Position numbers and translations under genes: made by a program. Source: Methanoculleus caldifontis (GTDB lineage: Archaea; Halobacteriota; Methanomicrobia; Methanomicrobiales; Methanoculleaceae). Taken from it: a DNA stretch of 58,207 bases. Where the stretch lies: the NCBI RefSeq assembly GCF_032842345.1, contig NZ_WBKO01000002.1, positions 1-58,207 on the forward strand, in the 5' to 3' direction. Position 1 is the stretch's first letter; the number at the start of each line of letters is the position of its first letter. Under the pieces are notes generated by a model. The model had not been told where the DNA came from. It ran no database searches and saw only the letters and a list, made by a program, of their open reading frames with translations. Of this stretch, positions 1 to 58,207 are shown piece after piece.

Positions 1-539
1 CGTCCTACCACGGCATGAACTACGAGCGGCTCAACAGGCCCGAAGCCCTCCACTGGCCCTGCCCTGCGGCCGACCACCCCGGCACCCCGATCCTCCACAC
101 GGCGAAGTTCGCCCACCCCGATGGTCTTGGCATCTTCAACCCCATCGAGTGGAAACCCCCGGCGGAAGTCCCCGATGCCGAATACCCGTTCGTGCTCACG
201 ACCGGCCGTATCCTCTGGCACTGGCACACCGGCTCCATGACCCGCCGGTCCGCGACCCTCGACAACGAGGTCCCGACGGGATGGATCGAGATCAACCCCG
301 AGGACGCGAAGGCGCTCGGTATCAAGGACAAGGAACTTGTCCGTGCGAGCACCCGCCGCGGCACGGTCGACGTTCCCGCCCGGGTGACGAAGGACATCAT
401 GAAGGGTGTCATGTTCATGCCGTTCCACTTCGCCGAGTGCGCGGCAAACATCCTGACGAACAACGCTCTCGACCCCATCGCCAAGATCCCCGAGTTCAAG
501 GCCTGTGCTGTGAAGGTTGAGAAGATTACGGAGGCCTGA
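1..539 (+). CDS. fdhA: Formate dehydrogenase alpha subunit, C-terminal part (F420-linked)
   Basis: Only the last ~179 codons are inside the window; the frame is open from base 3. The segment [17 protein letters not shown] followed by TRRS and, later, [16 protein letters not shown] is the C-terminal molybdopterin-dinucleotide-binding domain of the Mo/W oxidoreductase family. FdhA oxidises formate to CO2; its missing N-terminal part should carry the 4Fe-4S cluster and the selenocysteine or cysteine ligand. The stop lies 2 bases before the fdhB start, so the two are co-transcribed. Family known; subunit identity rests on the adjacent fdhB. Confidence 0.93.
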
Positions 540-541
540 AT

Positions 542-1780
542 ATGGCAGCGAAAGGAGACTCTTTCTACGCATGGGCAGCCGACGCCGCCTGCCAGGAGAA
601 GGGCGAGTGCGGCGGAGCGGTCACCGCTCTGCTGACGCACGCTCTTAAGTCCGGCATGGTGGACGCCGTCCTTGCAGTCAAGAAGGGACAGGACATCTAC
701 GATGCCGTCCCCACGCTCATCACCGACCCCGCCGAGCTCGCAGAGACGGCAGGCTCCCTCCACTGCGGGACCCTCCTGCTCTCGAAGCTGGTCAAGAAGT
801 ACCTTGACGGCGCGAAGGACATGAAGATCGCCGTCCCGGTCAAGGGCTGCGACACGATGGGCCTGTACGAACTTGCAAAGCGCAACCAGGTCAACCTGGA
901 CAACGTCGTGATGATCGGCCTCAACTGCGGCGGATCGGTCAGCCCGGTCTCCGCCCGGAAGATGATCGCCGAGAAGTTCGGTGTCAACCCCGACGACGTT
1001 GTCAAGGAAGAGATCGACAAGGGCCAGTTCATCATCGTCACGAAGGACGGCCAGCACAAGGGCATCTCGATCGACGAGCTCGAGGAAGAAGGCTTCGGCC
1101 GCCGGTCCAACTGCCGCCGCTGCAAGATGAAGATCCCGCGCCAGGCGGACCTCGCCTGCGGCAACTGGGGTGTCATCGGCGAGAAGGCCGGCAAGGCCAC
1201 CTTCGTCGAGGTCTGCTCCGAGAAGGGTGCCAACCTCTTTGACGGCGCCGTGAAGGCCGGGGCCATCAAGACCGACGCCGTGCCCGCAAAGGCACTTGAG
1301 ATCCGCGGCAAGGTCGAAGGCGCCATGCTGAAGCTCGGCGACAAGTGGCGGGCCCGCCACTTCGAGAGCCTCGGCGAGGGGAAGGACCGCTTAAAGAAGA
1401 TCATGGACGAGACTTCCCGGTGCATCAAGTGCTACGCCTGCATCGAGAACTGCCCGATCTGCTACTGCGTTGAGTGCAGCACGAAGAAGGCCTACCTGGT
1501 CGAGCCCGGTCAGGTCCCGCCGCCCTTCATGTTCCACCTGATCCGCTACGCCCACGTATCGGACTCGTGTATCAACTGCGGCCAGTGCGAAGAGAACTGC
1601 GCGATGGATATCCCGAACGCGCTCTTCATGCACGCCCTGGAAGTCGACCTCGAGAAGATGTTCGGCCACACCCCCGGTGTGAGCATGGACCTCCCGGTGC
1701 TCGCGCTCGCCGAAGAGAAGGCCGAGCGGGAGCGGCTCTCCGCGACCGGCAGCGACCAGATCTTCAACGTCTTCGAGTAA
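542..1780 (+). CDS. fdhB: Formate dehydrogenase beta subunit (F420-reducing)
   Basis: 412 residues, the usual size for methanogen FdhB. The first ~270 residues are the FrhB/FdhB fold that holds FAD and passes electrons to coenzyme F420, with conserved Cys at 23, 75, 103, 129 and the pair C191/C194. Two 4Fe-4S ferredoxin motifs follow: C294-x2-C297-x2-C300-x3-C304 and C343-x2-C346-x2-C349-x3-C353. Together with FdhA it couples formate oxidation to F420 reduction, feeding methanogenesis from formate. ATG 542 starts right after the fdhA stop. A strong hairpin-T tract ends the operon just after the stop. Confidence 0.95.
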   Translation: MAAKGDSFYAWAADAACQEKGECGGAVTALLTHALKSGMVDAVLAVKKGQDIYDAVPTLITDPAELAETAGSLHCGTLLLSKLVKKYLDGAKDMKIAVPVKGCDTMGLYELAKRNQVNLDNVVMIGLNCGGSVSPVSARKMIAEKFGVNPDDVVKEEIDKGQFIIVTKDGQHKGISIDELEEEGFGRRSNCRRCKMKIPRQADLACGNWGVIGEKAGKATFVEVCSEKGANLFDGAVKAGAIKTDAVPAKALEIRGKVEGAMLKLGDKWRARHFESLGEGKDRLKKIMDETSRCIKCYACIENCPICYCVECSTKKAYLVEPGQVPPPFMFHLIRYAHVSDSCINCGQCEENCAMDIPNALFMHALEVDLEKMFGHTPGVSMDLPVLALAEEKAERERLSATGSDQIFNVFE

Positions 1781-1804
1781 GGGAGATCTCTCCCTTCTTT
1801 TTTT
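1781..1804 (+). terminator. Terminator of the fdhAB operon
   Basis: Bases 1781-1794 form a perfect hairpin (GGGAGA, TC loop, TCTCCC) starting directly after the fdhB stop codon, followed by TTCTTTTTTT to 1804. Archaeal termination mainly needs the T-run; here both parts are present. Confidence 0.8.
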
Positions 1805-1828
1805 CTCGCCGACCCACGCGCAAGCGGA

Positions 1829-1950
1829 GCATGAGCGCCCGTCAGGTACGACAAGGAGCGACAGCACCCTGACACCGGACTTCGCGGCTTCGCGTGGGGT
1901 AATCTACAAAGATAATGGCGATGTCTCAGCGAAAGGCGCGAAGAACGACG
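1829..1950. repeat. Composite dispersed repeat, copy A
   Basis: Behind the fdhAB terminator lie an 18-19 base module (GCATGAGC..CCGTCAGGT, 1829-1847) and a 17-mer CTTCGCGGCTTCGCGTG (1880-1896), plus GGCGCGAAGAACG near 1937. The same modules recur at 12376-12442, there with the 17-mer in the opposite orientation. Both copies sit in the 3' flank of a plus-strand operon. No ORF is convincing here. Confidence 0.45.
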
Positions 1951-2008
1951 TTCCAGCGAAACGGAGTAAGTAATGGGACCCGGCCACAGTCCGACCGTAT
2001 TCTCGTAT

Positions 2009-2031
2009 GGAAAAAAGAAGGGGGGACCGGC
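2009..2031 (-). terminator. T-run terminator behind the exported protein gene
   Basis: Read on the minus strand, the stop codon at 2032 is followed by GAGCCGGTCCCCCC and then TTCTTTTTT (complement of 2011-2019), a typical archaeal T-rich stop signal. Confidence 0.5.
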
Positions 2032-2526
2032 TCACGAAATCGTGTGAGAGAGGGCCGGAATTGCGAAATGGTCTATGAACGTCTCCTCATGGCCGTCCGG
2101 GAACCGGACCACCGTCAGTTCCGGGGAGAAGTCGGCCTGGACCAGCGGCGCAAACCAGTAGCGGTCAAGCGTCGCCTGCGCACCGGTGAAGTTGAGCCCC
2201 GGCGTAGCGTAGACATTCCCGTCCTCAGCGCTCCTGACCTTTGCGAAACTCTGGATCGAGAAGACGGCAACATTGCTCTCTGCCGCGGTCACCGTTACGG
2301 GTGAGCCGGTTGCTTCCTCGAGCGCGGACTTCAGTTCCTGCTCCGGATTGGCAATCTTGAGGAAGACGGCGATCCTCTCGACAAACGAGAGTTTGTAGTT
2401 GAAGGTGACATCTGCGCTCCCATCCTCGTCTACAGTGATCCTGAGGTTCTCTGCGCTGAAAGCCCCTGCCGGGGCTACTACAAACGCCAGGATCAGGAGG
2501 GATGCGACCAGAACTCCGCGTTTCAT
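2032..2526 (-). CDS. Exported protein of unknown function
   Basis: 164 residues from the chosen ATG at 2526, which is preceded by GAGGT about seven bases upstream; an ATG at 2547 is less likely. The N-terminus MKRGVLVASLLILAFVVAPA then GAFSAEN is a Sec signal peptide with a cleavage site near residue 23. The mature part is acidic, has no cysteines and no motif I recognise; a segment VTFNYKLSFVERIAVFLKI suggests a beta-sandwich followed by a helix. It probably sits outside the membrane. Neighbours on the same strand (DUF1616-like protein) are about 200 bases upstream, so it may have its own promoter. Confidence 0.75.
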   Translation of the reverse strand: MKRGVLVASLLILAFVVAPAGAFSAENLRITVDEDGSADVTFNYKLSFVERIAVFLKIANPEQELKSALEEATGSPVTVTAAESNVAVFSIQSFAKVRSAEDGNVYATPGLNFTGAQATLDRYWFAPLVQADFSPELTVVRFPDGHEETFIDHFAIPALSHTIS

Positions 2527-2723
2527 CCTTGTACCTCGAACAAGCATACGGCGCCCGGGGGTATAAACATTTTGTAAGCCGTTCTGCCATTTGATCGCCT
2601 GAGAATACTGATTTTACGTTTTTGTTCTCCGGGAAAGGATCAATTCTCGAAAAATCAGGCGGGGGCTCCCGGCAATCGCGGGGCACCCCGCGCCGCCGCC
2701 GGGCCCTCACACGGCATGTGCGG

Positions 2724-3428
2724 TCAATGCACCCGCAGCAGGAGGTGGAGGTTGCGGTAACCGGCTCTGGTGAGGTTGGCGACCGGTATCTCTGCCTGGG
2801 GCGCCTCCATAAAGAGGAGGAACTCCAGCCGGTCCACGTCCGAGTCCATGATCCGGAACGTGTAAGGCTGCTCGACGGTCCGGTTGTTCGGTACGGTGAC
2901 CGAGAACCGGTCAAGAGGCGTCGCAGAGACGATCACCGACTTGTTTGTCGCACCGTTGAACCTGCTCTTCACGGCAAACGTCTGGACCGTGTAGGTGATA
3001 TCCCGGGACTCGTGGTTTCCGATCCCGATGATGACCGTCTGCGGTGTTCCCGCCATGAACTCCGTCGGATAGTTTGCGGCTTTTCCTGTCGGACCGAGGA
3101 TATAGAACTCGGTGAACCTCTCTCCCTCCTGCGGGTTGACGACGATATATACCGTCGTTGCGGTGGCCAGGAGGACGGCGGCGATGAGGAGAAGGCTCAG
3201 GACCTGCTCGGTCCGTGGGGTGGAGCTCCCGGGTGCTCTCTCCCGTTTTTCCGCTGCATGGGGGTGCCCGGTCCCGCCGGGCCCGCTTTGCGCCAGTAAG
3301 AAGACTGCGATCAGCAGGCAGCCGGGGAAGAGGGCGGGCAGGGCGGGGTGGATACCCGTCGGGTCCGGCGGGAGAGCGCACGAGTACAGGAGATCGGAGA
3401 GAGGGCCTGCGGAGGCTTCAGACGGCAT
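2724..3428 (-). CDS. DUF1616-like membrane protein
   Basis: 234 residues. Two membrane segments are visible, near residues 28-46 and 75-97, followed by an extracellular beta-rich domain with the run FTEFYILGPTGKAANYPTEF and GIGNHESRDITYTVQ, which is typical of the DUF1616 family of archaeal membrane proteins. Function is unknown in the family; it is often found near surface or pilin-like genes. A TATA-like TATATATAT at 3454-3462 lies about 26 bases before the ATG at 3428, so the transcript is probably leaderless. The divergent neighbour is the archaellin pair. Confidence 0.78.
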   Translation of the reverse strand: MPSEASAGPLSDLLYSCALPPDPTGIHPALPALFPGCLLIAVFLLAQSGPGGTGHPHAAEKRERAPGSSTPRTEQVLSLLLIAAVLLATATTVYIVVNPQEGERFTEFYILGPTGKAANYPTEFMAGTPQTVIIGIGNHESRDITYTVQTFAVKSRFNGATNKSVIVSATPLDRFSVTVPNNRTVEQPYTFRIMDSDVDRLEFLLFMEAPQAEIPVANLTRAGYRNLHLLLRVH

Positions 3429-3453
3429 TCTGCTATCCCATAAAAATCCATAC

Positions 3454-3462
3454 TATATATAT
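3454..3462 (-). promoter_or_regulatory. TATA box for the DUF1616-like gene
   Basis: TATATATAT in an otherwise GC-rich region, centred ~30 bases upstream of the minus-strand start at 3428; spacing fits a leaderless archaeal transcript. Confidence 0.55.
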
Positions 3463-3566
3463 GCTCTGGAGATGGGAGCCGGTGCCGATGCTGCCGGGAC
3501 ATCGCGCAGGCCTCCGGGGGAGAGATCAGCATCTTTTAATCGAAGTGCGACTAACTCCACATCATC

Positions 3567-4130
3567 ATGCCCCGGGAAGACAGGGACGAGCAGGCGCTCA
3601 CCGGCCTTGAGGCAGGCATCGTCTTCATCGCCTTCGTTGTCGTCGCATCGGTCTTTGCCTACGCCGTTCTCGGGGCCGGCATGGCGACGTCGCAGAAGAG
3701 CCAGAAGGTGATGCACGACGCCTTCGAGGAAGCCGGGTCTGCTCTCCGTCCGGGATACTCCGTCATCGCAAAACTGGATAACGGTGAGGGGCTTCTCGAC
3801 TTCATCGAGTTCGATCTCGAGACCGCGACCGATCTTGCCGGAGTCGATATGAAGAGCATGACCTACGCCATCGTCACAAAAGATGCGCTCTTCACGATCC
3901 CTTCCGGGGATCCCACGGTAACGCTAACCTGGCGGCAGCGCAGAGACGCCGACAGCCTTCTCGAGGCAGGGGAGATCGTCACGGTGAAACTGGGCGGGCT
4001 GGGACGCACGGGCATCGGGCGCGGGGATACGTTCACCCTCGCGATTACCGCCGCGGAAGGTGCGACGGCAACGCTTGCGAGAACGATTCCTGCCGGGATC
4101 GGGAAGAATGTCTACCTCGAACTCTTCTGA
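3567..4130 (+). CDS. Archaellin / type IV pilin-like protein 1
   Basis: 187 residues. The start MPREDRDEQALTG then LEAGIVFIAFVVVASVFAY is a class III signal: a charged leader, cleavage after Gly by a FlaK/PibD-type peptidase, then the hydrophobic helix that forms the filament core. The rest is a beta-rich head domain with threonine-rich strands, as in archaellins of the FlaB/FlgB family. TTTTAATC at 3535-3542 about 27 bases before the ATG suggests a leaderless mRNA. Its last 23 bases overlap the next archaellin, so the two are translated together. No motor genes (flaC-J) are in the window. Confidence 0.85.
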   Translation: MPREDRDEQALTGLEAGIVFIAFVVVASVFAYAVLGAGMATSQKSQKVMHDAFEEAGSALRPGYSVIAKLDNGEGLLDFIEFDLETATDLAGVDMKSMTYAIVTKDALFTIPSGDPTVTLTWRQRRDADSLLEAGEIVTVKLGGLGRTGIGRGDTFTLAITAAEGATATLARTIPAGIGKNVYLELF

Positions 4131-4689
4131 TGCCGGGTTCACCGGGCTTGAGGCCGCGATCGTCCTCATCGCCTTCGTCATCGTTGCAGCCGTCTTTTCG
4201 TTCGTCGTCCTCCAGGCGGGTTTCCTGTCGGCACAGCAGGGCCAGTCGGTCATCCACGACGGCATCGGGCAGGCCGGGTCGAGCTGCACGGTGACCGGTA
4301 TCGTTTACGGCATCGGCGCCACGCCCAATCGCATAGATGCGATCGTCATCCCCATCGGGCTTACGGCCGGCAGCAAGCCGATCGATATCACCACGGTCTC
4401 TATCCGTCTCGTCGGTTCCGGGCACCGGGAGACCGTTGCCCAGAATGTCCCCCTGGTCGATGTTTTCCCAAAATCCGGATTCTGGAGCGTCCAGCAACGG
4501 TTGAACGGTGACTCCGATATGATCCTCGAGGCAGGAGAACAGTTCGTCCTGAACATCTCGCCGTCAAACCTGAATGACTGCAAACCCTACAGATCGTTCG
4601 CCATCGAGATCAAACCTGCCGGAAGGGCCGCCCTCCGGGTGGAGCGGACGGTTCCCGGCAGCATCGAGAGGGTGACCCGCCTGGACTGA
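4108..4689 (+). CDS. Archaellin / type IV pilin-like protein 2
   Basis: 193 residues. The start chosen is ATG 4108 (MSTSNSSDAGFTG), which places the cleavage Gly directly before LEAAIVLIAFVIVAAVFSF, exactly as in the preceding protein; a longer start at 4060 would add a leader not seen in the family. The head domain differs from protein 1 and contains two cysteines (residues ~60 and ~165), which is unusual for archaellins and could form a disulfide. It overlaps the upstream gene by 23 bases and ends 4 bases before the convergent DUF457-like gene. Confidence 0.85.
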   Translation: MSTSNSSDAGFTGLEAAIVLIAFVIVAAVFSFVVLQAGFLSAQQGQSVIHDGIGQAGSSCTVTGIVYGIGATPNRIDAIVIPIGLTAGSKPIDITTVSIRLVGSGHRETVAQNVPLVDVFPKSGFWSVQQRLNGDSDMILEAGEQFVLNISPSNLNDCKPYRSFAIEIKPAGRAALRVERTVPGSIERVTRLD

Positions 4690-4693
4690 CGGG

Positions 4694-5380
4694 TCACCCG
4701 GCAGAGAGGAGGTCGCGGTACCTGACCATCCCGACGGCCCCGGCGGCCCCCACCGCGGCAAGCACCAGGTAGTCCTCCTCCCCGCCCCCGGCCATCAGGA
4801 CGCTCTCCGGGATGCCGGCCGCCCAGGCGTAGAGCGAGGCGATGGTAAGGGCCAGAAGGAGCGGGACGGCGACGCGGACGAGCGGGCGGGCGAACCGGGT
4901 AAGGTCCGGCCGGGAGTCCCGGTAGACGGCGAGGGCGATGCCTGCCGACGCGATGAGGAAGACCCACTCCGAGAGCGAGGAGGCCTCTGCAAGTATGGCG
5001 TTGCCGAAGTAATCGGTGGTATCGTAGGGCCGGTATGGGCCAAGGAGCGGGAAGTACCAGGTGACGGGTATCGCCCACATCGTGTCAATGACCTGGTGGG
5101 AGAATGCGCCCACCGCGACGGCAATGAGCCCGAACGATCCGCGCCGCTGCCTGAGGACGATGCCGAGAGCGAGGAGGAGTGCGAGGAAGAGCAGTCCGTG
5201 CGCGAATATCCGGCCGGAGTCGAGCGATCCCGCGAGCAGGATGTGGCCTACCGGTTTGTCGATCAGGTCGGGGAGGATGGCCCCGAAGGCGCAGAGACCG
5301 ATGAGTCGCCGGTCACCGAGGCGCCCGGCGAGCGCGAGCCCGATAATGAGGCCGAGCAGGAGGTGGCAGGCGGCGAACAT
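4694..5380 (-). CDS. DUF457/YdjM-like membrane-bound hydrolase
   Basis: 228 residues from ATG 5380 (MFAACHLLLGLIIG). The pattern of HxLLG at the N-terminus, GAILPDLID, FAHGLL and FSHQVIDTMW is that of the membrane-bound metal-dependent hydrolase family DUF457 (YdjM-like): histidines and aspartates within five to six membrane helices. Substrate unknown; bacterial members are tied to membrane phospholipids. The region before residue 75 of the long frame is arginine- and serine-rich and looks non-coding, so the shorter start was taken, although its ribosome site is weak. It converges on the archaellin genes. Confidence 0.8.
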   Translation of the reverse strand: MFAACHLLLGLIIGLALAGRLGDRRLIGLCAFGAILPDLIDKPVGHILLAGSLDSGRIFAHGLLFLALLLALGIVLRQRRGSFGLIAVAVGAFSHQVIDTMWAIPVTWYFPLLGPYRPYDTTDYFGNAILAEASSLSEWVFLIASAGIALAVYRDSRPDLTRFARPLVRVAVPLLLALTIASLYAWAAGIPESVLMAGGGEEDYLVLAAVGAAGAVGMVRYRDLLSAG

Positions 5381-5477
5381 CTCTATGGAATTGATGCGTC
5401 GGAGATATAACCCTGAGGTCGGGGCATACGCAAACCCTATTCCCGGCAAAGACCGATACCTGATAGGAGACCTCATC

Positions 5478-5669
5478 ATGGCAACGCTCGACAGGTCTGA
5501 GATCCTCATACTCTTCGCCTCGGTCCTCATCGGCAGCGCGGCGGGCTGGTGGAGCCGCACATACTGGGGAAACAGTTTTGTTGCCGTTGCATCGACCCTC
5601 ATCGGGACCGTGATCGGCTACTTCGTCATCATAACCGTCCTCCGGGCCGCGGGTCACCCGGTCGGGTAA
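5478..5669 (+). CDS. Small two-helix membrane protein
   Basis: 63 residues from ATG 5478, which has a clear ribosome site AGGAG nine bases upstream (5464-5468). Two hydrophobic stretches, about residues 8-23 and 31-56, flank a short charged loop GWWSRTYWGN. It looks like a small inner-membrane protein with both ends on one side. No family is recognised. It stands alone between two minus-strand genes. The same frame continues open after the TAA at 5667 but without a start codon, which is likely chance. Confidence 0.65.
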   Translation: MATLDRSEILILFASVLIGSAAGWWSRTYWGNSFVAVASTLIGTVIGYFVIITVLRAAGHPVG

Positions 5670-5761
5670 CCGGCGTGGAGGGGGGCATGCCTCCTGCAGG
5701 CACTCGCGGCCGATATCGCCGAACTCCCCCCGCTCCTCGACCTCGCCGTCCGAATCGCGAA

Positions 5762-5833
5762 CTATGAGTCGTGTTCCTCTGTATACCGGAGGTCCCGGCC
5801 GCAGGTGAGGCATTGCCTTATGCCCCATGCCAT
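5762..5833 (-). CDS. Possible 23-residue CxxC microprotein
   Basis: A 24-codon frame from ATG 5833 to TAG 5762, overlapping the last 16 bases of the ABC exporter gene in another frame. It encodes MAWGIRQ, the knuckle CLTCGRDL, then RYTEEHDS. A GGTGA lies about nine bases before the ATG. One CxxC pair alone could bind zinc only as a dimer. In the next frame downstream there is another Cys pair (RECLQEACP), so this may also be the front of a frameshifted zinc-ribbon gene. Weak by length; listed because the motif and ribosome site coincide. Confidence 0.35.
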   Translation of the reverse strand: MAWGIRQCLTCGRDLRYTEEHDS

Positions 5834-7665
5834 AGGGGTGCGTCACCGTATCCCGTAAGCCCGCGGCCGGGACCGGCATCGCGGCACTCCCGCACCCGCC
5901 CGTCTTCGACCGCGAGGATACGGTCGGCGAGTTCCAGGAGCGAGGGGCGGTGGGAGATGAGGATGGTCGTCCTGCCCTGGACCAGGGTCCGGAGCGTCCG
6001 GCGTATCAGATCTTCGGTCTGGAGGTCGAGCGCCGACGTGGGCTCATCGAGGATGAGGATGGGGGCGTCTTTGAGGAACGCTCTCGCAATCGCGACCCGC
6101 TGCCGCTGGCCGACGGAGAGCTGGGTCCCGCGCTCGCCGACAATCGTCCGGTAACCGTCGGGGAGCCGCACGATCTCGTCGTGGATCTGCGCCCTCCGGG
6201 CGGCCTCAACGACCTCCTCGACAGTGGCCTCAGGCCTGCTGTAGCGGATGTTCTCCTCGATGGTGGTGTGGAAGAGGAAGAGGTCCTGGGAGACGATCGA
6301 GATCTGCCGCCGCAGCCACTGCGGATCGAGCGACATGAGGTCGTGGCCGTCGAGCGTGATCGTGCCTCGCTGCGGTGCAAAAGCCCGCAGGATCAGGTTG
6401 ATGAGCGTCGTCTTTCCTGCCCCGGTCCGCCCGACGACGGCGACCGCCTCGCCGGGGCGGATGACGAACCGTGCGTCGTGGAGAACCCAATCGGACCGGT
6501 CGTAGCCGAACCAGACGCCGGCAAACTCGATCCGGCCTTGCACGGCGCCGGGGACGATCCCGCCGGCACCGGGGGCGGCGCCCGATTCACCATGCATCCC
6601 AAAGAGTTCGTGCAGGCGGGCGGCGGACGTGAGCGCAGGCTGCATGACCACCGGGAAGGCGAAGAAGGTGTTCACGGTGGGGGCGAATGTCATGATGTAG
6701 ACCGCGAACGCGACGAAGTCCCCGACGGTCATGGCGCCGGCGAGCACCTCGTTCCCGCCGAACCAGATGACGGCGACCAGCATCAGCGACATCGTCCCGA
6801 TCCTGAAGTACTCCGAGAACGCGGAGAGCATGGTGTTCTTGATCCGGGCATCGACCATATTCCGGAGCGTTCCGGAGACCTTGTGGACCTCCCGGTCTTC
6901 CGCAGCGTGCGACTTCACGGTATCGATCCCGGATATCACCTCCTGGAGGTCCCGCGAGACATAGGCCTGCCGCTCGCGCTCCCGGTGCGTGGCGGCACGG
7001 ATCCTCCGGACGAAGACGGCGTTGACCAGCAGGTAGAGGGGGATGAAAGCGAGGACGACGAAGGTCAGGGAGAGGCTCAGGATACTGAGGATGACGAGGG
7101 TGAAGGCGACGTAGAGGGCGTTCGCGACGATCTGGGGGAGGTACTGGGAGATGGTGTACTGCAGGATCTGGACGTCGTCGGAGAGGCGGGACATGATGTA
7201 GCCGGTCTGCTGCGACTTGAAGTAGGAGAGCGGGAAACTCAGGACGTGCTCGACGAGGGCGGTCTGGAGGTTGAAGGCGTAGCCCTCCCTGAACCGGGCG
7301 GTCAGGTAGTTCCGGGCGAGGTCGGTCGCGCCGGTGAGAAGCCCGAGCGCGAGAAGGGCGACGATGAGGAGATCGAGCGACGAGAGGAGTCCGCCGGCCC
7401 CTGCTAGGATGGCGTCCGACGAGGGGGCCTCTCCGAGCAGGATGTTGTCGATGAAGACCTTGATGCTGAGCGGGAGGACCGTCTTGAGCGCCGAGACGAT
7501 GGCCGTCGCCACGAGCGCGAGGACCCCCGCCTTCCATATCGGCCGGGCGAACCGGAGAAAGAAGCCGAGGTCGGAAAACCGGAGATCCCCGTCGCCCTTC
7601 GCCGGCTGCCTCAGGATCTCGCGGGTGAAGGCGAAGGTGCGCCGGCAGCAGTCTGTGAGTCCCAT
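5818..7665 (-). CDS. ABC exporter, fused permease and ATPase
   Basis: 615 residues, the size of an MsbA/MdlB/Sav1866-type half-transporter that works as a dimer. Residues ~30-340 hold six membrane helices of an ABC type-1 exporter, with the long cytoplasmic loops expected. The ATPase follows: Walker A GRTGAGKT, signature LSVGQRQR, Walker B ILILDEPT and the switch ISHRPS. It should export a lipid, peptide or drug; the substrate cannot be told. A TATA-like GGTATTATATC (7738-7748) gives a leader of about 50 bases. The C-terminus overlaps a possible CxxC microprotein. Confidence 0.93.
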   Translation of the reverse strand: MGLTDCCRRTFAFTREILRQPAKGDGDLRFSDLGFFLRFARPIWKAGVLALVATAIVSALKTVLPLSIKVFIDNILLGEAPSSDAILAGAGGLLSSLDLLIVALLALGLLTGATDLARNYLTARFREGYAFNLQTALVEHVLSFPLSYFKSQQTGYIMSRLSDDVQILQYTISQYLPQIVANALYVAFTLVILSILSLSLTFVVLAFIPLYLLVNAVFVRRIRAATHRERERQAYVSRDLQEVISGIDTVKSHAAEDREVHKVSGTLRNMVDARIKNTMLSAFSEYFRIGTMSLMLVAVIWFGGNEVLAGAMTVGDFVAFAVYIMTFAPTVNTFFAFPVVMQPALTSAARLHELFGMHGESGAAPGAGGIVPGAVQGRIEFAGVWFGYDRSDWVLHDARFVIRPGEAVAVVGRTGAGKTTLINLILRAFAPQRGTITLDGHDLMSLDPQWLRRQISIVSQDLFLFHTTIEENIRYSRPEATVEEVVEAARRAQIHDEIVRLPDGYRTIVGERGTQLSVGQRQRVAIARAFLKDAPILILDEPTSALDLQTEDLIRRTLRTLVQGRTTILISHRPSLLELADRILAVEDGRVRECRDAGPGRGLTGYGDAPLWHGA

Positions 7666-7737
7666 GATACGCAGGTCCGGTCGGGTGGTGGTCCCCTGTT
7701 CTTCACCGGGTCCCTTGCCGGTTCATGCCGCCCGGTC

Positions 7738-7748
7738 GATATAATACC
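7738..7748 (-). promoter_or_regulatory. TATA box for the ABC exporter
   Basis: Minus-strand GGTATTATATC, the only AT-rich block in the 226-base gap between the exporter start and the phosphofructokinase stop; predicted start of transcription near 7717. Confidence 0.5.
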
Positions 7749-7891
7749 GGCGGACCCGTGCGTGCCAGAACCGAACTGCAGGAGGTGGCAAGGCGAGAGA
7801 TCTCCGGATGCAGACAGATGTCGGAAAAGACAGGGTGCCCCCGCCGCATAAGGCCGGGCAGGGCGGGGACCCTCAAGGAGAGGGGCCGGGT

Positions 7892-8926
7892 TCATCCCCC
7901 ATAAAAGATGCTCGCCATCTCATAGAGGTCCATATCCACCGTCTTGAGGTTCGCCACCGCCTCTTCGAGCGGGACCGCGACGATCTCGTTCCCTCTGAGC
8001 GCGACCATCTTCCCGAAGTCCTTGTCCCTGATGAGGTTCGCCGCCGCCACCCCAAACCGGGTCGCGAGCACCCGATCGTGCGCCGTCGGGGACCCGCCGC
8101 GCTGGACGTGGCCGAGCACCGTCACCCGCACCTCCATATCGAGCCTCTTCTCGAGCTCGTCGCGCAGGATGTTGCCGACGCCGCCGAGCGTTACGTGGCC
8201 GAACTCGTCCGTCCGGGCGGACCGGGTGATCGCCTCCGCCATCCCCTTCGGCTGGGCGCCCTCCGCGACCACGACGATGCTGAACTGCTTTCCCCGCTCG
8301 TAGCGCGCCTTGAGGTGCCGGGTGACCTCGTCGAGGTCGAACGGGATCTCCGGGATGAGGATCTCATCGGCTCCGCCGGCGATCCCGGCCACGGTCGCGA
8401 TCCATCCCGCATGCCGGCCCATCACCTCCACCACCATGACCCGGTGGTGCGACTCCGCCGTCGTGTGGAGGCGGTCGATCGCCTCCGTGACGATCGAGAC
8501 GGCGGTATCGAACCCGAAGGTGTAGTCGGTCGCGCCGACGTCGTTGTCGATGGTCTTTGGGACCCCCACGACCGGAATGCCGATCTTCGAGAGTTTGTTC
8601 GCGACGCCGAGGGTATCTTCACCCCCGATCGCGACGATGGCATCGATCCCGAACTTCCTGATGTTGTCGCGCAGCCGCTGGACGTCCGCCTCGTTCTTGA
8701 AGGGGTTCGTCCGCGACGTCCCGAGGATCGTCCCGCCTTTGGGGAGGATCCCGGTCACCGAGTAATCGGTGAGCGGTTCGACGTTCCCGGCGACCAGTCC
8801 GTGCCATCCGTCCCGGATCCCGATCGTGTCGAATCCGTATCTCGCCCCTGTCCGCACCACCGCCCGGATCACCGCGTTCAGGCCCGGACAGTCTCCCCCT
8901 CCCGTCAGTACGCCGACCGTCGTCAT
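7892..8926 (-). CDS. pfp: 6-phosphofructokinase, probably pyrophosphate-dependent
   Basis: 344 residues of the PfkA family: GGGDCPGLNAVIR at 9-21, substrate loop PKTIDND at 123-129, and GRHAGWIA further on. Two positions decide the phosphoryl donor: ATP enzymes have Gly in GGDGS and PGTIDND, pyrophosphate enzymes have Asp and Lys. Here the motif is GGED (D104) and K124, the pyrophosphate pattern. The reaction, fructose 6-phosphate to fructose 1,6-bisphosphate, would then be reversible and could serve both glycolysis and gluconeogenesis. The start is 4 bases after the aldolase stop; same operon. Donor assignment is inferred from residues only. Confidence 0.9.
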   Translation of the reverse strand: MTTVGVLTGGGDCPGLNAVIRAVVRTGARYGFDTIGIRDGWHGLVAGNVEPLTDYSVTGILPKGGTILGTSRTNPFKNEADVQRLRDNIRKFGIDAIVAIGGEDTLGVANKLSKIGIPVVGVPKTIDNDVGATDYTFGFDTAVSIVTEAIDRLHTTAESHHRVMVVEVMGRHAGWIATVAGIAGGADEILIPEIPFDLDEVTRHLKARYERGKQFSIVVVAEGAQPKGMAEAITRSARTDEFGHVTLGGVGNILRDELEKRLDMEVRVTVLGHVQRGGSPTAHDRVLATRFGVAAANLIRDKDFGKMVALRGNEIVAVPLEEAVANLKTVDMDLYEMASIFYGG

Positions 8927-8930
8927 CCCG

Positions 8931-9851
8931 TCACCTCCCTCCTTCGTAGATCTTCATCGCCTCGTCCACGCTCGCATCGTCGAGGGTGATCGCCGATATC
9001 GCGTTGCAGAACCGGACGGCCTCGTCGAGCGACCGCTGATGGATGTTCCTGCCGGTCGCGTTCCCGACCATGCCGCCAAGGTGGATCTGGTCGTGAAGCT
9101 GCTGCAGGAACTCCGGCACGCTGGCATGCGCCCCACCCGCACAGACCGCGCCCGTCCTGCCGGCCGCCGCCGCCGCCTCCTTAAGCAGCGCGGCATCGAT
9201 CGTCCCGCCCTTCTTCGGGGGGTTCACCTTCGCGAAGTCGCTCCCGAGGGTTGCCGCGACGCCCGCCGCCCCCGCGACCAGGTGCGGGTCCCGCTCGTCC
9301 TTGACCGCCTTGCCGCGGGGATACATCCAGAGCACGGTGATGAGGCCGTTCGCGTGCGCGTGGTTGATGAGCTGGGCCGCCTGGTAGAGCATCATCGGCT
9401 CGTACTCGCTGCCGAGGTAGACTGTGTAGCCGACGCCGAGGATCGAGAGCCCCGTCCGGTCCCGGAGATCGACGACCTGCCCGACGTTGTGGAGCTCCGA
9501 ACTGAGCGGGTCCCGCTGGGAGGTCCCGACCAGGTGGGTCTTGGAGTTGAGTTTGACGAGATACGGCACGTCCCGGTAATCCTCGCCATACCGGGCGATC
9601 ATGCCGAGCTGGGTGGCAAAGACCCCGATCCTCGCCCGGCTCGCGATCCGGAAGAGATGTTCGGGGTCGGCGTCTTCGGGGTGGATGCCTTCGCCGAAAA
9701 AGTCGTCGTTGAGGTGCTCGATCTTCTGGTCCCCGGCAAAGAGCATCAGCCTCCCGGTGCCGTGCGTGATCTTCCGGAAGTTCTCCCGGTACCTCTCCTG
9801 CTCTTCGGGAGGCACATCGAGAGGGATCCTGATATCGGGTGCTGGTGACAT
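8931..9851 (-). CDS. fba: Archaeal class I fructose-bisphosphate aldolase (DhnA family)
   Basis: 306 residues. The run LMLFAGDQKIEHLNDDFFGE near residue 37 and the segments WMYPRGK and DFAKVNPP are those of the archaeal class I aldolase/DhnA family; the lysine of DFAKVN is the likely Schiff-base residue. It would cleave or form fructose 1,6-bisphosphate from two triose phosphates. A related enzyme, ADH synthase (2-amino-3,7-dideoxyheptulosonate), shares the fold, but the phosphofructokinase next in the operon favours the aldolase role. GGAGGAAGGGG lies right before the ATG, with TTAAGTATC ~25 bases upstream. Confidence 0.87.
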   Translation of the reverse strand: MSPAPDIRIPLDVPPEEQERYRENFRKITHGTGRLMLFAGDQKIEHLNDDFFGEGIHPEDADPEHLFRIASRARIGVFATQLGMIARYGEDYRDVPYLVKLNSKTHLVGTSQRDPLSSELHNVGQVVDLRDRTGLSILGVGYTVYLGSEYEPMMLYQAAQLINHAHANGLITVLWMYPRGKAVKDERDPHLVAGAAGVAATLGSDFAKVNPPKKGGTIDAALLKEAAAAAGRTGAVCAGGAHASVPEFLQQLHDQIHLGGMVGNATGRNIHQRSLDEAVRFCNAISAITLDDASVDEAMKIYEGGR

Positions 9852-10165
9852 ACCCCTTCCTCCCCGTCCCTAGATACTTAAGTGTTGCTGGCGTCCGGAT
9901 GCCGGGTGCGGCAAGCCGGGGGGCGGGCTATGGACAGCCGGCTCACGCTGGCCGGGCGGAGGTGGCGGCGGCCCCCTTCCCGGCAGGGACGATCGGGAGA
10001 ACCGCTCCGGCCGGACCGGACGGCATCCCGGTGGCGGTGGTCGTCGCCCCGTATCGAGGGGCGTTTGACAATGTTTATTTTGCTTTCCGCCAGAATCATT
10101 CCTAAGTACCCGGCGCTGTCCTTCCGGCTGAAAGCGGTGCCGCACATCGATTCAGGAATAGCCCA
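9852..10165. promoter_or_regulatory. Divergent promoter region, aldolase / amino acid ABC operon
   Basis: No convincing gene in 314 bases. Near 9872-9885 lies the AT-rich aldolase promoter (minus strand). A hairpin CGCCCC-GTATCGA-GGGGCG occupies 10045-10063 and is followed by TTTGACAATGTTTATTTTGC (10064-10083), the likely TATA region of the transporter operon, leaving a leader of about 65 bases. Arginine/proline-rich frames on both strands look like GC-rich noise. Confidence 0.45.
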
Positions 10166-10843
10166 ATGGATCTTCTGCCAATCCTCATCGACTGGTTCCC
10201 GTATCTCCTCTCAGGCGTTGCCGCGACCCTCGGTCTTGTCCTCGTCGCTCTCGGTATAGGGGTCCTTATCGGCCTCCCCATGGCGCTCGGCCAGGTGTAC
10301 AGTTCTCGCCCGGTGCGCTATATCATCGGGATCTACGTCTGGTTCTTCAGGGGTCTCCCCATCCTCGTCCTGCTCTTCCTCTTCTGGTTCGGCATCTTCC
10401 CGGCGATCGGGCTCGGCGATCTCTCTGCGTTCGTCGTCGGAGCGGTCGTGCTGGGCCTGAGAGGCGCGGCGTACCAGTCCCAGATCTTCCGGGGGGCCAT
10501 CCAGTCGGTCGGGGAAGGGCAGATGATCGCGGCACGATCACTCGGGATGAGCAGGTTCACCGCCATCCATTCCGTCGTCCTTCCCCAGGCGATGCGGATC
10601 GCTCTTCCCGGATGGTCGAACGAGTACCCGAACATCCTGACGGACTCGGCAGTCTGTTACGCCATCGGGGTCGCAGAACTGCTCACCATCACATCGAGGA
10701 TGGTCACGCAGACTCATATCACGATGCCGATCTACCTCGCCGCGGCAGGGATCTTCATCATCTTAAATTACGGGGGCCTCAGAGTCCTGCACGGGCTTGA
10801 GAAGAGAGTCGCGGTTCCGGGGTTCGGGGCAGGAGGGATGTAG
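10166..10843 (+). CDS. Polar amino acid ABC transporter, permease 1
   Basis: 225 residues, five membrane helices, HisM/GlnP type. The EAA loop that docks on the ATPase is seen at GQMIAARSLGMSRFTAIHSVVLPQA. A second permease lies two genes on, so the channel is probably a heterodimer. First gene of a three-gene operon (permease, ATPase, permease) for uptake of a polar amino acid; the specificity cannot be read from the sequence. The C-terminus RVAVPGF is almost repeated in the second permease (RLAVPGT), showing that they are paralogues. Confidence 0.93.
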   Translation: MDLLPILIDWFPYLLSGVAATLGLVLVALGIGVLIGLPMALGQVYSSRPVRYIIGIYVWFFRGLPILVLLFLFWFGIFPAIGLGDLSAFVVGAVVLGLRGAAYQSQIFRGAIQSVGEGQMIAARSLGMSRFTAIHSVVLPQAMRIALPGWSNEYPNILTDSAVCYAIGVAELLTITSRMVTQTHITMPIYLAAAGIFIILNYGGLRVLHGLEKRVAVPGFGAGGM

Positions 10844-10846
10844 AAG

Positions 10847-11602
10847 ATGGACAACAACGAGATTGTGCTGAGAGTCGAGGACATACACAAGGCTTTCGGG
10901 GATAAGGAGGTGCTGCGGGGTGTCTCGTTCGATGTCCGGAGAGGCGAGACGATGGTCTTCATCGGCCCTTCGGGGACGGGAAAGAGCACGCTTCTCCGGT
11001 GCATCAACCAGCTCACGCTGCCCGACCGCGGAAGGGTCTGGCTCGACGGCGAGGAGGTCACGAACTCCGGAGCCCGGATCAACCATTTCCGGCAGAAGAT
11101 CGGGATGGTCTTCCAGAACTTCTTCCTCTTCGACCACCTCACCGCCGTCAGAAATGTCGAACTGGCCCTGCTCAAGGTCAGGGGAATGAGCAAGGCCGAG
11201 GCGCGCGAGAAAGCGCTCATGGAGCTCCGGCAGGTGGGGATGGAGGACTGGGCCGACCATTATCCGGCCGAGCTCTCCGGCGGCCAGGCCCAGCGGGTCT
11301 CCATCGCCCGGGCGCTTGCCATGGACCCGGATGTCATCCTCTTCGACGAGCCGACGTCCGCGCTCGACCCCGAACTGACCCGCGAGGTCCTAGAGGTCAT
11401 GAAGCGGCTGGCCCGGGACGGCATGACGATGCTCGTCGTCACCCACGAGATGGGGTTTGCCTGCTCGGTCGCAAACGAGATCCTCTTCATGGAGAACGGT
11501 GTGGTCGCCGAGCAGGGCTCTCCGGACCTGCTCCTGCACGATCCGCGGTTCACCCGAATGAAGGACTTCATCGGACGGTTTGATTCCCATCCGGGAGACT
11601 GA
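10847..11602 (+). CDS. Polar amino acid ABC transporter, ATP-binding protein
   Basis: 251 residues, GlnQ/HisP type. Walker A GPSGTGKST (residues ~42-50), Q-loop GMVFQNFFLF, signature LSGGQAQRV, Walker B VILFDEPTSALDP and switch histidine THEMGF are all intact. It powers the two permeases on either side. The ATG is 3 bases after the permease stop with AGGAGGG upstream, so translation is coupled. Confidence 0.95.
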   Translation: MDNNEIVLRVEDIHKAFGDKEVLRGVSFDVRRGETMVFIGPSGTGKSTLLRCINQLTLPDRGRVWLDGEEVTNSGARINHFRQKIGMVFQNFFLFDHLTAVRNVELALLKVRGMSKAEAREKALMELRQVGMEDWADHYPAELSGGQAQRVSIARALAMDPDVILFDEPTSALDPELTREVLEVMKRLARDGMTMLVVTHEMGFACSVANEILFMENGVVAEQGSPDLLLHDPRFTRMKDFIGRFDSHPGD

Positions 11603-11611
11603 GGCGCAGCG

Positions 11612-12298
11612 ATGGACCAGGCAACCTTCATCTTCGATATCCTCCTCCCGGCGCTGATGGAGGGGCTGGTCGTCACCCTGCAGCTGATCGCGTGCTCCGC
11701 CCCGTTCGGCCTCGCGCTCGGGATCGCCGTCGCGACGGGGAGGCAGTACGGCGGCCGCACCATCTCCTGGCTCTGCAAAACGTTCGTCTTCCTGATCAAG
11801 GGCACCCCGCTCCTCCTCCTCCTCTTCATCCTCTACTTCGGGTTGCCGGCGATTGGGATCACTTTCACGGCCTTCGTTGCATCGGTGATCGGGTTCATCC
11901 TCTGCAACGGCGCGTACAACGCCGAGTACATCCGGGGCGCACTCATATCGATCAAGGACGGCCAGATGGTCGCTGCCCAGGCTCTGGGGATGACCCGGTG
12001 GCAGGCGATCCGGAGCGTCATCCTGCCGCAGGCCCTCCGCCGGGCGATCCCGGGCCTTTCAAACGAGTTCATCTACCTCATCAAGTACTCGTCCCTCGCG
12101 TACATGCTCACGGTGATCGAGCTCTCCGGGGCGGGAAAACTGGTGGCGACGAAGTACTTCCTCTACACGGAGTCGTTTGCGGTGGTCGGGGTCGTCTACC
12201 TCGTCCTGGTGACGATCACGACTGCGGCGGTCCATCTCCTCGAGAAGCGGCTGGCGGTTCCCGGGACGGCCCGGGCGACCACCGCGGCTCAACTCTAA
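11612..12298 (+). CDS. Polar amino acid ABC transporter, permease 2
   Basis: 228 residues, same fold as the first permease of the operon, with the docking loop GQMVAAQALGMTRWQAIRSVILPQA and RRAIPGLSNEF. Five helices. It likely forms the pore with permease 1. Starts 9 bases after the ATPase stop. The operon is closed by a GC hairpin at 12321-12338. The binding protein is not in the operon but lies 1.2 kb downstream on the other strand. Confidence 0.93.
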   Translation: MDQATFIFDILLPALMEGLVVTLQLIACSAPFGLALGIAVATGRQYGGRTISWLCKTFVFLIKGTPLLLLLFILYFGLPAIGITFTAFVASVIGFILCNGAYNAEYIRGALISIKDGQMVAAQALGMTRWQAIRSVILPQALRRAIPGLSNEFIYLIKYSSLAYMLTVIELSGAGKLVATKYFLYTESFAVVGVVYLVLVTITTAAVHLLEKRLAVPGTARATTAAQL

Positions 12299-12320
12299 AT
12301 TTTTCATGCAGATACTTTCG

Positions 12321-12338
12321 CTCGCGCCTTTGCGCGAG
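12321..12338 (+). terminator. GC hairpin behind the amino acid ABC operon
   Basis: CTCGCGC, loop CTTT, GCGCGAG, followed by ATTTCAT; 23 bases after the permease stop. No long T-run, so a structured 3' end is as likely as true termination. Confidence 0.45.
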
Positions 12339-12375
12339 ATTTCATCACGGCTATATTTCACCACTGCTATAGTCT

Positions 12376-12442
12376 CACGCGAAGCCGCGAAGAACGCGAA
12401 ATGCAACGGTTCGTTAGAACCGGGGCATGAGCACCGTCAGGT
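12376..12442. repeat. Composite dispersed repeat, copy B
   Basis: CACGCGAAGCCGCGAAG (12376-12392) is the exact reverse complement of 1880-1896; GAACGCGAA follows, and GCATGAGCACCGTCAGGT (12425-12442) matches 1829-1847 with one base gap. The remainder of the gap to 12496 holds no gene I can support. Confidence 0.45.
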
Positions 12443-12496
12443 GGCTGCGCCGAGATCCCCGGACATGATGGGGCGGGGACGGAGCGGGGGCCGCCC

Positions 12497-13582
12497 TTAC
12501 CGCCGGTGCAGGTGCCGGTGGTGGATGTCGGGCTGGTGCGGGTGCTCGTGGACGATCCCGGCGTGCGCGTGGGGGTGGGAGTGCTCGCCGGTCCCGTTGA
12601 GCGTGGGGTCGCCGGGTTCGTGGGCGTGGTCGTGATGGAGGTCGTCGTGGCGGTGGCGGTGCTCGTGGACGGTCGCCTCATGCCGGTGGTGGTGGGAGTG
12701 CTCCTCGGTGACGAGGAGCCAGGCACCGAGGGCCATGACGGGCAGCGCGACGTAGAACCCTTCCGCCGGGACCTCGGCAAAGAGCAGGAGCGAGAAGAAG
12801 ACGCCGAAGAACGGGGAGACGGCGAGGAGCGAGCCCGCCCGCGCGGCACCGATGCCACGGAGAGCGAGGAGGAAGAGGATGCTCGTCAAGCCCCCGTAGC
12901 AGAGGAACCCGATCGCCATGGCGGCTATGGCCGTGGGCGGGTCCGGAAGGTGCTCCCCGGCGGCGAACGCGAGGAGGAGGACGACGGTGCCGGACCCGAT
13001 CCCCTTCACGGAGATGACCCGGAGGGGGTCCCTCGCCGAGAGCCGCTGCCCCAGGTTGTTGTCGACGGCCCAGAAGAGGCAGGTGAGCAGGATGCCGAGC
13101 GCTGCAAGGGAGAGCCCGATCCCGCCAGAGGGGTCCTGCGTAAGGACGATGCAGGCTGCGGTGATGCAGCCGAGCGCAACCCAGATCCGCCGGCTCACCC
13201 ACTCGCCAAAGACCGCTGCGGCGATCAGCGTCGTCGCCACGGCTTCGAAATTCAGGAGGAGGGCCGCCGTCGCCGCCGGCGTCGCCGGCAGGCTGAGTAT
13301 CAGGGTGACCGGGGCGAGCAGGCCTCCAAAGAGCGTCACGCCGATGAGCCAGGGGAGATCGCTCCTCGCAAGCGGCGCTTCCACATGGTTCCGGCGGGTG
13401 CCTGAGAAGACCCCTGCGAGGGAGAAGAGCAGGGCTCCCGACCCGCTGCCGAGCGAGACCAGTGCGGCAAGCGCGAGCGGCCCGGCTCCGCCGATGAGGA
13501 GTTTTGTGAACGGGGCGCTCCCGCCGATGAGGACCGCCGTTACCAGTGCACAGAGGACGGGTGTTCTGTACTGCGAAAACAT
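12497..13582 (-). CDS. DMT-family (EamA) exporter with histidine-rich tail
   Basis: 361 residues from ATG 13582 (MFSQYRTP). Ten hydrophobic helices in two EamA repeats cover residues ~5-290; conserved features include GGSAPFTKLLIGG in helix 1 and ALVSLGSGSG. After LVTEE the last ~67 residues hold 24 histidines in HxH and HHxH clusters with Asp and Glu between. Such tails bind Ni, Zn, Co or Cu. The family exports metabolites or amino acids; the tail suggests a metal-linked substrate or metal gating (inference). The first 34 codons of the longer frame look non-coding. Confidence 0.88.
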   Translation of the reverse strand: MFSQYRTPVLCALVTAVLIGGSAPFTKLLIGGAGPLALAALVSLGSGSGALLFSLAGVFSGTRRNHVEAPLARSDLPWLIGVTLFGGLLAPVTLILSLPATPAATAALLLNFEAVATTLIAAAVFGEWVSRRIWVALGCITAACIVLTQDPSGGIGLSLAALGILLTCLFWAVDNNLGQRLSARDPLRVISVKGIGSGTVVLLLAFAAGEHLPDPPTAIAAMAIGFLCYGGLTSILFLLALRGIGAARAGSLLAVSPFFGVFFSLLLFAEVPAEGFYVALPVMALGAWLLVTEEHSHHHRHEATVHEHRHRHDDLHHDHAHEPGDPTLNGTGEHSHPHAHAGIVHEHPHQPDIHHRHLHRR

Positions 13583-13691
13583 GGATTGGTTATAGCCGCT
13601 GCGGAGAGGATCGCGTGGATACAGAAGAAGGACCTCCGAAAGGGTTGTGCGCTGAGAGAAAAGAGGGGCCGATTGGCCCGACAATCCCGGT

Positions 13692-14489
13692 CTAGTTCAG
13701 GTTGTGCTTCTCTTTGAGTTCTTCCCAGTAGGGGTCGGCCTGCAGCTCCGCAAGCCCCTCGTTCATGAACGCGAGGAGCGCGGTGTCGTCCTTCCGGATG
13801 GCGACGCCGAACTGCTCTTTCGTCTCGACAAAGCCGATGGTCTTCATCGGCTTGCCTTTGACGATGTCGTTTAAGGAGACGTCGTCGTACATGACCGCAT
13901 CGATCCTGCCGATTCCAAGGTCACTGACCGCGGCCGGTGTGTCGGCGTAGAGTTTCAGGTTGGCCTTGGGCATCTTTCCGGTATCGATCAGGTTCTCCTC
14001 GATCCAGATTGCGGCGGTGCATCCCCGCTGCGTTCCGAGGATCGCTTTCCCGGCGAGGACATCGTCGAGCGTCACGTTCGAGTCGTTGCGGGCCACAACG
14101 TCCTGGTTGATGGTCCAGTAGGGGTCACTGAAGTTGACCGCTTCCTGCCGCTCGGGGGTGATCGTCATCCCGGCATAGACCATATCGATCTTCCCTGCCT
14201 GGAGCGTGGGGATGATGGCGTCCCAGTCGACTGCCGTGAACGTCACGTTGATGCCCTTCTTCGCGGCGATCCACTTCATGGAATCGACATCGAATCCCTG
14301 GGCGCTGCCGTCCTTGTCGACGTAGCTGTACGGCGGGTACGCACCGTCGATACCGACGATGTAGGAACTCTTTAACTCTGCTCCGCTGACGTCACCGGGC
14401 TTCTCGGCCGTTCCGGTGCACCCTGCACTTGCGACTGCCAGCACTGCGACGATGCAGGCCAGCACTGTAAGAATACCACGCATTCTCAT
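13692..14489 (-). CDS. Polar amino acid ABC transporter, substrate-binding lipoprotein
   Basis: 265 residues from ATG 14489. MRMRGILTVLACIVAVLAV then ASAGC gives a lipobox with lipid-bearing C24. The rest is an SBP_bac_3 domain: YIVGIDGAYPPYSYVDKDG, GFDVDSMKWIA, DGAITP-like YAGMTITPERQEAVNFSDPY. It catches the amino acid outside the cell and delivers it to the permeases at 10.2-12.3 kb; that pairing is inferred from proximity. Transcribed apart from the operon, from an AT-rich promoter near 14500-14525. Confidence 0.93.
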   Translation of the reverse strand: MRMRGILTVLACIVAVLAVASAGCTGTAEKPGDVSGAELKSSYIVGIDGAYPPYSYVDKDGSAQGFDVDSMKWIAAKKGINVTFTAVDWDAIIPTLQAGKIDMVYAGMTITPERQEAVNFSDPYWTINQDVVARNDSNVTLDDVLAGKAILGTQRGCTAAIWIEENLIDTGKMPKANLKLYADTPAAVSDLGIGRIDAVMYDDVSLNDIVKGKPMKTIGFVETKEQFGVAIRKDDTALLAFMNEGLAELQADPYWEELKEKHNLN

Positions 14490-14753
14490 AGCGAAGGGAT
14501 TAGATAGACAAGTAAAATTAACCTTTTGATATGGCCCTGCCGGAGGAACGGCTGGCCTGACGGCCGGCAAACTATCCGGTTTCAGAAGAATTCCCGTCGC
14601 CCTGTCCCCCTCTCGCTCGAACCGGTGCAGTCTCCGGAACCCCGGCCGCGCCGGGGCGAGCCTCGCCGCCGCAGCGTGAGCGATAGGTATTTATCCCATA
14701 CCCCCACTCAGGGGGCGTCTCCCGGAAGGAGCACGTAATGGGTGGGAAGAAGC

Positions 14754-15008
14754 ATGAAAGGCATGAAAGAGTCCGCCATGAGCGGGATGTCAAAGGCCAC
14801 CGGGTCCCTGCAGGGACTCGACCCGCGGGTGATCGATATGATCATGTCCCGGCTCAATTTCCCTGCATCGAAGAACGATCTCATCACCCGGGCGCAGGAT
14901 AGCGGAGCGTCGCAGGGTATCCTCGACGTATTGAACCAGTTCGAGGATAAGCAGTACAACAGTTCGGACGACGTGAAAGCCGAGTATCAGAGAGTTCAGA
15001 AGAGATAA
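14754..15008 (+). CDS. DUF2795 family protein
   Basis: 84 residues from ATG 14754, with GGTGG about eight bases upstream; a GTG at 14742 is the alternative. After MKGMKESAMSGMSKATGSLQ comes the DUF2795 core: MSRLNFPASKNDLITRAQDSGA, then ILDVLNQFEDKQYNSSDDV. The family is small, helical, cytoplasmic and without known function. The N-terminal 20 residues rich in Met, Ser and Lys are odd and may be disordered. A TATA-like GGTATTTATCCC lies at 14687-14698. The stop is followed by CCTTTTTT (15010-15017), a terminator. Confidence 0.75.
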   Translation: MKGMKESAMSGMSKATGSLQGLDPRVIDMIMSRLNFPASKNDLITRAQDSGASQGILDVLNQFEDKQYNSSDDVKAEYQRVQKR

Positions 15009-15172
15009 CCCTTTTTTAAGGTGGACAGGGCCCTGGCGGGACCGTCTCGCAGGACGGCAGTCTACGCCGAAAACCTGCTACCGTAGACCGGTCCTGCCAG
15101 CGCCGCATCGCACGATGGTCTTCTTCTCCCGCGGCCGCCACCTATATCCGTCATCGAGTTGCATGGCGTGGC

Positions 15173-15862
15173 ATGCTCATCATCGGACACCGGGGGGCCG
15201 GGGCTCTCGAGCCGGAGAACACCCTGCGGGCCCTGCGGAGGGGTATGGCATGCGCCGATCTGGTCGAGGTCGACGTGCGGCTCACGAAGGACGGCATTCC
15301 CGTCGCAATCCACGACGCAACCGTCGACCGGACGACGGACGGGACCGGGCCGGTCAAGGGCTACATCATCGAGGACCTGAAAGAACTGGACGCAGGCGAG
15401 GGAGAGACTATCCCGACGCTTCGCGAGATCCTCGATATCATCCAGGGACAGACCGGGCTTGTCGTGGAGATCAAGGAGCCCGGAACCGAGGCGATCGTCG
15501 CCTCGGTGCTGATGGACCTGATGCCGGAGCAGCTCTTCCTGGTCTCGTTCCATCCCGGGAGCGTTGCGACGGCGAAGAGGCTCCTCCCCGGCGCAAAGGC
15601 GGGCCTCATCTACTCCCAGGAGACCCCCGATCCCGTCGACCTTGCCCGCTCGGCGCAGGCGGATCTCATCCTTCCGCGGTGGGACCGCCTCTCGCACGGG
15701 GTGGTGGAGCAGGCGCACGACGCCGGGCTGCTCGTCGTCCCCTGGACGCTGAACGCGGAGGACGAGTTTGAAGAAGCGGCCCGGCTCGGGGTCGACGGTT
15801 TTGCGAGTGACGACCCCTGCGCCGCACGGCGCTACCTCCAGGAGAGCATCCCGGCAAGGTGA
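15173..15862 (+). CDS. Glycerophosphodiester phosphodiesterase
   Basis: 229 residues. GDPD fold with all catalytic residues: H6-R7 (IIGHRGAG), E15 (EPENT), E32 and D34 (VEVDVRLT), H48 (AIHD), and VEIKEP further on. It splits glycerophosphodiesters into an alcohol and a glycerol phosphate, calcium or magnesium dependent; in archaea the natural substrate may be an ether-lipid head group. No signal peptide, so cytosolic. TATATCC at 15143-15149 sits ~26 bases before the ATG, so the message is probably leaderless. Confidence 0.9.
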   Translation: MLIIGHRGAGALEPENTLRALRRGMACADLVEVDVRLTKDGIPVAIHDATVDRTTDGTGPVKGYIIEDLKELDAGEGETIPTLREILDIIQGQTGLVVEIKEPGTEAIVASVLMDLMPEQLFLVSFHPGSVATAKRLLPGAKAGLIYSQETPDPVDLARSAQADLILPRWDRLSHGVVEQAHDAGLLVVPWTLNAEDEFEEAARLGVDGFASDDPCAARRYLQESIPAR

Positions 15863-15870
15863 CGGGCCGG

Positions 15871-16710
15871 TCAGACGAGCGTCCCCGGCAGGTGCTTCAG
15901 GAGCCATGCCTTCACCTCGACGGAGAGGCTCTCCGCCACCTCGTCGAGGACGTGGCCCGCCCCTTCGTAGATGATCAGCCGCCGGGGCTCGACGGTGCGC
16001 CGGTAGACCTCCTCCGACGAGCGGTGAGGGATGACCGGGTCGGCGTCCCCGTGGATCAGGAGGACCGCCGCCCGTCCCGCGAGCCCTGCGACCGGTCCGG
16101 TCCCGGCCCCCTGTGTAGAGACGGCGACGACGGCCCTGACCGCGGGGTCGCCCGCCGCCGCCTGGATCACCACCGCCCCGCCGAAGGAGTGCCCGACCAG
16201 CCCGACGGCCGAGACGCCCTGACTCTTGAGGTAGCGGATACCGAGGACCGTATCGACCGTCGATTCCAGGAGGTCGGCCGGGTGCCGGTAGCGTACCCGG
16301 AGCGTGCTGATCCGGTCGTTTCGGAGATCTTTTGCCAGCCGCGGGTAGAGTTCCTTTCCCGGGGTGTCAAACCCGCCGCCGGTCCCGCCCACCATGACGA
16401 TGCCGTTCCGCCCCCCCTCCGCCTCGTAGTAGTGGCAGGCGATCGTCCCGCGATCGGTCTCGATCTCCACGAGGTCGTAGGCCTCCCCGGGCCGGGGCGT
16501 CCTTCTCACATCCGTGGGGCGGACCTCTACCCTCGTAGTCTCCACTTCGACTGCAGCCGTGCCGAGCATGGCGGGCAATAGATCCCTCGCATACTTCTCT
16601 TTTGTGGCGTCTGTACCGGCCGTGATCGAGACCTGCCTGCGCGCCGGGGTGAGGCCCGGTCCTGCGCCTCGCAGGCAGGGATTCCGCCCAAACTCCAGCA
16701 GAAAGTACAT
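15871..16710 (-). CDS. Alpha/beta hydrolase (dienelactone hydrolase-like)
   Basis: 279 residues as drawn. Nucleophile S175 in GHSFGG, acid D224 in HGDADPVIP and H253 in GAGHVLD form the triad; the oxyanion part GGTGGGFDTPG lies near 108. Esterase or thioesterase of the prolyl-oligopeptidase/dienelactone-hydrolase group, substrate unknown. The start is uncertain: the TATA-like block at 16723-16733 would place the transcript start just inside this ATG, and residues 1-26 are not family-like; but TDATKEKYARDLLP from residue 33 looks real. It is divergent from the HtrA gene. Confidence 0.8.
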   Translation of the reverse strand: MYFLLEFGRNPCLRGAGPGLTPARRQVSITAGTDATKEKYARDLLPAMLGTAAVEVETTRVEVRPTDVRRTPRPGEAYDLVEIETDRGTIACHYYEAEGGRNGIVMVGGTGGGFDTPGKELYPRLAKDLRNDRISTLRVRYRHPADLLESTVDTVLGIRYLKSQGVSAVGLVGHSFGGAVVIQAAAGDPAVRAVVAVSTQGAGTGPVAGLAGRAAVLLIHGDADPVIPHRSSEEVYRRTVEPRRLIIYEGAGHVLDEVAESLSVEVKAWLLKHLPGTLV

Positions 16711-16722
16711 TACTATAGATTA

Positions 16723-16733
16723 CCAAATATAAA
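16723..16733. promoter_or_regulatory. Shared TATA region between hydrolase and HtrA genes
   Basis: Only 28 bases separate the two starts. CCAAATATAAA (16723-16733) serves the minus-strand hydrolase; TACTATAG at 16711-16718 lies about 26 bases before the plus-strand ATG 16739. The two promoters overlap, so the genes probably exclude or co-control one another. Confidence 0.5.
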
Positions 16734-16738
16734 TCACA

Positions 16739-17794
16739 ATGGATAAAATCGAGCACAAGCTCTTCCAGCAGGTCGGCAACGCATCGGCGTCATCCGGCGC
16801 AGGCGCCCACGCTGCGTCCGGTGGTGCCGGAGAGTCCGACGCCGACCTCCTCGACGCCTACTCGCGGGCCGTTGTCCGGGTCGTCGAGTCCGTGGGGCCC
16901 GCGGTCGTGAGCGTGGTCGTGGGGAAGAACCATCTGGGCCGGGGAGGCGAGCCGATGGGAGCAGGCTCGGGCGTGGTCGTGGCACCGGACGGCTACATCA
17001 TGACCAACAACCATGTGGTGCAGGGAGCGGGGAGGATCGAGGTCCGCACGGCAGATGGGACCGCTCTTCCCGCACGCCTGGCCGGCGCCGACGCGGCGAC
17101 CGATCTCGCCGTCCTCCGCACCGAGACCGGAGGGCTGCCATACGCGTCGTTCGGTGATTCCGGGACCCTTGCGGTCGGCCAGCTCGCGATAGCCATCGGC
17201 AACCCGCTGGGCTTCAACTCGACCGTCTCGACGGGCGTCCTGAGCGCTCTCGGCCGGGCGCTCCGGAGCCGGGACGGCCGCCTGATCGAGAACATCATCC
17301 AGCACACCGCTCCCTTGAACCCCGGCAACTCCGGCGGCCCGCTGGTGGACTCGCGCGGCCGGGTCATCGGCATCAACACGGCCATCATCCCCATGGCCCA
17401 GGGGATCTGCTTCTCGGTCCCCTCGAACACCGCTACCTGGGTGCTCCCGCAGCTCGTCGCCGACGGCAGGGTGCGGCGCGGCTATCTCGGTATCGCCGGC
17501 CAGTCACGGCCGCTCGAGCGGCCGCTCGTCCTGGCGCTCGGGCTTGCCGCGAGCCAGGCGGTCGAGGTCATCTCCGTGAACCGCGCAAGCCCCGCCGGCA
17601 GGGCAGGGCTCCGGCCGGGCGACCTGATCGTCGGGATCAACGAGACCGACGTCACGTGCGTGGACGACCTGCACCGGTTCCTCGCCACCTGGCCGATCGC
17701 GGAACCGGCAACCCTGACGCTGATCCGGGACCGGCGGCAGATCACGCTCCCGGTCGTCCCGGCCGAGGCCGTCGCGTGCCCCGCCGTCGGGTGA
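16739..17794 (+). CDS. HtrA/DegP-like serine protease with one PDZ domain
   Basis: 351 residues. Trypsin-like domain with H92 (TNNHVV), D122 (ATDLAVL) and S198 (NPGNSGGPL), then a single PDZ domain from ~residue 250 (SPAGRAGLRPGDLIVGIN). It degrades or refolds damaged proteins. The N-terminus MDKIEHKLFQQVGNAS and a Ser/Gly/Ala-rich linker show no signal peptide or membrane anchor, so unlike bacterial DegP it should act in the cytosol unless the start is misjudged. Start ATG 16739 with a leaderless-type promoter. Closed by a GC hairpin. Confidence 0.92.
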   Translation: MDKIEHKLFQQVGNASASSGAGAHAASGGAGESDADLLDAYSRAVVRVVESVGPAVVSVVVGKNHLGRGGEPMGAGSGVVVAPDGYIMTNNHVVQGAGRIEVRTADGTALPARLAGADAATDLAVLRTETGGLPYASFGDSGTLAVGQLAIAIGNPLGFNSTVSTGVLSALGRALRSRDGRLIENIIQHTAPLNPGNSGGPLVDSRGRVIGINTAIIPMAQGICFSVPSNTATWVLPQLVADGRVRRGYLGIAGQSRPLERPLVLALGLAASQAVEVISVNRASPAGRAGLRPGDLIVGINETDVTCVDDLHRFLATWPIAEPATLTLIRDRRQITLPVVPAEAVACPAVG

Positions 17795-17798
17795 GCGG

Positions 17799-17818
17799 CG
17801 GGCGGAACGACCCGCCCG
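17799..17818. terminator. GC hairpin between convergent genes
   Basis: CGGGCGG and CCGCCCG pair over a 6-base loop between the HtrA stop and the nitroreductase stop; usable from both sides, but there is no T-run. Confidence 0.4.
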
Positions 17819-17833
17819 TCTCACCTGCGGCAG

Positions 17834-18421
17834 TTACGGCACCCACGTGATCCGCGGCTCCCGCCGTCCGGCTTTCGGGGGGAGGGGGGCCGGGTAGCCG
17901 AAGATCAACGGCGCCACGACCAGGTGGTCGGCGGGGATCTTCAACGCTGCGAGGAGATCGGGGTTCTGCTCGACGAGGGCCGCCGAACCGATCCAGCAAC
18001 TCCCGATACCGAGCGACCAGGCGGCGAGCATCATGTTCTCCGCGCAGAGCGCGCAGTCGAGAACGCTCGAGACGACCTCGCGGGCGCCGAGGACCAGGAC
18101 CAGCACCGGGGCGTTGTAGAAGATGTTGTAGTCCGGGTTCCTGAGCGCCGCAAGGAACTCTTCTGTTCCGGGGCGGGCTTCCTCCCCGATCTTCTCCGCG
18201 AGGATGGGCTTGCAGTAGTCGGAGACCCGCTGCATCAGGCTCCTGTCCCGCACGATCACGAACTGCCAGGGCTGAAGCCCGAGAGCGCTCGGGGCCTGGA
18301 TGCCCGCGGCGATGATGGTGCGGAGGGCCGTCTCCGGGACCTCACGGTCGATATAGTTCCTGACGCTCCGGCGCTCCCGGATCACGGTGAAGATCTCGAC
18401 TGGCTCCATATCCGTCAGCAT
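17834..18421 (-). CDS. Nitroreductase family protein (FMN)
   Basis: 195 residues from ATG 18421. The start is preceded by CATAAATACC (18446-18455) ~28 bases upstream, so it is near-leaderless; GTG 18427 and ATG 18409 are alternatives. RERRSVRNY is the FMN phosphate site, followed by APSALGLQPWQFVIV and AENMMLAAWSLGIGSCWIGS, all standard for the NfsB/FRP fold. Such enzymes reduce quinones, nitro compounds or flavins with NAD(P)H as dimers; in methanogens the true substrate is unknown. Convergent with the HtrA gene. Confidence 0.9.
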   Translation of the reverse strand: MLTDMEPVEIFTVIRERRSVRNYIDREVPETALRTIIAAGIQAPSALGLQPWQFVIVRDRSLMQRVSDYCKPILAEKIGEEARPGTEEFLAALRNPDYNIFYNAPVLVLVLGAREVVSSVLDCALCAENMMLAAWSLGIGSCWIGSAALVEQNPDLLAALKIPADHLVVAPLIFGYPAPLPPKAGRREPRITWVP

Positions 18422-18707
18422 GGGCACCCCTATGGCCTGCCGGCGGTATTTATGTCTTGGCGAGGAAGGGCCGCACTCCCTGCCTCAGGATCGAGAACCC
18501 TTCAAACTCCTCCGGGACGACCTGCACGTCCTCGACACGGGCCGCGGCCGGGCCCGGACCTCCCGAACCTCTCAAACCTCCTGTATGCTCGCTGAAATCC
18601 CCATGGAACCCGGATAAACCCGATTTTGGCCCGCGGGCCAGATGGATCCTTTTTTATCCCCCCCGAGCTCATCAACTACAACTACTGCATTTCTGCGCCG
18701 GAGAGAG

Positions 18708-20459
18708 ATGACAGAACCATACCGTGACCGGGTATCCTGCTATCCTGCAGTGCTCGACGCTTTCGACGAAGGATTTCTCGTGGTAAGCGGTGACCGGAAG
18801 GTCCTCCGGTACAACCCGGCTCTCGCGCGCGCCCTTGCCATCCGGCAGGAAGAGGCCGTCGGGATGGACCTCCACTCTCTCTTCTGCAGGTACCTCTTCC
18901 CCCTCATCGAGGACGAGGCCGCCGGAGAACTGCTCTTGCAGGCTCTCGATAACGGCGCGGATCTTCCCTTGGTCCTCTGTCGTATCCGGACCTCCGAAGG
19001 CGTCCGGCGCCGGCTCTCGATCTCGGCTGCACCGATGGGGAACGCATCCGGAGAACGGCTCATCAGGGTCCGCGACGTGACCGGAGATTGCTACGCGCAC
19101 AACTTCATGACCGCGCTCGACCGGTCGCCGGTGGTCGTCTTTGCGCAGGATGAGGAGCTCCGCTATATCTGGTCCTACAACCAGCAGCTGGGGTCCACCG
19201 ATGCATCCGTCATCGGCATGCAAGACGAGGATCTCTTCCTGCCGGACGAGGCGGCGCGCCTCACCGCGCTCAAACGGCGGGTTCTCGAGACCGGGGAGAT
19301 CCTGCGGGCGGAGACGACGCTCACCGTCGGAGGCGAGTCGCACGTCCGGGATCTGACATTAAAGCCGCTTCTCGATGAAGGGGGTGGGGTTGCCGGGGTG
19401 ATCGGGACGGCCTTTGACGTGACCGAGAGGCACCGGGCGGAGGAAGCGCTCCAGGTAAAGACTGACGAGCTGAAGAAGAGGGTGGACGAACTCCGGTGCC
19501 TGTATGCCGTCACGCACCTCATCGAGGTGCCGGGGATCACGCCCGATGGGTTTCTGCAGGCGGTTGTGGACATTCTCCCCTCGGGCTGGCGGTACCCGGA
19601 GGAGACGGCGGTGCGGATCCGGGTCGAGGACCGGGAGTATCGCCGGGGCGATCCGGGAGCAGTTCTCTCGAAGCAGGAGAGCCCGATCATCGCCAGCGGT
19701 GTTCCGGTGGGTGAGGTCGAGGTAGGATACGTCCGCGAGAGACCCGATGCTGCCGAAGGCCCGTTCCTGCGGGAAGAGCGAATGCTGCTCGACGCCGTTG
19801 CGAGGAGAATCGGCCGCGTCATCGAGCGGATGCAGGTCGAGACGGCGCTCCAGGAGAGCGAGGAGAAGTTCCGGGGTATTGCCCAGCGGAGTTTCGACCT
19901 CATCGTCACGTCTTACCTCGACGGGGGGTTGAACTACATCTCGCCGGCGATGGAGCGGATACTCGGGTACTCGCCCGAAGAGATGAGGGGGACCGGGTGG
20001 GAGGACTACATCCTCCCTCAGAGTCTCCCTGTCTGGGAGCGGGGGCGCCGGAGAGTGCTCCGGGGCGAGCAGGTCGAAGGGCTCCAGGTCGCGGTCCGGC
20101 GGAAGGACGGGGAGACCGTAACGCTGGAGTTGAACGAGTCGCCGATCTTCGAGAAGAGAGCGGTGGTGGGGTTCCAGGCCGTCGGGAGGGATATCTCCGA
20201 GCGGATCCTGTACGAGCGGCTCCGGGAGCAGGCGCTCGATATGACCGAGCGGAATATCGCTCAGTTCGCGGTCCTGGCCGATCACGTCCGCCATCCCCTT
20301 CAGGTGATCCTCGGTACGGCCGACCTGCTCGACGACGAGGTGGCCGCAGAGAAACTCCGGGAGCAGGTCCGCAGGATCGACACGCAGATCAGCCACCTGG
20401 ACCAGGAATGGGTGGAGTCCCGGACGATCCGGGAGTTCCTGAAACGCTATGAACTCTGA
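18708..20459 (+). CDS. PAS sensor protein ending in a kinase-like H-box, no ATPase domain
   Basis: 583 residues from ATG 18708 (GGAGAGAG right before it). Order: PAS (~5-125), PAS (~130-245), a GAF-like segment with PSGWRYPEETAVRI (~265-385), PAS (~395-505), then a final 80 residues. These contain QFAVLADHVRHPLQVILG, which aligns with the H-box of histidine kinases (H then RxPL), a short second helix, and the tail WVESRTIREFLKRYEL. There is no N, G1 or G2 box, so it cannot bind ATP like a kinase. It may be phosphorylated in trans or act by contact. No membrane segment: cytosolic. A near-copy of the end occurs in the gene at 29953. Confidence 0.85.
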   Translation: MTEPYRDRVSCYPAVLDAFDEGFLVVSGDRKVLRYNPALARALAIRQEEAVGMDLHSLFCRYLFPLIEDEAAGELLLQALDNGADLPLVLCRIRTSEGVRRRLSISAAPMGNASGERLIRVRDVTGDCYAHNFMTALDRSPVVVFAQDEELRYIWSYNQQLGSTDASVIGMQDEDLFLPDEAARLTALKRRVLETGEILRAETTLTVGGESHVRDLTLKPLLDEGGGVAGVIGTAFDVTERHRAEEALQVKTDELKKRVDELRCLYAVTHLIEVPGITPDGFLQAVVDILPSGWRYPEETAVRIRVEDREYRRGDPGAVLSKQESPIIASGVPVGEVEVGYVRERPDAAEGPFLREERMLLDAVARRIGRVIERMQVETALQESEEKFRGIAQRSFDLIVTSYLDGGLNYISPAMERILGYSPEEMRGTGWEDYILPQSLPVWERGRRRVLRGEQVEGLQVAVRRKDGETVTLELNESPIFEKRAVVGFQAVGRDISERILYERLREQALDMTERNIAQFAVLADHVRHPLQVILGTADLLDDEVAAEKLREQVRRIDTQISHLDQEWVESRTIREFLKRYEL

Positions 20460-20462
20460 AGA

Positions 20463-20825
20463 TTACCGGCGGTGCGGCTTCCTTTGGGGCGAGCGGTCTC
20501 TTTCCGGCAACGTCTCCCGGATAGCGGCGAGCGTCCCGGGGAGCAGCGTGCCTTTCTTCGCGACGACGTCTGCCGGCCGGATGGTGGAGGCATACGCGGT
20601 CAGGGCGTAACTCTCCCCGAAGAGGTCGAGCCCGCCCCGGGCAAAGTCTTCGAGCGAGATCGGGACTGAAGGTCCGTCGAAGGACGGGCTGCTCGATACC
20701 GGACAGACAAACAGGTCGCCGCTCTCTCTCGCAGAAACAACGACCACCGGGCGTACCTTCCATGCGTCGAGACGTCCGATGCGCACGGAGGCCAGAAGAA
20801 CGTCGCCGCCGGCGTAATGCCCCAT
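20463..20825 (-). CDS. PemK/MazF-like protein, orphan
   Basis: 120 residues. GDVLLASVRIG, WKVRPVVVVSA and VCPVSSSPSFDGPSVPIS then ALTAYASTIRPADVVAKKGTL follow the MazF/PemK beta-barrel, an mRNA endonuclease toxin fold; the Arg and Thr/Ser after the first strand that act in catalysis have counterparts at RPVVV and PVSSS. No small antitoxin gene is seen on either side: 3 bases downstream is the convergent PAS gene, upstream are 153 bases with no frame. Either a solitary enzyme used for another task or a toxin with a distant partner. Activity is inferred. Confidence 0.72.
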   Translation of the reverse strand: MGHYAGGDVLLASVRIGRLDAWKVRPVVVVSARESGDLFVCPVSSSPSFDGPSVPISLEDFARGGLDLFGESYALTAYASTIRPADVVAKKGTLLPGTLAAIRETLPERDRSPQRKPHRR

Positions 20826-20978
20826 GTACGTATAGATTGCCCCGGAACCGATAAGAGGCTTGTTCCTGTTCTGCGGGTGCGGGATGGAGGTGCCCGTGCC
20901 CGGAACGGCAGGAGGAACCGTTTCGGGGCGGGCGTGAGGATGCTAAAACAGGGGGAGGGAGCGTCGCTCTGCAGGCTG

Positions 20979-21794
20979 TTACTGTGTCTTTCCTTTCGCT
21001 TTTCCGCCGGATTGCTGTTCTGCCTCACCGGACTTGTGCTGACTCTTCACCTTCTCTTTCCCGTCGCCGTTCTCACCCTTGTTCCCGTTGCCGGGGTTGA
21101 TCACGGAGACGGTACCGCTACCGGCCACCGGGATAGTGCCGTTCTCCCCCGTCAGGCTGCCGGTCACGGTGAGGGTATTGTCGCCGGCGGCGAGATCGAG
21201 GTCCTGCCGGTTGTATTTCAGGATGAGCGTGCCACCGTCCTTCATACAGAAGTTGACTCTCTCAGGCGTCGCGTTGCCTATCGTGAACGCGGAGGGGTCT
21301 GGTAGCGTTGCATGTCTGTTGCCGGCATCGCTAAAGCCGAACCATTCCGCAAGACTGACGAAGATCGTCATGGCGCCGTTGCTCTTCTGGTTCAGGGTCT
21401 GGGGGGCGACCTTCACCTCGACAGGCTTCGGGCTCACGGTCACGTTCAGGGTGTCGCGGGCGACGGTGCCCGTGGCGTTGTTTGCGACCTCTACCGTGAC
21501 GCTGTAGGTCCCGGCAGCGAGGTAGGTCCAGGTATCCAGTATGGTGGCGTTGCGGTCGTCATCCAGGACGATCTCCGGTTCCGTCGTTCTCGTGCCCCAG
21601 TCGATGGAGGCGCTCATGTTCTCGATGTCAAGGGCGTCCGTGTCGTTGCAGACGGCGAGGATGGTGACCGGTTCGCCTGCGAGGACGGTGCGGTCGCCTC
21701 CTGCGTCGATTGTGAGGGCGGCCTGCACGGCCGGAACCGCCACGGCAAGGGCGAGCAGCAGTATGACGATTCGGATCGGTGTATCATGTCTCAT
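20979..21794 (-). CDS. Exported PKD-like domain protein
   Basis: 271 residues. Signal peptide MRHDTPIRIVILLLALAVAV with cleavage near AVQA. Residues ~29-120 form a PKD/Ig-like fold: IDAGGDRTVLAGEPVTILA, then the strand pair TWTYLAAGTYSVTVEVAN. A second beta domain follows (~128-230), with TLPDPSAFTIGNATPERVNFC. The last ~40 residues are low-complexity, rich in Gly, Lys, Glu and Gln. Probably secreted or attached to the S-layer; several NxT/NxS sites could be glycosylated. Function unknown. Confidence 0.8.
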   Translation of the reverse strand: MRHDTPIRIVILLLALAVAVPAVQAALTIDAGGDRTVLAGEPVTILAVCNDTDALDIENMSASIDWGTRTTEPEIVLDDDRNATILDTWTYLAAGTYSVTVEVANNATGTVARDTLNVTVSPKPVEVKVAPQTLNQKSNGAMTIFVSLAEWFGFSDAGNRHATLPDPSAFTIGNATPERVNFCMKDGGTLILKYNRQDLDLAAGDNTLTVTGSLTGENGTIPVAGSGTVSVINPGNGNKGENGDGKEKVKSQHKSGEAEQQSGGKAKGKTQ

Positions 21795-21884
21795 GGGAAC
21801 TCGTCTCCGAAAGATACTTGGCGCCCTCCCCTATTTGACCGCATTGAGCTCCCTGGTTCAACCGATCACCCGGCTGGTGCCGGC

Positions 21885-23918
21885 CTATAGCCGGAGCAGC
21901 CGGGCGTTGATCGCGACGATGACGGTGCTTGCGCTCATCAGCACCGCACCGACCGCCGGCGTGAGGACGATCCCTGCGCCGAAGAGCACACCGGCCGCAA
22001 GCGGGATGGCGACGGCGTTGTAGCCGGTCGCCCAGAAGAGGTTCTCAAGCATCTTCCGGTAGGTCTTCCTGGCGAGCCCGATGACCGCCGCGGCGTCGCG
22101 GGGGTCGCTCCTCACGAGGACGATATCGGCGCTCTCCACGGCCACGTCGGTCCCGGCCCCGATGGCGATCCCGACGTCGGCCTCGACGAGCGCGGGGGCG
22201 TCGTTGATCCCGTCGCCCACCATCGCCACCCGGTATCGTTCCTGCACCTCGCGGATCTTTGCCGCCTTCTCGTGGGGGAGGACCCCGGCGAAGAACTCGT
22301 CGAGACCGAGCTCCCCCGCGACCCACGCGGCGACATCGCGGTTGTCGCCGGTCAGCATCATGCACCGGACGCCCATCTCCCTGAGCCTCTCTATCGCCTC
22401 CCTTGATTCCGGCCGGATGATGTCCGCGAGCGCGAGCGCCCCCGTGAGCCGCTCGTCCTCGAGCAGGAAGACGACGGTCTTGCCCTGGCGCTGGAGCGTC
22501 TCGACCTGCCCGTCCCCGGCCGCTATCCCCTTTTCAGCGAGGTAGCCGGGACCGACCACCCGGACGGCCCGGCCGGCGGCCGTTCCCTCGACGCCCTTGC
22601 CCGGGATCGCCCGGAAGTTCTCGAGCGGGAGGAGGGAGAGGCCCCGCTCCTCCGCGCTCCGGACCACGCCCCGGGCGATCGGGTGTTCGGAGTGCGCTTC
22701 CACTGTCGCTGCCGCCTGGATCACGTCATTTTCCGTCGCGCCGCCGAAGGCGAGGACATCGGTGACCCCGAACCTCCCCGTCGTGAGGGTGCCGGTCTTG
22801 TCGAAGACGACCGCCTGGAGGTCCCTCGCCCGCTCGAACGCGCTTCGGTCCCGGATCAGGAACCCCGATTGGGCGGCGATCGCCGTCGAGACCGCGATCA
22901 CCAGCGGGACGGCGAGGCCGAGCGCGTGCGGGCAGGCGATGACCATCACGGTCGCGGCCCGCTCCACTGCAAACCCGATCCCCTGGCCGAGGGCGAACCA
23001 TCCTGCAAACGTCGCCGCACCGACCGAGAGGGCGATCACCACGAGGAAGAAGGCCGCCCGGTCGGCAAGGTCCTGGGTCCGCGATCGGCTCTCCTGCGCC
23101 TTCCGCACGAGGTCGATCACCTGTGCGAGGTAGGTCTCCGCCCCCGTCTTCTTGACCTCGACGACGACCGAGCCCTCGCCGTTGATCGCGCCGCCGATGA
23201 CCTCGTCTCCGGGTCCCTTCTCCACCGGCATCGACTCACCGGTGAGCATCGCCTCGTTGACGCTCGTTGTTCCCTCGATGACCGCGCCGTCCACCGGCAC
23301 CTTCTCGCCGGGGCGGACGAGGACCCGGTCGCCCGGCACGAGCCGGTCGACGGGCACGTCCTCCGTCCCCCCGTCGCGGACCCGGTGCGCCTCCGACGGC
23401 ATCACCCGGACCAGTTCCTCGAGCGCCCGCGACGCCCCGAGCACCGAGCGCATCTCGACCCAGTGGCCGAGGAGCATGATGTCGATCAGGGTGGCAAGTT
23501 CCCAGAAGAACCCCTCTTCGCCGACGATACCGAGAACGACCGCCGAACTGTAGACGTAGGCGACGGTGATCGCGACGGCGATGAGCGTCATCATGCCGGG
23601 CCTCCGCTCCCGGAGCTCGCTCACGATCCCGACGAGAAACGGCCAGCCGCCGTAGAGGTAGACCACGGTGGCAAGAGCGAGGAGGACGTAATCCGAGCCC
23701 GGAAATACGATGGTGATACCGAGCAGCGCCTGGATCGGCTCTGAGAGGAGGAGGATCGGGATCGTGAGGATGGACGAGACGATGAACCGCCGCCGGAAAT
23801 CCTCGAGGGCGTGGTGGTGCGGCTTACCGGGCCGGTGGGTCCGGGGCGGCTCCTGCCTGCTCGCCTCCTCAAGTTGCGTCTCGTACTGCCGCCCGGTCTC
23901 CCCGTGTTCGTGGTCCAT
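21885..23918 (-). CDS. copB: CopB-type copper P1B ATPase (CPH motif)
   Basis: 677 residues. Membrane motif CPH at 329-331 (not CPC) marks the P1B-3 group that exports copper or silver. Phosphorylation site DKTGT at 373-377, TGE at 226-228, the HP motif SEHPIA, and GDGINDAP are intact. The N-terminal ~45 residues are histidine-rich ([17 protein letters not shown]) and replace the heavy-metal domains of CopA, as usual in this group. Start ATG 23918 has GGAGGAGCAGGGG upstream. CAATAAA at 23988-23994 is the probable TATA box and an inverted repeat lies just behind it. Acts in the cell membrane. Confidence 0.93.
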
Positions 23919-24007
23919 ATCAGTCCCCTGCTCCTCCGGAGCCCCTCTTCAACGATCGTTTCGCGCTCATAACGCCTCCAGGGCAGATTTATTGTCCGGT
24001 TTTCAGC

Positions 24008-24031
24008 CGGGCGAACGTCATAACTCGCCCG
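24008..24031. promoter_or_regulatory. Operator-like inverted repeat upstream of copB
   Basis: CGGGCGA, ten bases, TCGCCCG: a perfect 7-base inverted repeat ~14 bases upstream of the probable copB TATA box. The arms are 17 bases apart centre to centre, close to the spacing of dimeric repressor or activator sites. The regulator is not in view. Confidence 0.4.
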
Positions 24032-24110
24032 CTGAGCGGGAATACGGCAGCCCTCCCGGCAGGGGGCATGAGCCCGCCATGGTGGTGAAGTAGCCGGAGG
24101 TGACGTAAAG

Positions 24111-24236
24111 ATGCCGGGCCATCCCGGGTACGGGTGCGTTCCCCTCTGCACCGCCATCGGCCGCGCGCAGATGCAGGAATGCCGGACTTGCGCCCCCTGT
24201 ATCCGGCGGATCGTGCAGATCCTCCGGAAGGAATGA
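24111..24236 (+). CDS. Small cysteine-rich protein, 41 residues
   Basis: ATG 24111 to TGA 24234-24236; too short for the usual ORF cutoffs. GGAGGTGA, an almost complete Shine-Dalgarno, lies seven bases upstream (24096-24103). The protein is MPGHPGYGCVPLCTAIGR then AQMQECRTCAPCIRRIVQILRKE: Cys at 9, 13, 24, 27 and 30 (CxxxC and CxxCxxC), a metal-site layout, ending in a basic helix. It lies between the copper ATPase (divergent) and a sensor kinase. A metal buffer, chaperone or DNA-binding knuckle are all possible. The gene is well supported by the ribosome site and motif, the role is not. Confidence 0.65.
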   Translation: MPGHPGYGCVPLCTAIGRAQMQECRTCAPCIRRIVQILRKE

Positions 24237-24240
24237 ACAG

Positions 24241-24418
24241 GATTATAAACCTATAAGCAGCAGCATACTGCTCGTAGTCGGACGAACCTGCCCGCAGGAG
24301 TGATGAATCCCCTCAAATTCCCCTAAACAGAACCCGGATTCATCCTGATCGCGTGGGAATGTTTTATTTGCACGTGGTATAAAAGTCCCCTCAGAGTAAT
24401 GGAAGGTGTTCCCGGCCA
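24241..24418 (+). promoter_or_regulatory. Promoter region of the 782-residue sensor kinase
   Basis: Three TATA-like blocks: GATTATAAACC (24241-24251), GTTTTATTTG (24361-24370) and GTATAAAAG (24377-24385). A small hairpin AGCAG-CATA-CTGCT occupies 24259-24272. GGAAGGTG at 24401-24408 is the ribosome site for the ATG at 24419, so transcription should begin upstream of ~24395, favouring the first or second block. Confidence 0.45.
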
Positions 24419-26767
24419 ATGGACGAAAGCAGATCCGTATACGGCGATATCCCTGCGCTCTCCGCTATTCTCGACGCGCTCGGCGAAGGGCTGCTCGTCG
24501 TCGGCCCCGACAACCGGATAGCCTGCGCCAGCAGGCACCTGGGGCAGATCTTCGGCATCGACCGGGACACTCTCGGCGGGACCGACGCGGACCTCTTCGT
24601 CCGCCAGGTCCTTGCACCCCGGATCTCCGGGACGTCGTCCCTTGCCGGGCTTGCTGCGTTCATCTCCGGCCGCCTCCAGACTGCAGACATCCCGTGCACG
24701 TTACTATCTGCTGGCGGAGAGGAGAAGTTCTGCTGCTCGTGCAGGGTCGTCGACGAGGAGCCCCTCCGGGGTATGCGGGTCGTCCGTCTCCTGCCCGATA
24801 CTTCAGGGTCGCAGAGAGGTTCCGGCCGGAGGTGGATCGAGGAGGCCCTGCGGCAGAACGAGGACTGGCACCGGTTCCTGGTCGAGAACCTGAACGAGGG
24901 TTTCGGGCTGATCGATAGGGAGGGCGTCGCGGTGTTTGCCAACCGGAGGATGGCCGAGATCGTCGGCTACCCCGTCGCCGATATCATCGGGGCCCCGGTC
25001 TCCGCGTTTGTCGACGGGGAGGGGGCCCGGTGCCTGAACGAGTACCTGAAGAGCCTGGATCAGGCACCGCACGAAGTATTTGAGATCGACCTGATCCGTA
25101 AGGGCGGTGCCCGCGTCCATACGCTGATGGCGACTACCCCGATCCTCGATGCCTCCGGTGCCTGCCGGGGGTTCCTGGCCGGGGTCCAGGATATTACGCC
25201 CTTGAAACGGATGGAGATACAACTCCGGGAGAGCGAGGAGAAGTACCGCTCGCTCGTCGAGCTCTCGGCCGAAGCGACCCTGATCCACCGTGACGGTACA
25301 ATTGTGTACGTCAATCCTGCCGGCGTGCGGCTCCTCGACGCGCGGGGTCCCGATGAGATTGTCGGGAGGGCCGTCCTCGACATCGTCCACCCCGAAGCCC
25401 GGGATCTCATCCGGGCCCTCTCGGTGCGGGACCTCCTGGGGGAGGAGACGCCGCTCGTCGAGATCCCCATCCTCAGGCCCGACGGGACGACGGTCCCCGT
25501 CGAGGGGAGGGGTACGCGGACGCTCTTTGAGGGCAGACCTGCAGTCCAGGTCGTCGTGCGGGACGTCACCTACAGGAAACAGGCGGAGGAGCGGCTGCAG
25601 GCGAGCAACCGGCACCTCCTGTTGCTGAACCGGATCGTCGGCACCTCAGCGTCGGCCAAAACGCCCGGCGAGCTCCTGGAGACGGCGCTCGATCAGACGC
25701 TCGACCTCCTCGGCTACGACGGCGGCGCCGTTTACCTCCCCGGAGCCGGACGGCGCGGGATCGCGCTCCTGCACGAGCGGGACATGCCTGGTGCGTGCCG
25801 GGAACTGGCGGTGGACCTCCTTGAGGCGTCGTGGACAGGCCCGGGCGCCGCCCTCCCCTGTTATCTTGAGTCCGGCGGAAGTCCGGGCACCCCGGACTCC
25901 TGTCTCCTCCGGGACTTCGGGTTCGCCGCACTTGCCTGCGTCCCGCTCGTCGTCGAGCCCGACACCGTCGGAGCGCTCCTCATCGGCAACAGGGAGAGAG
26001 TATCCTTTTCCCCCGAAGAGCGCGCGCTCCTCGAGGCGATCGGACGGGAGATCGGGGTCGGTATCCTCCGGGGGATGCTCTACCAGAGGCTCGAGGCGGC
26101 AAACCGGGAGGCGAACCTCTACCTCGATATCCTCACCCACGATATCCGGAACGCCGACAACGTCGCAAACATCTACGCCGACATCCTCATCGGGGAGCTC
26201 GATGGCGAGCCCGCCCGACATGCCCGGAAGCTGAAGGACGGGATCAGAAAGAGCATCGAGATCACCGCAAACGTCGCGACCATACGAAAGATCCACAAGA
26301 GCAGGACGGGGCTTGCGCCTCTCGACCTCGACGCGGTCGTCCGGGATGAGATCGCCCACTATCCCGACCTTCGCATCGCCTACGACGGGCTGCCCGTGCA
26401 GGTCCTCGCCGACGACCTCCTGCCCGAGGTGCTCACGAACCTCATCGGCAACACCGCGAAGCACGGCGGGCCGGGCGTCGAGGTCACGATCTCGGTCGAA
26501 GATCTGGACGGCGAAGTCCGTATCTCGGTCGCCGACACCGGACCCGGCATCCCTGATGAGGCGAAGGAGGCCATCTTCTACCGGTTCGAGCGGGAGGGGG
26601 GCAGGAGGGGGAGCCAGGGGCTCGGCCTCTCGATCTGCCGGATGCTCACCGCCCGCTACGGCGGCAGGATCTGGGTCGAGGACCGGGTCAGGGGGCATCC
26701 GGAGCAGGGCGCGACGTTCCGGTTCACCCTCAGGAACGCCGGACGCGGAGGAAGTACCTCCGTCTGA
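24419..26767 (+). CDS. Soluble PAS-PAS-PAS-GAF sensor histidine kinase
   Basis: 782 residues, no membrane segment. Order: PAS (~10-120), PAS (~145-260), PAS (~275-390), GAF (~405-550), dimerisation helix with the H-box DILTHDIRNADN (~575), then a complete ATPase domain: N-box LIGNTAKHG, G1 DTGPGIP, F-box FYRFER and G2 GLGLSICRM. It should autophosphorylate in response to a cytosolic or redox signal. The H-box THDIRN is the form common in methanogen kinases. No response regulator is adjacent. Lies between a Cys-rich mini-gene and a cupin lipoprotein; a role in metal or redox sensing is a guess from position. Confidence 0.92.
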   Translation: MDESRSVYGDIPALSAILDALGEGLLVVGPDNRIACASRHLGQIFGIDRDTLGGTDADLFVRQVLAPRISGTSSLAGLAAFISGRLQTADIPCTLLSAGGEEKFCCSCRVVDEEPLRGMRVVRLLPDTSGSQRGSGRRWIEEALRQNEDWHRFLVENLNEGFGLIDREGVAVFANRRMAEIVGYPVADIIGAPVSAFVDGEGARCLNEYLKSLDQAPHEVFEIDLIRKGGARVHTLMATTPILDASGACRGFLAGVQDITPLKRMEIQLRESEEKYRSLVELSAEATLIHRDGTIVYVNPAGVRLLDARGPDEIVGRAVLDIVHPEARDLIRALSVRDLLGEETPLVEIPILRPDGTTVPVEGRGTRTLFEGRPAVQVVVRDVTYRKQAEERLQASNRHLLLLNRIVGTSASAKTPGELLETALDQTLDLLGYDGGAVYLPGAGRRGIALLHERDMPGACRELAVDLLEASWTGPGAALPCYLESGGSPGTPDSCLLRDFGFAALACVPLVVEPDTVGALLIGNRERVSFSPEERALLEAIGREIGVGILRGMLYQRLEAANREANLYLDILTHDIRNADNVANIYADILIGELDGEPARHARKLKDGIRKSIEITANVATIRKIHKSRTGLAPLDLDAVVRDEIAHYPDLRIAYDGLPVQVLADDLLPEVLTNLIGNTAKHGGPGVEVTISVEDLDGEVRISVADTGPGIPDEAKEAIFYRFEREGGRRGSQGLGLSICRMLTARYGGRIWVEDRVRGHPEQGATFRFTLRNAGRGGSTSV

Positions 26768-26829
26768 GCGTTCCCGTGCATGCCGCTCCGGACGATCGGG
26801 TTTATTCCTCCCGTCGTAAACATTTTACC

Positions 26830-27693
26830 ATGTATCGAATCGTTTCTCTTCTCTTTGTCTGCATCCTCCTCTCCGCCGGATGCCTCGCCGCAGACGATTC
26901 TCCGGCAGGGGCGGGTGTCAGCCTGCTGGCCCCGGTTGACCCGATACCCATATTCGACGGCCAGGCAACCTACTCCGGGATCATCGGCAATGAGACGCCG
27001 CAGATCCGGGCAAACTACAGCATGGGACACGTCGCCGTCGCACCGGGCAACGCGACGCCGCCGCACCGCCTGCTTGGGACGGCGGAACTCGTCTACGTGC
27101 TCGATGGTACGGCGGAGATACGCTGCGACAACGAGACGGTGACCGCCCGCGAGGGAGAGACTGTGCTCCTGCCGGAAGGGGTGCTGCAGTCGATAGCCTC
27201 GGCCGGGGATACCGATCTCCACTACATCACCGTGAGCCAGCCGGCCTACACGCCCGAGATCGAGATATCGGGGGACGAGCTTGACCTGATCAGCGTGAAG
27301 ACAGACTGTGCCCCGTTCGTCGTTCCTGATCCCCGGAAAGGGATCGAGTGGAACGCCACGTCCGATGCGGTCGTCTACACCCTCTTGAACCCGGTGCTGA
27401 TGAGCGACCTTGCTCTCCCGATCAACTACAGCCTCGCGTACGGCGAGCTCCAGCCGGGCGGCTACCTGGGTTACGACGGTATCGCCGGCTCGTCCGACCT
27501 GATCTACGTGATCGAGGGGGAACTTGAGGTCGTCACGCCCGACGGGGCGGCGGTCAGGGTCCCCGCGGGGAGTGCCGCGTACGTCCCGCCGGACCTGGTG
27601 AAGACGTCCCGGAACGCCGCGGAGACGGTGACGAAGATCCTCTCGTTCGTCGACCCGGCATGGACAGAAGAGAAGACCGGCCTCTGGAAGTGA
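26830..27693 (+). CDS. Double-cupin lipoprotein
   Basis: 287 residues from ATG 26830. MYRIVSLLFVCILLSAGC is a lipoprotein signal with lipid-bearing C18. Two cupin barrels follow: residues ~60-140 (PPHRLLGTAELVYVLDGTAEI, VLLPEGVLQSI) and ~190-285 (LQPGGYLGYDG, LIYVIEGELEV, AAYVPPDLVKT). Only one His remains of the usual metal ligands in cupin 1 and none in cupin 2, so catalysis is doubtful; binding of a small molecule is likelier. Extracellular. TTTATT at 26801 about 27 bases before the ATG gives a leaderless message; an earlier ATG at 26776 would precede it. A T-run (27702-27708) ends the gene. Confidence 0.87.
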   Translation: MYRIVSLLFVCILLSAGCLAADDSPAGAGVSLLAPVDPIPIFDGQATYSGIIGNETPQIRANYSMGHVAVAPGNATPPHRLLGTAELVYVLDGTAEIRCDNETVTAREGETVLLPEGVLQSIASAGDTDLHYITVSQPAYTPEIEISGDELDLISVKTDCAPFVVPDPRKGIEWNATSDAVVYTLLNPVLMSDLALPINYSLAYGELQPGGYLGYDGIAGSSDLIYVIEGELEVVTPDGAAVRVPAGSAAYVPPDLVKTSRNAAETVTKILSFVDPAWTEEKTGLWK

Positions 27694-27706
27694 GGCACCT
27701 CTTTTT

Positions 27707-29632
27707 TTATTGCTCTGCGTCGGGCCGGCCTATCCGGAGAGCGTTGGCGATGACCGCAAGCGAGAGCCCCATATCCCCGAACGCCACCGCCATCCAGAGG
27801 GTGACGAGGCCGAGGACGGCGAGCCCGGCGATGCCGAGTTTCACGACGAGCGCTGCTACGACGTTCTGCCGGACGACCGAGACCGTCTTCTCCGAGAGGG
27901 CGACAAGGTAGGCGACCCGGGCGATGTCGTCCTCCATCACGACGACATCGGCCGCCCCGATCGCGACGTCCGACCCGATCGCCCCCATCGCGACCCCGAC
28001 GTTCACCCGGGCCAGCGCCGGCGCATCGTTCACGCCGTCGCCGACCATCACCACGAGCCCGTAGCGGTCCATCAGGTGCTCGACCATCGCCACCTTCTCC
28101 TCGGGGAGGAGGCCGGCATGGCACTCGTCGATCCCGAGACGGCGGGCAACCGCTTCCCCGACACGTTCGTTGTCACCGGTGAGCATCACCGTCCGGATCC
28201 CCCGCGACTTCAGGTCGGCCACGGTCTTTATGGCGTTCTCCCGGATCACGTCCGAGAGGGCGACGAGCCCGATGACCGCCGAATCGGTGCCGACAAGGAC
28301 GACCGTCTTTCCCTCGCTCTCCAGCCGGTCATACGTCTCCTGCCATGCGCCGCTGTCGCGGCCCGCGAGGAGCGCCTCGTTCCCGACAAGGTAGGTCGCA
28401 CCCCCGATCGTTCCCCGGACGCCTCTGCCGGTGATCGAGACGAACTCCTCCACATCCCGGAGAGCGATCCCCTCCTTCTCTGCCCGCCGCACGATCGCCT
28501 CCGCAACGGGGTGGCCGGAGCGGGACTCAAGCGACGCGGCGAGGGCGAGCACCTCCTCTGCCGGTATGCCGAAGCCGACCAGATCGTCCACCTTGAGCCT
28601 CCCGGTCGTGAGGGTGCCGGTCTTGTCGAAGACGACCACCCGGGCGGTCCCCACGGCCTCGAGGGAGTCCCGGCCCTTGATGAGCACGCCGTTGTGGGCC
28701 GCGGTCGTGATCCCCGATACCATCGAGACCGGGGTGGATATCGCGAGGGCACAGGGGCAGGCGATGACGAGGAGGATCAGCGCCCGGTAGAACGCCTCGA
28801 GAAACGGGACGCCGAGGGCGAGCGGCGGGACGACGACGAGGAGGGCGGCCGTGAGGATGACCGCCGGGGTGTAGTAACGGGAGAACCGCTCGATGAACGC
28901 CTCGGTGGGAGAGGTATGGGCCTGGGCCTCCGCGACCAGGGCCACGACCCGGGCTATCGTGCTCTCCTCTTCGGGCTTCGTCACCCGGATCTCGAGGTAG
29001 CCCTCGACGTTCCGGGTCCCGGCGTAGACGGCGTCCCCGACGCCCTTCGCCACCGGGACGCTCTCCCCGGTGATCGCCGCCTGATCGACCGAGGACGCGC
29101 CGGCGGTGACGATGCCGTCGAGCGGGACGGTGTCGCCCGGTCTCGCGACCGCGGTCTCCCCGACGCCTACCTCGCCGACCCTGACGGTCACTTCCTCGCC
29201 GTCCCGCCTGATGCGGGCCGTCTGCGGCGCGAGATCGAGGAGGGAGGCGATCGAGCGCTCCGCTCTCCCGGCGGCGTACTCCTCCAGGTACTCGGCGACG
29301 GCATAGAGGTAGAGGACGGTCGCCCCCTCCGCAGGGTTCCCGGTCAGGAACGCACCGGCCGACGCGATGGATATGAGGACGGCGATGCTGAACCGGAGCC
29401 GGATCAGGGCGAGGAACCCGGCTCTCAGGGTGCCGTAACCGGATAGGACCGCGGCGGCGAGCAGGAGGGCGGTGCCGGCGAGGGGATACGGGGTGAAGTA
29501 GCCGACGAGTATTCCTGAGAGAAGGAGGGCCCCCGAGATCGTGAAGACCGCGATCTCCCGGCGGCCGGGAGCGGGTCTCCGGACCGGAGAGACTCCCACC
29601 CGGCAGTGTGGGCACGCCTCATCGCCGGCCAC
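27707..29632 (-). CDS. Zinc/cadmium-type P1B ATPase (CPC motif)
   Basis: 641 residues from GTG 29632, chosen because GGAGG (29639-29643) lies six bases upstream; the frame is open for 110 more codons but these look non-coding and precede the likely TATA box. CPC at 292-294, DKTGT at 336-340, TGE at 188-190, HP motif SGHPVAEA and GDGVNDAP are present. In the last helices VVKLGIAG and FGDMGLSLAVIANAL carry the Lys and Asp that mark P1B-2 exporters of Zn, Cd or Pb. Instead of a heavy-metal domain the N-terminus has one CPHC knuckle (7-10). Located in the cell membrane. Confidence 0.92.
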   Translation of the reverse strand: MAGDEACPHCRVGVSPVRRPAPGRREIAVFTISGALLLSGILVGYFTPYPLAGTALLLAAAVLSGYGTLRAGFLALIRLRFSIAVLISIASAGAFLTGNPAEGATVLYLYAVAEYLEEYAAGRAERSIASLLDLAPQTARIRRDGEEVTVRVGEVGVGETAVARPGDTVPLDGIVTAGASSVDQAAITGESVPVAKGVGDAVYAGTRNVEGYLEIRVTKPEEESTIARVVALVAEAQAHTSPTEAFIERFSRYYTPAVILTAALLVVVPPLALGVPFLEAFYRALILLVIACPCALAISTPVSMVSGITTAAHNGVLIKGRDSLEAVGTARVVVFDKTGTLTTGRLKVDDLVGFGIPAEEVLALAASLESRSGHPVAEAIVRRAEKEGIALRDVEEFVSITGRGVRGTIGGATYLVGNEALLAGRDSGAWQETYDRLESEGKTVVLVGTDSAVIGLVALSDVIRENAIKTVADLKSRGIRTVMLTGDNERVGEAVARRLGIDECHAGLLPEEKVAMVEHLMDRYGLVVMVGDGVNDAPALARVNVGVAMGAIGSDVAIGAADVVVMEDDIARVAYLVALSEKTVSVVRQNVVAALVVKLGIAGLAVLGLVTLWMAVAFGDMGLSLAVIANALRIGRPDAEQ

Positions 29633-29705
29633 GGTCCGCCTCCGAAGACTTCCCGGCCTCCCGGGTGCAGGACTCCAGCATACTGCAGGAGGTAGGCCAT
29701 GCCCT

Positions 29706-29714
29706 GCATAAAAG
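29706..29714 (-). promoter_or_regulatory. TATA box for the zinc/cadmium ATPase
   Basis: Minus-strand CTTTTATGC; predicted transcript start ~29684 gives a 50-base leader ending in GGAGG before GTG 29632. This is the main reason to reject upstream starts. Confidence 0.5.
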
Positions 29715-29759
29715 TAGTGTTCCGGATCATCCGCGGGCGATCCCGGGATGAGTCTGTCC

Positions 29760-29827
29760 GTTCTGCAGATGACAGTTCTGCAAATGGTAACCATTATGGG
29801 GGGATCACTCGAATTGTTCTGCAATTG
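29760..29827. repeat. Three direct repeats of GTTCTGCARATG in a divergent promoter region
   Basis: GTTCTGCAGATG (29760-29771), GTTCTGCAAATG (29775-29786) and GTTCTGCAATTG (29816-29827). The first two are 15 bases apart start to start, the third 41 further. They lie 45-120 bases upstream of the ATPase TATA box and 125-190 before the PAS gene at 29953. The 320-base gap 29633-29952 otherwise holds no gene. Confidence 0.5.
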
Positions 29828-29952
29828 TCCCGGGAGGTCTCCCGGACCACCCGGTGCACTGTTGTGCCCCGGCACAGGGCGTCTCCCGCGGGTGGCGCCC
29901 GAAACGATGCGTGAGGGCGCATGATCCCCCGGAGCCTTTCCCGGACCGAGCC

Positions 29953-32028
29953 ATGAGAGCAACCGACATACCGAGAACAGCGCAGAGCGATCACGAAGAG
30001 ACGGAGTCCTGCAGCGTCTGGATCTGCGGGCCCGGGGGAGAGGCTCTCTCTCTCCCGGACTCCTGCCCCGGACTCATCGGGACGCCGCTCGAGGTATGCC
30101 GGGGTCCGGAATGGGTGGAGAGCCTTCATCCGGAGGATCTGGATGCCGTAGTCACCGGGTGGAAGGAGTGTCTTGCCGCCGGGACGCCGTGGAGGTGCAA
30201 CTACCGTATCAGGGACCCCGACGGGGAGTACCGGGCCGTCGCGAGCGCGGGAGTTCCTGTCAGGGACACCGCCGGCCGGGTGCTCTTCTGGGTGGGGATC
30301 AATGTTGACCTCATCGGCCGGACGAAAAATTCCGGGGTGCTTCGCGCCGTAAGCAGCATCGTGGAGTGGTCCGGAGTCTCGCTCGACGAGACCCTCCGGG
30401 TCGCCGCCGCCGTCCTGCCCGCCGGCTGGCTCAGCCCGGAGGATGCCGCCGTCCGGATCACGGTCGAAGGCCGGGAATACCTGTCGCCCGATTTTACCGA
30501 GACTCCGTGGCGGCGGGAAAGCCCGATCCTGGTCCGGGGCAGGACAGTCGGGAAGGTGGAGGTCTACTGCCGCCACGAGCGATGCCTGGACGGAGGAGGG
30601 CCGGTTCTCGCCGACGGGCGCCGCCTGATCGACGCCGTCGGTGCGAGGCTCGGCCGGATCGTCGAGCAGGTACAGGCGGCTGCGGTGAGCGAGGAGCGCT
30701 ACCGGTTCCTCTACGAGCAGATGCTCGAGAGTTACACCCTCTATGAGGTCGTCCGGGACAGTGAGGGGAACCCTGTCGACTACCGGATAGTCGAACTGAA
30801 CGAGAAAGCGGCCGGCGTCTTCTGCCGGGGCCGTGAGGAGCTGGTCGGCCGGCGGCTCTTCGACGTCTTCCCGGCGATCAGCGAGGGAGCCCGGGACCTC
30901 TACGGTGAGGTCGCGGAACGGGGCGCTCCGATGCGCCGGCGGCTGCAGGAGCCCGGGAGCGGGCGGTGGTACGATCTCTATATCTTCCGCCCGGAGGCTG
31001 GAAGGCTCGCCGTCGTCGGGCAGGAGATCACCGGTCAGAAGAAGGCGGAACAGGCCCTCCGGGAGAGCGAGGAGCGGTTCCGGGGGATATTCGAGCAGGC
31101 CGGGACCGGGATTGCGCTCATCGACCCCGAAGAGTGGATCCGGGAGGTGAACCCGGCGTTCGTGCGGATCTTCGGCTACAGCGAGGAGGAACTCTGCACC
31201 ATGCGGTTTGTGGACCTGGTCCACCCGGCGGAGAGGGAGGATGCCGGGGATATCCTGGGCGAGAGCGTCCCCCGGGAGGGGCGTTACGTGACGAAGGACG
31301 GCCGGACAGTCTGGGGAAGGCTGACCACGTCCCCGCTCCGCGACCGGGAAGGAAGAGAACTCGTCATCGCGATGGTGGAGGACGTCACCGGCCGGCGGGA
31401 GATGCAGAACGCTCTGCTCGCGAGCGAAGAACGGTTCCGCATGATCGCCCAGCGAAACTTCGATATGATCTTCATCTGCCATGCCGAACGCGGGATCACC
31501 TACATCTCCCCGGCAGTGACGAGGATCCTCGGCTATGCCCCCGAAGAGATGACCGGCCGGCGATGCAGAGAGTACCTCATCGGGAAGACGCTCCCCGGAT
31601 GGCAGCAGATGCGGCGCCGGGTCGCGCGGGGCGAATCCGTCGAGGGGTTCATCGTGGAGTTCCGCCGGAAGGACGGGACGGCGGCCGCCATCGAGATGAA
31701 CTGCTCGCCGATCACCGAGGACGGAGTCGCGACCGGCGTCCAGGTTGTCGGGCGGGACGTCTCGGACAGGAGGCGCCACGAGGCCCTGCGGCTCCAGGCA
31801 TTCGAGCAGATCGAGCAGAACATCGAGCAGTTCGCGGTTCTCGCGGACCATATCCGCCTGCCCCTCCAGGTGATCCTCGGCACGGCGGACCTGCTCGACG
31901 ATGGGCCGGCCTCTGAGAAGATCCGGGCGCAGGTGGAGCGGATCAACGGGATCGTGAAGCAGCTCGACGAGGGCTGGGTCGAGTCGCGCGAGATCCGGGA
32001 GTTCCTGCGGAGGAACGAGCTGGTATAA
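29953..32028 (+). CDS. PAS sensor protein ending in a kinase-like H-box, no ATPase domain (second copy)
   Basis: 691 residues from ATG 29953 (MRATDIPRTAQ). Order: PAS-like (~20-125), GAF-like segment with PAGWLSPEDAAVRI (~130-250), PAS (~255-370), PAS (~375-490), PAS (~495-610), then the end module QFAVLADHIRLPLQVILG, a second helix and WVESREIREFLRRNEL. The end module matches that of the gene at 18708 almost residue for residue and again lacks any ATP-binding box. Soluble. Divergent from the zinc/cadmium ATPase, so it may sense metal stress, which is only positional. Ribosome site weak; the 33 codons upstream in frame look non-coding. Confidence 0.85.
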   Translation: MRATDIPRTAQSDHEETESCSVWICGPGGEALSLPDSCPGLIGTPLEVCRGPEWVESLHPEDLDAVVTGWKECLAAGTPWRCNYRIRDPDGEYRAVASAGVPVRDTAGRVLFWVGINVDLIGRTKNSGVLRAVSSIVEWSGVSLDETLRVAAAVLPAGWLSPEDAAVRITVEGREYLSPDFTETPWRRESPILVRGRTVGKVEVYCRHERCLDGGGPVLADGRRLIDAVGARLGRIVEQVQAAAVSEERYRFLYEQMLESYTLYEVVRDSEGNPVDYRIVELNEKAAGVFCRGREELVGRRLFDVFPAISEGARDLYGEVAERGAPMRRRLQEPGSGRWYDLYIFRPEAGRLAVVGQEITGQKKAEQALRESEERFRGIFEQAGTGIALIDPEEWIREVNPAFVRIFGYSEEELCTMRFVDLVHPAEREDAGDILGESVPREGRYVTKDGRTVWGRLTTSPLRDREGRELVIAMVEDVTGRREMQNALLASEERFRMIAQRNFDMIFICHAERGITYISPAVTRILGYAPEEMTGRRCREYLIGKTLPGWQQMRRRVARGESVEGFIVEFRRKDGTAAAIEMNCSPITEDGVATGVQVVGRDVSDRRRHEALRLQAFEQIEQNIEQFAVLADHIRLPLQVILGTADLLDDGPASEKIRAQVERINGIVKQLDEGWVESREIREFLRRNELV

Positions 32029-32343
32029 CTGGAACGCCGAAACTCCTCTCAGGACCGGCTCGCTTCCCCGGAAAGTTCCTCACCGACCACTTTTTTGAGC
32101 AAATAACTGTTATCGCCGGGTCATCCTCTCAGTTAACTTAAAGATGAATTATATGATATAATATGAATAAAATTCCGCGGGCATTGCCGGGACCAACGGG
32201 GCACCCGGGCAAGGCGGTTCGCTCCAGAGGAGAGGTTTAGGGGTTCGACCGCCGCCCCCGGCCGCCCGATAGAGCGGGACCGTGCAGGACGGCAGCACGC
32301 GGTCAATCCGGCGCGAGCAGAAGAGCATTCAGAGGAGGGACAG
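32029..32343 (+). promoter_or_regulatory. Promoter and long leader of the MASE3 kinase
   Basis: 315 bases without a gene. An AT-rich block (GAATTATATGATATAATATGAATAAAATT, in pieces over 32145-32173) is the likely promoter, leaving a GC-rich leader of ~160 bases. GGCGGT (32213-32218) can pair with ACCGCC (32248-32253). GGAGGGAC directly before ATG 32344 is a strong ribosome site. Confidence 0.4.
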
Positions 32344-34188
32344 ATGGAACAGAACGTCACCGGATCCGGTATAGGAAAGTCGACGGTAGCCTTTGCGGCG
32401 CTTCTCGCCGCCCTCGCAGCGACCAGCCTCTACAACTACCTCCTCTTCCACACCTTCGCCGAGCTCGTCGCCGCCGCGATAGCGATCGCCGTCTTCACCG
32501 TCGCCTGGAACGCCCGGACGATGCGGGAGAACAGTTACCTCCTCGTCACCGGCACCGGGCTCCTCTTCGTGGCCGGGCTCGGGTTGATCCACACCCTCGC
32601 CTACGACGGGATGGGTGTCTTTGCCGGCTACGACGCGAACCTCCCGACGCAGCTCTGGATCGCCTCGCGCTACCTTCTCGCGGGGACACTGCTCGCCGCG
32701 CCCATCCTGCTCCGGAGGAACCCGGCTCCCCGGCAGGTCTTTGCCGCGTTCGCAGGAGTTGCCGGCGCCCTCCTCATCTCCATCTTCGTCGTCCCGGTCT
32801 TTCCCGACTGCTACGTCGAGGGGACCGGGCTGACGCCCTTCAAGATCTGGAGCGAGTACGTCATCGCGGCCCTCCTCGCCGTCGGTGCCGTCGCCGTCTA
32901 CCGGCTGCGAGAGATCTTCTCACCCCGGGTGGCGGCCCACCTCACCGCCGCCATCGTGGTGCTGATCGCCTCGGAACTCGCCTTCACGCTCTACATCAGT
33001 GTCTACGGCCCCGCGAACATGATCGGCCACCTCCTGATGGTGCTCGCATACGGCCTGATCTACCTGGGATTCGTCGAGACCGGGATCCGCCAGCCCTACG
33101 CGCTGGTCTTTGCCGGCCTGAAAAACAGCGAGGAGCGGCTGCGGCGCGAGAAGGACCGGCTCGGCCAGTACCTGGATATCGCCGGCGCCCTCTTCGTCGT
33201 CATCGATAGAGGCGGGCGGGTCTCTCTCATCAACCGCCGGGCGTCCGAGGTCCTCGGCTACCCGGCAGACGCGGCCGTGGGCGAGGTCTGGATCGAGCGG
33301 TTCATCCCCCCGGAGGAGCGGGAGCGGACAGCAACGCTTTTTTCCGGGCTGCTGGATGGCGAGATCGGACCTGCGGAGTACATGCAGGCGCCGGTCCTCA
33401 CTGCGGACGGGAGCGAGCGGATCATCGCGTGGCACACCACCGTGCTCCGGGACGAGACCGGTGCTGTCTGCGGGACGCTCAGTTCCGGCGAAGACATCAC
33501 CGAGCGGCAGCGCGCCGAGGAGGCGCTCCGGCAGGCGAACGCGAAGTTAAACCTCCTCTCAGGGATCACCCGCCACGACATCCTCAACCGGATCACCGTC
33601 GCCCGCGCCTACATCGACTTCGCCGCGGAGGACAGCACGGATCCCGTCATCCGGGCTCACCTGGAGCGTGCCCGGGCCGCCGTCGGCGAGATCCAGAAGC
33701 AGGTCGAGTTTTCCCGGGACTACCAGGACATGGGGGTCGCGGCGCCCGTCTGGCAGCGGCCGGCAGACCTCATCCGCGAGAGCGCCCGCGACCTCGCCCT
33801 CCCGGCGGACGTCCGGGTCCGGGCGGACCTCGGGGACCTCGAGATCTACGCGGACCCGATGGTGAAGAAGGTCTTCTTCAACCTCATCGACAACGCCGTC
33901 CGGCACGGCGGGAAGGTGACGGAGGTCCGGTTCTCGTGCGTACGATCCGGGCCGGATCTGACGATCGTCTGCGAGGACGACGGCAACGGGATCCCTGAGG
34001 GGGAGAAGGAGGCGATCTTCCGCGAGACGTATAAGCGCCGGTACGGGCACGGGCTGTTCCTGGTCGCGGGGATTCTCGGGATTACGGGGATGACTATTCG
34101 GGAGACGGGGGTTTTTGGAGAGGGGGCGCGGTTTGAGGTTAGGGTGGTGAATGGGGGGTGGCGAGGTGAGGAAGAGCAGGGGCCCTGA
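32344..34188 (+). CDS. Membrane sensor histidine kinase, MASE3-PAS-HK
   Basis: 614 residues. Seven or so membrane helices fill residues ~13-255 and match the MASE3 sensor: LIHTLAYDGMGVF and QLWIASRYLLAGTLL are typical. A PAS domain follows (~275-395), then the H-box GITRHDILNRITVARAYI (~410) and an ATPase domain with IDNAVRHGG, CEDDGNGIP and RRYGHGLFLV. It should sense a membrane or extracellular signal and autophosphorylate. The H-box and the following FSRDYQDMGV are shared with the receiver-kinase hybrid at 50586. Strong ribosome site. Last high-GC gene before the glycan island. Confidence 0.92.
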   Translation: MEQNVTGSGIGKSTVAFAALLAALAATSLYNYLLFHTFAELVAAAIAIAVFTVAWNARTMRENSYLLVTGTGLLFVAGLGLIHTLAYDGMGVFAGYDANLPTQLWIASRYLLAGTLLAAPILLRRNPAPRQVFAAFAGVAGALLISIFVVPVFPDCYVEGTGLTPFKIWSEYVIAALLAVGAVAVYRLREIFSPRVAAHLTAAIVVLIASELAFTLYISVYGPANMIGHLLMVLAYGLIYLGFVETGIRQPYALVFAGLKNSEERLRREKDRLGQYLDIAGALFVVIDRGGRVSLINRRASEVLGYPADAAVGEVWIERFIPPEERERTATLFSGLLDGEIGPAEYMQAPVLTADGSERIIAWHTTVLRDETGAVCGTLSSGEDITERQRAEEALRQANAKLNLLSGITRHDILNRITVARAYIDFAAEDSTDPVIRAHLERARAAVGEIQKQVEFSRDYQDMGVAAPVWQRPADLIRESARDLALPADVRVRADLGDLEIYADPMVKKVFFNLIDNAVRHGGKVTEVRFSCVRSGPDLTIVCEDDGNGIPEGEKEAIFRETYKRRYGHGLFLVAGILGITGMTIRETGVFGEGARFEVRVVNGGWRGEEEQGP

Positions 34189-34307
34189 ACTCGATAGACG
34201 GCGGCGTGTTTCTCTGGCGAGAAATATTGACTTGGCTAACCGTCATTGTTCTCCATTTGTTTCACACAACTGACAGGCGTACCGCGCACGAAAAACCCTG
34301 ATAGTCA

Positions 34308-34478
34308 TCAATGGCCCGACAGATTCCGTTTCCTTTCGTCCACTGCGCACATCTGGCAGAGCAGCCATTCATTTCCGCAGTCTGCTTCTACAAACTCGTT
34401 AGCATGCGATCGACTTTCGGTTATTAGATTTGCAGGGTATAACTCTGCTTTTCCCTCGTCACATCTGCATGAAAGGCC
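34308..34478 (-). pseudogene. Zinc-ribbon-like open frame without a start codon
   Basis: 56 sense codons between stops, minus strand, in the 357-base gap 34189-34545. It reads CRCDEGKAELYPANLITES, then NEFVEADCGNEWLLCQMC and ends AVDERKRNLSGH. The CxC and CGNEWLLCQMC spacing is that of a zinc ribbon, and codon use looks coding, but there is no ATG, GTG or TTG in frame; ATGCAGATG lies just upstream in another frame, so one indel would explain it. Most likely a recently broken or mis-sequenced small gene at the border of the glycan island. Confidence 0.4.
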
Positions 34479-34483
34479 TTACA

Positions 34484-34499
34484 TTTAAATATTATAATC
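34484..34499 (+). promoter_or_regulatory. TATA-like block at the start of the glycan island
   Basis: TTTAAATATTATAATC, about 60 bases before ATG 34546, leaving a ~25-base leader with AGGA as ribosome site. Confidence 0.45.
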
Positions 34500-34545
34500 T
34501 CTGGACTACCCTTACACTGACAGAGACCTATCAGGAAGACTCTTT

Positions 34546-34842
34546 ATGGCGCCAGCAAAAGATACAACAGTCTGTACCGTTAGTTTAGGTTGTATTAACT
34601 ATTCCTTTGTTGATATCTTCTCTCGGCGCCTCAGGTCAATCGGCTATGATCCCAATGTGAACGAGGTCATCTCGATCCATGCGAAATCCGATAATAAGGT
34701 TCTTGCCACCATAGACTCGGTCATAATCTGCGAGGCGAATGTCGTGATCAGTGCCGTTTCCACCCATGTGACAAAAGCCAAAAATCCCGAGATATCCTGT
34801 GTAATACCAGTCGCTGACGGTAATCGATGGTTTAGATCATGA
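34546..34842 (+). CDS. Hypothetical protein upstream of the flippase
   Basis: 98 residues, no family recognised. MAPAKDTTVCTVSLGCINY, then an alternating pattern of beta-like strands (SVIICEANVVISAVSTH). No signal or membrane segment. The stop overlaps the flippase start as ATGA, which supports a real, translationally coupled gene, and AGGA precedes its ATG by nine bases. The base composition is that of the island, lower in GC than the 18-34 kb part. It could be a trimmed enzyme of glycan synthesis; nothing in the sequence proves it. Confidence 0.5.
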   Translation: MAPAKDTTVCTVSLGCINYSFVDIFSRRLRSIGYDPNVNEVISIHAKSDNKVLATIDSVIICEANVVISAVSTHVTKAKNPEISCVIPVADGNRWFRS

Positions 34843-36218
34843 TTGATCGTCTAATAGAATGGCAACGTTACTTGCTGAGCACAAGCATCATACATGCCTT
34901 CTCGCAACTTTTTGGAGGTCTAATATCGCTCCTTTATGAAAAAATATTCCATGAGTCAGCAGGCGCGGAGGCAATGAAGTTTGCCAAGAATCTATCTTAC
35001 GTGGGCCTAGGCACAATATTGTCAACAATATTTTCATTCTCGTATAACATCATCGCAGGGCGAGTGCTCGGCCCCGCCGGATATGGTGGTTTCACGCTTG
35101 TCCAATCCATCGCCATGTTCTTGTATATTCCCATGCTTTTAGGGCTGAATACTGCTATGATAAAATATTGTGCAGAGAGCAGAGATCTGTACCAGCAACG
35201 CAAAATTATCTCAACGACGTATGGCGTCGTCATCGGCCTGACTATAGTTACACTACTGCTCTATGGCGTCTTTAGATATCAGATTGCAGATGTCTTCTCT
35301 GTAAGTCAAGAAATCATCGCAATATCGGTTCTTTTTGCATTGCTTTTTGTATACTACACTCTGGCAATCAGTAGCCTCCGTGGTCTGCACCAGATGAAGG
35401 ATTATGCGGTCTTTCAGCCGATCTACGGGGTTACGCTGTTGTCGGCGCTTCTAGTTTTCATTTATATCCAGTTCAATTCCTTTAAAGCAATGGTTTACGC
35501 GACATGTCTTGCCTACGGGATAGTCGGGTCTATTATCGTACTGATATTCCTCAGAAAACACCTGTCGTTTATCATCGACCGTTCATGGCTTTCGACACTA
35601 TGGAAATATAGTTCGGTGGCGGTCATAGGGGGGATATCCTTCACTCTCTATACCAGCATCGACCGGATTATGATCAACTACTACATGGATGTTGAGAGTG
35701 TGGGAATCTACGGGGTGTATTATTACGCATCGTTCACGGTGTTAATGCTGATCTCAGGAGTATTTACAACTGTTTTCTTCCCAACATCGTCAAAGACGCA
35801 TGATAAAAGGGCACTCTACGCGAAACTCAATAAATTTGTTCCGTATTTACTGATTCTGGGGGTGCCGGCAGCGTTACTAGGTGAGTACATTATTTTACGA
35901 CTGTTTGGGGAGGGCTATCCTATACAACTTCCACTCATGCTTGTATTTGCGGTCGCCGCAATTCTGGTGACATGGTATGAGATATATGCATGGTTTTTTA
36001 ACTCAGAGGGGATACAGGGATCTAAATTAACAGTCTCTGGGACGTTGATCATTGCAATCGCAAACATCGTCTTAAATCTCATACTTATCCCACGATTCGG
36101 GCTTTACGGTGCTATTGGGGCAACAGCACTCGCTTTCGCACTCGGTCTAGGCTACAACTTCTACCGGGGGAAAAGATTCTTCACCAGAAGGTTGGCCCAA
36201 CAGCATCTGCGAAATTGA
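34839..36218 (+). CDS. Polysaccharide flippase (Wzx/RfbX-like)
   Basis: 459 residues, 12-14 membrane helices spread over the whole length, with the family start ARF-type pattern FAKNLSYVGLGTILSTIFSFSYNIIAGRVLGPAGYGGFTL. MATE-like oligosaccharide flippases move lipid-linked glycans across the membrane. It is coupled to the small upstream gene and stands at one end of a set of glycosyltransferases, so it likely exports their product. Codon use is AT-richer than in flanking regions. Confidence 0.9.
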   Translation: MIDRLIEWQRYLLSTSIIHAFSQLFGGLISLLYEKIFHESAGAEAMKFAKNLSYVGLGTILSTIFSFSYNIIAGRVLGPAGYGGFTLVQSIAMFLYIPMLLGLNTAMIKYCAESRDLYQQRKIISTTYGVVIGLTIVTLLLYGVFRYQIADVFSVSQEIIAISVLFALLFVYYTLAISSLRGLHQMKDYAVFQPIYGVTLLSALLVFIYIQFNSFKAMVYATCLAYGIVGSIIVLIFLRKHLSFIIDRSWLSTLWKYSSVAVIGGISFTLYTSIDRIMINYYMDVESVGIYGVYYYASFTVLMLISGVFTTVFFPTSSKTHDKRALYAKLNKFVPYLLILGVPAALLGEYIILRLFGEGYPIQLPLMLVFAVAAILVTWYEIYAWFFNSEGIQGSKLTVSGTLIIAIANIVLNLILIPRFGLYGAIGATALAFALGLGYNFYRGKRFFTRRLAQQHLRN

Positions 36219-36287
36219 AATTAACTTAGATTGAAGCTTTACCATAGGGACGAAGTTAGAAATTGACGGCGATAAGGCGCAGAGACA

Positions 36288-36298
36288 TATATTATATA
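36288..36298 (+). promoter_or_regulatory. TATA box for the GT4 gene
   Basis: TATATTATATA centred ~32 bases before ATG 36325; places the transcript start ~5 bases before that ATG and thereby excludes the GTG at 36304. Confidence 0.6.
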
Positions 36299-36324
36299 GC
36301 AGAGTGATAAGGCTGCGAGTAACT

Positions 36325-37470
36325 ATGAGAGCCGCAATTCTGCTTCAGCTCTTCCTTCCAAGATGGATCGGTGGGACAGAAGTTGCTACATACAATCTAG
36401 CAAAAAATCTGACTAGAAGGGGACATGAAATCCACATCATAACCACGCATGATGATGGCCTGCCTTATTTCAGCGAGGAGGATGGTCTCTATGTTCACAG
36501 GGTATCATGGCCTAAGGTACGCATCATTGGCTATCTCTCTTTTTGGGCCAGGATATACCTCCAGATCCGGAAAATTCACCCAGATGTAGTCCATTGTCAA
36601 GCTTTAGATGTTTGTATTCCTGCGAGGATAGCGAAGAAAACCATGAATATCCCATATGTTGTCTGGGGGCAGGGATCAGAGATCTATTTCCCGGAAAGAT
36701 TCCTCCAGCTGACCTCAAAGCATATACTTCAAAACGCAGATGCAGTCTTCGCCCTTACCGACAACATGAAACGGAAGATGCAGACTGTGTGCGACAAGGA
36801 AATTTCTGTTGTGCCGAACGGTATCGATTCTGGAAGGTTTGAGATATCTTCAAGGGACTGGAAAGAGGGTAATGGGAGGACAGTTATCTTTGTAGGCAGG
36901 TTGCACCCGATAAAAGGGGTTCATTACCTGCTCGAAGCGATGGCCATTGTGCACCGGGAGATACCTGATGCCAAATTGATTATCGTAGGTGACGGTACAG
37001 AGCGATCGAAGCTGGAGAAGCTCGTGGAGAAATTAGATTTAGAAGACTGTGTACAATTCGCAGGCCAAGTGCCGCAAGAAGAAATTCCTAGAGTCATGCA
37101 TCAGGCAGACGTGTTCACATTGCCGAGTCTCTCAGAAGGACTCCCAGTTGTACTTTTAGAAGCTATGGCTGCGGGGTTGCCTATTGTTGCGACGAACGTT
37201 GGGGGAGTGCCTGAAATTCTAGAGGATGGAGTGAATGGATACCTCGTCGATGCAAAGAGATCCAATGAGATTGCGACGGGAATACTGATGCTGATGATGA
37301 ACGATGAGATGCGGGAGAAAGTATCGGCCAATAACAGAGTAAAAGCGAAGATGTTTACGTGGGATACGGTCGCTGGCAAGGTGGAGGAGGAGTATCAAAT
37401 GGCGATTGCACGAAACATGGGAGGAGGAGGTGCCAACCAGAAAGGCGGGATCGGTAAAGGGAAGTGGTGA
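36325..37470 (+). CDS. Glycosyltransferase family 4
   Basis: 381 residues. Two Rossmann halves: the acceptor half begins RAAILLQLFLPRWIGGTEVATYNLA, and the donor half has VVPNGID, VGRLHPIKGVHYLLEA, GDGTERSKLE and the E-x7-E site SEGLPVVLLEAMAAGLP. It adds a sugar from a nucleotide donor to a growing glycan; sugar and linkage unknown. No membrane helix, peripheral on the cytoplasmic side. Start by promoter spacing. The C-terminal tail is Gly- and Lys-rich and probably disordered. Convergent with the GT-C-like gene. Confidence 0.9.
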   Translation: MRAAILLQLFLPRWIGGTEVATYNLAKNLTRRGHEIHIITTHDDGLPYFSEEDGLYVHRVSWPKVRIIGYLSFWARIYLQIRKIHPDVVHCQALDVCIPARIAKKTMNIPYVVWGQGSEIYFPERFLQLTSKHILQNADAVFALTDNMKRKMQTVCDKEISVVPNGIDSGRFEISSRDWKEGNGRTVIFVGRLHPIKGVHYLLEAMAIVHREIPDAKLIIVGDGTERSKLEKLVEKLDLEDCVQFAGQVPQEEIPRVMHQADVFTLPSLSEGLPVVLLEAMAAGLPIVATNVGGVPEILEDGVNGYLVDAKRSNEIATGILMLMMNDEMREKVSANNRVKAKMFTWDTVAGKVEEEYQMAIARNMGGGGANQKGGIGKGKW

Positions 37471-37483
37471 GCGCCGAAGCCAC

Positions 37484-39346
37484 TTACCATGTTTGATAGC
37501 CGCTTCCAGAACCAGAGTCATAGATCCGGGAAAATCCTCGTGTTTCCAGTTTGACGTTTAGATCGTAATCAAGTGTGTATATGCCTCCCAAAAACCAGAA
37601 TGGCTTACGGATGGTAGCCTTTCGGGTTACAATCAGATGATTCTTCAAACCGGGATAATCGCCAGCATAAAGTTGTTGCGAAAATGCTGATACTTGACGA
37701 TGCTGAAATTTCTGAGTTCCCGCGAAGTACTCATCTGTTTTGATCGAGCCGTCCCACTTATCCATAATCGTCGTCATTGATTTTAACTCCGCTTCTGTAG
37801 GTGAATATCGCATATGACAGTTTGGAAAAAGTAAGAGGTTATCGATGTTCGCCGGGGGACTTATGATCATGAGGAGACTCAAGACAACAACAAACCCGAT
37901 AGTAAGACTATAGAGGCTCAGGTGCTTCTTTAATTTCCATGTTCCAACCGTATAAATAGCAATCGCGAGCGGGATACTCGTGAGGATTTGGGCAAAGTAC
38001 CACCACCGGTGCTCAATCACCGTATGGTTCGAGATGAGTGAAAAAAAACCGATTGCAAGAGGAGTCACTCCTACCCACGCCATGGTAAATGACGAGCTGC
38101 TCCCTCTCCGCGAGATCATGTAGAATATACCGATAAATGAGAAAGCGAAGAACAAGAGCAGTCCCGAGGTATTGAAAAACTGCTCTCCCAGTGGGATGAT
38201 TGCTGAATATCCCCGAACTTCTCCGGGAGTTGCCGCAAAGAAGTCTGTACTGAATCCAGACTCGATCAGGTCGATTAGTGTCCATATACTGTTAGAGACA
38301 AATGTCCACCAGACAAACATCGCTATTGTAAAACCGATCGGAATTGATAGCGAAACATGATTCTGTATCTCTAAACCGCAAAGCCGGTAGAATGTGAGTG
38401 CACCCCAGGTGACAAAGAGAAGTATGGACATGCACATCGCTGTAATAGTGTGTGTTAGGATGATAGGCGTTAATGCCGTTACAAGAAGAACGGCATATCC
38501 GGAACAAGAGTATCCTTCATGTCTGAAGAGGAGCAGGTAAAGGGAAATGGGGATAAATATGGCGGCAAAGGCGTTGGGGATGGACCAGTAGGACATGATG
38601 ATATGATGGCTTGCGATCACCGTCATGAGAGCGGCCAGTAACCCTATTCGGTGATTCTTAAACAAGTTGTTGGCAATAAGAAGTATGAACACAGTATTGC
38701 AGATGATCTGCGCGAGGCTCACCGACATCATCGCGGCGAATTTATATGGGAGGTCGGCAATGAGTGAATTCACGGCTATCGTGAGATGGAAAAGAGGCAG
38801 TTTTGAGTATTCATAACCCTCCGGGATGACGCCTCCTTCAATGATCCAACTAGTAAAGGCAGAATGATACCAGGGGTCCACTCCGAGGAGGCTTGGGAAG
38901 ATTAGCAGCTGCGACCAGGCGATGCTCACTCCCAGCAGCAGGATCTGGCTGAAGATGAGGCAGGTGTGTCGCCTACCTGACGTAAAGATCTCACAGGCGA
39001 CTATGCCGGTCATAAGCGCTGTCAGGACAAAGTAAAGGAGAGGCCGCTCGTAAAACTCCGGTCGGAGATAGACCGAGAGAACGCTTGAGGTGTAGAGTCC
39101 AAAAAAGCAGGTCGCACAGAAAGTGATCCGGTTCCGGGACTCTGGTGGGTGAGCCTCAAAGGTATGGCTTTTCCTGATCGCCAACCACAGGAGACAGGAA
39201 ACGAGGGCCAGAACCCCGGTGAGCAGATAAATTACCCTGCCGAACTCTTTACCCAGATAGGCAATCAGTATCAGCGAGAGAATAACTCCCACAACGGCAA
39301 GTGCCTTGTCCGGGTCGCGCAGGATAACTGAGTCTTTTAATCGCAT
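37484..39346 (-). CDS. GT-C-like multi-pass membrane protein
   Basis: 620 residues with about 13 membrane helices (residues ~15-510) and a C-terminal extracytoplasmic domain of ~110 residues. DPWYH at 157-161, in the first large outer loop, resembles the acidic metal-binding motif of GT-C enzymes such as the oligosaccharyl- and lipid-linked-sugar transferases. It could add a lipid-linked sugar to the glycan outside the membrane or be a polymerase/ligase. Family-level call only. First-position context: ATG 39346, 21 bases after the next GT4 gene's stop side; probably one operon with it. Confidence 0.7.
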   Translation of the reverse strand: MRLKDSVILRDPDKALAVVGVILSLILIAYLGKEFGRVIYLLTGVLALVSCLLWLAIRKSHTFEAHPPESRNRITFCATCFFGLYTSSVLSVYLRPEFYERPLLYFVLTALMTGIVACEIFTSGRRHTCLIFSQILLLGVSIAWSQLLIFPSLLGVDPWYHSAFTSWIIEGGVIPEGYEYSKLPLFHLTIAVNSLIADLPYKFAAMMSVSLAQIICNTVFILLIANNLFKNHRIGLLAALMTVIASHHIIMSYWSIPNAFAAIFIPISLYLLLFRHEGYSCSGYAVLLVTALTPIILTHTITAMCMSILLFVTWGALTFYRLCGLEIQNHVSLSIPIGFTIAMFVWWTFVSNSIWTLIDLIESGFSTDFFAATPGEVRGYSAIIPLGEQFFNTSGLLLFFAFSFIGIFYMISRRGSSSSFTMAWVGVTPLAIGFFSLISNHTVIEHRWWYFAQILTSIPLAIAIYTVGTWKLKKHLSLYSLTIGFVVVLSLLMIISPPANIDNLLLFPNCHMRYSPTEAELKSMTTIMDKWDGSIKTDEYFAGTQKFQHRQVSAFSQQLYAGDYPGLKNHLIVTRKATIRKPFWFLGGIYTLDYDLNVKLETRGFSRIYDSGSGSGYQTW

Positions 39347-39367
39347 AGTATAACCTTTGGCGCTGTG

Positions 39368-40495
39368 TTATACTTTTTCAAGTAATTCTTTCCATCTAGC
39401 AGCCGTGGACTCAAAGGAGAAATTCATCTTCACGAACTGCCTCCCATTCTCCGCAATCCGCTCCAGATCCGGAGCATTGAGCGCGCGGAGCACATTTTCC
39501 GCGATACACCCCGGGGAGTTGTTCTCCATGATGAACCCTGTCACTCCATCGACTACAACGTCGGGTATCGCCCCGACCGGCGTCGCGAGTACGGGGGTCC
39601 CGCAGGCCATCGCCTCAAGTATGATATTCGGGAGTCCTTCGGTATAGGAGGGGAGGACAAGGAGACGGAGTTGGTTTAGATGCTTGGGGAGGTCATCACG
39701 AGAGATCCAGCCCGGTAAATCGACGCGGGCAGCGAGCCCCTCTTCCTGTAGGGAGGTCCGGGTCGTCTCCTCCAATTGCCCGTCTCCGCCAATGAGTACG
39801 CGGAGATCCTGCCGGTCGTTGAGGATTCTATGGAGGGCTGGAGCAAAGTTCTGGATGCCTTTCTCCACGCTCAACCGGCCGATGTAGCCAATGAGGGGAG
39901 GGCGGCTGGCCAGGGGGGTGGTAACAGTGAAGATGTTGAAATCGAGGAAGTGCTCATGGGCGATGAGGATCTTGTGGCGGTAGGATTCGAGGTCCCAATC
40001 AGAAACAAGTATCGGGGAATATAGGACAATATAGTCGGTTAGACGAAAACATATTTTTGCAGAAAATCCCGTCTGTCTCGACTTCTTATCGTCGGGCGAT
40101 AGAGATAATTTCATCGGACTTGCACTCAGCAGCCAATATGATTTGACATTGAGTATTTTAGCGATCAACATGGGGATAAGCGGTGGGAGTGACATAAAGT
40201 AGATAACACGCCCGAATTTATGTTTGACCAACAGTAATCTAAACGATATTTTCGTTTGTAAAACAAAGTAAGCAACAATTCTGGCAATAAAGACGGGACT
40301 TGTGGGGTAATTGAAAAATGAAATATTTTTGGAATCGTTTGAACCCGATAAGTGAATCTTCTCGTACGCACCGATGAAGAAGTGTGGAAGACATATCGTT
40401 GAAAGTATTCCGGTCAGGTGAGATAGCGGTACGCCGAAGGCTTTTCCAATATGAAATGAAACGACTGCAACGCTTGATTGACCTTTTTCTTTCAT
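39368..40495 (-). CDS. Glycosyltransferase family 4
   Basis: 375 residues. Donor half typical: IGYIGRLSVEKGIQNF, LIGGDGQLEE, WISRDDLPKHLN and the E-x7-E stretch YTEGLPNIILEAMACGTPVLA. The N-terminal half is less conserved, with a hydrophobic patch near residues 85-130 that could sit on the membrane. GGGAGGTG eight bases before ATG 40495 is a strong ribosome site. The GT-C-like gene follows 21 bases later on the same strand. Confidence 0.88.
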   Translation of the reverse strand: MKEKGQSSVAVVSFHIGKAFGVPLSHLTGILSTICLPHFFIGAYEKIHLSGSNDSKNISFFNYPTSPVFIARIVAYFVLQTKISFRLLLVKHKFGRVIYFMSLPPLIPMLIAKILNVKSYWLLSASPMKLSLSPDDKKSRQTGFSAKICFRLTDYIVLYSPILVSDWDLESYRHKILIAHEHFLDFNIFTVTTPLASRPPLIGYIGRLSVEKGIQNFAPALHRILNDRQDLRVLIGGDGQLEETTRTSLQEEGLAARVDLPGWISRDDLPKHLNQLRLLVLPSYTEGLPNIILEAMACGTPVLATPVGAIPDVVVDGVTGFIMENNSPGCIAENVLRALNAPDLERIAENGRQFVKMNFSFESTAARWKELLEKV

Positions 40496-40617
40496 AGTAG
40501 AGGCACCTCCCGTTAAAACTATTTTACCAGGTAGTTATTTCCCACCCGTAGCCGGTGACCACAGGTACCCCAATCTGTATGTCATCATTTTCGCCTGTAT
40601 CCTTATGACACCGCCAT

Positions 40618-40800
40618 CTATATTTCCTCAGAGTTTCTCGTCTGGTTCTTACCCCGGAGTTGTCTCCAGAGGAAGACGATCCCTTGCATCGCATAACGCG
40701 GGGCCTCCTAAAGCTTCCCAGATCATGATTGCGTATGTAAGTGTAGTCCGGTCGGGAGACGAGCCTTTACAACATTTACCTTGAGGATCAGTCCGGAGAT
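40618..40800 (-). pseudogene. Frameshifted C-terminal gene remnant
   Basis: On the minus strand one frame reads SPDRTTLTYAIMIWEALGG and then loses sense; at the same point the next frame continues APRYAMQGIVFLWRQLRGKN and ends SEEI-stop at 40618. Joining them needs a single-base change around 40700. The joined piece looks like the helical end of an enzyme, but it has no front part, so this is a decayed gene tail inside the glycan island. The rest of the 328-base gap 40496-40823 holds only the ribosome site and promoter of the next GT4 gene. Confidence 0.35.
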
Positions 40801-40823
40801 CCTCCTCTACAATCGATGCCGGG

Positions 40824-41978
40824 CTATTCACGGTGACATGAGTCGTCTGTGACATCCGTTCGCTCCTGTTCAGAATCCAGGTTCCTGTAAATCTCCAGCA
40901 GTCGCTCTCTCATAATTTCCCAGTTGTACTCTGTCTCATAGGCTCTCCGGCCGTTCTCGCCCAGGTGTCTGCACAAGAGCGGGTCCGCTTTGAGCGTAAG
41001 GATTGCACGCTTGACCGCGTCAACATCCCCATACGGCACGACAAGACCGCAATTCTCTTCCTTCACAATATCGGCCATTGCCGCTCCGTCGCTGACCAGG
41101 ATTGGTTTCCGACACATCATCGCTTCAAATAATTTGTTGGGACTGGCATAGCGGTTGTTAGGGATATCCGGATCATAGAGAGCAAACAGCAGGTCTGACT
41201 GTAACGTCTTCCTGATGACCTCATCATAAGGGATAGTTCCAAGGAACGTAATGTGGAGCTCCTGTTCGCTCATACCTTGTATCCGTTCTGCATGGCATCC
41301 ATATCCGGCGAGTTCGACCTGAACATCTCCAATAGCCCTTGCTGCCTGGATGACTGCTTCGAAGTCTCTATCTCCTCCCAGTCCTCCGGCGTAGAATATT
41401 TTGAATGGCGCCTGGTGTTCTCTCGGTGCGTCCATCATAGACGGCATCGGTAGATCCCGGGGAGAATTGTAGATGACGTTGATACTGGAATCCCCTTCTT
41501 TCCCGATCTGTTTTAGTCGACTGGGGTCCACAACGATGACTGCGTCTGCAAATCGTATCAAGAAGATGTCGAATGCTGCCACACAGTTCTGCACATACGG
41601 CGGCAACGTCACCATATCGACGTAAAAGTCAAAGATATCGTAGATCAGCCGTTTCCGCTTAAGTTTTGCGACAACAAGGGCGGGAATATATGTGTCGAGA
41701 TCTGCAGCATGAACGATATCCCAATCCTCTTTTAACAGCCAAAAAACTGCAAGAAGCCACCAGACAGGGAGATAAAGTACTACCTTTTTCCCAAGAGGCG
41801 CTCTAAATTTGAGGCGTCTGATGGCATAGCGGTGCCGCCCCTCTTGGGCGGGTGCGTCGCCAAATCTCTGCCATCCAAGCAATATGACATCATGACCTGC
41901 TTCTGTCAGCACTGTTGCTTCTTTCTCCAGTCTGACATCAGGATCAATGGGGTTAGAGCGGAGCATGACGACTCTCAT
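40824..41978 (-). CDS. Glycosyltransferase family 4
   Basis: 384 residues. Begins MRVVMLRSNPIDPDVRLEKEA, the usual acceptor half; VHAADLDTYIPALVVAK and IFDFYVD are the family's DxD-like and aromatic positions. Donor half: IFYAGGLGGDRDFEAVI, LGTIPYDEVI and a variant of the E-x7-E site, KLFEAMMCRKPILVS. GGAGGT lies nine bases before the ATG. Same strand as the other GT genes to its right, likely one transcription unit of the island. Confidence 0.88.
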   Translation of the reverse strand: MRVVMLRSNPIDPDVRLEKEATVLTEAGHDVILLGWQRFGDAPAQEGRHRYAIRRLKFRAPLGKKVVLYLPVWWLLAVFWLLKEDWDIVHAADLDTYIPALVVAKLKRKRLIYDIFDFYVDMVTLPPYVQNCVAAFDIFLIRFADAVIVVDPSRLKQIGKEGDSSINVIYNSPRDLPMPSMMDAPREHQAPFKIFYAGGLGGDRDFEAVIQAARAIGDVQVELAGYGCHAERIQGMSEQELHITFLGTIPYDEVIRKTLQSDLLFALYDPDIPNNRYASPNKLFEAMMCRKPILVSDGAAMADIVKEENCGLVVPYGDVDAVKRAILTLKADPLLCRHLGENGRRAYETEYNWEIMRERLLEIYRNLDSEQERTDVTDDSCHRE

Positions 41979-42327
41979 GGACCTCGTACCTCCAGATCCT
42001 GAGCAGAAGTCCAGTTGTTGGGGGGAGATGTTGCGTCTGAAGTTCGTATGGTACTGCGTGACCCCGCGAAACCAGGTATCCTGTGCTTATGCTTATGAGA
42101 AAGATCCGGTATTTGGTGATCTCTGACAGGGGGTATATCCTCTCTGCAGGGTAGCGCCTGTACATCTGAAGATCCGGGGAGGGTGCCCGGAGATGGCACG
42201 TTGGACTTTGTCCCGGCTTTTTTGCCGGCATTGTTGGATCCGCCACTGGGGGTTGCAGCTCTCTGACACCTGCCGCATCGAGCAAAATTTTCGATGGATG
42301 ATGGATTGAGCAGGCGTATCCTCATCA
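41979..42327. other. Gap without a supported gene
   Basis: 349 bases between two GT4 genes. Minus-strand frames are open for 110-135 codons but are rich in Pro, Ser and Arg, have no family match and overlap both neighbours' frames. Possibly a decayed gene; only the ribosome site of the gene at 41978 is clear. Confidence 0.3.
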
Positions 42328-43515
42328 CTAGCACCCCGCTTCGATCAGAATATGCTCTAATCGTTTTGAAATAGCGGCCCATTGATACTCATCTTCGACA
42401 ACACGCCTCCCTTCCGACCTCATTCTGCTGCACAGAGTGGAGTCCCGATACAGCTCCAGAATCTCTTCTGCATACTCGTTTGCGCTGGAGACGATCCTGA
42501 CTGTGTGGCCGAAAGTTTCCTGAATGGTATTCACACGTGTGGAGATGACCGGTACGCCGCACGCCATGTACTCGAATAACTTCAGGGGAAGTGAGTTGTT
42601 TGAGACATTATCTTGTTTAAACGGTATCACGCCCACGTCCATGCATGATATGTATTCAGGCACATGGGAGTAGGGGACCGTACCGGTGAAGACGGTATGG
42701 TTCAGCACCCCCAGGTCTCTTGCCATCTCAACGGTTCTATCGTATCCTGCGCCCCCTCCCACAATAAGCAGTTTAACATTGATTTCCGATGCCAGTTCTC
42801 TAATGGCGATGAAAAGCGGCTCCAAATCCAGCCATTCTCTGAGGACGCCGACATGGCCGACGACAAATGTATCCTCAAGGTCATATTTCTCTTTAATGTG
42901 CTCGCAAGGCCGGGGCGAAAATAATTCGACATCCACTCCGTTCGGCAGCAGTTCCCTTTTCTCCCGGGGGACTTTGTAGGTCTGGCAGAGGGACTCGGTT
43001 GTTACTGTGACCCTCTTTGAAGCCTGAATGATCCTTTCCTGGATCGCTTTTCCGAGCCAGCCACCAGCCGGCCTGACAAATGGGGGGATCTGGGGGGACG
43101 TCCGGATCATTCCCGGCAGATCGTCCGCGATGTCATATACCGTTGGAATACCACGCGAATGAGTATATCTTGCAACCGCATACCCGGACACCATGCCGTT
43201 GTAGTTGAAATGCACGTCATAGTCCGAAATTCCAATCCGATCTAGAGTGCTGCCTACAGTTGCCAGTGATAGAGCTTCTTGGACAACCGGGCTTACCCGC
43301 CTGTTGGTCAGATAAATAAGGTCTATCTTCTCAAAAAGATCCTTAAAACTTTGATTATAGTTCTCTGTGGTCCGATCCCACCTGGCTTTCCAGCAGTCGT
43401 TTATGCTTAAAACCGAAATCTCGTGATCGCGTGAAAGATACTTCAAAAACTGATGTAGCCGACTGTTATGAGCCGAGTTTTTGAGATCGACGATGGACGA
43501 AACCAGGATTTTCAT
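42328..43515 (-). CDS. Glycosyltransferase family 4
   Basis: 395 residues. MKILVSSIVDLKNSAHNSRLHQFLKYL, then YDIADDLPGMI, VTTESLCQTYKVP, LLPNGVDVELF, VGHVGVLREWLDLEPLF, GTVPYSHVPEYI and PLKLFEYMACGVPVISTRV: a complete GT4 enzyme with the donor E-x7-E site reduced to KLFEYMACG, as in some mannosyl- or rhamnosyl-transferases. Adds a sugar to the island's glycan. Lies 46 bases after the WecB stop, so probably in the same operon. Confidence 0.9.
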   Translation of the reverse strand: MKILVSSIVDLKNSAHNSRLHQFLKYLSRDHEISVLSINDCWKARWDRTTENYNQSFKDLFEKIDLIYLTNRRVSPVVQEALSLATVGSTLDRIGISDYDVHFNYNGMVSGYAVARYTHSRGIPTVYDIADDLPGMIRTSPQIPPFVRPAGGWLGKAIQERIIQASKRVTVTTESLCQTYKVPREKRELLPNGVDVELFSPRPCEHIKEKYDLEDTFVVGHVGVLREWLDLEPLFIAIRELASEINVKLLIVGGGAGYDRTVEMARDLGVLNHTVFTGTVPYSHVPEYISCMDVGVIPFKQDNVSNNSLPLKLFEYMACGVPVISTRVNTIQETFGHTVRIVSSANEYAEEILELYRDSTLCSRMRSEGRRVVEDEYQWAAISKRLEHILIEAGC

Positions 43516-43561
43516 CGTATTGTCCCCTTAACACTCATCTATGTTCCGGATCCGGGCGTAG

Positions 43562-44707
43562 TTACGATGTCTTAGTCGCCTGGGCCTGAATGCCGTAACC
43601 CGGTGTGCCGGATTTGATTGATGTCTTCCTTCCTCTGGATAGCCCTCTACATATCGTAACAATCATCCTGCCTGCTATACCGTCCCCATAAGGGTTCTGC
43701 CAACTCTTGGGCTGGGCGAGCATCTGCCGGGCAAATGCCAGGATCTCGCTGGCCCCAGTCCCTGCAAGAATGTTCGCCCCCACCTCAATCGTCTCCGGGC
43801 GCTCGGTGTTGCTGCGAAGGGTGATGCAGGGCACCCCGAGAATGCAGGCCTCCTCCTGGACCCCGCCGGAGTCGGTCAGGACAAGGCGGGCATTGGACTC
43901 GAGCTGCAGGAATTCGAGGAACCCGACTGGACTCATGACGGATATCCCGTCCAGCGGAATCGCGAACCGCTCGACCATCTTCCTGGTCCGGGGGTGCATC
44001 GGGAAGATGACGGGGAGCGAGTACTCCCGGTGGACCGCCTCAAGCCCTGCGGCAATGTTCCAGAGGTTTTCAGGGCTGTCGACATTCTCCTGCCGGTGAG
44101 CGGTGACCAGGACGTATTCACGGGGTGCAAGGCCGAGGGTATCGAGAATGTCTGCCTTCTTCTTCGAAAGCTCCTGGTTCTGGAGTACGGCATCGACGAT
44201 GGTGTTCCCGGTCACGCAGATCTTGTTCTCCTCGATCCCCTCCGCGAGGAGATACTGCCGTGCTGTCTCCGTGGGGGCGAAGAGGTAGTCGGAGACATGG
44301 TCCGCAACCACCCGGTTGATCTCCTCGGGCATCGTCCTGTCGAAACTCCGGAGACCGGCTTCTATGTGGCCGACCCGGATGTGGAGCTTTGCGGCCGCGA
44401 GAACTCCGGCTATGACGGTGTTGGTATCGCCCTGGACGAGGACAATGTCAGGAGACTCCTTTATGAGAACATCCTCAACCCCAGCCATGATCTTTGCAGT
44501 CTGCCCGGCATGGGTCCCGGAGCCGACGTCGAGGTTGTACTTCGGCTCGGGCAATTCAAGGTCCTCGAAGAACGCCCGGTCCATCTCGTAGGAGTAGTGC
44601 TGCCCGGAGTGGAGAATGAAGTAGTCGAGGTTTCGTGCTTCGCATTCGCGGATGATCGGGGACATCTTGATGATCTCCGGCCTGGTTCCGAGAACAATCG
44701 CAATCAT
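43562..44707 (-). CDS. wecB: UDP-N-acetylglucosamine 2-epimerase
   Basis: 381 residues. Non-hydrolysing epimerase with VLGTRPEIIKMSP, D94 in VQGDTNT, E116 in HIEAGLR, the PEEINR pair near 128 and TAHRQEN near 206, all catalytic or donor-binding. Converts UDP-GlcNAc to UDP-ManNAc, a precursor of ManNAc or ManNAcA units in archaeal glycans; the dehydrogenase that would make ManNAcA is not in the window. The start overlaps the GT2 stop (ATGA). The last ~35 residues (RGRKTSIKSGTPGYG) differ from the family end and are basic. Confidence 0.94.
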   Translation of the reverse strand: MIAIVLGTRPEIIKMSPIIRECEARNLDYFILHSGQHYSYEMDRAFFEDLELPEPKYNLDVGSGTHAGQTAKIMAGVEDVLIKESPDIVLVQGDTNTVIAGVLAAAKLHIRVGHIEAGLRSFDRTMPEEINRVVADHVSDYLFAPTETARQYLLAEGIEENKICVTGNTIVDAVLQNQELSKKKADILDTLGLAPREYVLVTAHRQENVDSPENLWNIAAGLEAVHREYSLPVIFPMHPRTRKMVERFAIPLDGISVMSPVGFLEFLQLESNARLVLTDSGGVQEEACILGVPCITLRSNTERPETIEVGANILAGTGASEILAFARQMLAQPKSWQNPYGDGIAGRMIVTICRGLSRGRKTSIKSGTPGYGIQAQATKTS

Positions 44708-45849
44708 TCCGGAATACCCTCAAGAGGATAAGGTGTCCTCTCCTCGCCTTCCCTGGTCTTCTCTGTGGGCGCGAAGGTAACTACAGCACCCGGTTCGGAG
44801 AACACCCGTTTCCCTTCTCCCTGCCCCTGCAGAATAATCTGCACAAGCGAATACAGGATCATCCCCACCGCGACGAGCAGGAGCCCGAGGATGAGCATGG
44901 AGAAGCCACCGGTGAAGAGGATATAGTGGAATTGAGAGGTGCGATAGTACTCGGAAAAGGTGTGAATCTCCGCGCCGAGGCCGAAGAGAGTGAAGGTCAG
45001 GCCCGGAATGCCGAAGAACACCAGCGGCCGGCGGAGGCTGACGAGCCTGACGATGTTCATGAGCACCTCGATGCCGTGGGAGACCGGGTCCTTACTCGAG
45101 GTCCCCTCGATGTCATAGCGCACCTGGATCGGCACCTCGGCGACCTTAAGGCGGTGATCGCTGATCTGTATCAGGATCTCGGAGCCGGCACTCATCCCCG
45201 CGCCGCTGATCCGGATCGCTTCGATAGCCCTCCTCCCGTACGCCCGAAAACCGCTCTGGGAATCGGTGATCGCAAGATTGGTCCCCGCTATCGTGGTAGC
45301 CGTATCGAGGACCTTCATCCCGACCTTCCGGTATCTCGGAATATATGACTCCATACCCTCGACGAACCGGGACCCGATGACGACGTCGTTGCCCTGCCGA
45401 AGTTCGGCAAGCAGCCGGGGGATGTCTCCGGAGTTGTGCTGACCGTCGGCGTCAATGACGACGAGTTCCTCCGCACCCATCTCCCGGGCGGTGCAAAAGA
45501 TGGTCTGCAACGCTCCGCCGTAGCCTTTGTTGGTCTCGTGCCGGACGACGATCGCCCCGAGCGCCCTGGCAATCCGGACGGTGTCGTCATTTGACCCGTC
45601 GTCAACGACGAGGACTTTATCAGCGTGCTGCTGTGCGCCGACGATGGTCTTTGCGATGTAAGCCTCCTCGTTGTAGGCCGGCATGGCGACGAGGGTCCGG
45701 ACGGTGCCGGCCTGCCGCCTCAACCCCCCTTCAGCATTGCAGGTTGCCAGATCCTTAGCGACAAGAGTTGCTCCTCCCCCGTTACCGCCGTGCCTGACGA
45801 CCTCTCCGGTCGTGCGGGTGGCAGAGGAGGTGTTTACGCAGGAGCTCAT
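44704..45849 (-). CDS. Glycosyltransferase family 2 with C-terminal membrane anchor
   Basis: 381 residues from ATG 45849, chosen because AGGAG lies eight bases before it; GTG 45918 and ATG 45867 are alternatives. After a ~55-residue variable leader come VAMPAYNEEAYI, VVDDGSNDDT, VIDADGQHNSGD (the metal-binding DxD) and GSRFVEGMESY, as in dolichol-phosphate mannose or glucose synthases. Two membrane helices (~285-345) anchor it, as in archaeal AglD/AglJ-like enzymes. Likely makes the lipid-linked first sugar of the glycan. First gene of the minus-strand operon that continues with wecB. Confidence 0.88.
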   Translation of the reverse strand: MSSCVNTSSATRTTGEVVRHGGNGGGATLVAKDLATCNAEGGLRRQAGTVRTLVAMPAYNEEAYIAKTIVGAQQHADKVLVVDDGSNDDTVRIARALGAIVVRHETNKGYGGALQTIFCTAREMGAEELVVIDADGQHNSGDIPRLLAELRQGNDVVIGSRFVEGMESYIPRYRKVGMKVLDTATTIAGTNLAITDSQSGFRAYGRRAIEAIRISGAGMSAGSEILIQISDHRLKVAEVPIQVRYDIEGTSSKDPVSHGIEVLMNIVRLVSLRRPLVFFGIPGLTFTLFGLGAEIHTFSEYYRTSQFHYILFTGGFSMLILGLLLVAVGMILYSLVQIILQGQGEGKRVFSEPGAVVTFAPTEKTREGEERTPYPLEGIPE

Positions 45850-47122
45850 CGCGGCAGCTCCTGACATGGGAACACGGGGACCGGTGTTGAGAAGACCTCC
45901 CCGGATGTTCTGTGACACCGGGGGAGTTGGCTCGTAGTGCTGGTGGCTGGAGCTACATTCTCAACACTGCTCGACCCCGGCAAGATCACATACCTGGCAC
46001 GAAAAGGTATCCACCTGGACACCATGGAAACACACACCCATATGTAGGCCCTCACCTGGCCGCGTCACTGCCCGGAGGAAACGGGCGGCCCCCTTTTCGG
46101 CAGGAGCAGCCGGAGGGGGGGGGTTCTGGCACCAGGGCCTAGGGGCTATCTGGTACAGGTATATTATATAAATTTTCCTATTTGCCGATTCCCGAAACTG
46201 ATGAGAGCAACTGAAGATGAAGAAGCGGATACTTATCTAAATGTTATGTAATCCCGTAAATGAATAGCATTCTCTATCTCGGGGCCGAGAAGATTTTTCC
46301 CAGAAGAGCTGCAGCAACTACTATTTAATTATTTCTTAGCGATTATGGCTGTCTGTTACAGTATACGTGATAACTTTATTTGATTCGAGGAAAATCATTT
46401 TGTTTTGAGAAATCGGTAGTTATTGTATCGAGTCTTCATAAAAAATGGGGTTTTAATTCTTATAGATCACGTTTCTGGATGTAATTTATCTTCCTTTATC
46501 CCGGGTTGATCAGGCTATTTTCAGGCAGCGGTGTGAGCCCGGTTTGGGAGGATAGGTAAACGATTTGAGGTTAACCTGACCGGTTCGGGAGGCTGGAGCA
46601 GTACTGCGGCACTGGGTAGGGTCGGGGCAGCGGATAGGTGAAGATCTTGATTCAGGAGTGCAATAAGGCTCACCGCATCTGCGATCGCGACGAACGAAGC
46701 GATCTAGGGATAGGCCTTCCACACCGTGGGGGCCTCCGTCCCCATCCCCTCTCCGCCTCATAAGCCCGGGAAGGAGGCCGGCGACATTTCCCTCGCGGAG
46801 TCGAATACAGGAGCACCGGACCAATAGGTTCGACTTTTTTCGTAGTTTAGCATCGCTTTATCTCCCGTTCCCGCCCACATTCATGCGCAGGGTGCCGAAC
46901 GGAGAAAGAGGCCGTTCTGGAGCGCCCCGGCCCGCGCAAAGGCCGGTATTTGGACGATCCCCTGATTTATGGCAGATCTCCGGAGTTGCCGCAAAAATGT
47001 GGGCCCGAGGACCACCTGAATCACTCCATACCCTCTGACGTGTAGATGATTGTCACAGAAAACGTTAATAAGACGATATCAAAGTTGCAGTAAGCGCCGC
47101 CGGACCGGGCGGGATGTGGTGA
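45850..47122. other. 1.27 kb without a gene, AT-rich core
   Basis: 45850-46140 is GC-rich with Pro/Arg-type frames. 46141-46500 is strongly AT-rich; it holds TATATTATATAAAT (46161-46174), which on the minus strand could be the promoter of the GT2-wecB operon with a ~290-base leader, and a 16-codon frame MRATEDEEADTYLNVM at 46201. 46510-46860 is GC-rich with a 104-codon minus frame of no family. AACGTTAATAAG near 47059 is the probable promoter of the ABC operon. I find no tRNA or repeat array here; a non-coding RNA is possible. Confidence 0.35.
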
Positions 47123-48028
47123 ATGATACGGACAGAAAACCTCACGAAGGTGTATAACGGCAAGGCGGCCGTCGACGGTCTGGACCTTGAGGTCGGGGAG
47201 GGCGAGATCTTCGGCTTCCTCGGCCCGAACGGGGCAGGGAAGAGCACGACGATCCTGATGCTCACCGGCATGATCGAGCCAACCGGCGGCCGGTGCCTGG
47301 TCGACGGGATCGAGGTCGCGAAGGACCCGCTGAAGGTGAAGGAGATCATCGGCTACCTCCCCGAAGACGTCGGGTTCTATGGGAACATGACCGGCGAGCA
47401 GAACCTGGACTACTTCGCCCGGTTCTACGGGATGGGCGCGAAAGAACGAAAAGAGCGGATCGCGGAACTGCTCGAACTCGTCCGCCTCGACGGCGTCACC
47501 CAGAAGGCCGGCGAGTACTCCCGCGGGATGAAACAGCGGCTCGGCCTTGCCCAGGCGCTGATCAACGATCCAAAAGTGCTCTTCCTCGACGAACCGACGG
47601 CGAACCTCGACCCCGAGGGCGTCCGGGAGTACCGGGACCTTGTCGAGCGTCTCGCCGGCGAAGGAAAGACGATCTTCGTCTCCTCCCATATCCTCTCCGA
47701 GGTCCGGGAGGTCTGCCGGACCGTCGGGCTGCTTGCGAAAGGGAGACTTGTCGCACAGGGGACGCTCGATGAGGTCGCCCGGACGCTCGCGTCCCCTGAC
47801 GGCGATGCCGTCCGGATCGTCGTCGAGACCCGGGAGCGGTTGCCGGAGATCGAGGATCCCGAAGTCATCTCGGTCGAACGGAACGGGAGCCGGGCGATCG
47901 TCCGGGCAAAGGCCGACATCCGCGACCGGCTCGCAGAAACCCTCTTCGAACAGGGCGTACACGTGCGGGAGCTGAGGGTCGAGGAGCCGGATATCGAGGA
48001 CGTCTTCATGGCGGCTTATAGGAGATGA
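47123..48028 (+). CDS. ABC-2 type exporter, ATP-binding protein
   Basis: 301 residues. Walker A GPNGAGKST (~37-45), signature YSRGMKQRLG, Walker B VLFLDEPTANLDPEG, switch SSHILSEV; C-terminal ~80 residues form the extra domain of the NatA/CcmA-like group. Drives the permease encoded 4 bases downstream. With the NEW3 protein it forms a three-gene operon; similar sets in archaea are taken to export peptides, lipids or ions, or to act in envelope maintenance. Confidence 0.93.
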   Translation: MIRTENLTKVYNGKAAVDGLDLEVGEGEIFGFLGPNGAGKSTTILMLTGMIEPTGGRCLVDGIEVAKDPLKVKEIIGYLPEDVGFYGNMTGEQNLDYFARFYGMGAKERKERIAELLELVRLDGVTQKAGEYSRGMKQRLGLAQALINDPKVLFLDEPTANLDPEGVREYRDLVERLAGEGKTIFVSSHILSEVREVCRTVGLLAKGRLVAQGTLDEVARTLASPDGDAVRIVVETRERLPEIEDPEVISVERNGSRAIVRAKADIRDRLAETLFEQGVHVRELRVEEPDIEDVFMAAYRR

Positions 48029-48032
48029 GGAG

Positions 48033-49127
48033 ATGGCATTCGATCGATTGTTCAACGTAGCACGCAAAGAGTTCTCCGATCACATCACCAGCAGGCGGTT
48101 CATTATCATCCTGGGCCTGCTCCTGGTGATCTCGACGATCAGTATCTACGATGGCATCAAACAGTATAACGACAGCCTGGAATCGTACACCGAGCAGCTC
48201 CAGTACATGCCGGAGTCAGAGGACCCGTATGTGAGCTGGATGCCCTCAAAGCCCTCGATCATGTACGTCTTCCTCTCCATGATGAGTTACATGGCGATGC
48301 TCGGCGGGATCCTTGCGATCGCCATCGGGTTCGACCTGGTCTCAAAGGAGAAAGAAACCCGGTCGCTTAAGACGCTCCTCTCCCATCCACTCTACCGGGA
48401 CGAGATCATCAACGGCAAGGCGCTCGGGGGCGTCGGCGCCCTGGGGTTTGCCATGGCCCTCGCGCTTGCGATCGCACTCGCCATGCTCCTCGTCTTCTCG
48501 GTCGTCCCGACGCTGGATGAGTTCGCCGCCATCCTGATCTTCGGTGTGGTTTCGCTTGCGTTCCTCCTCGCCTACTTCGCCGTCGCGCTCACGATGTCGA
48601 CGGTCTCGAAGGAGAGCGGGAACGCGCTGATCTACACCCTGGTGATCTTCTTTGCCGTCTCCTCGCTCCTCCCCATGTTCGGGTCGATGGCCGCAGACGC
48701 CTTTGCAGGCGATCCGCCCGAACCGCCCGACATCCCCATCTCCAGAGGAGGGGTTTCCGTAAGCAGCAACGGATATTACACCACCAGCGTCTCGAAGAGC
48801 GTGGTGTACGGCGGGGAGGAGGATCCCGCGTGGAAAGATTACGAAGAGGAAATGAAATCTTACATTGAGAAGCGCAGATTCATCAGCGACATCTCCAACA
48901 TCCTCTCGCCGCAGATGAACTACTACACCGTCGCGATGGCGGTGACGAACCCGCAGATCTCCATGATGATGTACTCGTCCTACGGTTACGGTTCGGAGCG
49001 GGAGGCGCCGTCCGGCCTTGCCGACGCGCTCGGCCGGGTCTGGATGAACATCGCCGCACTCATCGTCTTCCCGTCGGCTTTCTTCGCCGCGACCTACGTG
49101 AGATTCATGCGGATGGATATCAGGTGA
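48033..49127 (+). CDS. ABC-2 type exporter, permease
   Basis: 364 residues. Starts with an amphipathic helix FDRLFNVARKEFSDHITSRRF before helix 1, typical of ABC-2 permeases. Large outer loop (~45-85), helices 2-5 between ~85 and 225 with the cytoplasmic signature DLVSKEKETRSLKTLLSHPLYRDEIINGKALG, a second large extracytoplasmic loop rich in Ser, Tyr and Pro, and a last helix near 340. GATGAGGAG before the ATG. Its stop overlaps the GTG start of the NEW3 gene. Confidence 0.9.
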   Translation: MAFDRLFNVARKEFSDHITSRRFIIILGLLLVISTISIYDGIKQYNDSLESYTEQLQYMPESEDPYVSWMPSKPSIMYVFLSMMSYMAMLGGILAIAIGFDLVSKEKETRSLKTLLSHPLYRDEIINGKALGGVGALGFAMALALAIALAMLLVFSVVPTLDEFAAILIFGVVSLAFLLAYFAVALTMSTVSKESGNALIYTLVIFFAVSSLLPMFGSMAADAFAGDPPEPPDIPISRGGVSVSSNGYYTTSVSKSVVYGGEEDPAWKDYEEEMKSYIEKRRFISDISNILSPQMNYYTVAMAVTNPQISMMMYSSYGYGSEREAPSGLADALGRVWMNIAALIVFPSAFFAATYVRFMRMDIR

Positions 49128-50560
49128 GAACATTGACAGGAAGAAAAGTCTTGTATATCCTTCTTGCCCTCCTCCTTGCGGTGCCCGCCGTCCCGGCGGT
49201 CTCGGCCGCACAGGACGGGGCGGTCGCGACGGAGCTCTGGTGCAACTTTCCCGGCGAGGTGATCGAGGCCGGCGACACCGCCGTCTTCGACATTGTGGTC
49301 AAGAACCAGGAGGAGGCCGGGACGTGCCTCCTCAACTACTGGACCTACCGGGGCACGGACGGGTGGAAGATCCGGTTCGAAGACAGCGATCGCGAGGTCT
49401 ACCGGATGCTGATCCCGGCCGGCGAGACGAAGTCCGTCCGCCTTGTGGTGGAGACGGCCGGCCATGCCGCAGTCGGTGAATATCCGATCCGGGTCGGCAT
49501 CGGCAAGGGGACGATCTGGGTCTACGTCAGGATCACGAAGACCCACAGCGGCGAGACCGGGACCCTCGAGGCCACCGTGGTGGACAAGGAAGGGAACGTC
49601 GTGAAGGGCGCCGACATCGGTATTTACGACAGGGCTACCCTGATCGAGGGGATGCTCTCGACCGCCGAGGGCAAGGTGAGCATCGGCGCTCCGATGGGCA
49701 CCTACACCGTCAGGGTTACCAAGCCCGGGTACCGGAAGTGGGAGAAGAAGGATGTCGAGGTCCGGATCGGCCAGACGACCAACCTAGGGATCGTGCCGCT
49801 CGAAAAAGAGAATTTCTTTGCCGAGATCCGGGTGAAATCCCCTTCAAAGGTGGTGGCGATCGGGGCAACTCCGCAGTATGAGATGACCCTGAAGAACGCC
49901 GGCAGAAACGACGACACGTATGCCCTCTCGGTCCAGGGCCTCGCGGAGCAGTGGTATGCCCGGTTCAGGGAGAGCAAGGATGCCGCCGAAGAGGTCTCGG
50001 AGATCTACATCCGGTCCGGTGAGGAGAAGACCCTCTTCCTCGATCTCATCCCGCCCTACTCGGTCGGAGTCGGGGAGTACAACGTCACGGTGCTGATCGA
50101 CTCCTCCGCCCGGCAGTATGAGGAGAACCTGACGCTCCGACTCCGGGGGTCCTACGACATGCGGACCTACGCGAAGAGCTACCGCCACGAGATCAACCGC
50201 GGCGACACTCTTGCGTTCGATATGACCGTCTCGAACGCCGGCACCGGCGGGACGCTGACGAACATCGGGATCAACATGAGCACACCGGAAGGCTGGCGGG
50301 TGACCGTCGATCCGGCCTCGGTTGCGAGCCTCGATCCCGGTGAGCGGGCGACCGTGCATGTGACGGTGGTCCCACCGGCCAATATCGTCGCCGGCGAGTA
50401 CAAGGTCGTTGCCGTGGTGAAGAGCGATCAGGCCGAGAGGGAGGACGAGTACCGGGTTGTGGTCAAGGAGCAGTCCTACGTCGCGGTGCTCGGCCTCCTG
50501 GTGATGGCCGGGGTCGCCGCGGGGCTCTGGTATATGTTCAGGAAGTACGGCCGGAGATAG
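49124..50560 (+). CDS. Exported NEW3-domain protein of the ABC-2 operon
   Basis: 478 residues from GTG 49124, which overlaps the permease stop (GTGA). Signal peptide LYILLALLLAVPAVPAVSA, a C-terminal helix (~452-470) followed by RKYGRR, so a type I membrane protein with an outer part. Domains: NEW3-like Ig fold (~30-130), a carboxypeptidase-regulatory-like fold (~140-220: GTLEATVVDKEGN, GTYTVRVTKPGY), two further NEW3-like folds (~235-330, ~345-450; VVPPANIVAGEYKVVAVV). Probably an outer receptor or tether for what the ABC pump releases. Coupling to the pump is seen, function is inferred. Confidence 0.88.
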   Translation: MRTLTGRKVLYILLALLLAVPAVPAVSAAQDGAVATELWCNFPGEVIEAGDTAVFDIVVKNQEEAGTCLLNYWTYRGTDGWKIRFEDSDREVYRMLIPAGETKSVRLVVETAGHAAVGEYPIRVGIGKGTIWVYVRITKTHSGETGTLEATVVDKEGNVVKGADIGIYDRATLIEGMLSTAEGKVSIGAPMGTYTVRVTKPGYRKWEKKDVEVRIGQTTNLGIVPLEKENFFAEIRVKSPSKVVAIGATPQYEMTLKNAGRNDDTYALSVQGLAEQWYARFRESKDAAEEVSEIYIRSGEEKTLFLDLIPPYSVGVGEYNVTVLIDSSARQYEENLTLRLRGSYDMRTYAKSYRHEINRGDTLAFDMTVSNAGTGGTLTNIGINMSTPEGWRVTVDPASVASLDPGERATVHVTVVPPANIVAGEYKVVAVVKSDQAEREDEYRVVVKEQSYVAVLGLLVMAGVAAGLWYMFRKYGRR

Positions 50561-50585
50561 GGCCCGGCCCCCGGTCATTCTTTTT

Positions 50586-53399
50586 TCAAGCGAACCGTGC
50601 CCAGCCCTCGGGCACCAGAAGTTCGAACCGGGCGCCTCTTCCGGGCTCGCCGGTCTCGTGGATGGCGATACCGGTGATCGAGAGGACCTCGCGGGCGAGG
50701 AAGAGGCCGAGCCCCGTATGTCTCCCGTAACCCCGCTCGAATATCCGCTCCTTCTCCTCGACGGGGATGCCCACGCCGTTGTCCTCCCAGACGATCCGGG
50801 CGCCGCCCCCGTCCGGCACGGCCGTGACCCGGACGGCGGTCACGGGCCCGCCGTGCCGCAGCGTGTTGTCGAGGAGGTTCCCAAAGACCGTCTCGAGGAG
50901 CGGGTCCGCGTAGACGGCAAGCCCGTTCACGCCGGTCGTGATCTCGATGCCGGCGGGCCGGCGGGCCTTCGACGCATCCTTCACCAGGGTATCGATACCG
51001 AACCACTGCGGCGAGCGGACGCCGAGGTCCTGGTAATCCCGCGTGAACTCGATCTGCGACTGGATCATCCGGACGGCCGCCTGCTGCTTCTCAAGAGCAG
51101 TGGCGACCTCCGGATCGAGTGGCAGGTCCTGGAGGAGGCCGATGTGGCCGAGCACCACCGTGACCTGGTTTAAGATGTCGTGCCGCACGATACTGTTCAT
51201 CAGGGAGAGTTTCCTGTTGGCCAGGAGGAGTGCTGCCTCGGCCTCTTTCCAGGCGTCGATGTCGTGGACGGCATACTCGATCGCGACCAGGTGTCCGTCG
51301 TCGGCGTGAACCGGGATCGAGCAGACCTCCAGCCAGGCGTAGCGCCCGTCCTTCCGGCGCACCCGGAGGACGACCAATCGATCGGCAGGCGAAGCCGGGA
51401 CCTGCGCCAGGGCCAGGTACATCTCCCGGTCATCGGGGTGGACAAGGCTCTCTATGAACCCCGGATCGCCCGTACACTCCTCGGGACGGTAGCCGGTCAG
51501 GCGCTTCCAGGATGGGCTGATATACTCAATCGTCCGCGACGATGCCGCTACACGGATGTAGCAGTCGTGCGACCGCTCCACGAGGGTTCTGAACCGTTCC
51601 TCGCTCTCACGGAGCCGTTCCTGGGCTCGAATCCGCGCGAAGAGGTCGGCGAAGAGATTGCCGACGACCGTGAGCAGCGAGATGTCGTCGTCCGACCAGG
51701 CCCGTGCCTGCAGGACGGTCTCAAACCCGAGGACCCCCATGATATCATCGGCGGTCGCGATCGGCACGAGGATGATCGACCGGATCCCGTATTCCCGAAG
51801 AAATTCGCGCTCCGGCGCACCTGCCGGGAGATTGGCCACGTCGGGGATACAGAATACCCTTCCGGCAGCGATATTTGCCGCTGCCCAGGACTCGACGTGG
51901 GCCGGCAGGTCCGTGAGATTTGCAAGTTCCGGCGCGATGCCGTCCGCACACCATTCGTGGAGACTTTCCAGGCGGGCAGGGTCCCGATCGAAGCGGAAGA
52001 CGTAACTCCGGTCGACATTGAGGAACGATCCGAGCATCCGGATTGTCTCCTCAAGGGCGTCTTCGAGATCGGCCGGGTCGAGAGCGATGAACCGCCCGGA
52101 GATCGAACCCACCACCTGCTCGAGATCGACCCTGTGCCGGATCCGTGCTTCCATTCGTTTCACCTCGGTGATATCCCGGAGCGACTCGATCGCGCCGGCA
52201 AGCTTCCCCTTTGCGTCGTAGAGTGGTGCCGCCTTGCCCCAGAGATGGATCTCCTCCCCGGTGCGGGGTGAGGGGATACGGATCTCCCGGGCGACGCTCC
52301 CGGCGGCTTCCCTGGAGAGGATCTCCGTCGCGAGCAGGGGGGTGTGCAGTCCGGGTATCGCGCCCATAATGGGATCCGTGTCGGACCCGATGATCCCGGC
52401 CTTCGGGATCCCGGTCACCGACTCGATCGCCCGGTTCCAGATGACGACCTTTCCTTCACGGTCGAGCACGAATGTCGGGTCGGGGAGGAAATCGATGATC
52501 CCCTGGAGGGTTACCCGGTGGTCCTCCATGACCCGGTACTGCTCTGCAAGCGTTTCCTGGCTTGCCATCGCCTCCTCGAACGCCGCAGTCATCTCCTCGT
52601 GCGTTGCGGTCAGCTCCTCATGCGCCGTACTCAGTTCCTCCTCGTAGCGCTTCCGGTCGGAGATGTCGATCATCGACGCGACGGTGCGGTCGGTCCCCGG
52701 GATGCACCCGATCGTCATGTGCATGTCCCTCTGCCTGCCCTCCCGGTCGATCAGCCCAAACTCGTAGGTTCGCGGCGCCGAGCCGGGATCGACCCGCCGC
52801 TGGCGGTGGTAGCCGGAGAGACGCTCCACGTCGCCCGGAGCGACAAAGGCCGTCAGAAGCATCTTTCCTTCGACCTCCTCGCGGGAGTAGCCGGTAAGGC
52901 GGGTGAACTCGCTGTTTGCGAGGGCAACCGTCATGTCGCCCCTGACGATGATGGTGGCGGCGCTGGTATGCTCAAAGATGCTCTGGTAGAGATCCCTGGA
53001 CCGTTGCACCTCCGCCTCGGCCTGCCGGCGCCTGATTGCCTGGAGGATCATGTTCCGGAGCTCGGCGAACTGGGCGGAGGGGTTGCCGCCTTTCTGGAGG
53101 TAGAAGTCTGCTCCGCTGTTGATCGCCTCGATGACGACCTCCTCGCGGCCCCGGCCGGAGAAGATGACGAACGGGGTTCCCATGCCCCGGCAGCGGACCT
53201 CTTTTAAGAGCGCGATGCCGTTCATCTCCGGCATCTCGTAGTCGGCAACGATGGCGTCGCACGGGGCTTCGGAGAGCATCTCGAGCGCTTTTTGCGGCGA
53301 CGACGTCGCCTCGACCTGGAGATCCCCCGACTGCTCCAGGTAGATCCGGGTCAGTTCGAGGAGAGCCGGCTCATCATCGACTACGAGAACGCGAAACAT
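50586..53399 (-). CDS. Hybrid: receiver-PAS-PAS-GAF-PAS-histidine kinase
   Basis: 937 residues. Receiver domain 1-120 (VVDDEP, D53-like aspartate in VADYEMPEMNG, K in LQKGG), PAS (~135-250), a coiled coil THEELTATHEEMTAAFEEAM, PAS (~295-405), GAF (~425-590), PAS (~600-715), H-box NSIVRHDILNQVTVVLGHI (~728), ATPase domain with LLDNTLRHGG, WEDNGVGIP and GRHTGLGLFLAREV. The receiver at the front means another kinase can control it. Soluble. CAATATAAAC at 53425-53434 gives a leaderless start at ATG 53399. A T-run separates it from the ABC operon. Confidence 0.93.
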   Translation of the reverse strand: MFRVLVVDDEPALLELTRIYLEQSGDLQVEATSSPQKALEMLSEAPCDAIVADYEMPEMNGIALLKEVRCRGMGTPFVIFSGRGREEVVIEAINSGADFYLQKGGNPSAQFAELRNMILQAIRRRQAEAEVQRSRDLYQSIFEHTSAATIIVRGDMTVALANSEFTRLTGYSREEVEGKMLLTAFVAPGDVERLSGYHRQRRVDPGSAPRTYEFGLIDREGRQRDMHMTIGCIPGTDRTVASMIDISDRKRYEEELSTAHEELTATHEEMTAAFEEAMASQETLAEQYRVMEDHRVTLQGIIDFLPDPTFVLDREGKVVIWNRAIESVTGIPKAGIIGSDTDPIMGAIPGLHTPLLATEILSREAAGSVAREIRIPSPRTGEEIHLWGKAAPLYDAKGKLAGAIESLRDITEVKRMEARIRHRVDLEQVVGSISGRFIALDPADLEDALEETIRMLGSFLNVDRSYVFRFDRDPARLESLHEWCADGIAPELANLTDLPAHVESWAAANIAAGRVFCIPDVANLPAGAPEREFLREYGIRSIILVPIATADDIMGVLGFETVLQARAWSDDDISLLTVVGNLFADLFARIRAQERLRESEERFRTLVERSHDCYIRVAASSRTIEYISPSWKRLTGYRPEECTGDPGFIESLVHPDDREMYLALAQVPASPADRLVVLRVRRKDGRYAWLEVCSIPVHADDGHLVAIEYAVHDIDAWKEAEAALLLANRKLSLMNSIVRHDILNQVTVVLGHIGLLQDLPLDPEVATALEKQQAAVRMIQSQIEFTRDYQDLGVRSPQWFGIDTLVKDASKARRPAGIEITTGVNGLAVYADPLLETVFGNLLDNTLRHGGPVTAVRVTAVPDGGGARIVWEDNGVGIPVEEKERIFERGYGRHTGLGLFLAREVLSITGIAIHETGEPGRGARFELLVPEGWARFA

Positions 53400-53424
53400 A
53401 CGTCAGTCCTGCTATGGAAATAAA

Positions 53425-53434
53425 CAATATAAAC
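53425..53434 (-). promoter_or_regulatory. TATA box for the hybrid kinase
   Basis: GTTTATATTG on the minus strand, predicted transcript start ~53403, four bases before the ATG. Confidence 0.55.
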
Positions 53435-53587
53435 TTTAAACATTTTTGATCCTGCACGTCCACGCATTTTGCCGGAAACAGCCCAAAAATATTAGTCTTT
53501 TAGGTTACACAACCGGAGCGAGGCCTCTGCTGCAGCAGGGCCCCGCCGGGAAACCATTATCCCTGCCCGGCACCACCGCCCGCCGGC

Positions 53588-54295
53588 ATGACCGTCGTAT
53601 GTATCGATACGAACCGTTTTCTCGAGCTGTACGGGTCAAACGAGGACCCACAGGAGATCTTTCTCGACGTCAAGGCGATCGCAGGAAACCTCGTCTTTCC
53701 CGACATCATCCTCGACGAGTTCCTCCGCAACCGCGCAAAAGTCCTCGACCGGGTTGCAGACGACGTGCGGAAACGGGAGACCGACGAGGTCCGCCTGCCG
53801 TCTGTCTTCCGGGGAAACCCGAATGCTCTCGCGTTGCAGCGCATCGGAGAAGAGTACAACCGGGCTGCCGGGGCTCTTTATGATGATATCCAGACGATGA
53901 TCGCGGAGCCTGCCGCCGACCCGGTCGCCCGGGCGTTCATGGAACTCTCCCTCGACCCGGCCGTCCGGATCCTTCACCGGACGGAGGAGCTCATCGACCG
54001 GGCTCATCGCCGGAAACTTCTCGGCAACCCCCCGAAGAGCCCGGGTACGGATACCATCGGCGACGAGCTCATCTGGGAGACGCTTCTTGCGAACCTCGCC
54101 GAGGACCTTATCCTCGTCAGCCGGGACCGGACGTACCGCTACCACACTGCTTACCTCGTGCAGGAGTACCGGGAGAGGACGGAGAGCAGACTCACGATCA
54201 CCGAGCGGATATCCGACGCCCTGAAACTCGTCGGCAGGCTGCCGTCCCCGGCGCTGGTCAGGCTCGAAGGCGGCGAGGAGGTGGCCGGGAGCTGA
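53588..54295 (+). CDS. PIN-domain protein (DUF4935-like)
   Basis: 235 residues. VVCIDTNRFLELY places the first metal Asp at residue 7; VFPDIILDEFLRNR gives the Glu, and GDELIWETLLAN with LILVSRDRTY the C-terminal acidic pair of a PIN nuclease, with a long helical insert (~60-140) between. PIN domains cut RNA; this large form without a small antitoxin beside it belongs to the PIN group often found alone. It ends 14 bases before the convergent FemX-like gene. Target unknown. Confidence 0.78.
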   Translation: MTVVCIDTNRFLELYGSNEDPQEIFLDVKAIAGNLVFPDIILDEFLRNRAKVLDRVADDVRKRETDEVRLPSVFRGNPNALALQRIGEEYNRAAGALYDDIQTMIAEPAADPVARAFMELSLDPAVRILHRTEELIDRAHRRKLLGNPPKSPGTDTIGDELIWETLLANLAEDLILVSRDRTYRYHTAYLVQEYRERTESRLTITERISDALKLVGRLPSPALVRLEGGEEVAGS

Positions 54296-54309
54296 GGAGT
54301 TCCGGACCG

Positions 54310-55359
54310 TCACTCGATGTACGCGAGGACCTTGCGCTTCATCGGGGCTCTGCTCGCGATGGTGCTGTAGGCCCAGCGTGCCATCCGGCCGATGAGGTCC
54401 TGCCTGCTCAGTTCCAGAAAGAGGGTGAGAGAGGGGTTGAACTTGGACTTAAAGAGGTTTAAGTTCTCGTTGTTCGCCCCGACGTTCTCCATCTGCCGGT
54501 ACCCCCGTTCCTTCGCCTGCTGGAGAAGAAGCCACTGCAGGAACTCGTTGCCGGGCATCGCGGTCATCTTCGGGGCCCCCATCCAGAGGGTGAAGACCTT
54601 GTACTCCTGGGTGGCCTGCACCCCGGTAACCGTGCCTTCGGCGTCGTAGAGGTAGTAGAGGCCGAGCTCGTCGGGATACGCCCGAAAGAGGTCCTCGAAG
54701 TAGGCCCGGTTGATCATCGGAATATTCATGTCGGGGTCGCTGAACCGCTCGGCGACCGAGGAGTAAAAGATCGAGATGTCCGTGCTCTTCTCGAGGCGGT
54801 ATCCGTTCTTCTCGACCTTCCGCAGCTTGGTCCTGAGATTGGAGGAGAAACCGTCCCAGATCTCCTGGATGGGCGGCATGAGGTCGATGAGGTAGGAGAA
54901 GTGAATCCGGGTTTCGTAGCCCTCGCCGAGGAACTGCCGGACATCGATGAACCCCGGCACCTGGGTTATGGCGAGGTAATTCGGGGCCAGGGCCGCAAAC
55001 TCGCTCTCCAGGTCCTCCGTGATGATCGCGAGCATCGACTCTTTCTTGCTCTGTTTCGCGGTGTCGTAGCGGCGGCCCATGAGGAACCCGAGATACGGTA
55101 TCACCGACTGGAGTGGAGGAGGCGAGAGGAGGAGGTTGATCCCGTGCATCTGCTTCTGGAAGAGCGGGCAGATGCCGATCAGTTCGTTGCCCTTGAAGAT
55201 GCCGTAGGGGAGGAACCGGAAACCGGTGTGCCTCTCGGTGATCTTCAGAAAGTCCCACTTGTGGAAGAGGCGGCCGGAGGCGCTCTCGTCCACGAACGTA
55301 TCCCATCTCTCCCTATCGTCGATGAGTCCTGTAGTAATTCTCTTCCCCCCTTCCGGCAT
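54310..55359 (-). CDS. FemX/GNAT-like peptidyl or acyl transferase
   Basis: 349 residues from ATG 55359; the GTG at 55386 lies upstream of the transcript start predicted from CATATATAC (55394-55402). Two tandem GNAT-like halves: HKWDFLKITERHTGFRFLPYGIF, then WDGFSSNLRTKLRKVEKNGYRLE and PGNEFLQWLLLQQAKERGYRQMENVG, which is the BioF2/FemAB layout. Bacterial FemX adds amino acids to lipid II; in archaea without murein such proteins are thought to modify surface glycans or lipids. The neighbouring glycan island at 34-46 kb fits but proves nothing. Confidence 0.82.
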   Translation of the reverse strand: MPEGGKRITTGLIDDRERWDTFVDESASGRLFHKWDFLKITERHTGFRFLPYGIFKGNELIGICPLFQKQMHGINLLLSPPPLQSVIPYLGFLMGRRYDTAKQSKKESMLAIITEDLESEFAALAPNYLAITQVPGFIDVRQFLGEGYETRIHFSYLIDLMPPIQEIWDGFSSNLRTKLRKVEKNGYRLEKSTDISIFYSSVAERFSDPDMNIPMINRAYFEDLFRAYPDELGLYYLYDAEGTVTGVQATQEYKVFTLWMGAPKMTAMPGNEFLQWLLLQQAKERGYRQMENVGANNENLNLFKSKFNPSLTLFLELSRQDLIGRMARWAYSTIASRAPMKRKVLAYIE

Positions 55360-55571
55360 TGCTGCCGGTCGCGGTGGAGTATTCACGATTGTTCATATAT
55401 ACATTTCGCCGAATCGCACCGATCAGGCCTGGGTATTTATTCCTGAAGTTATATATTATGGCAAATTAAATTTCTCCGGACCGGATGCCGGGCCCTCCGG
55501 GCTGCCGGCAACGGCGGCTTCACGGAATCATAACCTTCAAATCGACCCGGGCACCACATAACAAGCGTATT

Positions 55572-55610
55572 CGTCTGCGGACGCAAAGCCTCTAAGCGCT
55601 GCACTGGAGG
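55572..55610 (+). promoter_or_regulatory. Structured leader of moeB that can mask the ribosome site
   Basis: Hairpin CGTC-TGCG-GACG (55572-55583) is followed by CAAAGCCTCT; CCTC (55589-55592) can pair with GAGG (55607-55610), the core of the ribosome site before ATG 55622. GACGCAAAGCC resembles one half of a c-di-GMP-I riboswitch, but the other half is missing. A simple translational switch is possible. Confidence 0.3.
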
Positions 55611-55621
55611 AGAGACCTGAT

Positions 55622-56356
55622 ATGCTCACGGACCGGGAACTGGAACGCTATCGGCGGCAGATCGCGCTCTTCGGAGAGGATGCCCAGGAGCGATTGAAGA
55701 AGGCGAGGGTCGTCATCGTCGGGGCCGGCGGGCTTGGCTGCCCGGCCGCTCTCTACCTTGCCGCCGCCGGCATCGGGGAGCTTCGGCTGGTCGACGGCGA
55801 CGTCGTGGACCTGACCAACTTAAACCGGCAGGTGCTCCATACCGATCGCGACATCGGGCGGGCGAAGGTCGAGTCGGCGGCCGAAAAACTCCTCGCGCAG
55901 AACCCCGATCTCAGGGCTGTTTCGATCCGTGCGACCGTCGACGAGGAGAATGCCACTGAGATCGCGGGCGGGGCCGATCTCATCATCGACGCCGCCGATA
56001 ACTTCCGGGTGCGCTATACCCTCAACCGGGTGGCGCTCCATGCGGGCATTCCGCTCATTCACGGGGCGGTGAGGGGGTTCGACGGACAGGCGACGACGAT
56101 CGTCCCCGGCCGGACGGCCTGCCTCGAATGTATCTTCCCGACACCCCCGCCCGGCGAGAGCGTCATCCCCGTGGTCGGGACCACGGCCGGGATCATCGGG
56201 CTCGTCCAGGCGAACGAGGCGATCAAGTATATCACCGGGACCGGCGACCTTCTCACGAACCGGCTGCTCATCTGGGACGGGCGGGCCGCCACGATGGCGA
56301 CCCTGCCGGTCGAGCGGCAGGAGGAGTGCGGCGCGTGCGGGACCGATCGGTGTTGA
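55622..56356 (+). CDS. moeB: Adenylyltransferase activating MoaD/ThiS-type proteins
   Basis: 244 residues, HesA/MoeB/ThiF family. VVIVGAGGLGCPAA (GxGGxG at 34-39) binds ATP; DVVDLTNLNRQVLHTDRDIGRAK and AADNFRVRY are family hallmarks; TACLEC and EECGAC form the zinc site. It adenylates the C-terminal glycine of the small carrier protein encoded next. Ribosome site GGAGGAGAG. First gene of moeB-moaD-moaE. This set serves the molybdopterin cofactor, which formate dehydrogenase requires. Confidence 0.93.
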   Translation: MLTDRELERYRRQIALFGEDAQERLKKARVVIVGAGGLGCPAALYLAAAGIGELRLVDGDVVDLTNLNRQVLHTDRDIGRAKVESAAEKLLAQNPDLRAVSIRATVDEENATEIAGGADLIIDAADNFRVRYTLNRVALHAGIPLIHGAVRGFDGQATTIVPGRTACLECIFPTPPPGESVIPVVGTTAGIIGLVQANEAIKYITGTGDLLTNRLLIWDGRAATMATLPVERQEECGACGTDRC

Positions 56357-56366
56357 GGAGCGGAAG

Positions 56367-56645
56367 ATGCAGGTTAGAGTAAGGGCGTTTGCCCGGTTGA
56401 GGGAGGCCATCGGGGGGGACCTGACGCTTGAGACCCCCCAGGGCACGACGATGAGCGGGCTGCTTGCGGCGGTCGGCGACGTATCGAGAGATGCTCATGA
56501 GGCGCTCTTCGAGGAGAGCGGGGAACTCAGGGGATACGTGATCCTGATGCACAACGGCAGGCGCGTCCGGCGTGCGGAGGCGGCGACGCTCACCCTCGCC
56601 GAAGGCGACGAGGTCGCGCTCTTCCCGCCGGTGGCGGGCGGGTGA
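56367..56645 (+). CDS. moaD: Molybdopterin synthase sulfur carrier, small subunit
   Basis: 92 residues, ubiquitin-like fold: VRVRAFARLREAIGGD at the front and ALFPPVAGG at the end; the last GG is the site of adenylation and thiocarboxylate formation. It gives sulfur to MoaE for the dithiolene of the pterin cofactor. It may also act as a SAMP-like protein modifier, as in haloarchaea. Ten bases after the moeB stop, overlapping the GTG of the moaE frame by the stop codon. Confidence 0.93.
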   Translation: MQVRVRAFARLREAIGGDLTLETPQGTTMSGLLAAVGDVSRDAHEALFEESGELRGYVILMHNGRRVRRAEAATLTLAEGDEVALFPPVAGG

Positions 56646-56659
56646 CGGAGGAGATCAAC

Positions 56660-57067
56660 ATGATCAGCGTAACAAGAGACGATTTTGATCTGAACGCCGA
56701 GATCGACCGGGTAAGAAGGCCGGACATGGGTGGCCTGGTCACCTTCCTCGGCGTCGTCAGGGACGAGGGCGGTCTTGAGGCGATGGAACTCGAGGCCTAC
56801 GAGGAGGTTGCGGTGAAGGAGATGGAGACGATCCGGGACGAGGCGTTTGCAAAGTTCCCGATCGGGGCCGTCACCGTCATTCACCGGATCGGCCGGCTCC
56901 GGGTCGGCGAGAACATCCTTCTCATCGTCGTCGGCGCCGGGCACCGGAAAGAGGCGTTTGAGGCCTGTGAGTATATCCTCGAGCGGATCAAGGAGAGCGT
57001 GCCGATCTGGAAGAAGGAGATCGGGGAGGGCGGCGAGCGCTGGGTGCCGGGGGACTCCGGAAAGTAG
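56660..57067 (+). CDS. moaE: Molybdopterin synthase catalytic subunit
   Basis: 135 residues from ATG 56660; GGAGGAG lies six bases upstream, which favours this over GTG 56642. GGLVTFLGVVRDE near residue 25, LEAYEEVAVKEM, VTVIHRIGRLRVGEN and the end VPIWKKE include the conserved Lys and Arg of the active site. It puts two sulfurs into precursor Z to give molybdopterin. The operon stops at a T-run (57073-57080). Confidence 0.95.
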   Translation: MISVTRDDFDLNAEIDRVRRPDMGGLVTFLGVVRDEGGLEAMELEAYEEVAVKEMETIRDEAFAKFPIGAVTVIHRIGRLRVGENILLIVVGAGHRKEAFEACEYILERIKESVPIWKKEIGEGGERWVPGDSGK

Positions 57068-57503
57068 AGCCTTCTTTTTTACTCACTCCAATCTCTCAGT
57101 TCAGATCCCATGGAGCACTCAAAGATTGGGGACGCGCAGGAGAGGGTTTGGAATGGTCGTCCGGGCATGGAAAATGGGTCTGATCTCCGGCAGGCTGTGG
57201 CTTTCTCGCTGCCGAAAACATACCGGAGCGGGAGACGTCGGGCCGATCCGATCCGGCAACGACAGTGAGGAAAATCTCCCGGTTTTCCGACGCGAGCGGT
57301 ACAGCCGGAAGTGGTTGACCGCCGTGATGGGCACGACCGGTTCCACCGCTCTACGATGAGGCTCGTGCCCCTTCTTCACAACGGTCACGATTCCCCTGCG
57401 CCGTGACCGGCATCGGCATGCCGGCGGCCTGTCAACGTCCGCGTGACTGTAGCATGTCCGGAACGGTTCCACAGCGAATGCCCGATAGCCGGCGTGACCC
57501 GAA
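57068..57503. other. Gap between moaE and tRNA-Cys promoter
   Basis: Begins with CTTCTTTTTT, the moaE terminator. The remaining ~420 bases hold a 117-codon minus frame rich in Arg, Pro and Ser without family or ribosome site; I do not support it as a gene. Confidence 0.4.
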
Positions 57504-57516
57504 GATATAAATATTC
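57504..57516 (+). promoter_or_regulatory. TATA box of the tRNA-Cys/SepCysS unit
   Basis: GATATAAATATTC; transcription should start near 57535, about 33 bases before the mature tRNA. Confidence 0.65.
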
Positions 57517-57557
57517 ACAATTGTTATCTATGATGGGTGAGATTAACAATTGTTAAT
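57517..57557. promoter_or_regulatory. Paired palindromes around the tRNA-Cys transcription start
   Basis: ACAATTGT at 57517-57524 and again inside the perfect 16-base palindrome ATTAACAATTGTTAAT at 57542-57557. The two centres are 29 bases apart; one lies between TATA box and start, the other in the leader. Layout fits an operator for a dimeric repressor. Confidence 0.5.
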
Positions 57558-57567
57558 TCATACCCTT

Positions 57568-57639
57568 GCCGAGGTGGCGGAACGGCTACGCGGTTGACTG
57601 CAGATCAACTCCATCCCGGTTCGACTCCGGGCCTCGGCT
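57568..57639 (+). tRNA. tRNA-Cys (GCA)
   Basis: 72 bases, no encoded CCA. Acceptor stem GCCGAGG/CCTCGGC is seven perfect pairs, D arm GCG...CGC, anticodon stem GTTGA/TCAAC around loop CTGCAGA with anticodon GCA, T arm CCCGG-TTCGACT-CCGGG, discriminator T. Reads UGC and UGU. In methanogens this tRNA is charged with phosphoserine by SepRS and converted to Cys-tRNA by SepCysS, encoded four bases further on. Confidence 0.95.
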
Positions 57640-57643
57640 CTCC

Positions 57644-58207
57644 ATGAAGGAACAGATCCAGAAGACGTTCGAAGCGCTCTTCGCGCTCGAGGATATCCGG
57701 GAAGTGCTCCGGGAGGCGCTCCCGACCGGCCCGGATCCCGCCGAAGAGCAGGCGATCCGGGAGGGTGTCGCCCGGGTCCGTGCCGTCCTCGACGACCTGG
57801 AGGCCGGGACGGGCTCTCCGCAGGTCACGAAGATCGCAGGCAGCCTCGATATCCGGAACAGGGAAGAGGCGTATATCAATATCCAGCCGATCCAGGCCGC
57901 CGGCCGCCTGACCCTCGAGGCCCGGAAGGCCCTCATCGCCTACGGCGACGGTTACTCCACCTGCGACGCCTGCCGCAAACCCTTCCGTCTCGACCAGATT
58001 ACAAAGCCCCCCATCGCGGCGTTTCACGAGGATCTTGCCCGGTTCCTGAATATGGACGTGGTCCGCGTCGTTCCCGGCGCCCGCCGTGGGTTCCAGGCGG
58101 TCGCCTCCACGCTCGTCAAGCCGGGCGACCCGGTCATCGTCTCGGCTCTCGCCCACTACACGGAGTTCCTGGCCGTCGAAGGGGCGGGAGGCGTGGTGAA
58201 GGAGGTC
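57644..58207 (+). CDS. pscS: Sep-tRNA:Cys-tRNA synthase, N-terminal 188 residues
   Basis: The frame is open to the window end. From residue 75, EEAYINIQPIQAAGRLTLEARKAL then YGDGYSTCDAC (C107, C110 = catalytic Cys pair), FHEDLARFLNMDVVRVVPGARRGFQAV match SepCysS, a PLP enzyme that turns phosphoseryl-tRNA-Cys into Cys-tRNA-Cys. About 70 helical residues precede this core; they are absent from short archaeal forms and could be the SepCysE-like domain that joins SepRS (inference). ATG 57644 is 4 bases after tRNA-Cys, with no ribosome site, so tRNA trimming would leave an almost leaderless mRNA. Confidence 0.93.
   Translation, partial: MKEQIQKTFEALFALEDIREVLREALPTGPDPAEEQAIREGVARVRAVLDDLEAGTGSPQVTKIAGSLDIRNREEAYINIQPIQAAGRLTLEARKALIAYGDGYSTCDACRKPFRLDQITKPPIAAFHEDLARFLNMDVVRVVPGARRGFQAVASTLVKPGDPVIVSALAHYTEFLAVEGAGGVVKEV

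Follow-up and report, generated by a model that had tools for sequence, protein, structure and literature searches.

A tRNA-Cys gene heads a putatively operator-controlled sulfur operon in Methanoculleus caldifontis, and its trimming may release a near-leaderless SepCysS mRNA

In Methanoculleus caldifontis, a tRNA-Cys gene lies four bases upstream of a gene for SepCysS, behind a single TATA box and two copies of a conserved palindrome. We propose, with a probability of roughly 0.65, that this tRNA gene heads a sulfur operon under operator control and that trimming of the tRNA by RNase Z yields a near-leaderless SepCysS mRNA. The larger result lies in the promoter, the operators and the operon around the tRNA/SepCysS junction, beyond the spacing in front of SepCysS. 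The analysis started from a window of 58,207 nucleotides, which is the start of contig C2 (NZ_WBKO01000002.1) in a genome of 2.62 Mb that is 99.9% complete (GCF_032842345.1, here G000); the features described in the window are on its forward strand.

In the proposed scheme, one promoter (TATA box at 57506-57513) and the two operators would drive tRNA-Cys, SepCysS, metY, metX, DUF1890, DUF1894, thiI, cysK and cysE. As long as sulfur or Fe-S is sufficient, the operon would be repressed by a small HTH regulator that has four invariant cysteines; its gene lies 17 kb downstream, beside nifSU, and would be under its own control. Upon derepression, RNase P would process the transcript, and RNase Z would cut it after U73. 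Cleavage would free a SepRS-type tRNA-Cys, the carrier for cysteine synthesis, as well as an mRNA beginning with 5' CUCCAUG, on which initiation would be near-leaderless.

Results

The tRNA-Cys/SepCysS junction

The tRNA-Cys gene occupies 57568-57639 (54.1 bits, Infernal/Rfam; the ARAGORN boundary is one base longer). It has a GCA anticodon according to ARAGORN, G37, a U73 discriminator at 57639 and no encoded CCA. The acceptor stem (GCCGAGG/CCTCGGC) ends at 57638, which puts U73 at 57639 and the expected RNase Z cut at 57639/57640. The spacer CTCC (57640-57643) contains no 4-mer resembling a Shine-Dalgarno sequence (SD) and would be the whole 5' leader if RNase Z cleaves. Directly 3' of it, the ATG at 57644 opens the SepCysS gene, a start codon backed by the alignment of relatives, which begins at residue 1. 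The preliminary description of this DNA had given the same order of tRNA-Cys, CTCC and ATG and the same RNase Z site, and at the level of sequence these positions hold.

SepCysS is the first protein gene of the operon. The window covers the first 188 of its 455 codons (57644-58207), and the gene continues outside to 59011. Read past the window edge, the protein matches TIGR02539 with 414.1 bits (cut-off 365.25) over residues 70-448, preceded by an N-terminal extension of ~60 residues. In Mukai et al. 2017, the extension of clade VII SepCysS is named SepCysSN and called a SepCysE-like domain (PMC5424206); a phmmer search of the extension found here against PDB sequences gave no match pointing to SepCysE similarity. 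As partners of SepCysS, the genome encodes SepRS (708.7 bits, C1:381984) and the SepRS-type tRNA-Cys with G37 and U73. A second SepCysS gene, which lacks both the N-terminal extension and a tRNA, is located at C2:543526-544701, and two further tRNA-Cys genes are present (C3:5037 and C1:71944). Thus, the unit in the window is the sole source of neither enzyme nor tRNA. The idea that a common promoter provides tRNA and enzyme in equal copies is not supported, given these additional tRNA-Cys genes and the different stabilities of tRNA and mRNA. A tRNA-Cys gene precedes N-extended SepCysS in most of the relatives compared, several of which are metagenome bins, and the adjacency is evidently not a product of chance.

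Promoter, putative operators and predicted sulfur operon

The TATA box TATAAATA at 57506-57513 is the putative shared promoter, and its TATAAATATTC is kept in most relatives. With the normal spacing of archaeal promoters, transcription would start at ~57533-57537, that is between two copies of the palindrome TTMACAATTGTKAA. Putative operator 1 (TTCACAATTGTTA, 57514-57526) is located between the TATA box and this expected start site; it is conserved in relatives. Putative operator 2, the perfect palindrome TTAACAATTGTTAA at 57543-57556, follows 16 bases after operator 1, just past the expected start, and is likewise conserved. No operator palindromes are expected by chance in the window. In the 2.6 Mb of the whole genome, exact palindromes occur at only five sites (C2:57514, 57543, 66580, 68032 and 74617), all inside C2:57514-74630. 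These are the tRNA-Cys promoter with its two copies, nadA (66580), a radical-SAM gene (68032) and the intergenic space between nifS-nifU and an HTH gene (74617). In most relatives, N-extended SepCysS is preceded by this layout of TATA box, palindrome and palindrome whether or not a tRNA is present, and TATA box and palindromes are kept across loci of Methanomicrobiales and Methanosarcinales. Additional tRNA-Cys copies in two genomes (G021 and G031) also carry the palindrome 8-10 bp upstream. Within G031, four tRNA-Cys genes are crowded into ~3 kb (L221:4086-7183), three of them with the palindrome at this distance; one gene precedes ThiF-ThiS and another a second tRNA-Cys/SepCysS unit. We read the tRNA-Cys genes as part of a sulfur/Fe-S regulon.

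Downstream of SepCysS follow metY, metX, DUF1890, DUF1894, thiI, cysK and cysE, closely spaced, and then nadA on the opposite strand. MetY is of the O-acetylhomoserine sulfhydrylase type, metX is fused to CBS domains and cysE to an Fe-S assembly domain. Judged by this gene order, tRNA-Cys opens, as first cistron, a predicted sulfur operon of eight protein genes, from SepCysS to cysE, and has the appearance of a biosynthetic gene under regulation. The body of the tRNA gene is GC-rich, and the only TATA box as well as the conserved operators are positioned 5' of the tRNA, with none inside. The suggestion that tRNA-Cys and SepCysS form a single transcription unit is supported by this arrangement and would extend to the entire eight-gene operon, whose co-transcription we infer. 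Neither the two operators nor the sulfur operon figure in the preliminary description. Genes of the ThiF, ThiS and MoaE families are encoded on the same strand at 55622-57067 in the window and end ~440 bp before the tRNA promoter.

A candidate regulator

A small HTH protein of 107 residues is encoded at C2:74250-74630 (L153:9249-9630), divergently from nifSU and with the palindrome TTAACAATTGTTAA in between. It matches HTH_3 with 24.9 bits, and we presume a likeness to the XRE-type regulators with Fe-S ligands of COG2522. Residues C5, C87, C90 and C103 are invariant in nine orthologues. Every orthologue read has a palindrome upstream, and genomes of the genus that possess an orthologue contain 1-12 palindromes; six complete genomes of the genus that have none contain no palindrome or a single asymmetric match. 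The HTH protein is probably the repressor of the tRNA-Cys operon, and the signal that it senses may be the supply of sulfur or Fe-S.

Possible RNase Z trimming and a second SD-less junction

RNase Z from Methanolobus psychrophilus cuts CCA-less pre-tRNA to 100% after the discriminator (PMC7479834), and in Haloferax tRNA-processing enzymes release RNA that has been placed 3' of a tRNA-like element (PMC4946936). Leaderless transcripts make up ~15% of the mRNAs in methanogens (PMC5378194, PMC7531240). The genome studied here has an RNase Z gene at C2:482037-482942. The view that RNase Z creates the 5' end of the SepCysS mRNA can therefore draw on a methanomicrobial cleavage site and on the presence of the enzyme; cleavage in vivo would still be the step that we infer. 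The 5' monophosphate of an RNase Z product speaks against this view, as such an mRNA could be short-lived.

A comparable junction exists elsewhere in the genome. The analysis of tRNA/CDS pairs covered 46 tRNA loci. At L223 (C2:157485-158215, reverse strand), tRNA-Pro(UGG) is followed by TCAGC, five nucleotides without an SD, and then by the ATG of nth, the gene for endonuclease III (TIGR01083). Among relatives, 27 of 30 loci have a spacer of 2-8 nt here, and an SD is absent throughout; of 19 further genomes of the order, 16 have 2-9 nt, again SD-less (e.g. TA, TT, TGC, TTTTCC). A start codon a few nucleotides past a tRNA and without an SD, as in tRNA punctuation, is thus present at both the CTCC and the TCAGC junction. 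The stability of the tRNA-Pro/nth junction over the whole order makes near-leaderless initiation after tRNA excision credible as a general device in this order. Together with the cut of RNase Z after the discriminator, it renders near-leaderless translation of SepCysS after tRNA trimming credible as well.

Probable loss of the SD in front of SepCysS

In most relatives, the spacer between tRNA-Cys and SepCysS is 10-16 nt long, which corresponds to an SD plus its distance to the ATG (TGAGGTATCCCC, TGGAGGAATC, TTTTCCGGAGGCAATA). An SD match of 4-6 bases, 4-7 nt before the ATG, is present in 20 of the 24 spacers of at least 10 nt. The four-base spacer, CTCC or CTCT, is confined to G000, G003, G015 and G031. 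The absence of a ribosome site before SepCysS, as put forward in the preliminary description, therefore applies to the genome studied here and not to the family, and the four-base spacing is shared by these four genomes but not by most others. The short gap appears to be a derived state in four Methanoculleus genomes and resembles an SD deletion. As 20 of 24 longer spacers keep the SD, SD-less initiation is not the ancestral design of the unit; near-leaderless translation is plausible here and at tRNA-Pro/nth but no general design of the tRNA-Cys/SepCysS unit. A single loss of the SD was weakly rejected (AU p = 0.02) in an alignment with two fragmentary rows and a long outgroup, and we accordingly place little weight on this result.

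These observations bear on the strongest alternative, namely an ordinary operon in which tRNA-Cys and SepCysS share a promoter only on account of a compact genome. With its SD deleted, SepCysS of the window would be poorly translated, and its function would fall to the other SepCysS copy. Such a course of events would agree with the SD missing relative to close relatives, with the existence of a second SepCysS and with the presence of the unit in only ~8 of 35 genomes of the genus. It would also agree with the decay of related units: in SD-less G003 (L214), SepCysS is truncated to ~90 residues next to cysK while operators and tRNA-Cys are kept, and in G002 (L215) the operators are kept and the tRNA has a mismatched acceptor stem. 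However, dN/dS of SepCysS is 0.10-0.12 for pairs of SD-less copies, equal to SD-bearing ones (0.10-0.18 elsewhere), indicating that the gene is kept under the same purifying selection without an SD. Likewise, the start region of SepCysS is conserved, and the SD-less junction at nth is stable over the whole order. We consider the compact, poorly translated operon unlikely, at about one chance in five.

According to a second and improbable alternative, the leader tRNA is kept chiefly for its fold in the RNA or as a signal for processing, and less for its function as a tRNA. In its favour, the leader tRNA-Cys is degenerate at Methanosarcinales/Methanomicrobiales loci, namely L056 and L095 (both from Methanosarcina) and L120 (G096), where the SepCysS ORF and its SD persist. 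Yet Methanoculleus and most relatives preserve every identity feature (GCA, G37, U73 and a paired acceptor stem), and extra tRNA-Cys copies have been amplified under the same operator. Even less probable is a SepCysS promoter inside the tRNA gene, which contains no AT-rich promoter, or translation from codon 21, an in-frame GTG preceded by an internal GAGG (CTCGAGGATATCCGGGAA); against the latter, dozens of relatives start at the same ATG and conserve residues 1-20.

Discussion

Returning to the operator-controlled operon with tRNA trimming, part of its setting is already known. That clade VII SepCysS is associated with tRNA-Cys and sulfur genes in euryarchaeal methanogens has been published (Mukai et al. 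2017, PMC5424206), and tRNA-Cys and sulfur genes lie beside SepCysS here, too. The text consulted describes neither the junction with its SD-less spacer nor the operator pair or the regulator found here; it does mention a tRNA-Thr-ED gene (a small tRNA-Thr editing-domain gene), which was not found among the proteins scanned here, a subset of the ORFs. The Bathyarchaeota operon tRNA-Cys-SepCysSn-SepCysS-SepRS, described in the same paper, also has the substrate tRNA first and then its enzyme, whereas in M. caldifontis SepRS is encoded elsewhere and the downstream genes belong to methionine and cysteine biosynthesis. Our searches of the open-access literature found no description of the operators, the HTH regulator, the sulfur regulon or the SD-less tRNA-Cys/SepCysS junction, nor of the tRNA-Pro/nth junction or archaeal tRNA punctuation.

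In animal mitochondria, tRNAs punctuate the transcripts, and their excision by RNase P and RNase Z sets the 5' ends of mRNAs. Mitochondrial translation has been noted to be leaderless (PMC7531240). The likeness is that the mRNA released by tRNA excision would be almost devoid of a leader; the differences are that here a single tRNA heads a single operon, that relatives mostly have an SD and that the cleavage is a predicted one. Junctions of a tRNA with an ORF, and in particular tRNA-Pro/nth with its order-wide lack of an SD, offer a direct test bed for RNase Z as a maker of archaeal mRNA 5' ends. A tRNA co-transcribed or clustered with the gene for a protein binding this tRNA is also known from E. 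coli tRNA-tufB and archaeal pylT-pylS, which to our knowledge have longer spacers and no operator of the sulfur type.

Regulation specific to one tRNA gene is unusual; we know of no archaeal case. As tRNA-Cys is the carrier for cysteine synthesis, its induction together with SepCysS would be expected to raise cysteine synthesis. Indeed, free cysteine in such archaea can derive from Cys-tRNA (PMC8762117), which gives joint sulfur control of tRNA-Cys and SepCysS a coherent biosynthetic logic. Such control, if true, would explain when a second SepCysS copy is of use, by supplying the 'certain conditions' that Mukai et al. 2017 left open. We hold a wider proposition more tentatively, at slightly less than even odds: that in Methanomicrobiales tRNA-Cys genes are inducible within a dedicated sulfur/Fe-S regulon, with the four-cysteine HTH protein as repressor, and supply biosynthetic machinery together with SepCysS, and that in this order trimming of tRNA 3' ends normally makes near-leaderless mRNAs, as at tRNA-Cys/SepCysS and tRNA-Pro/nth. 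The latter would be the archaeal equivalent of tRNA punctuation in mitochondria.

One of the further tRNA-Cys genes (C1:71944-72017, L028) is of the other type, with A37 and apparently G73, and lies directly 5' of a CysRS gene (C1:72041-73105), with AAGGAG in the spacer. By its arrangement, this pair is a parallel tRNA-enzyme unit, presumably serving the direct pathway.
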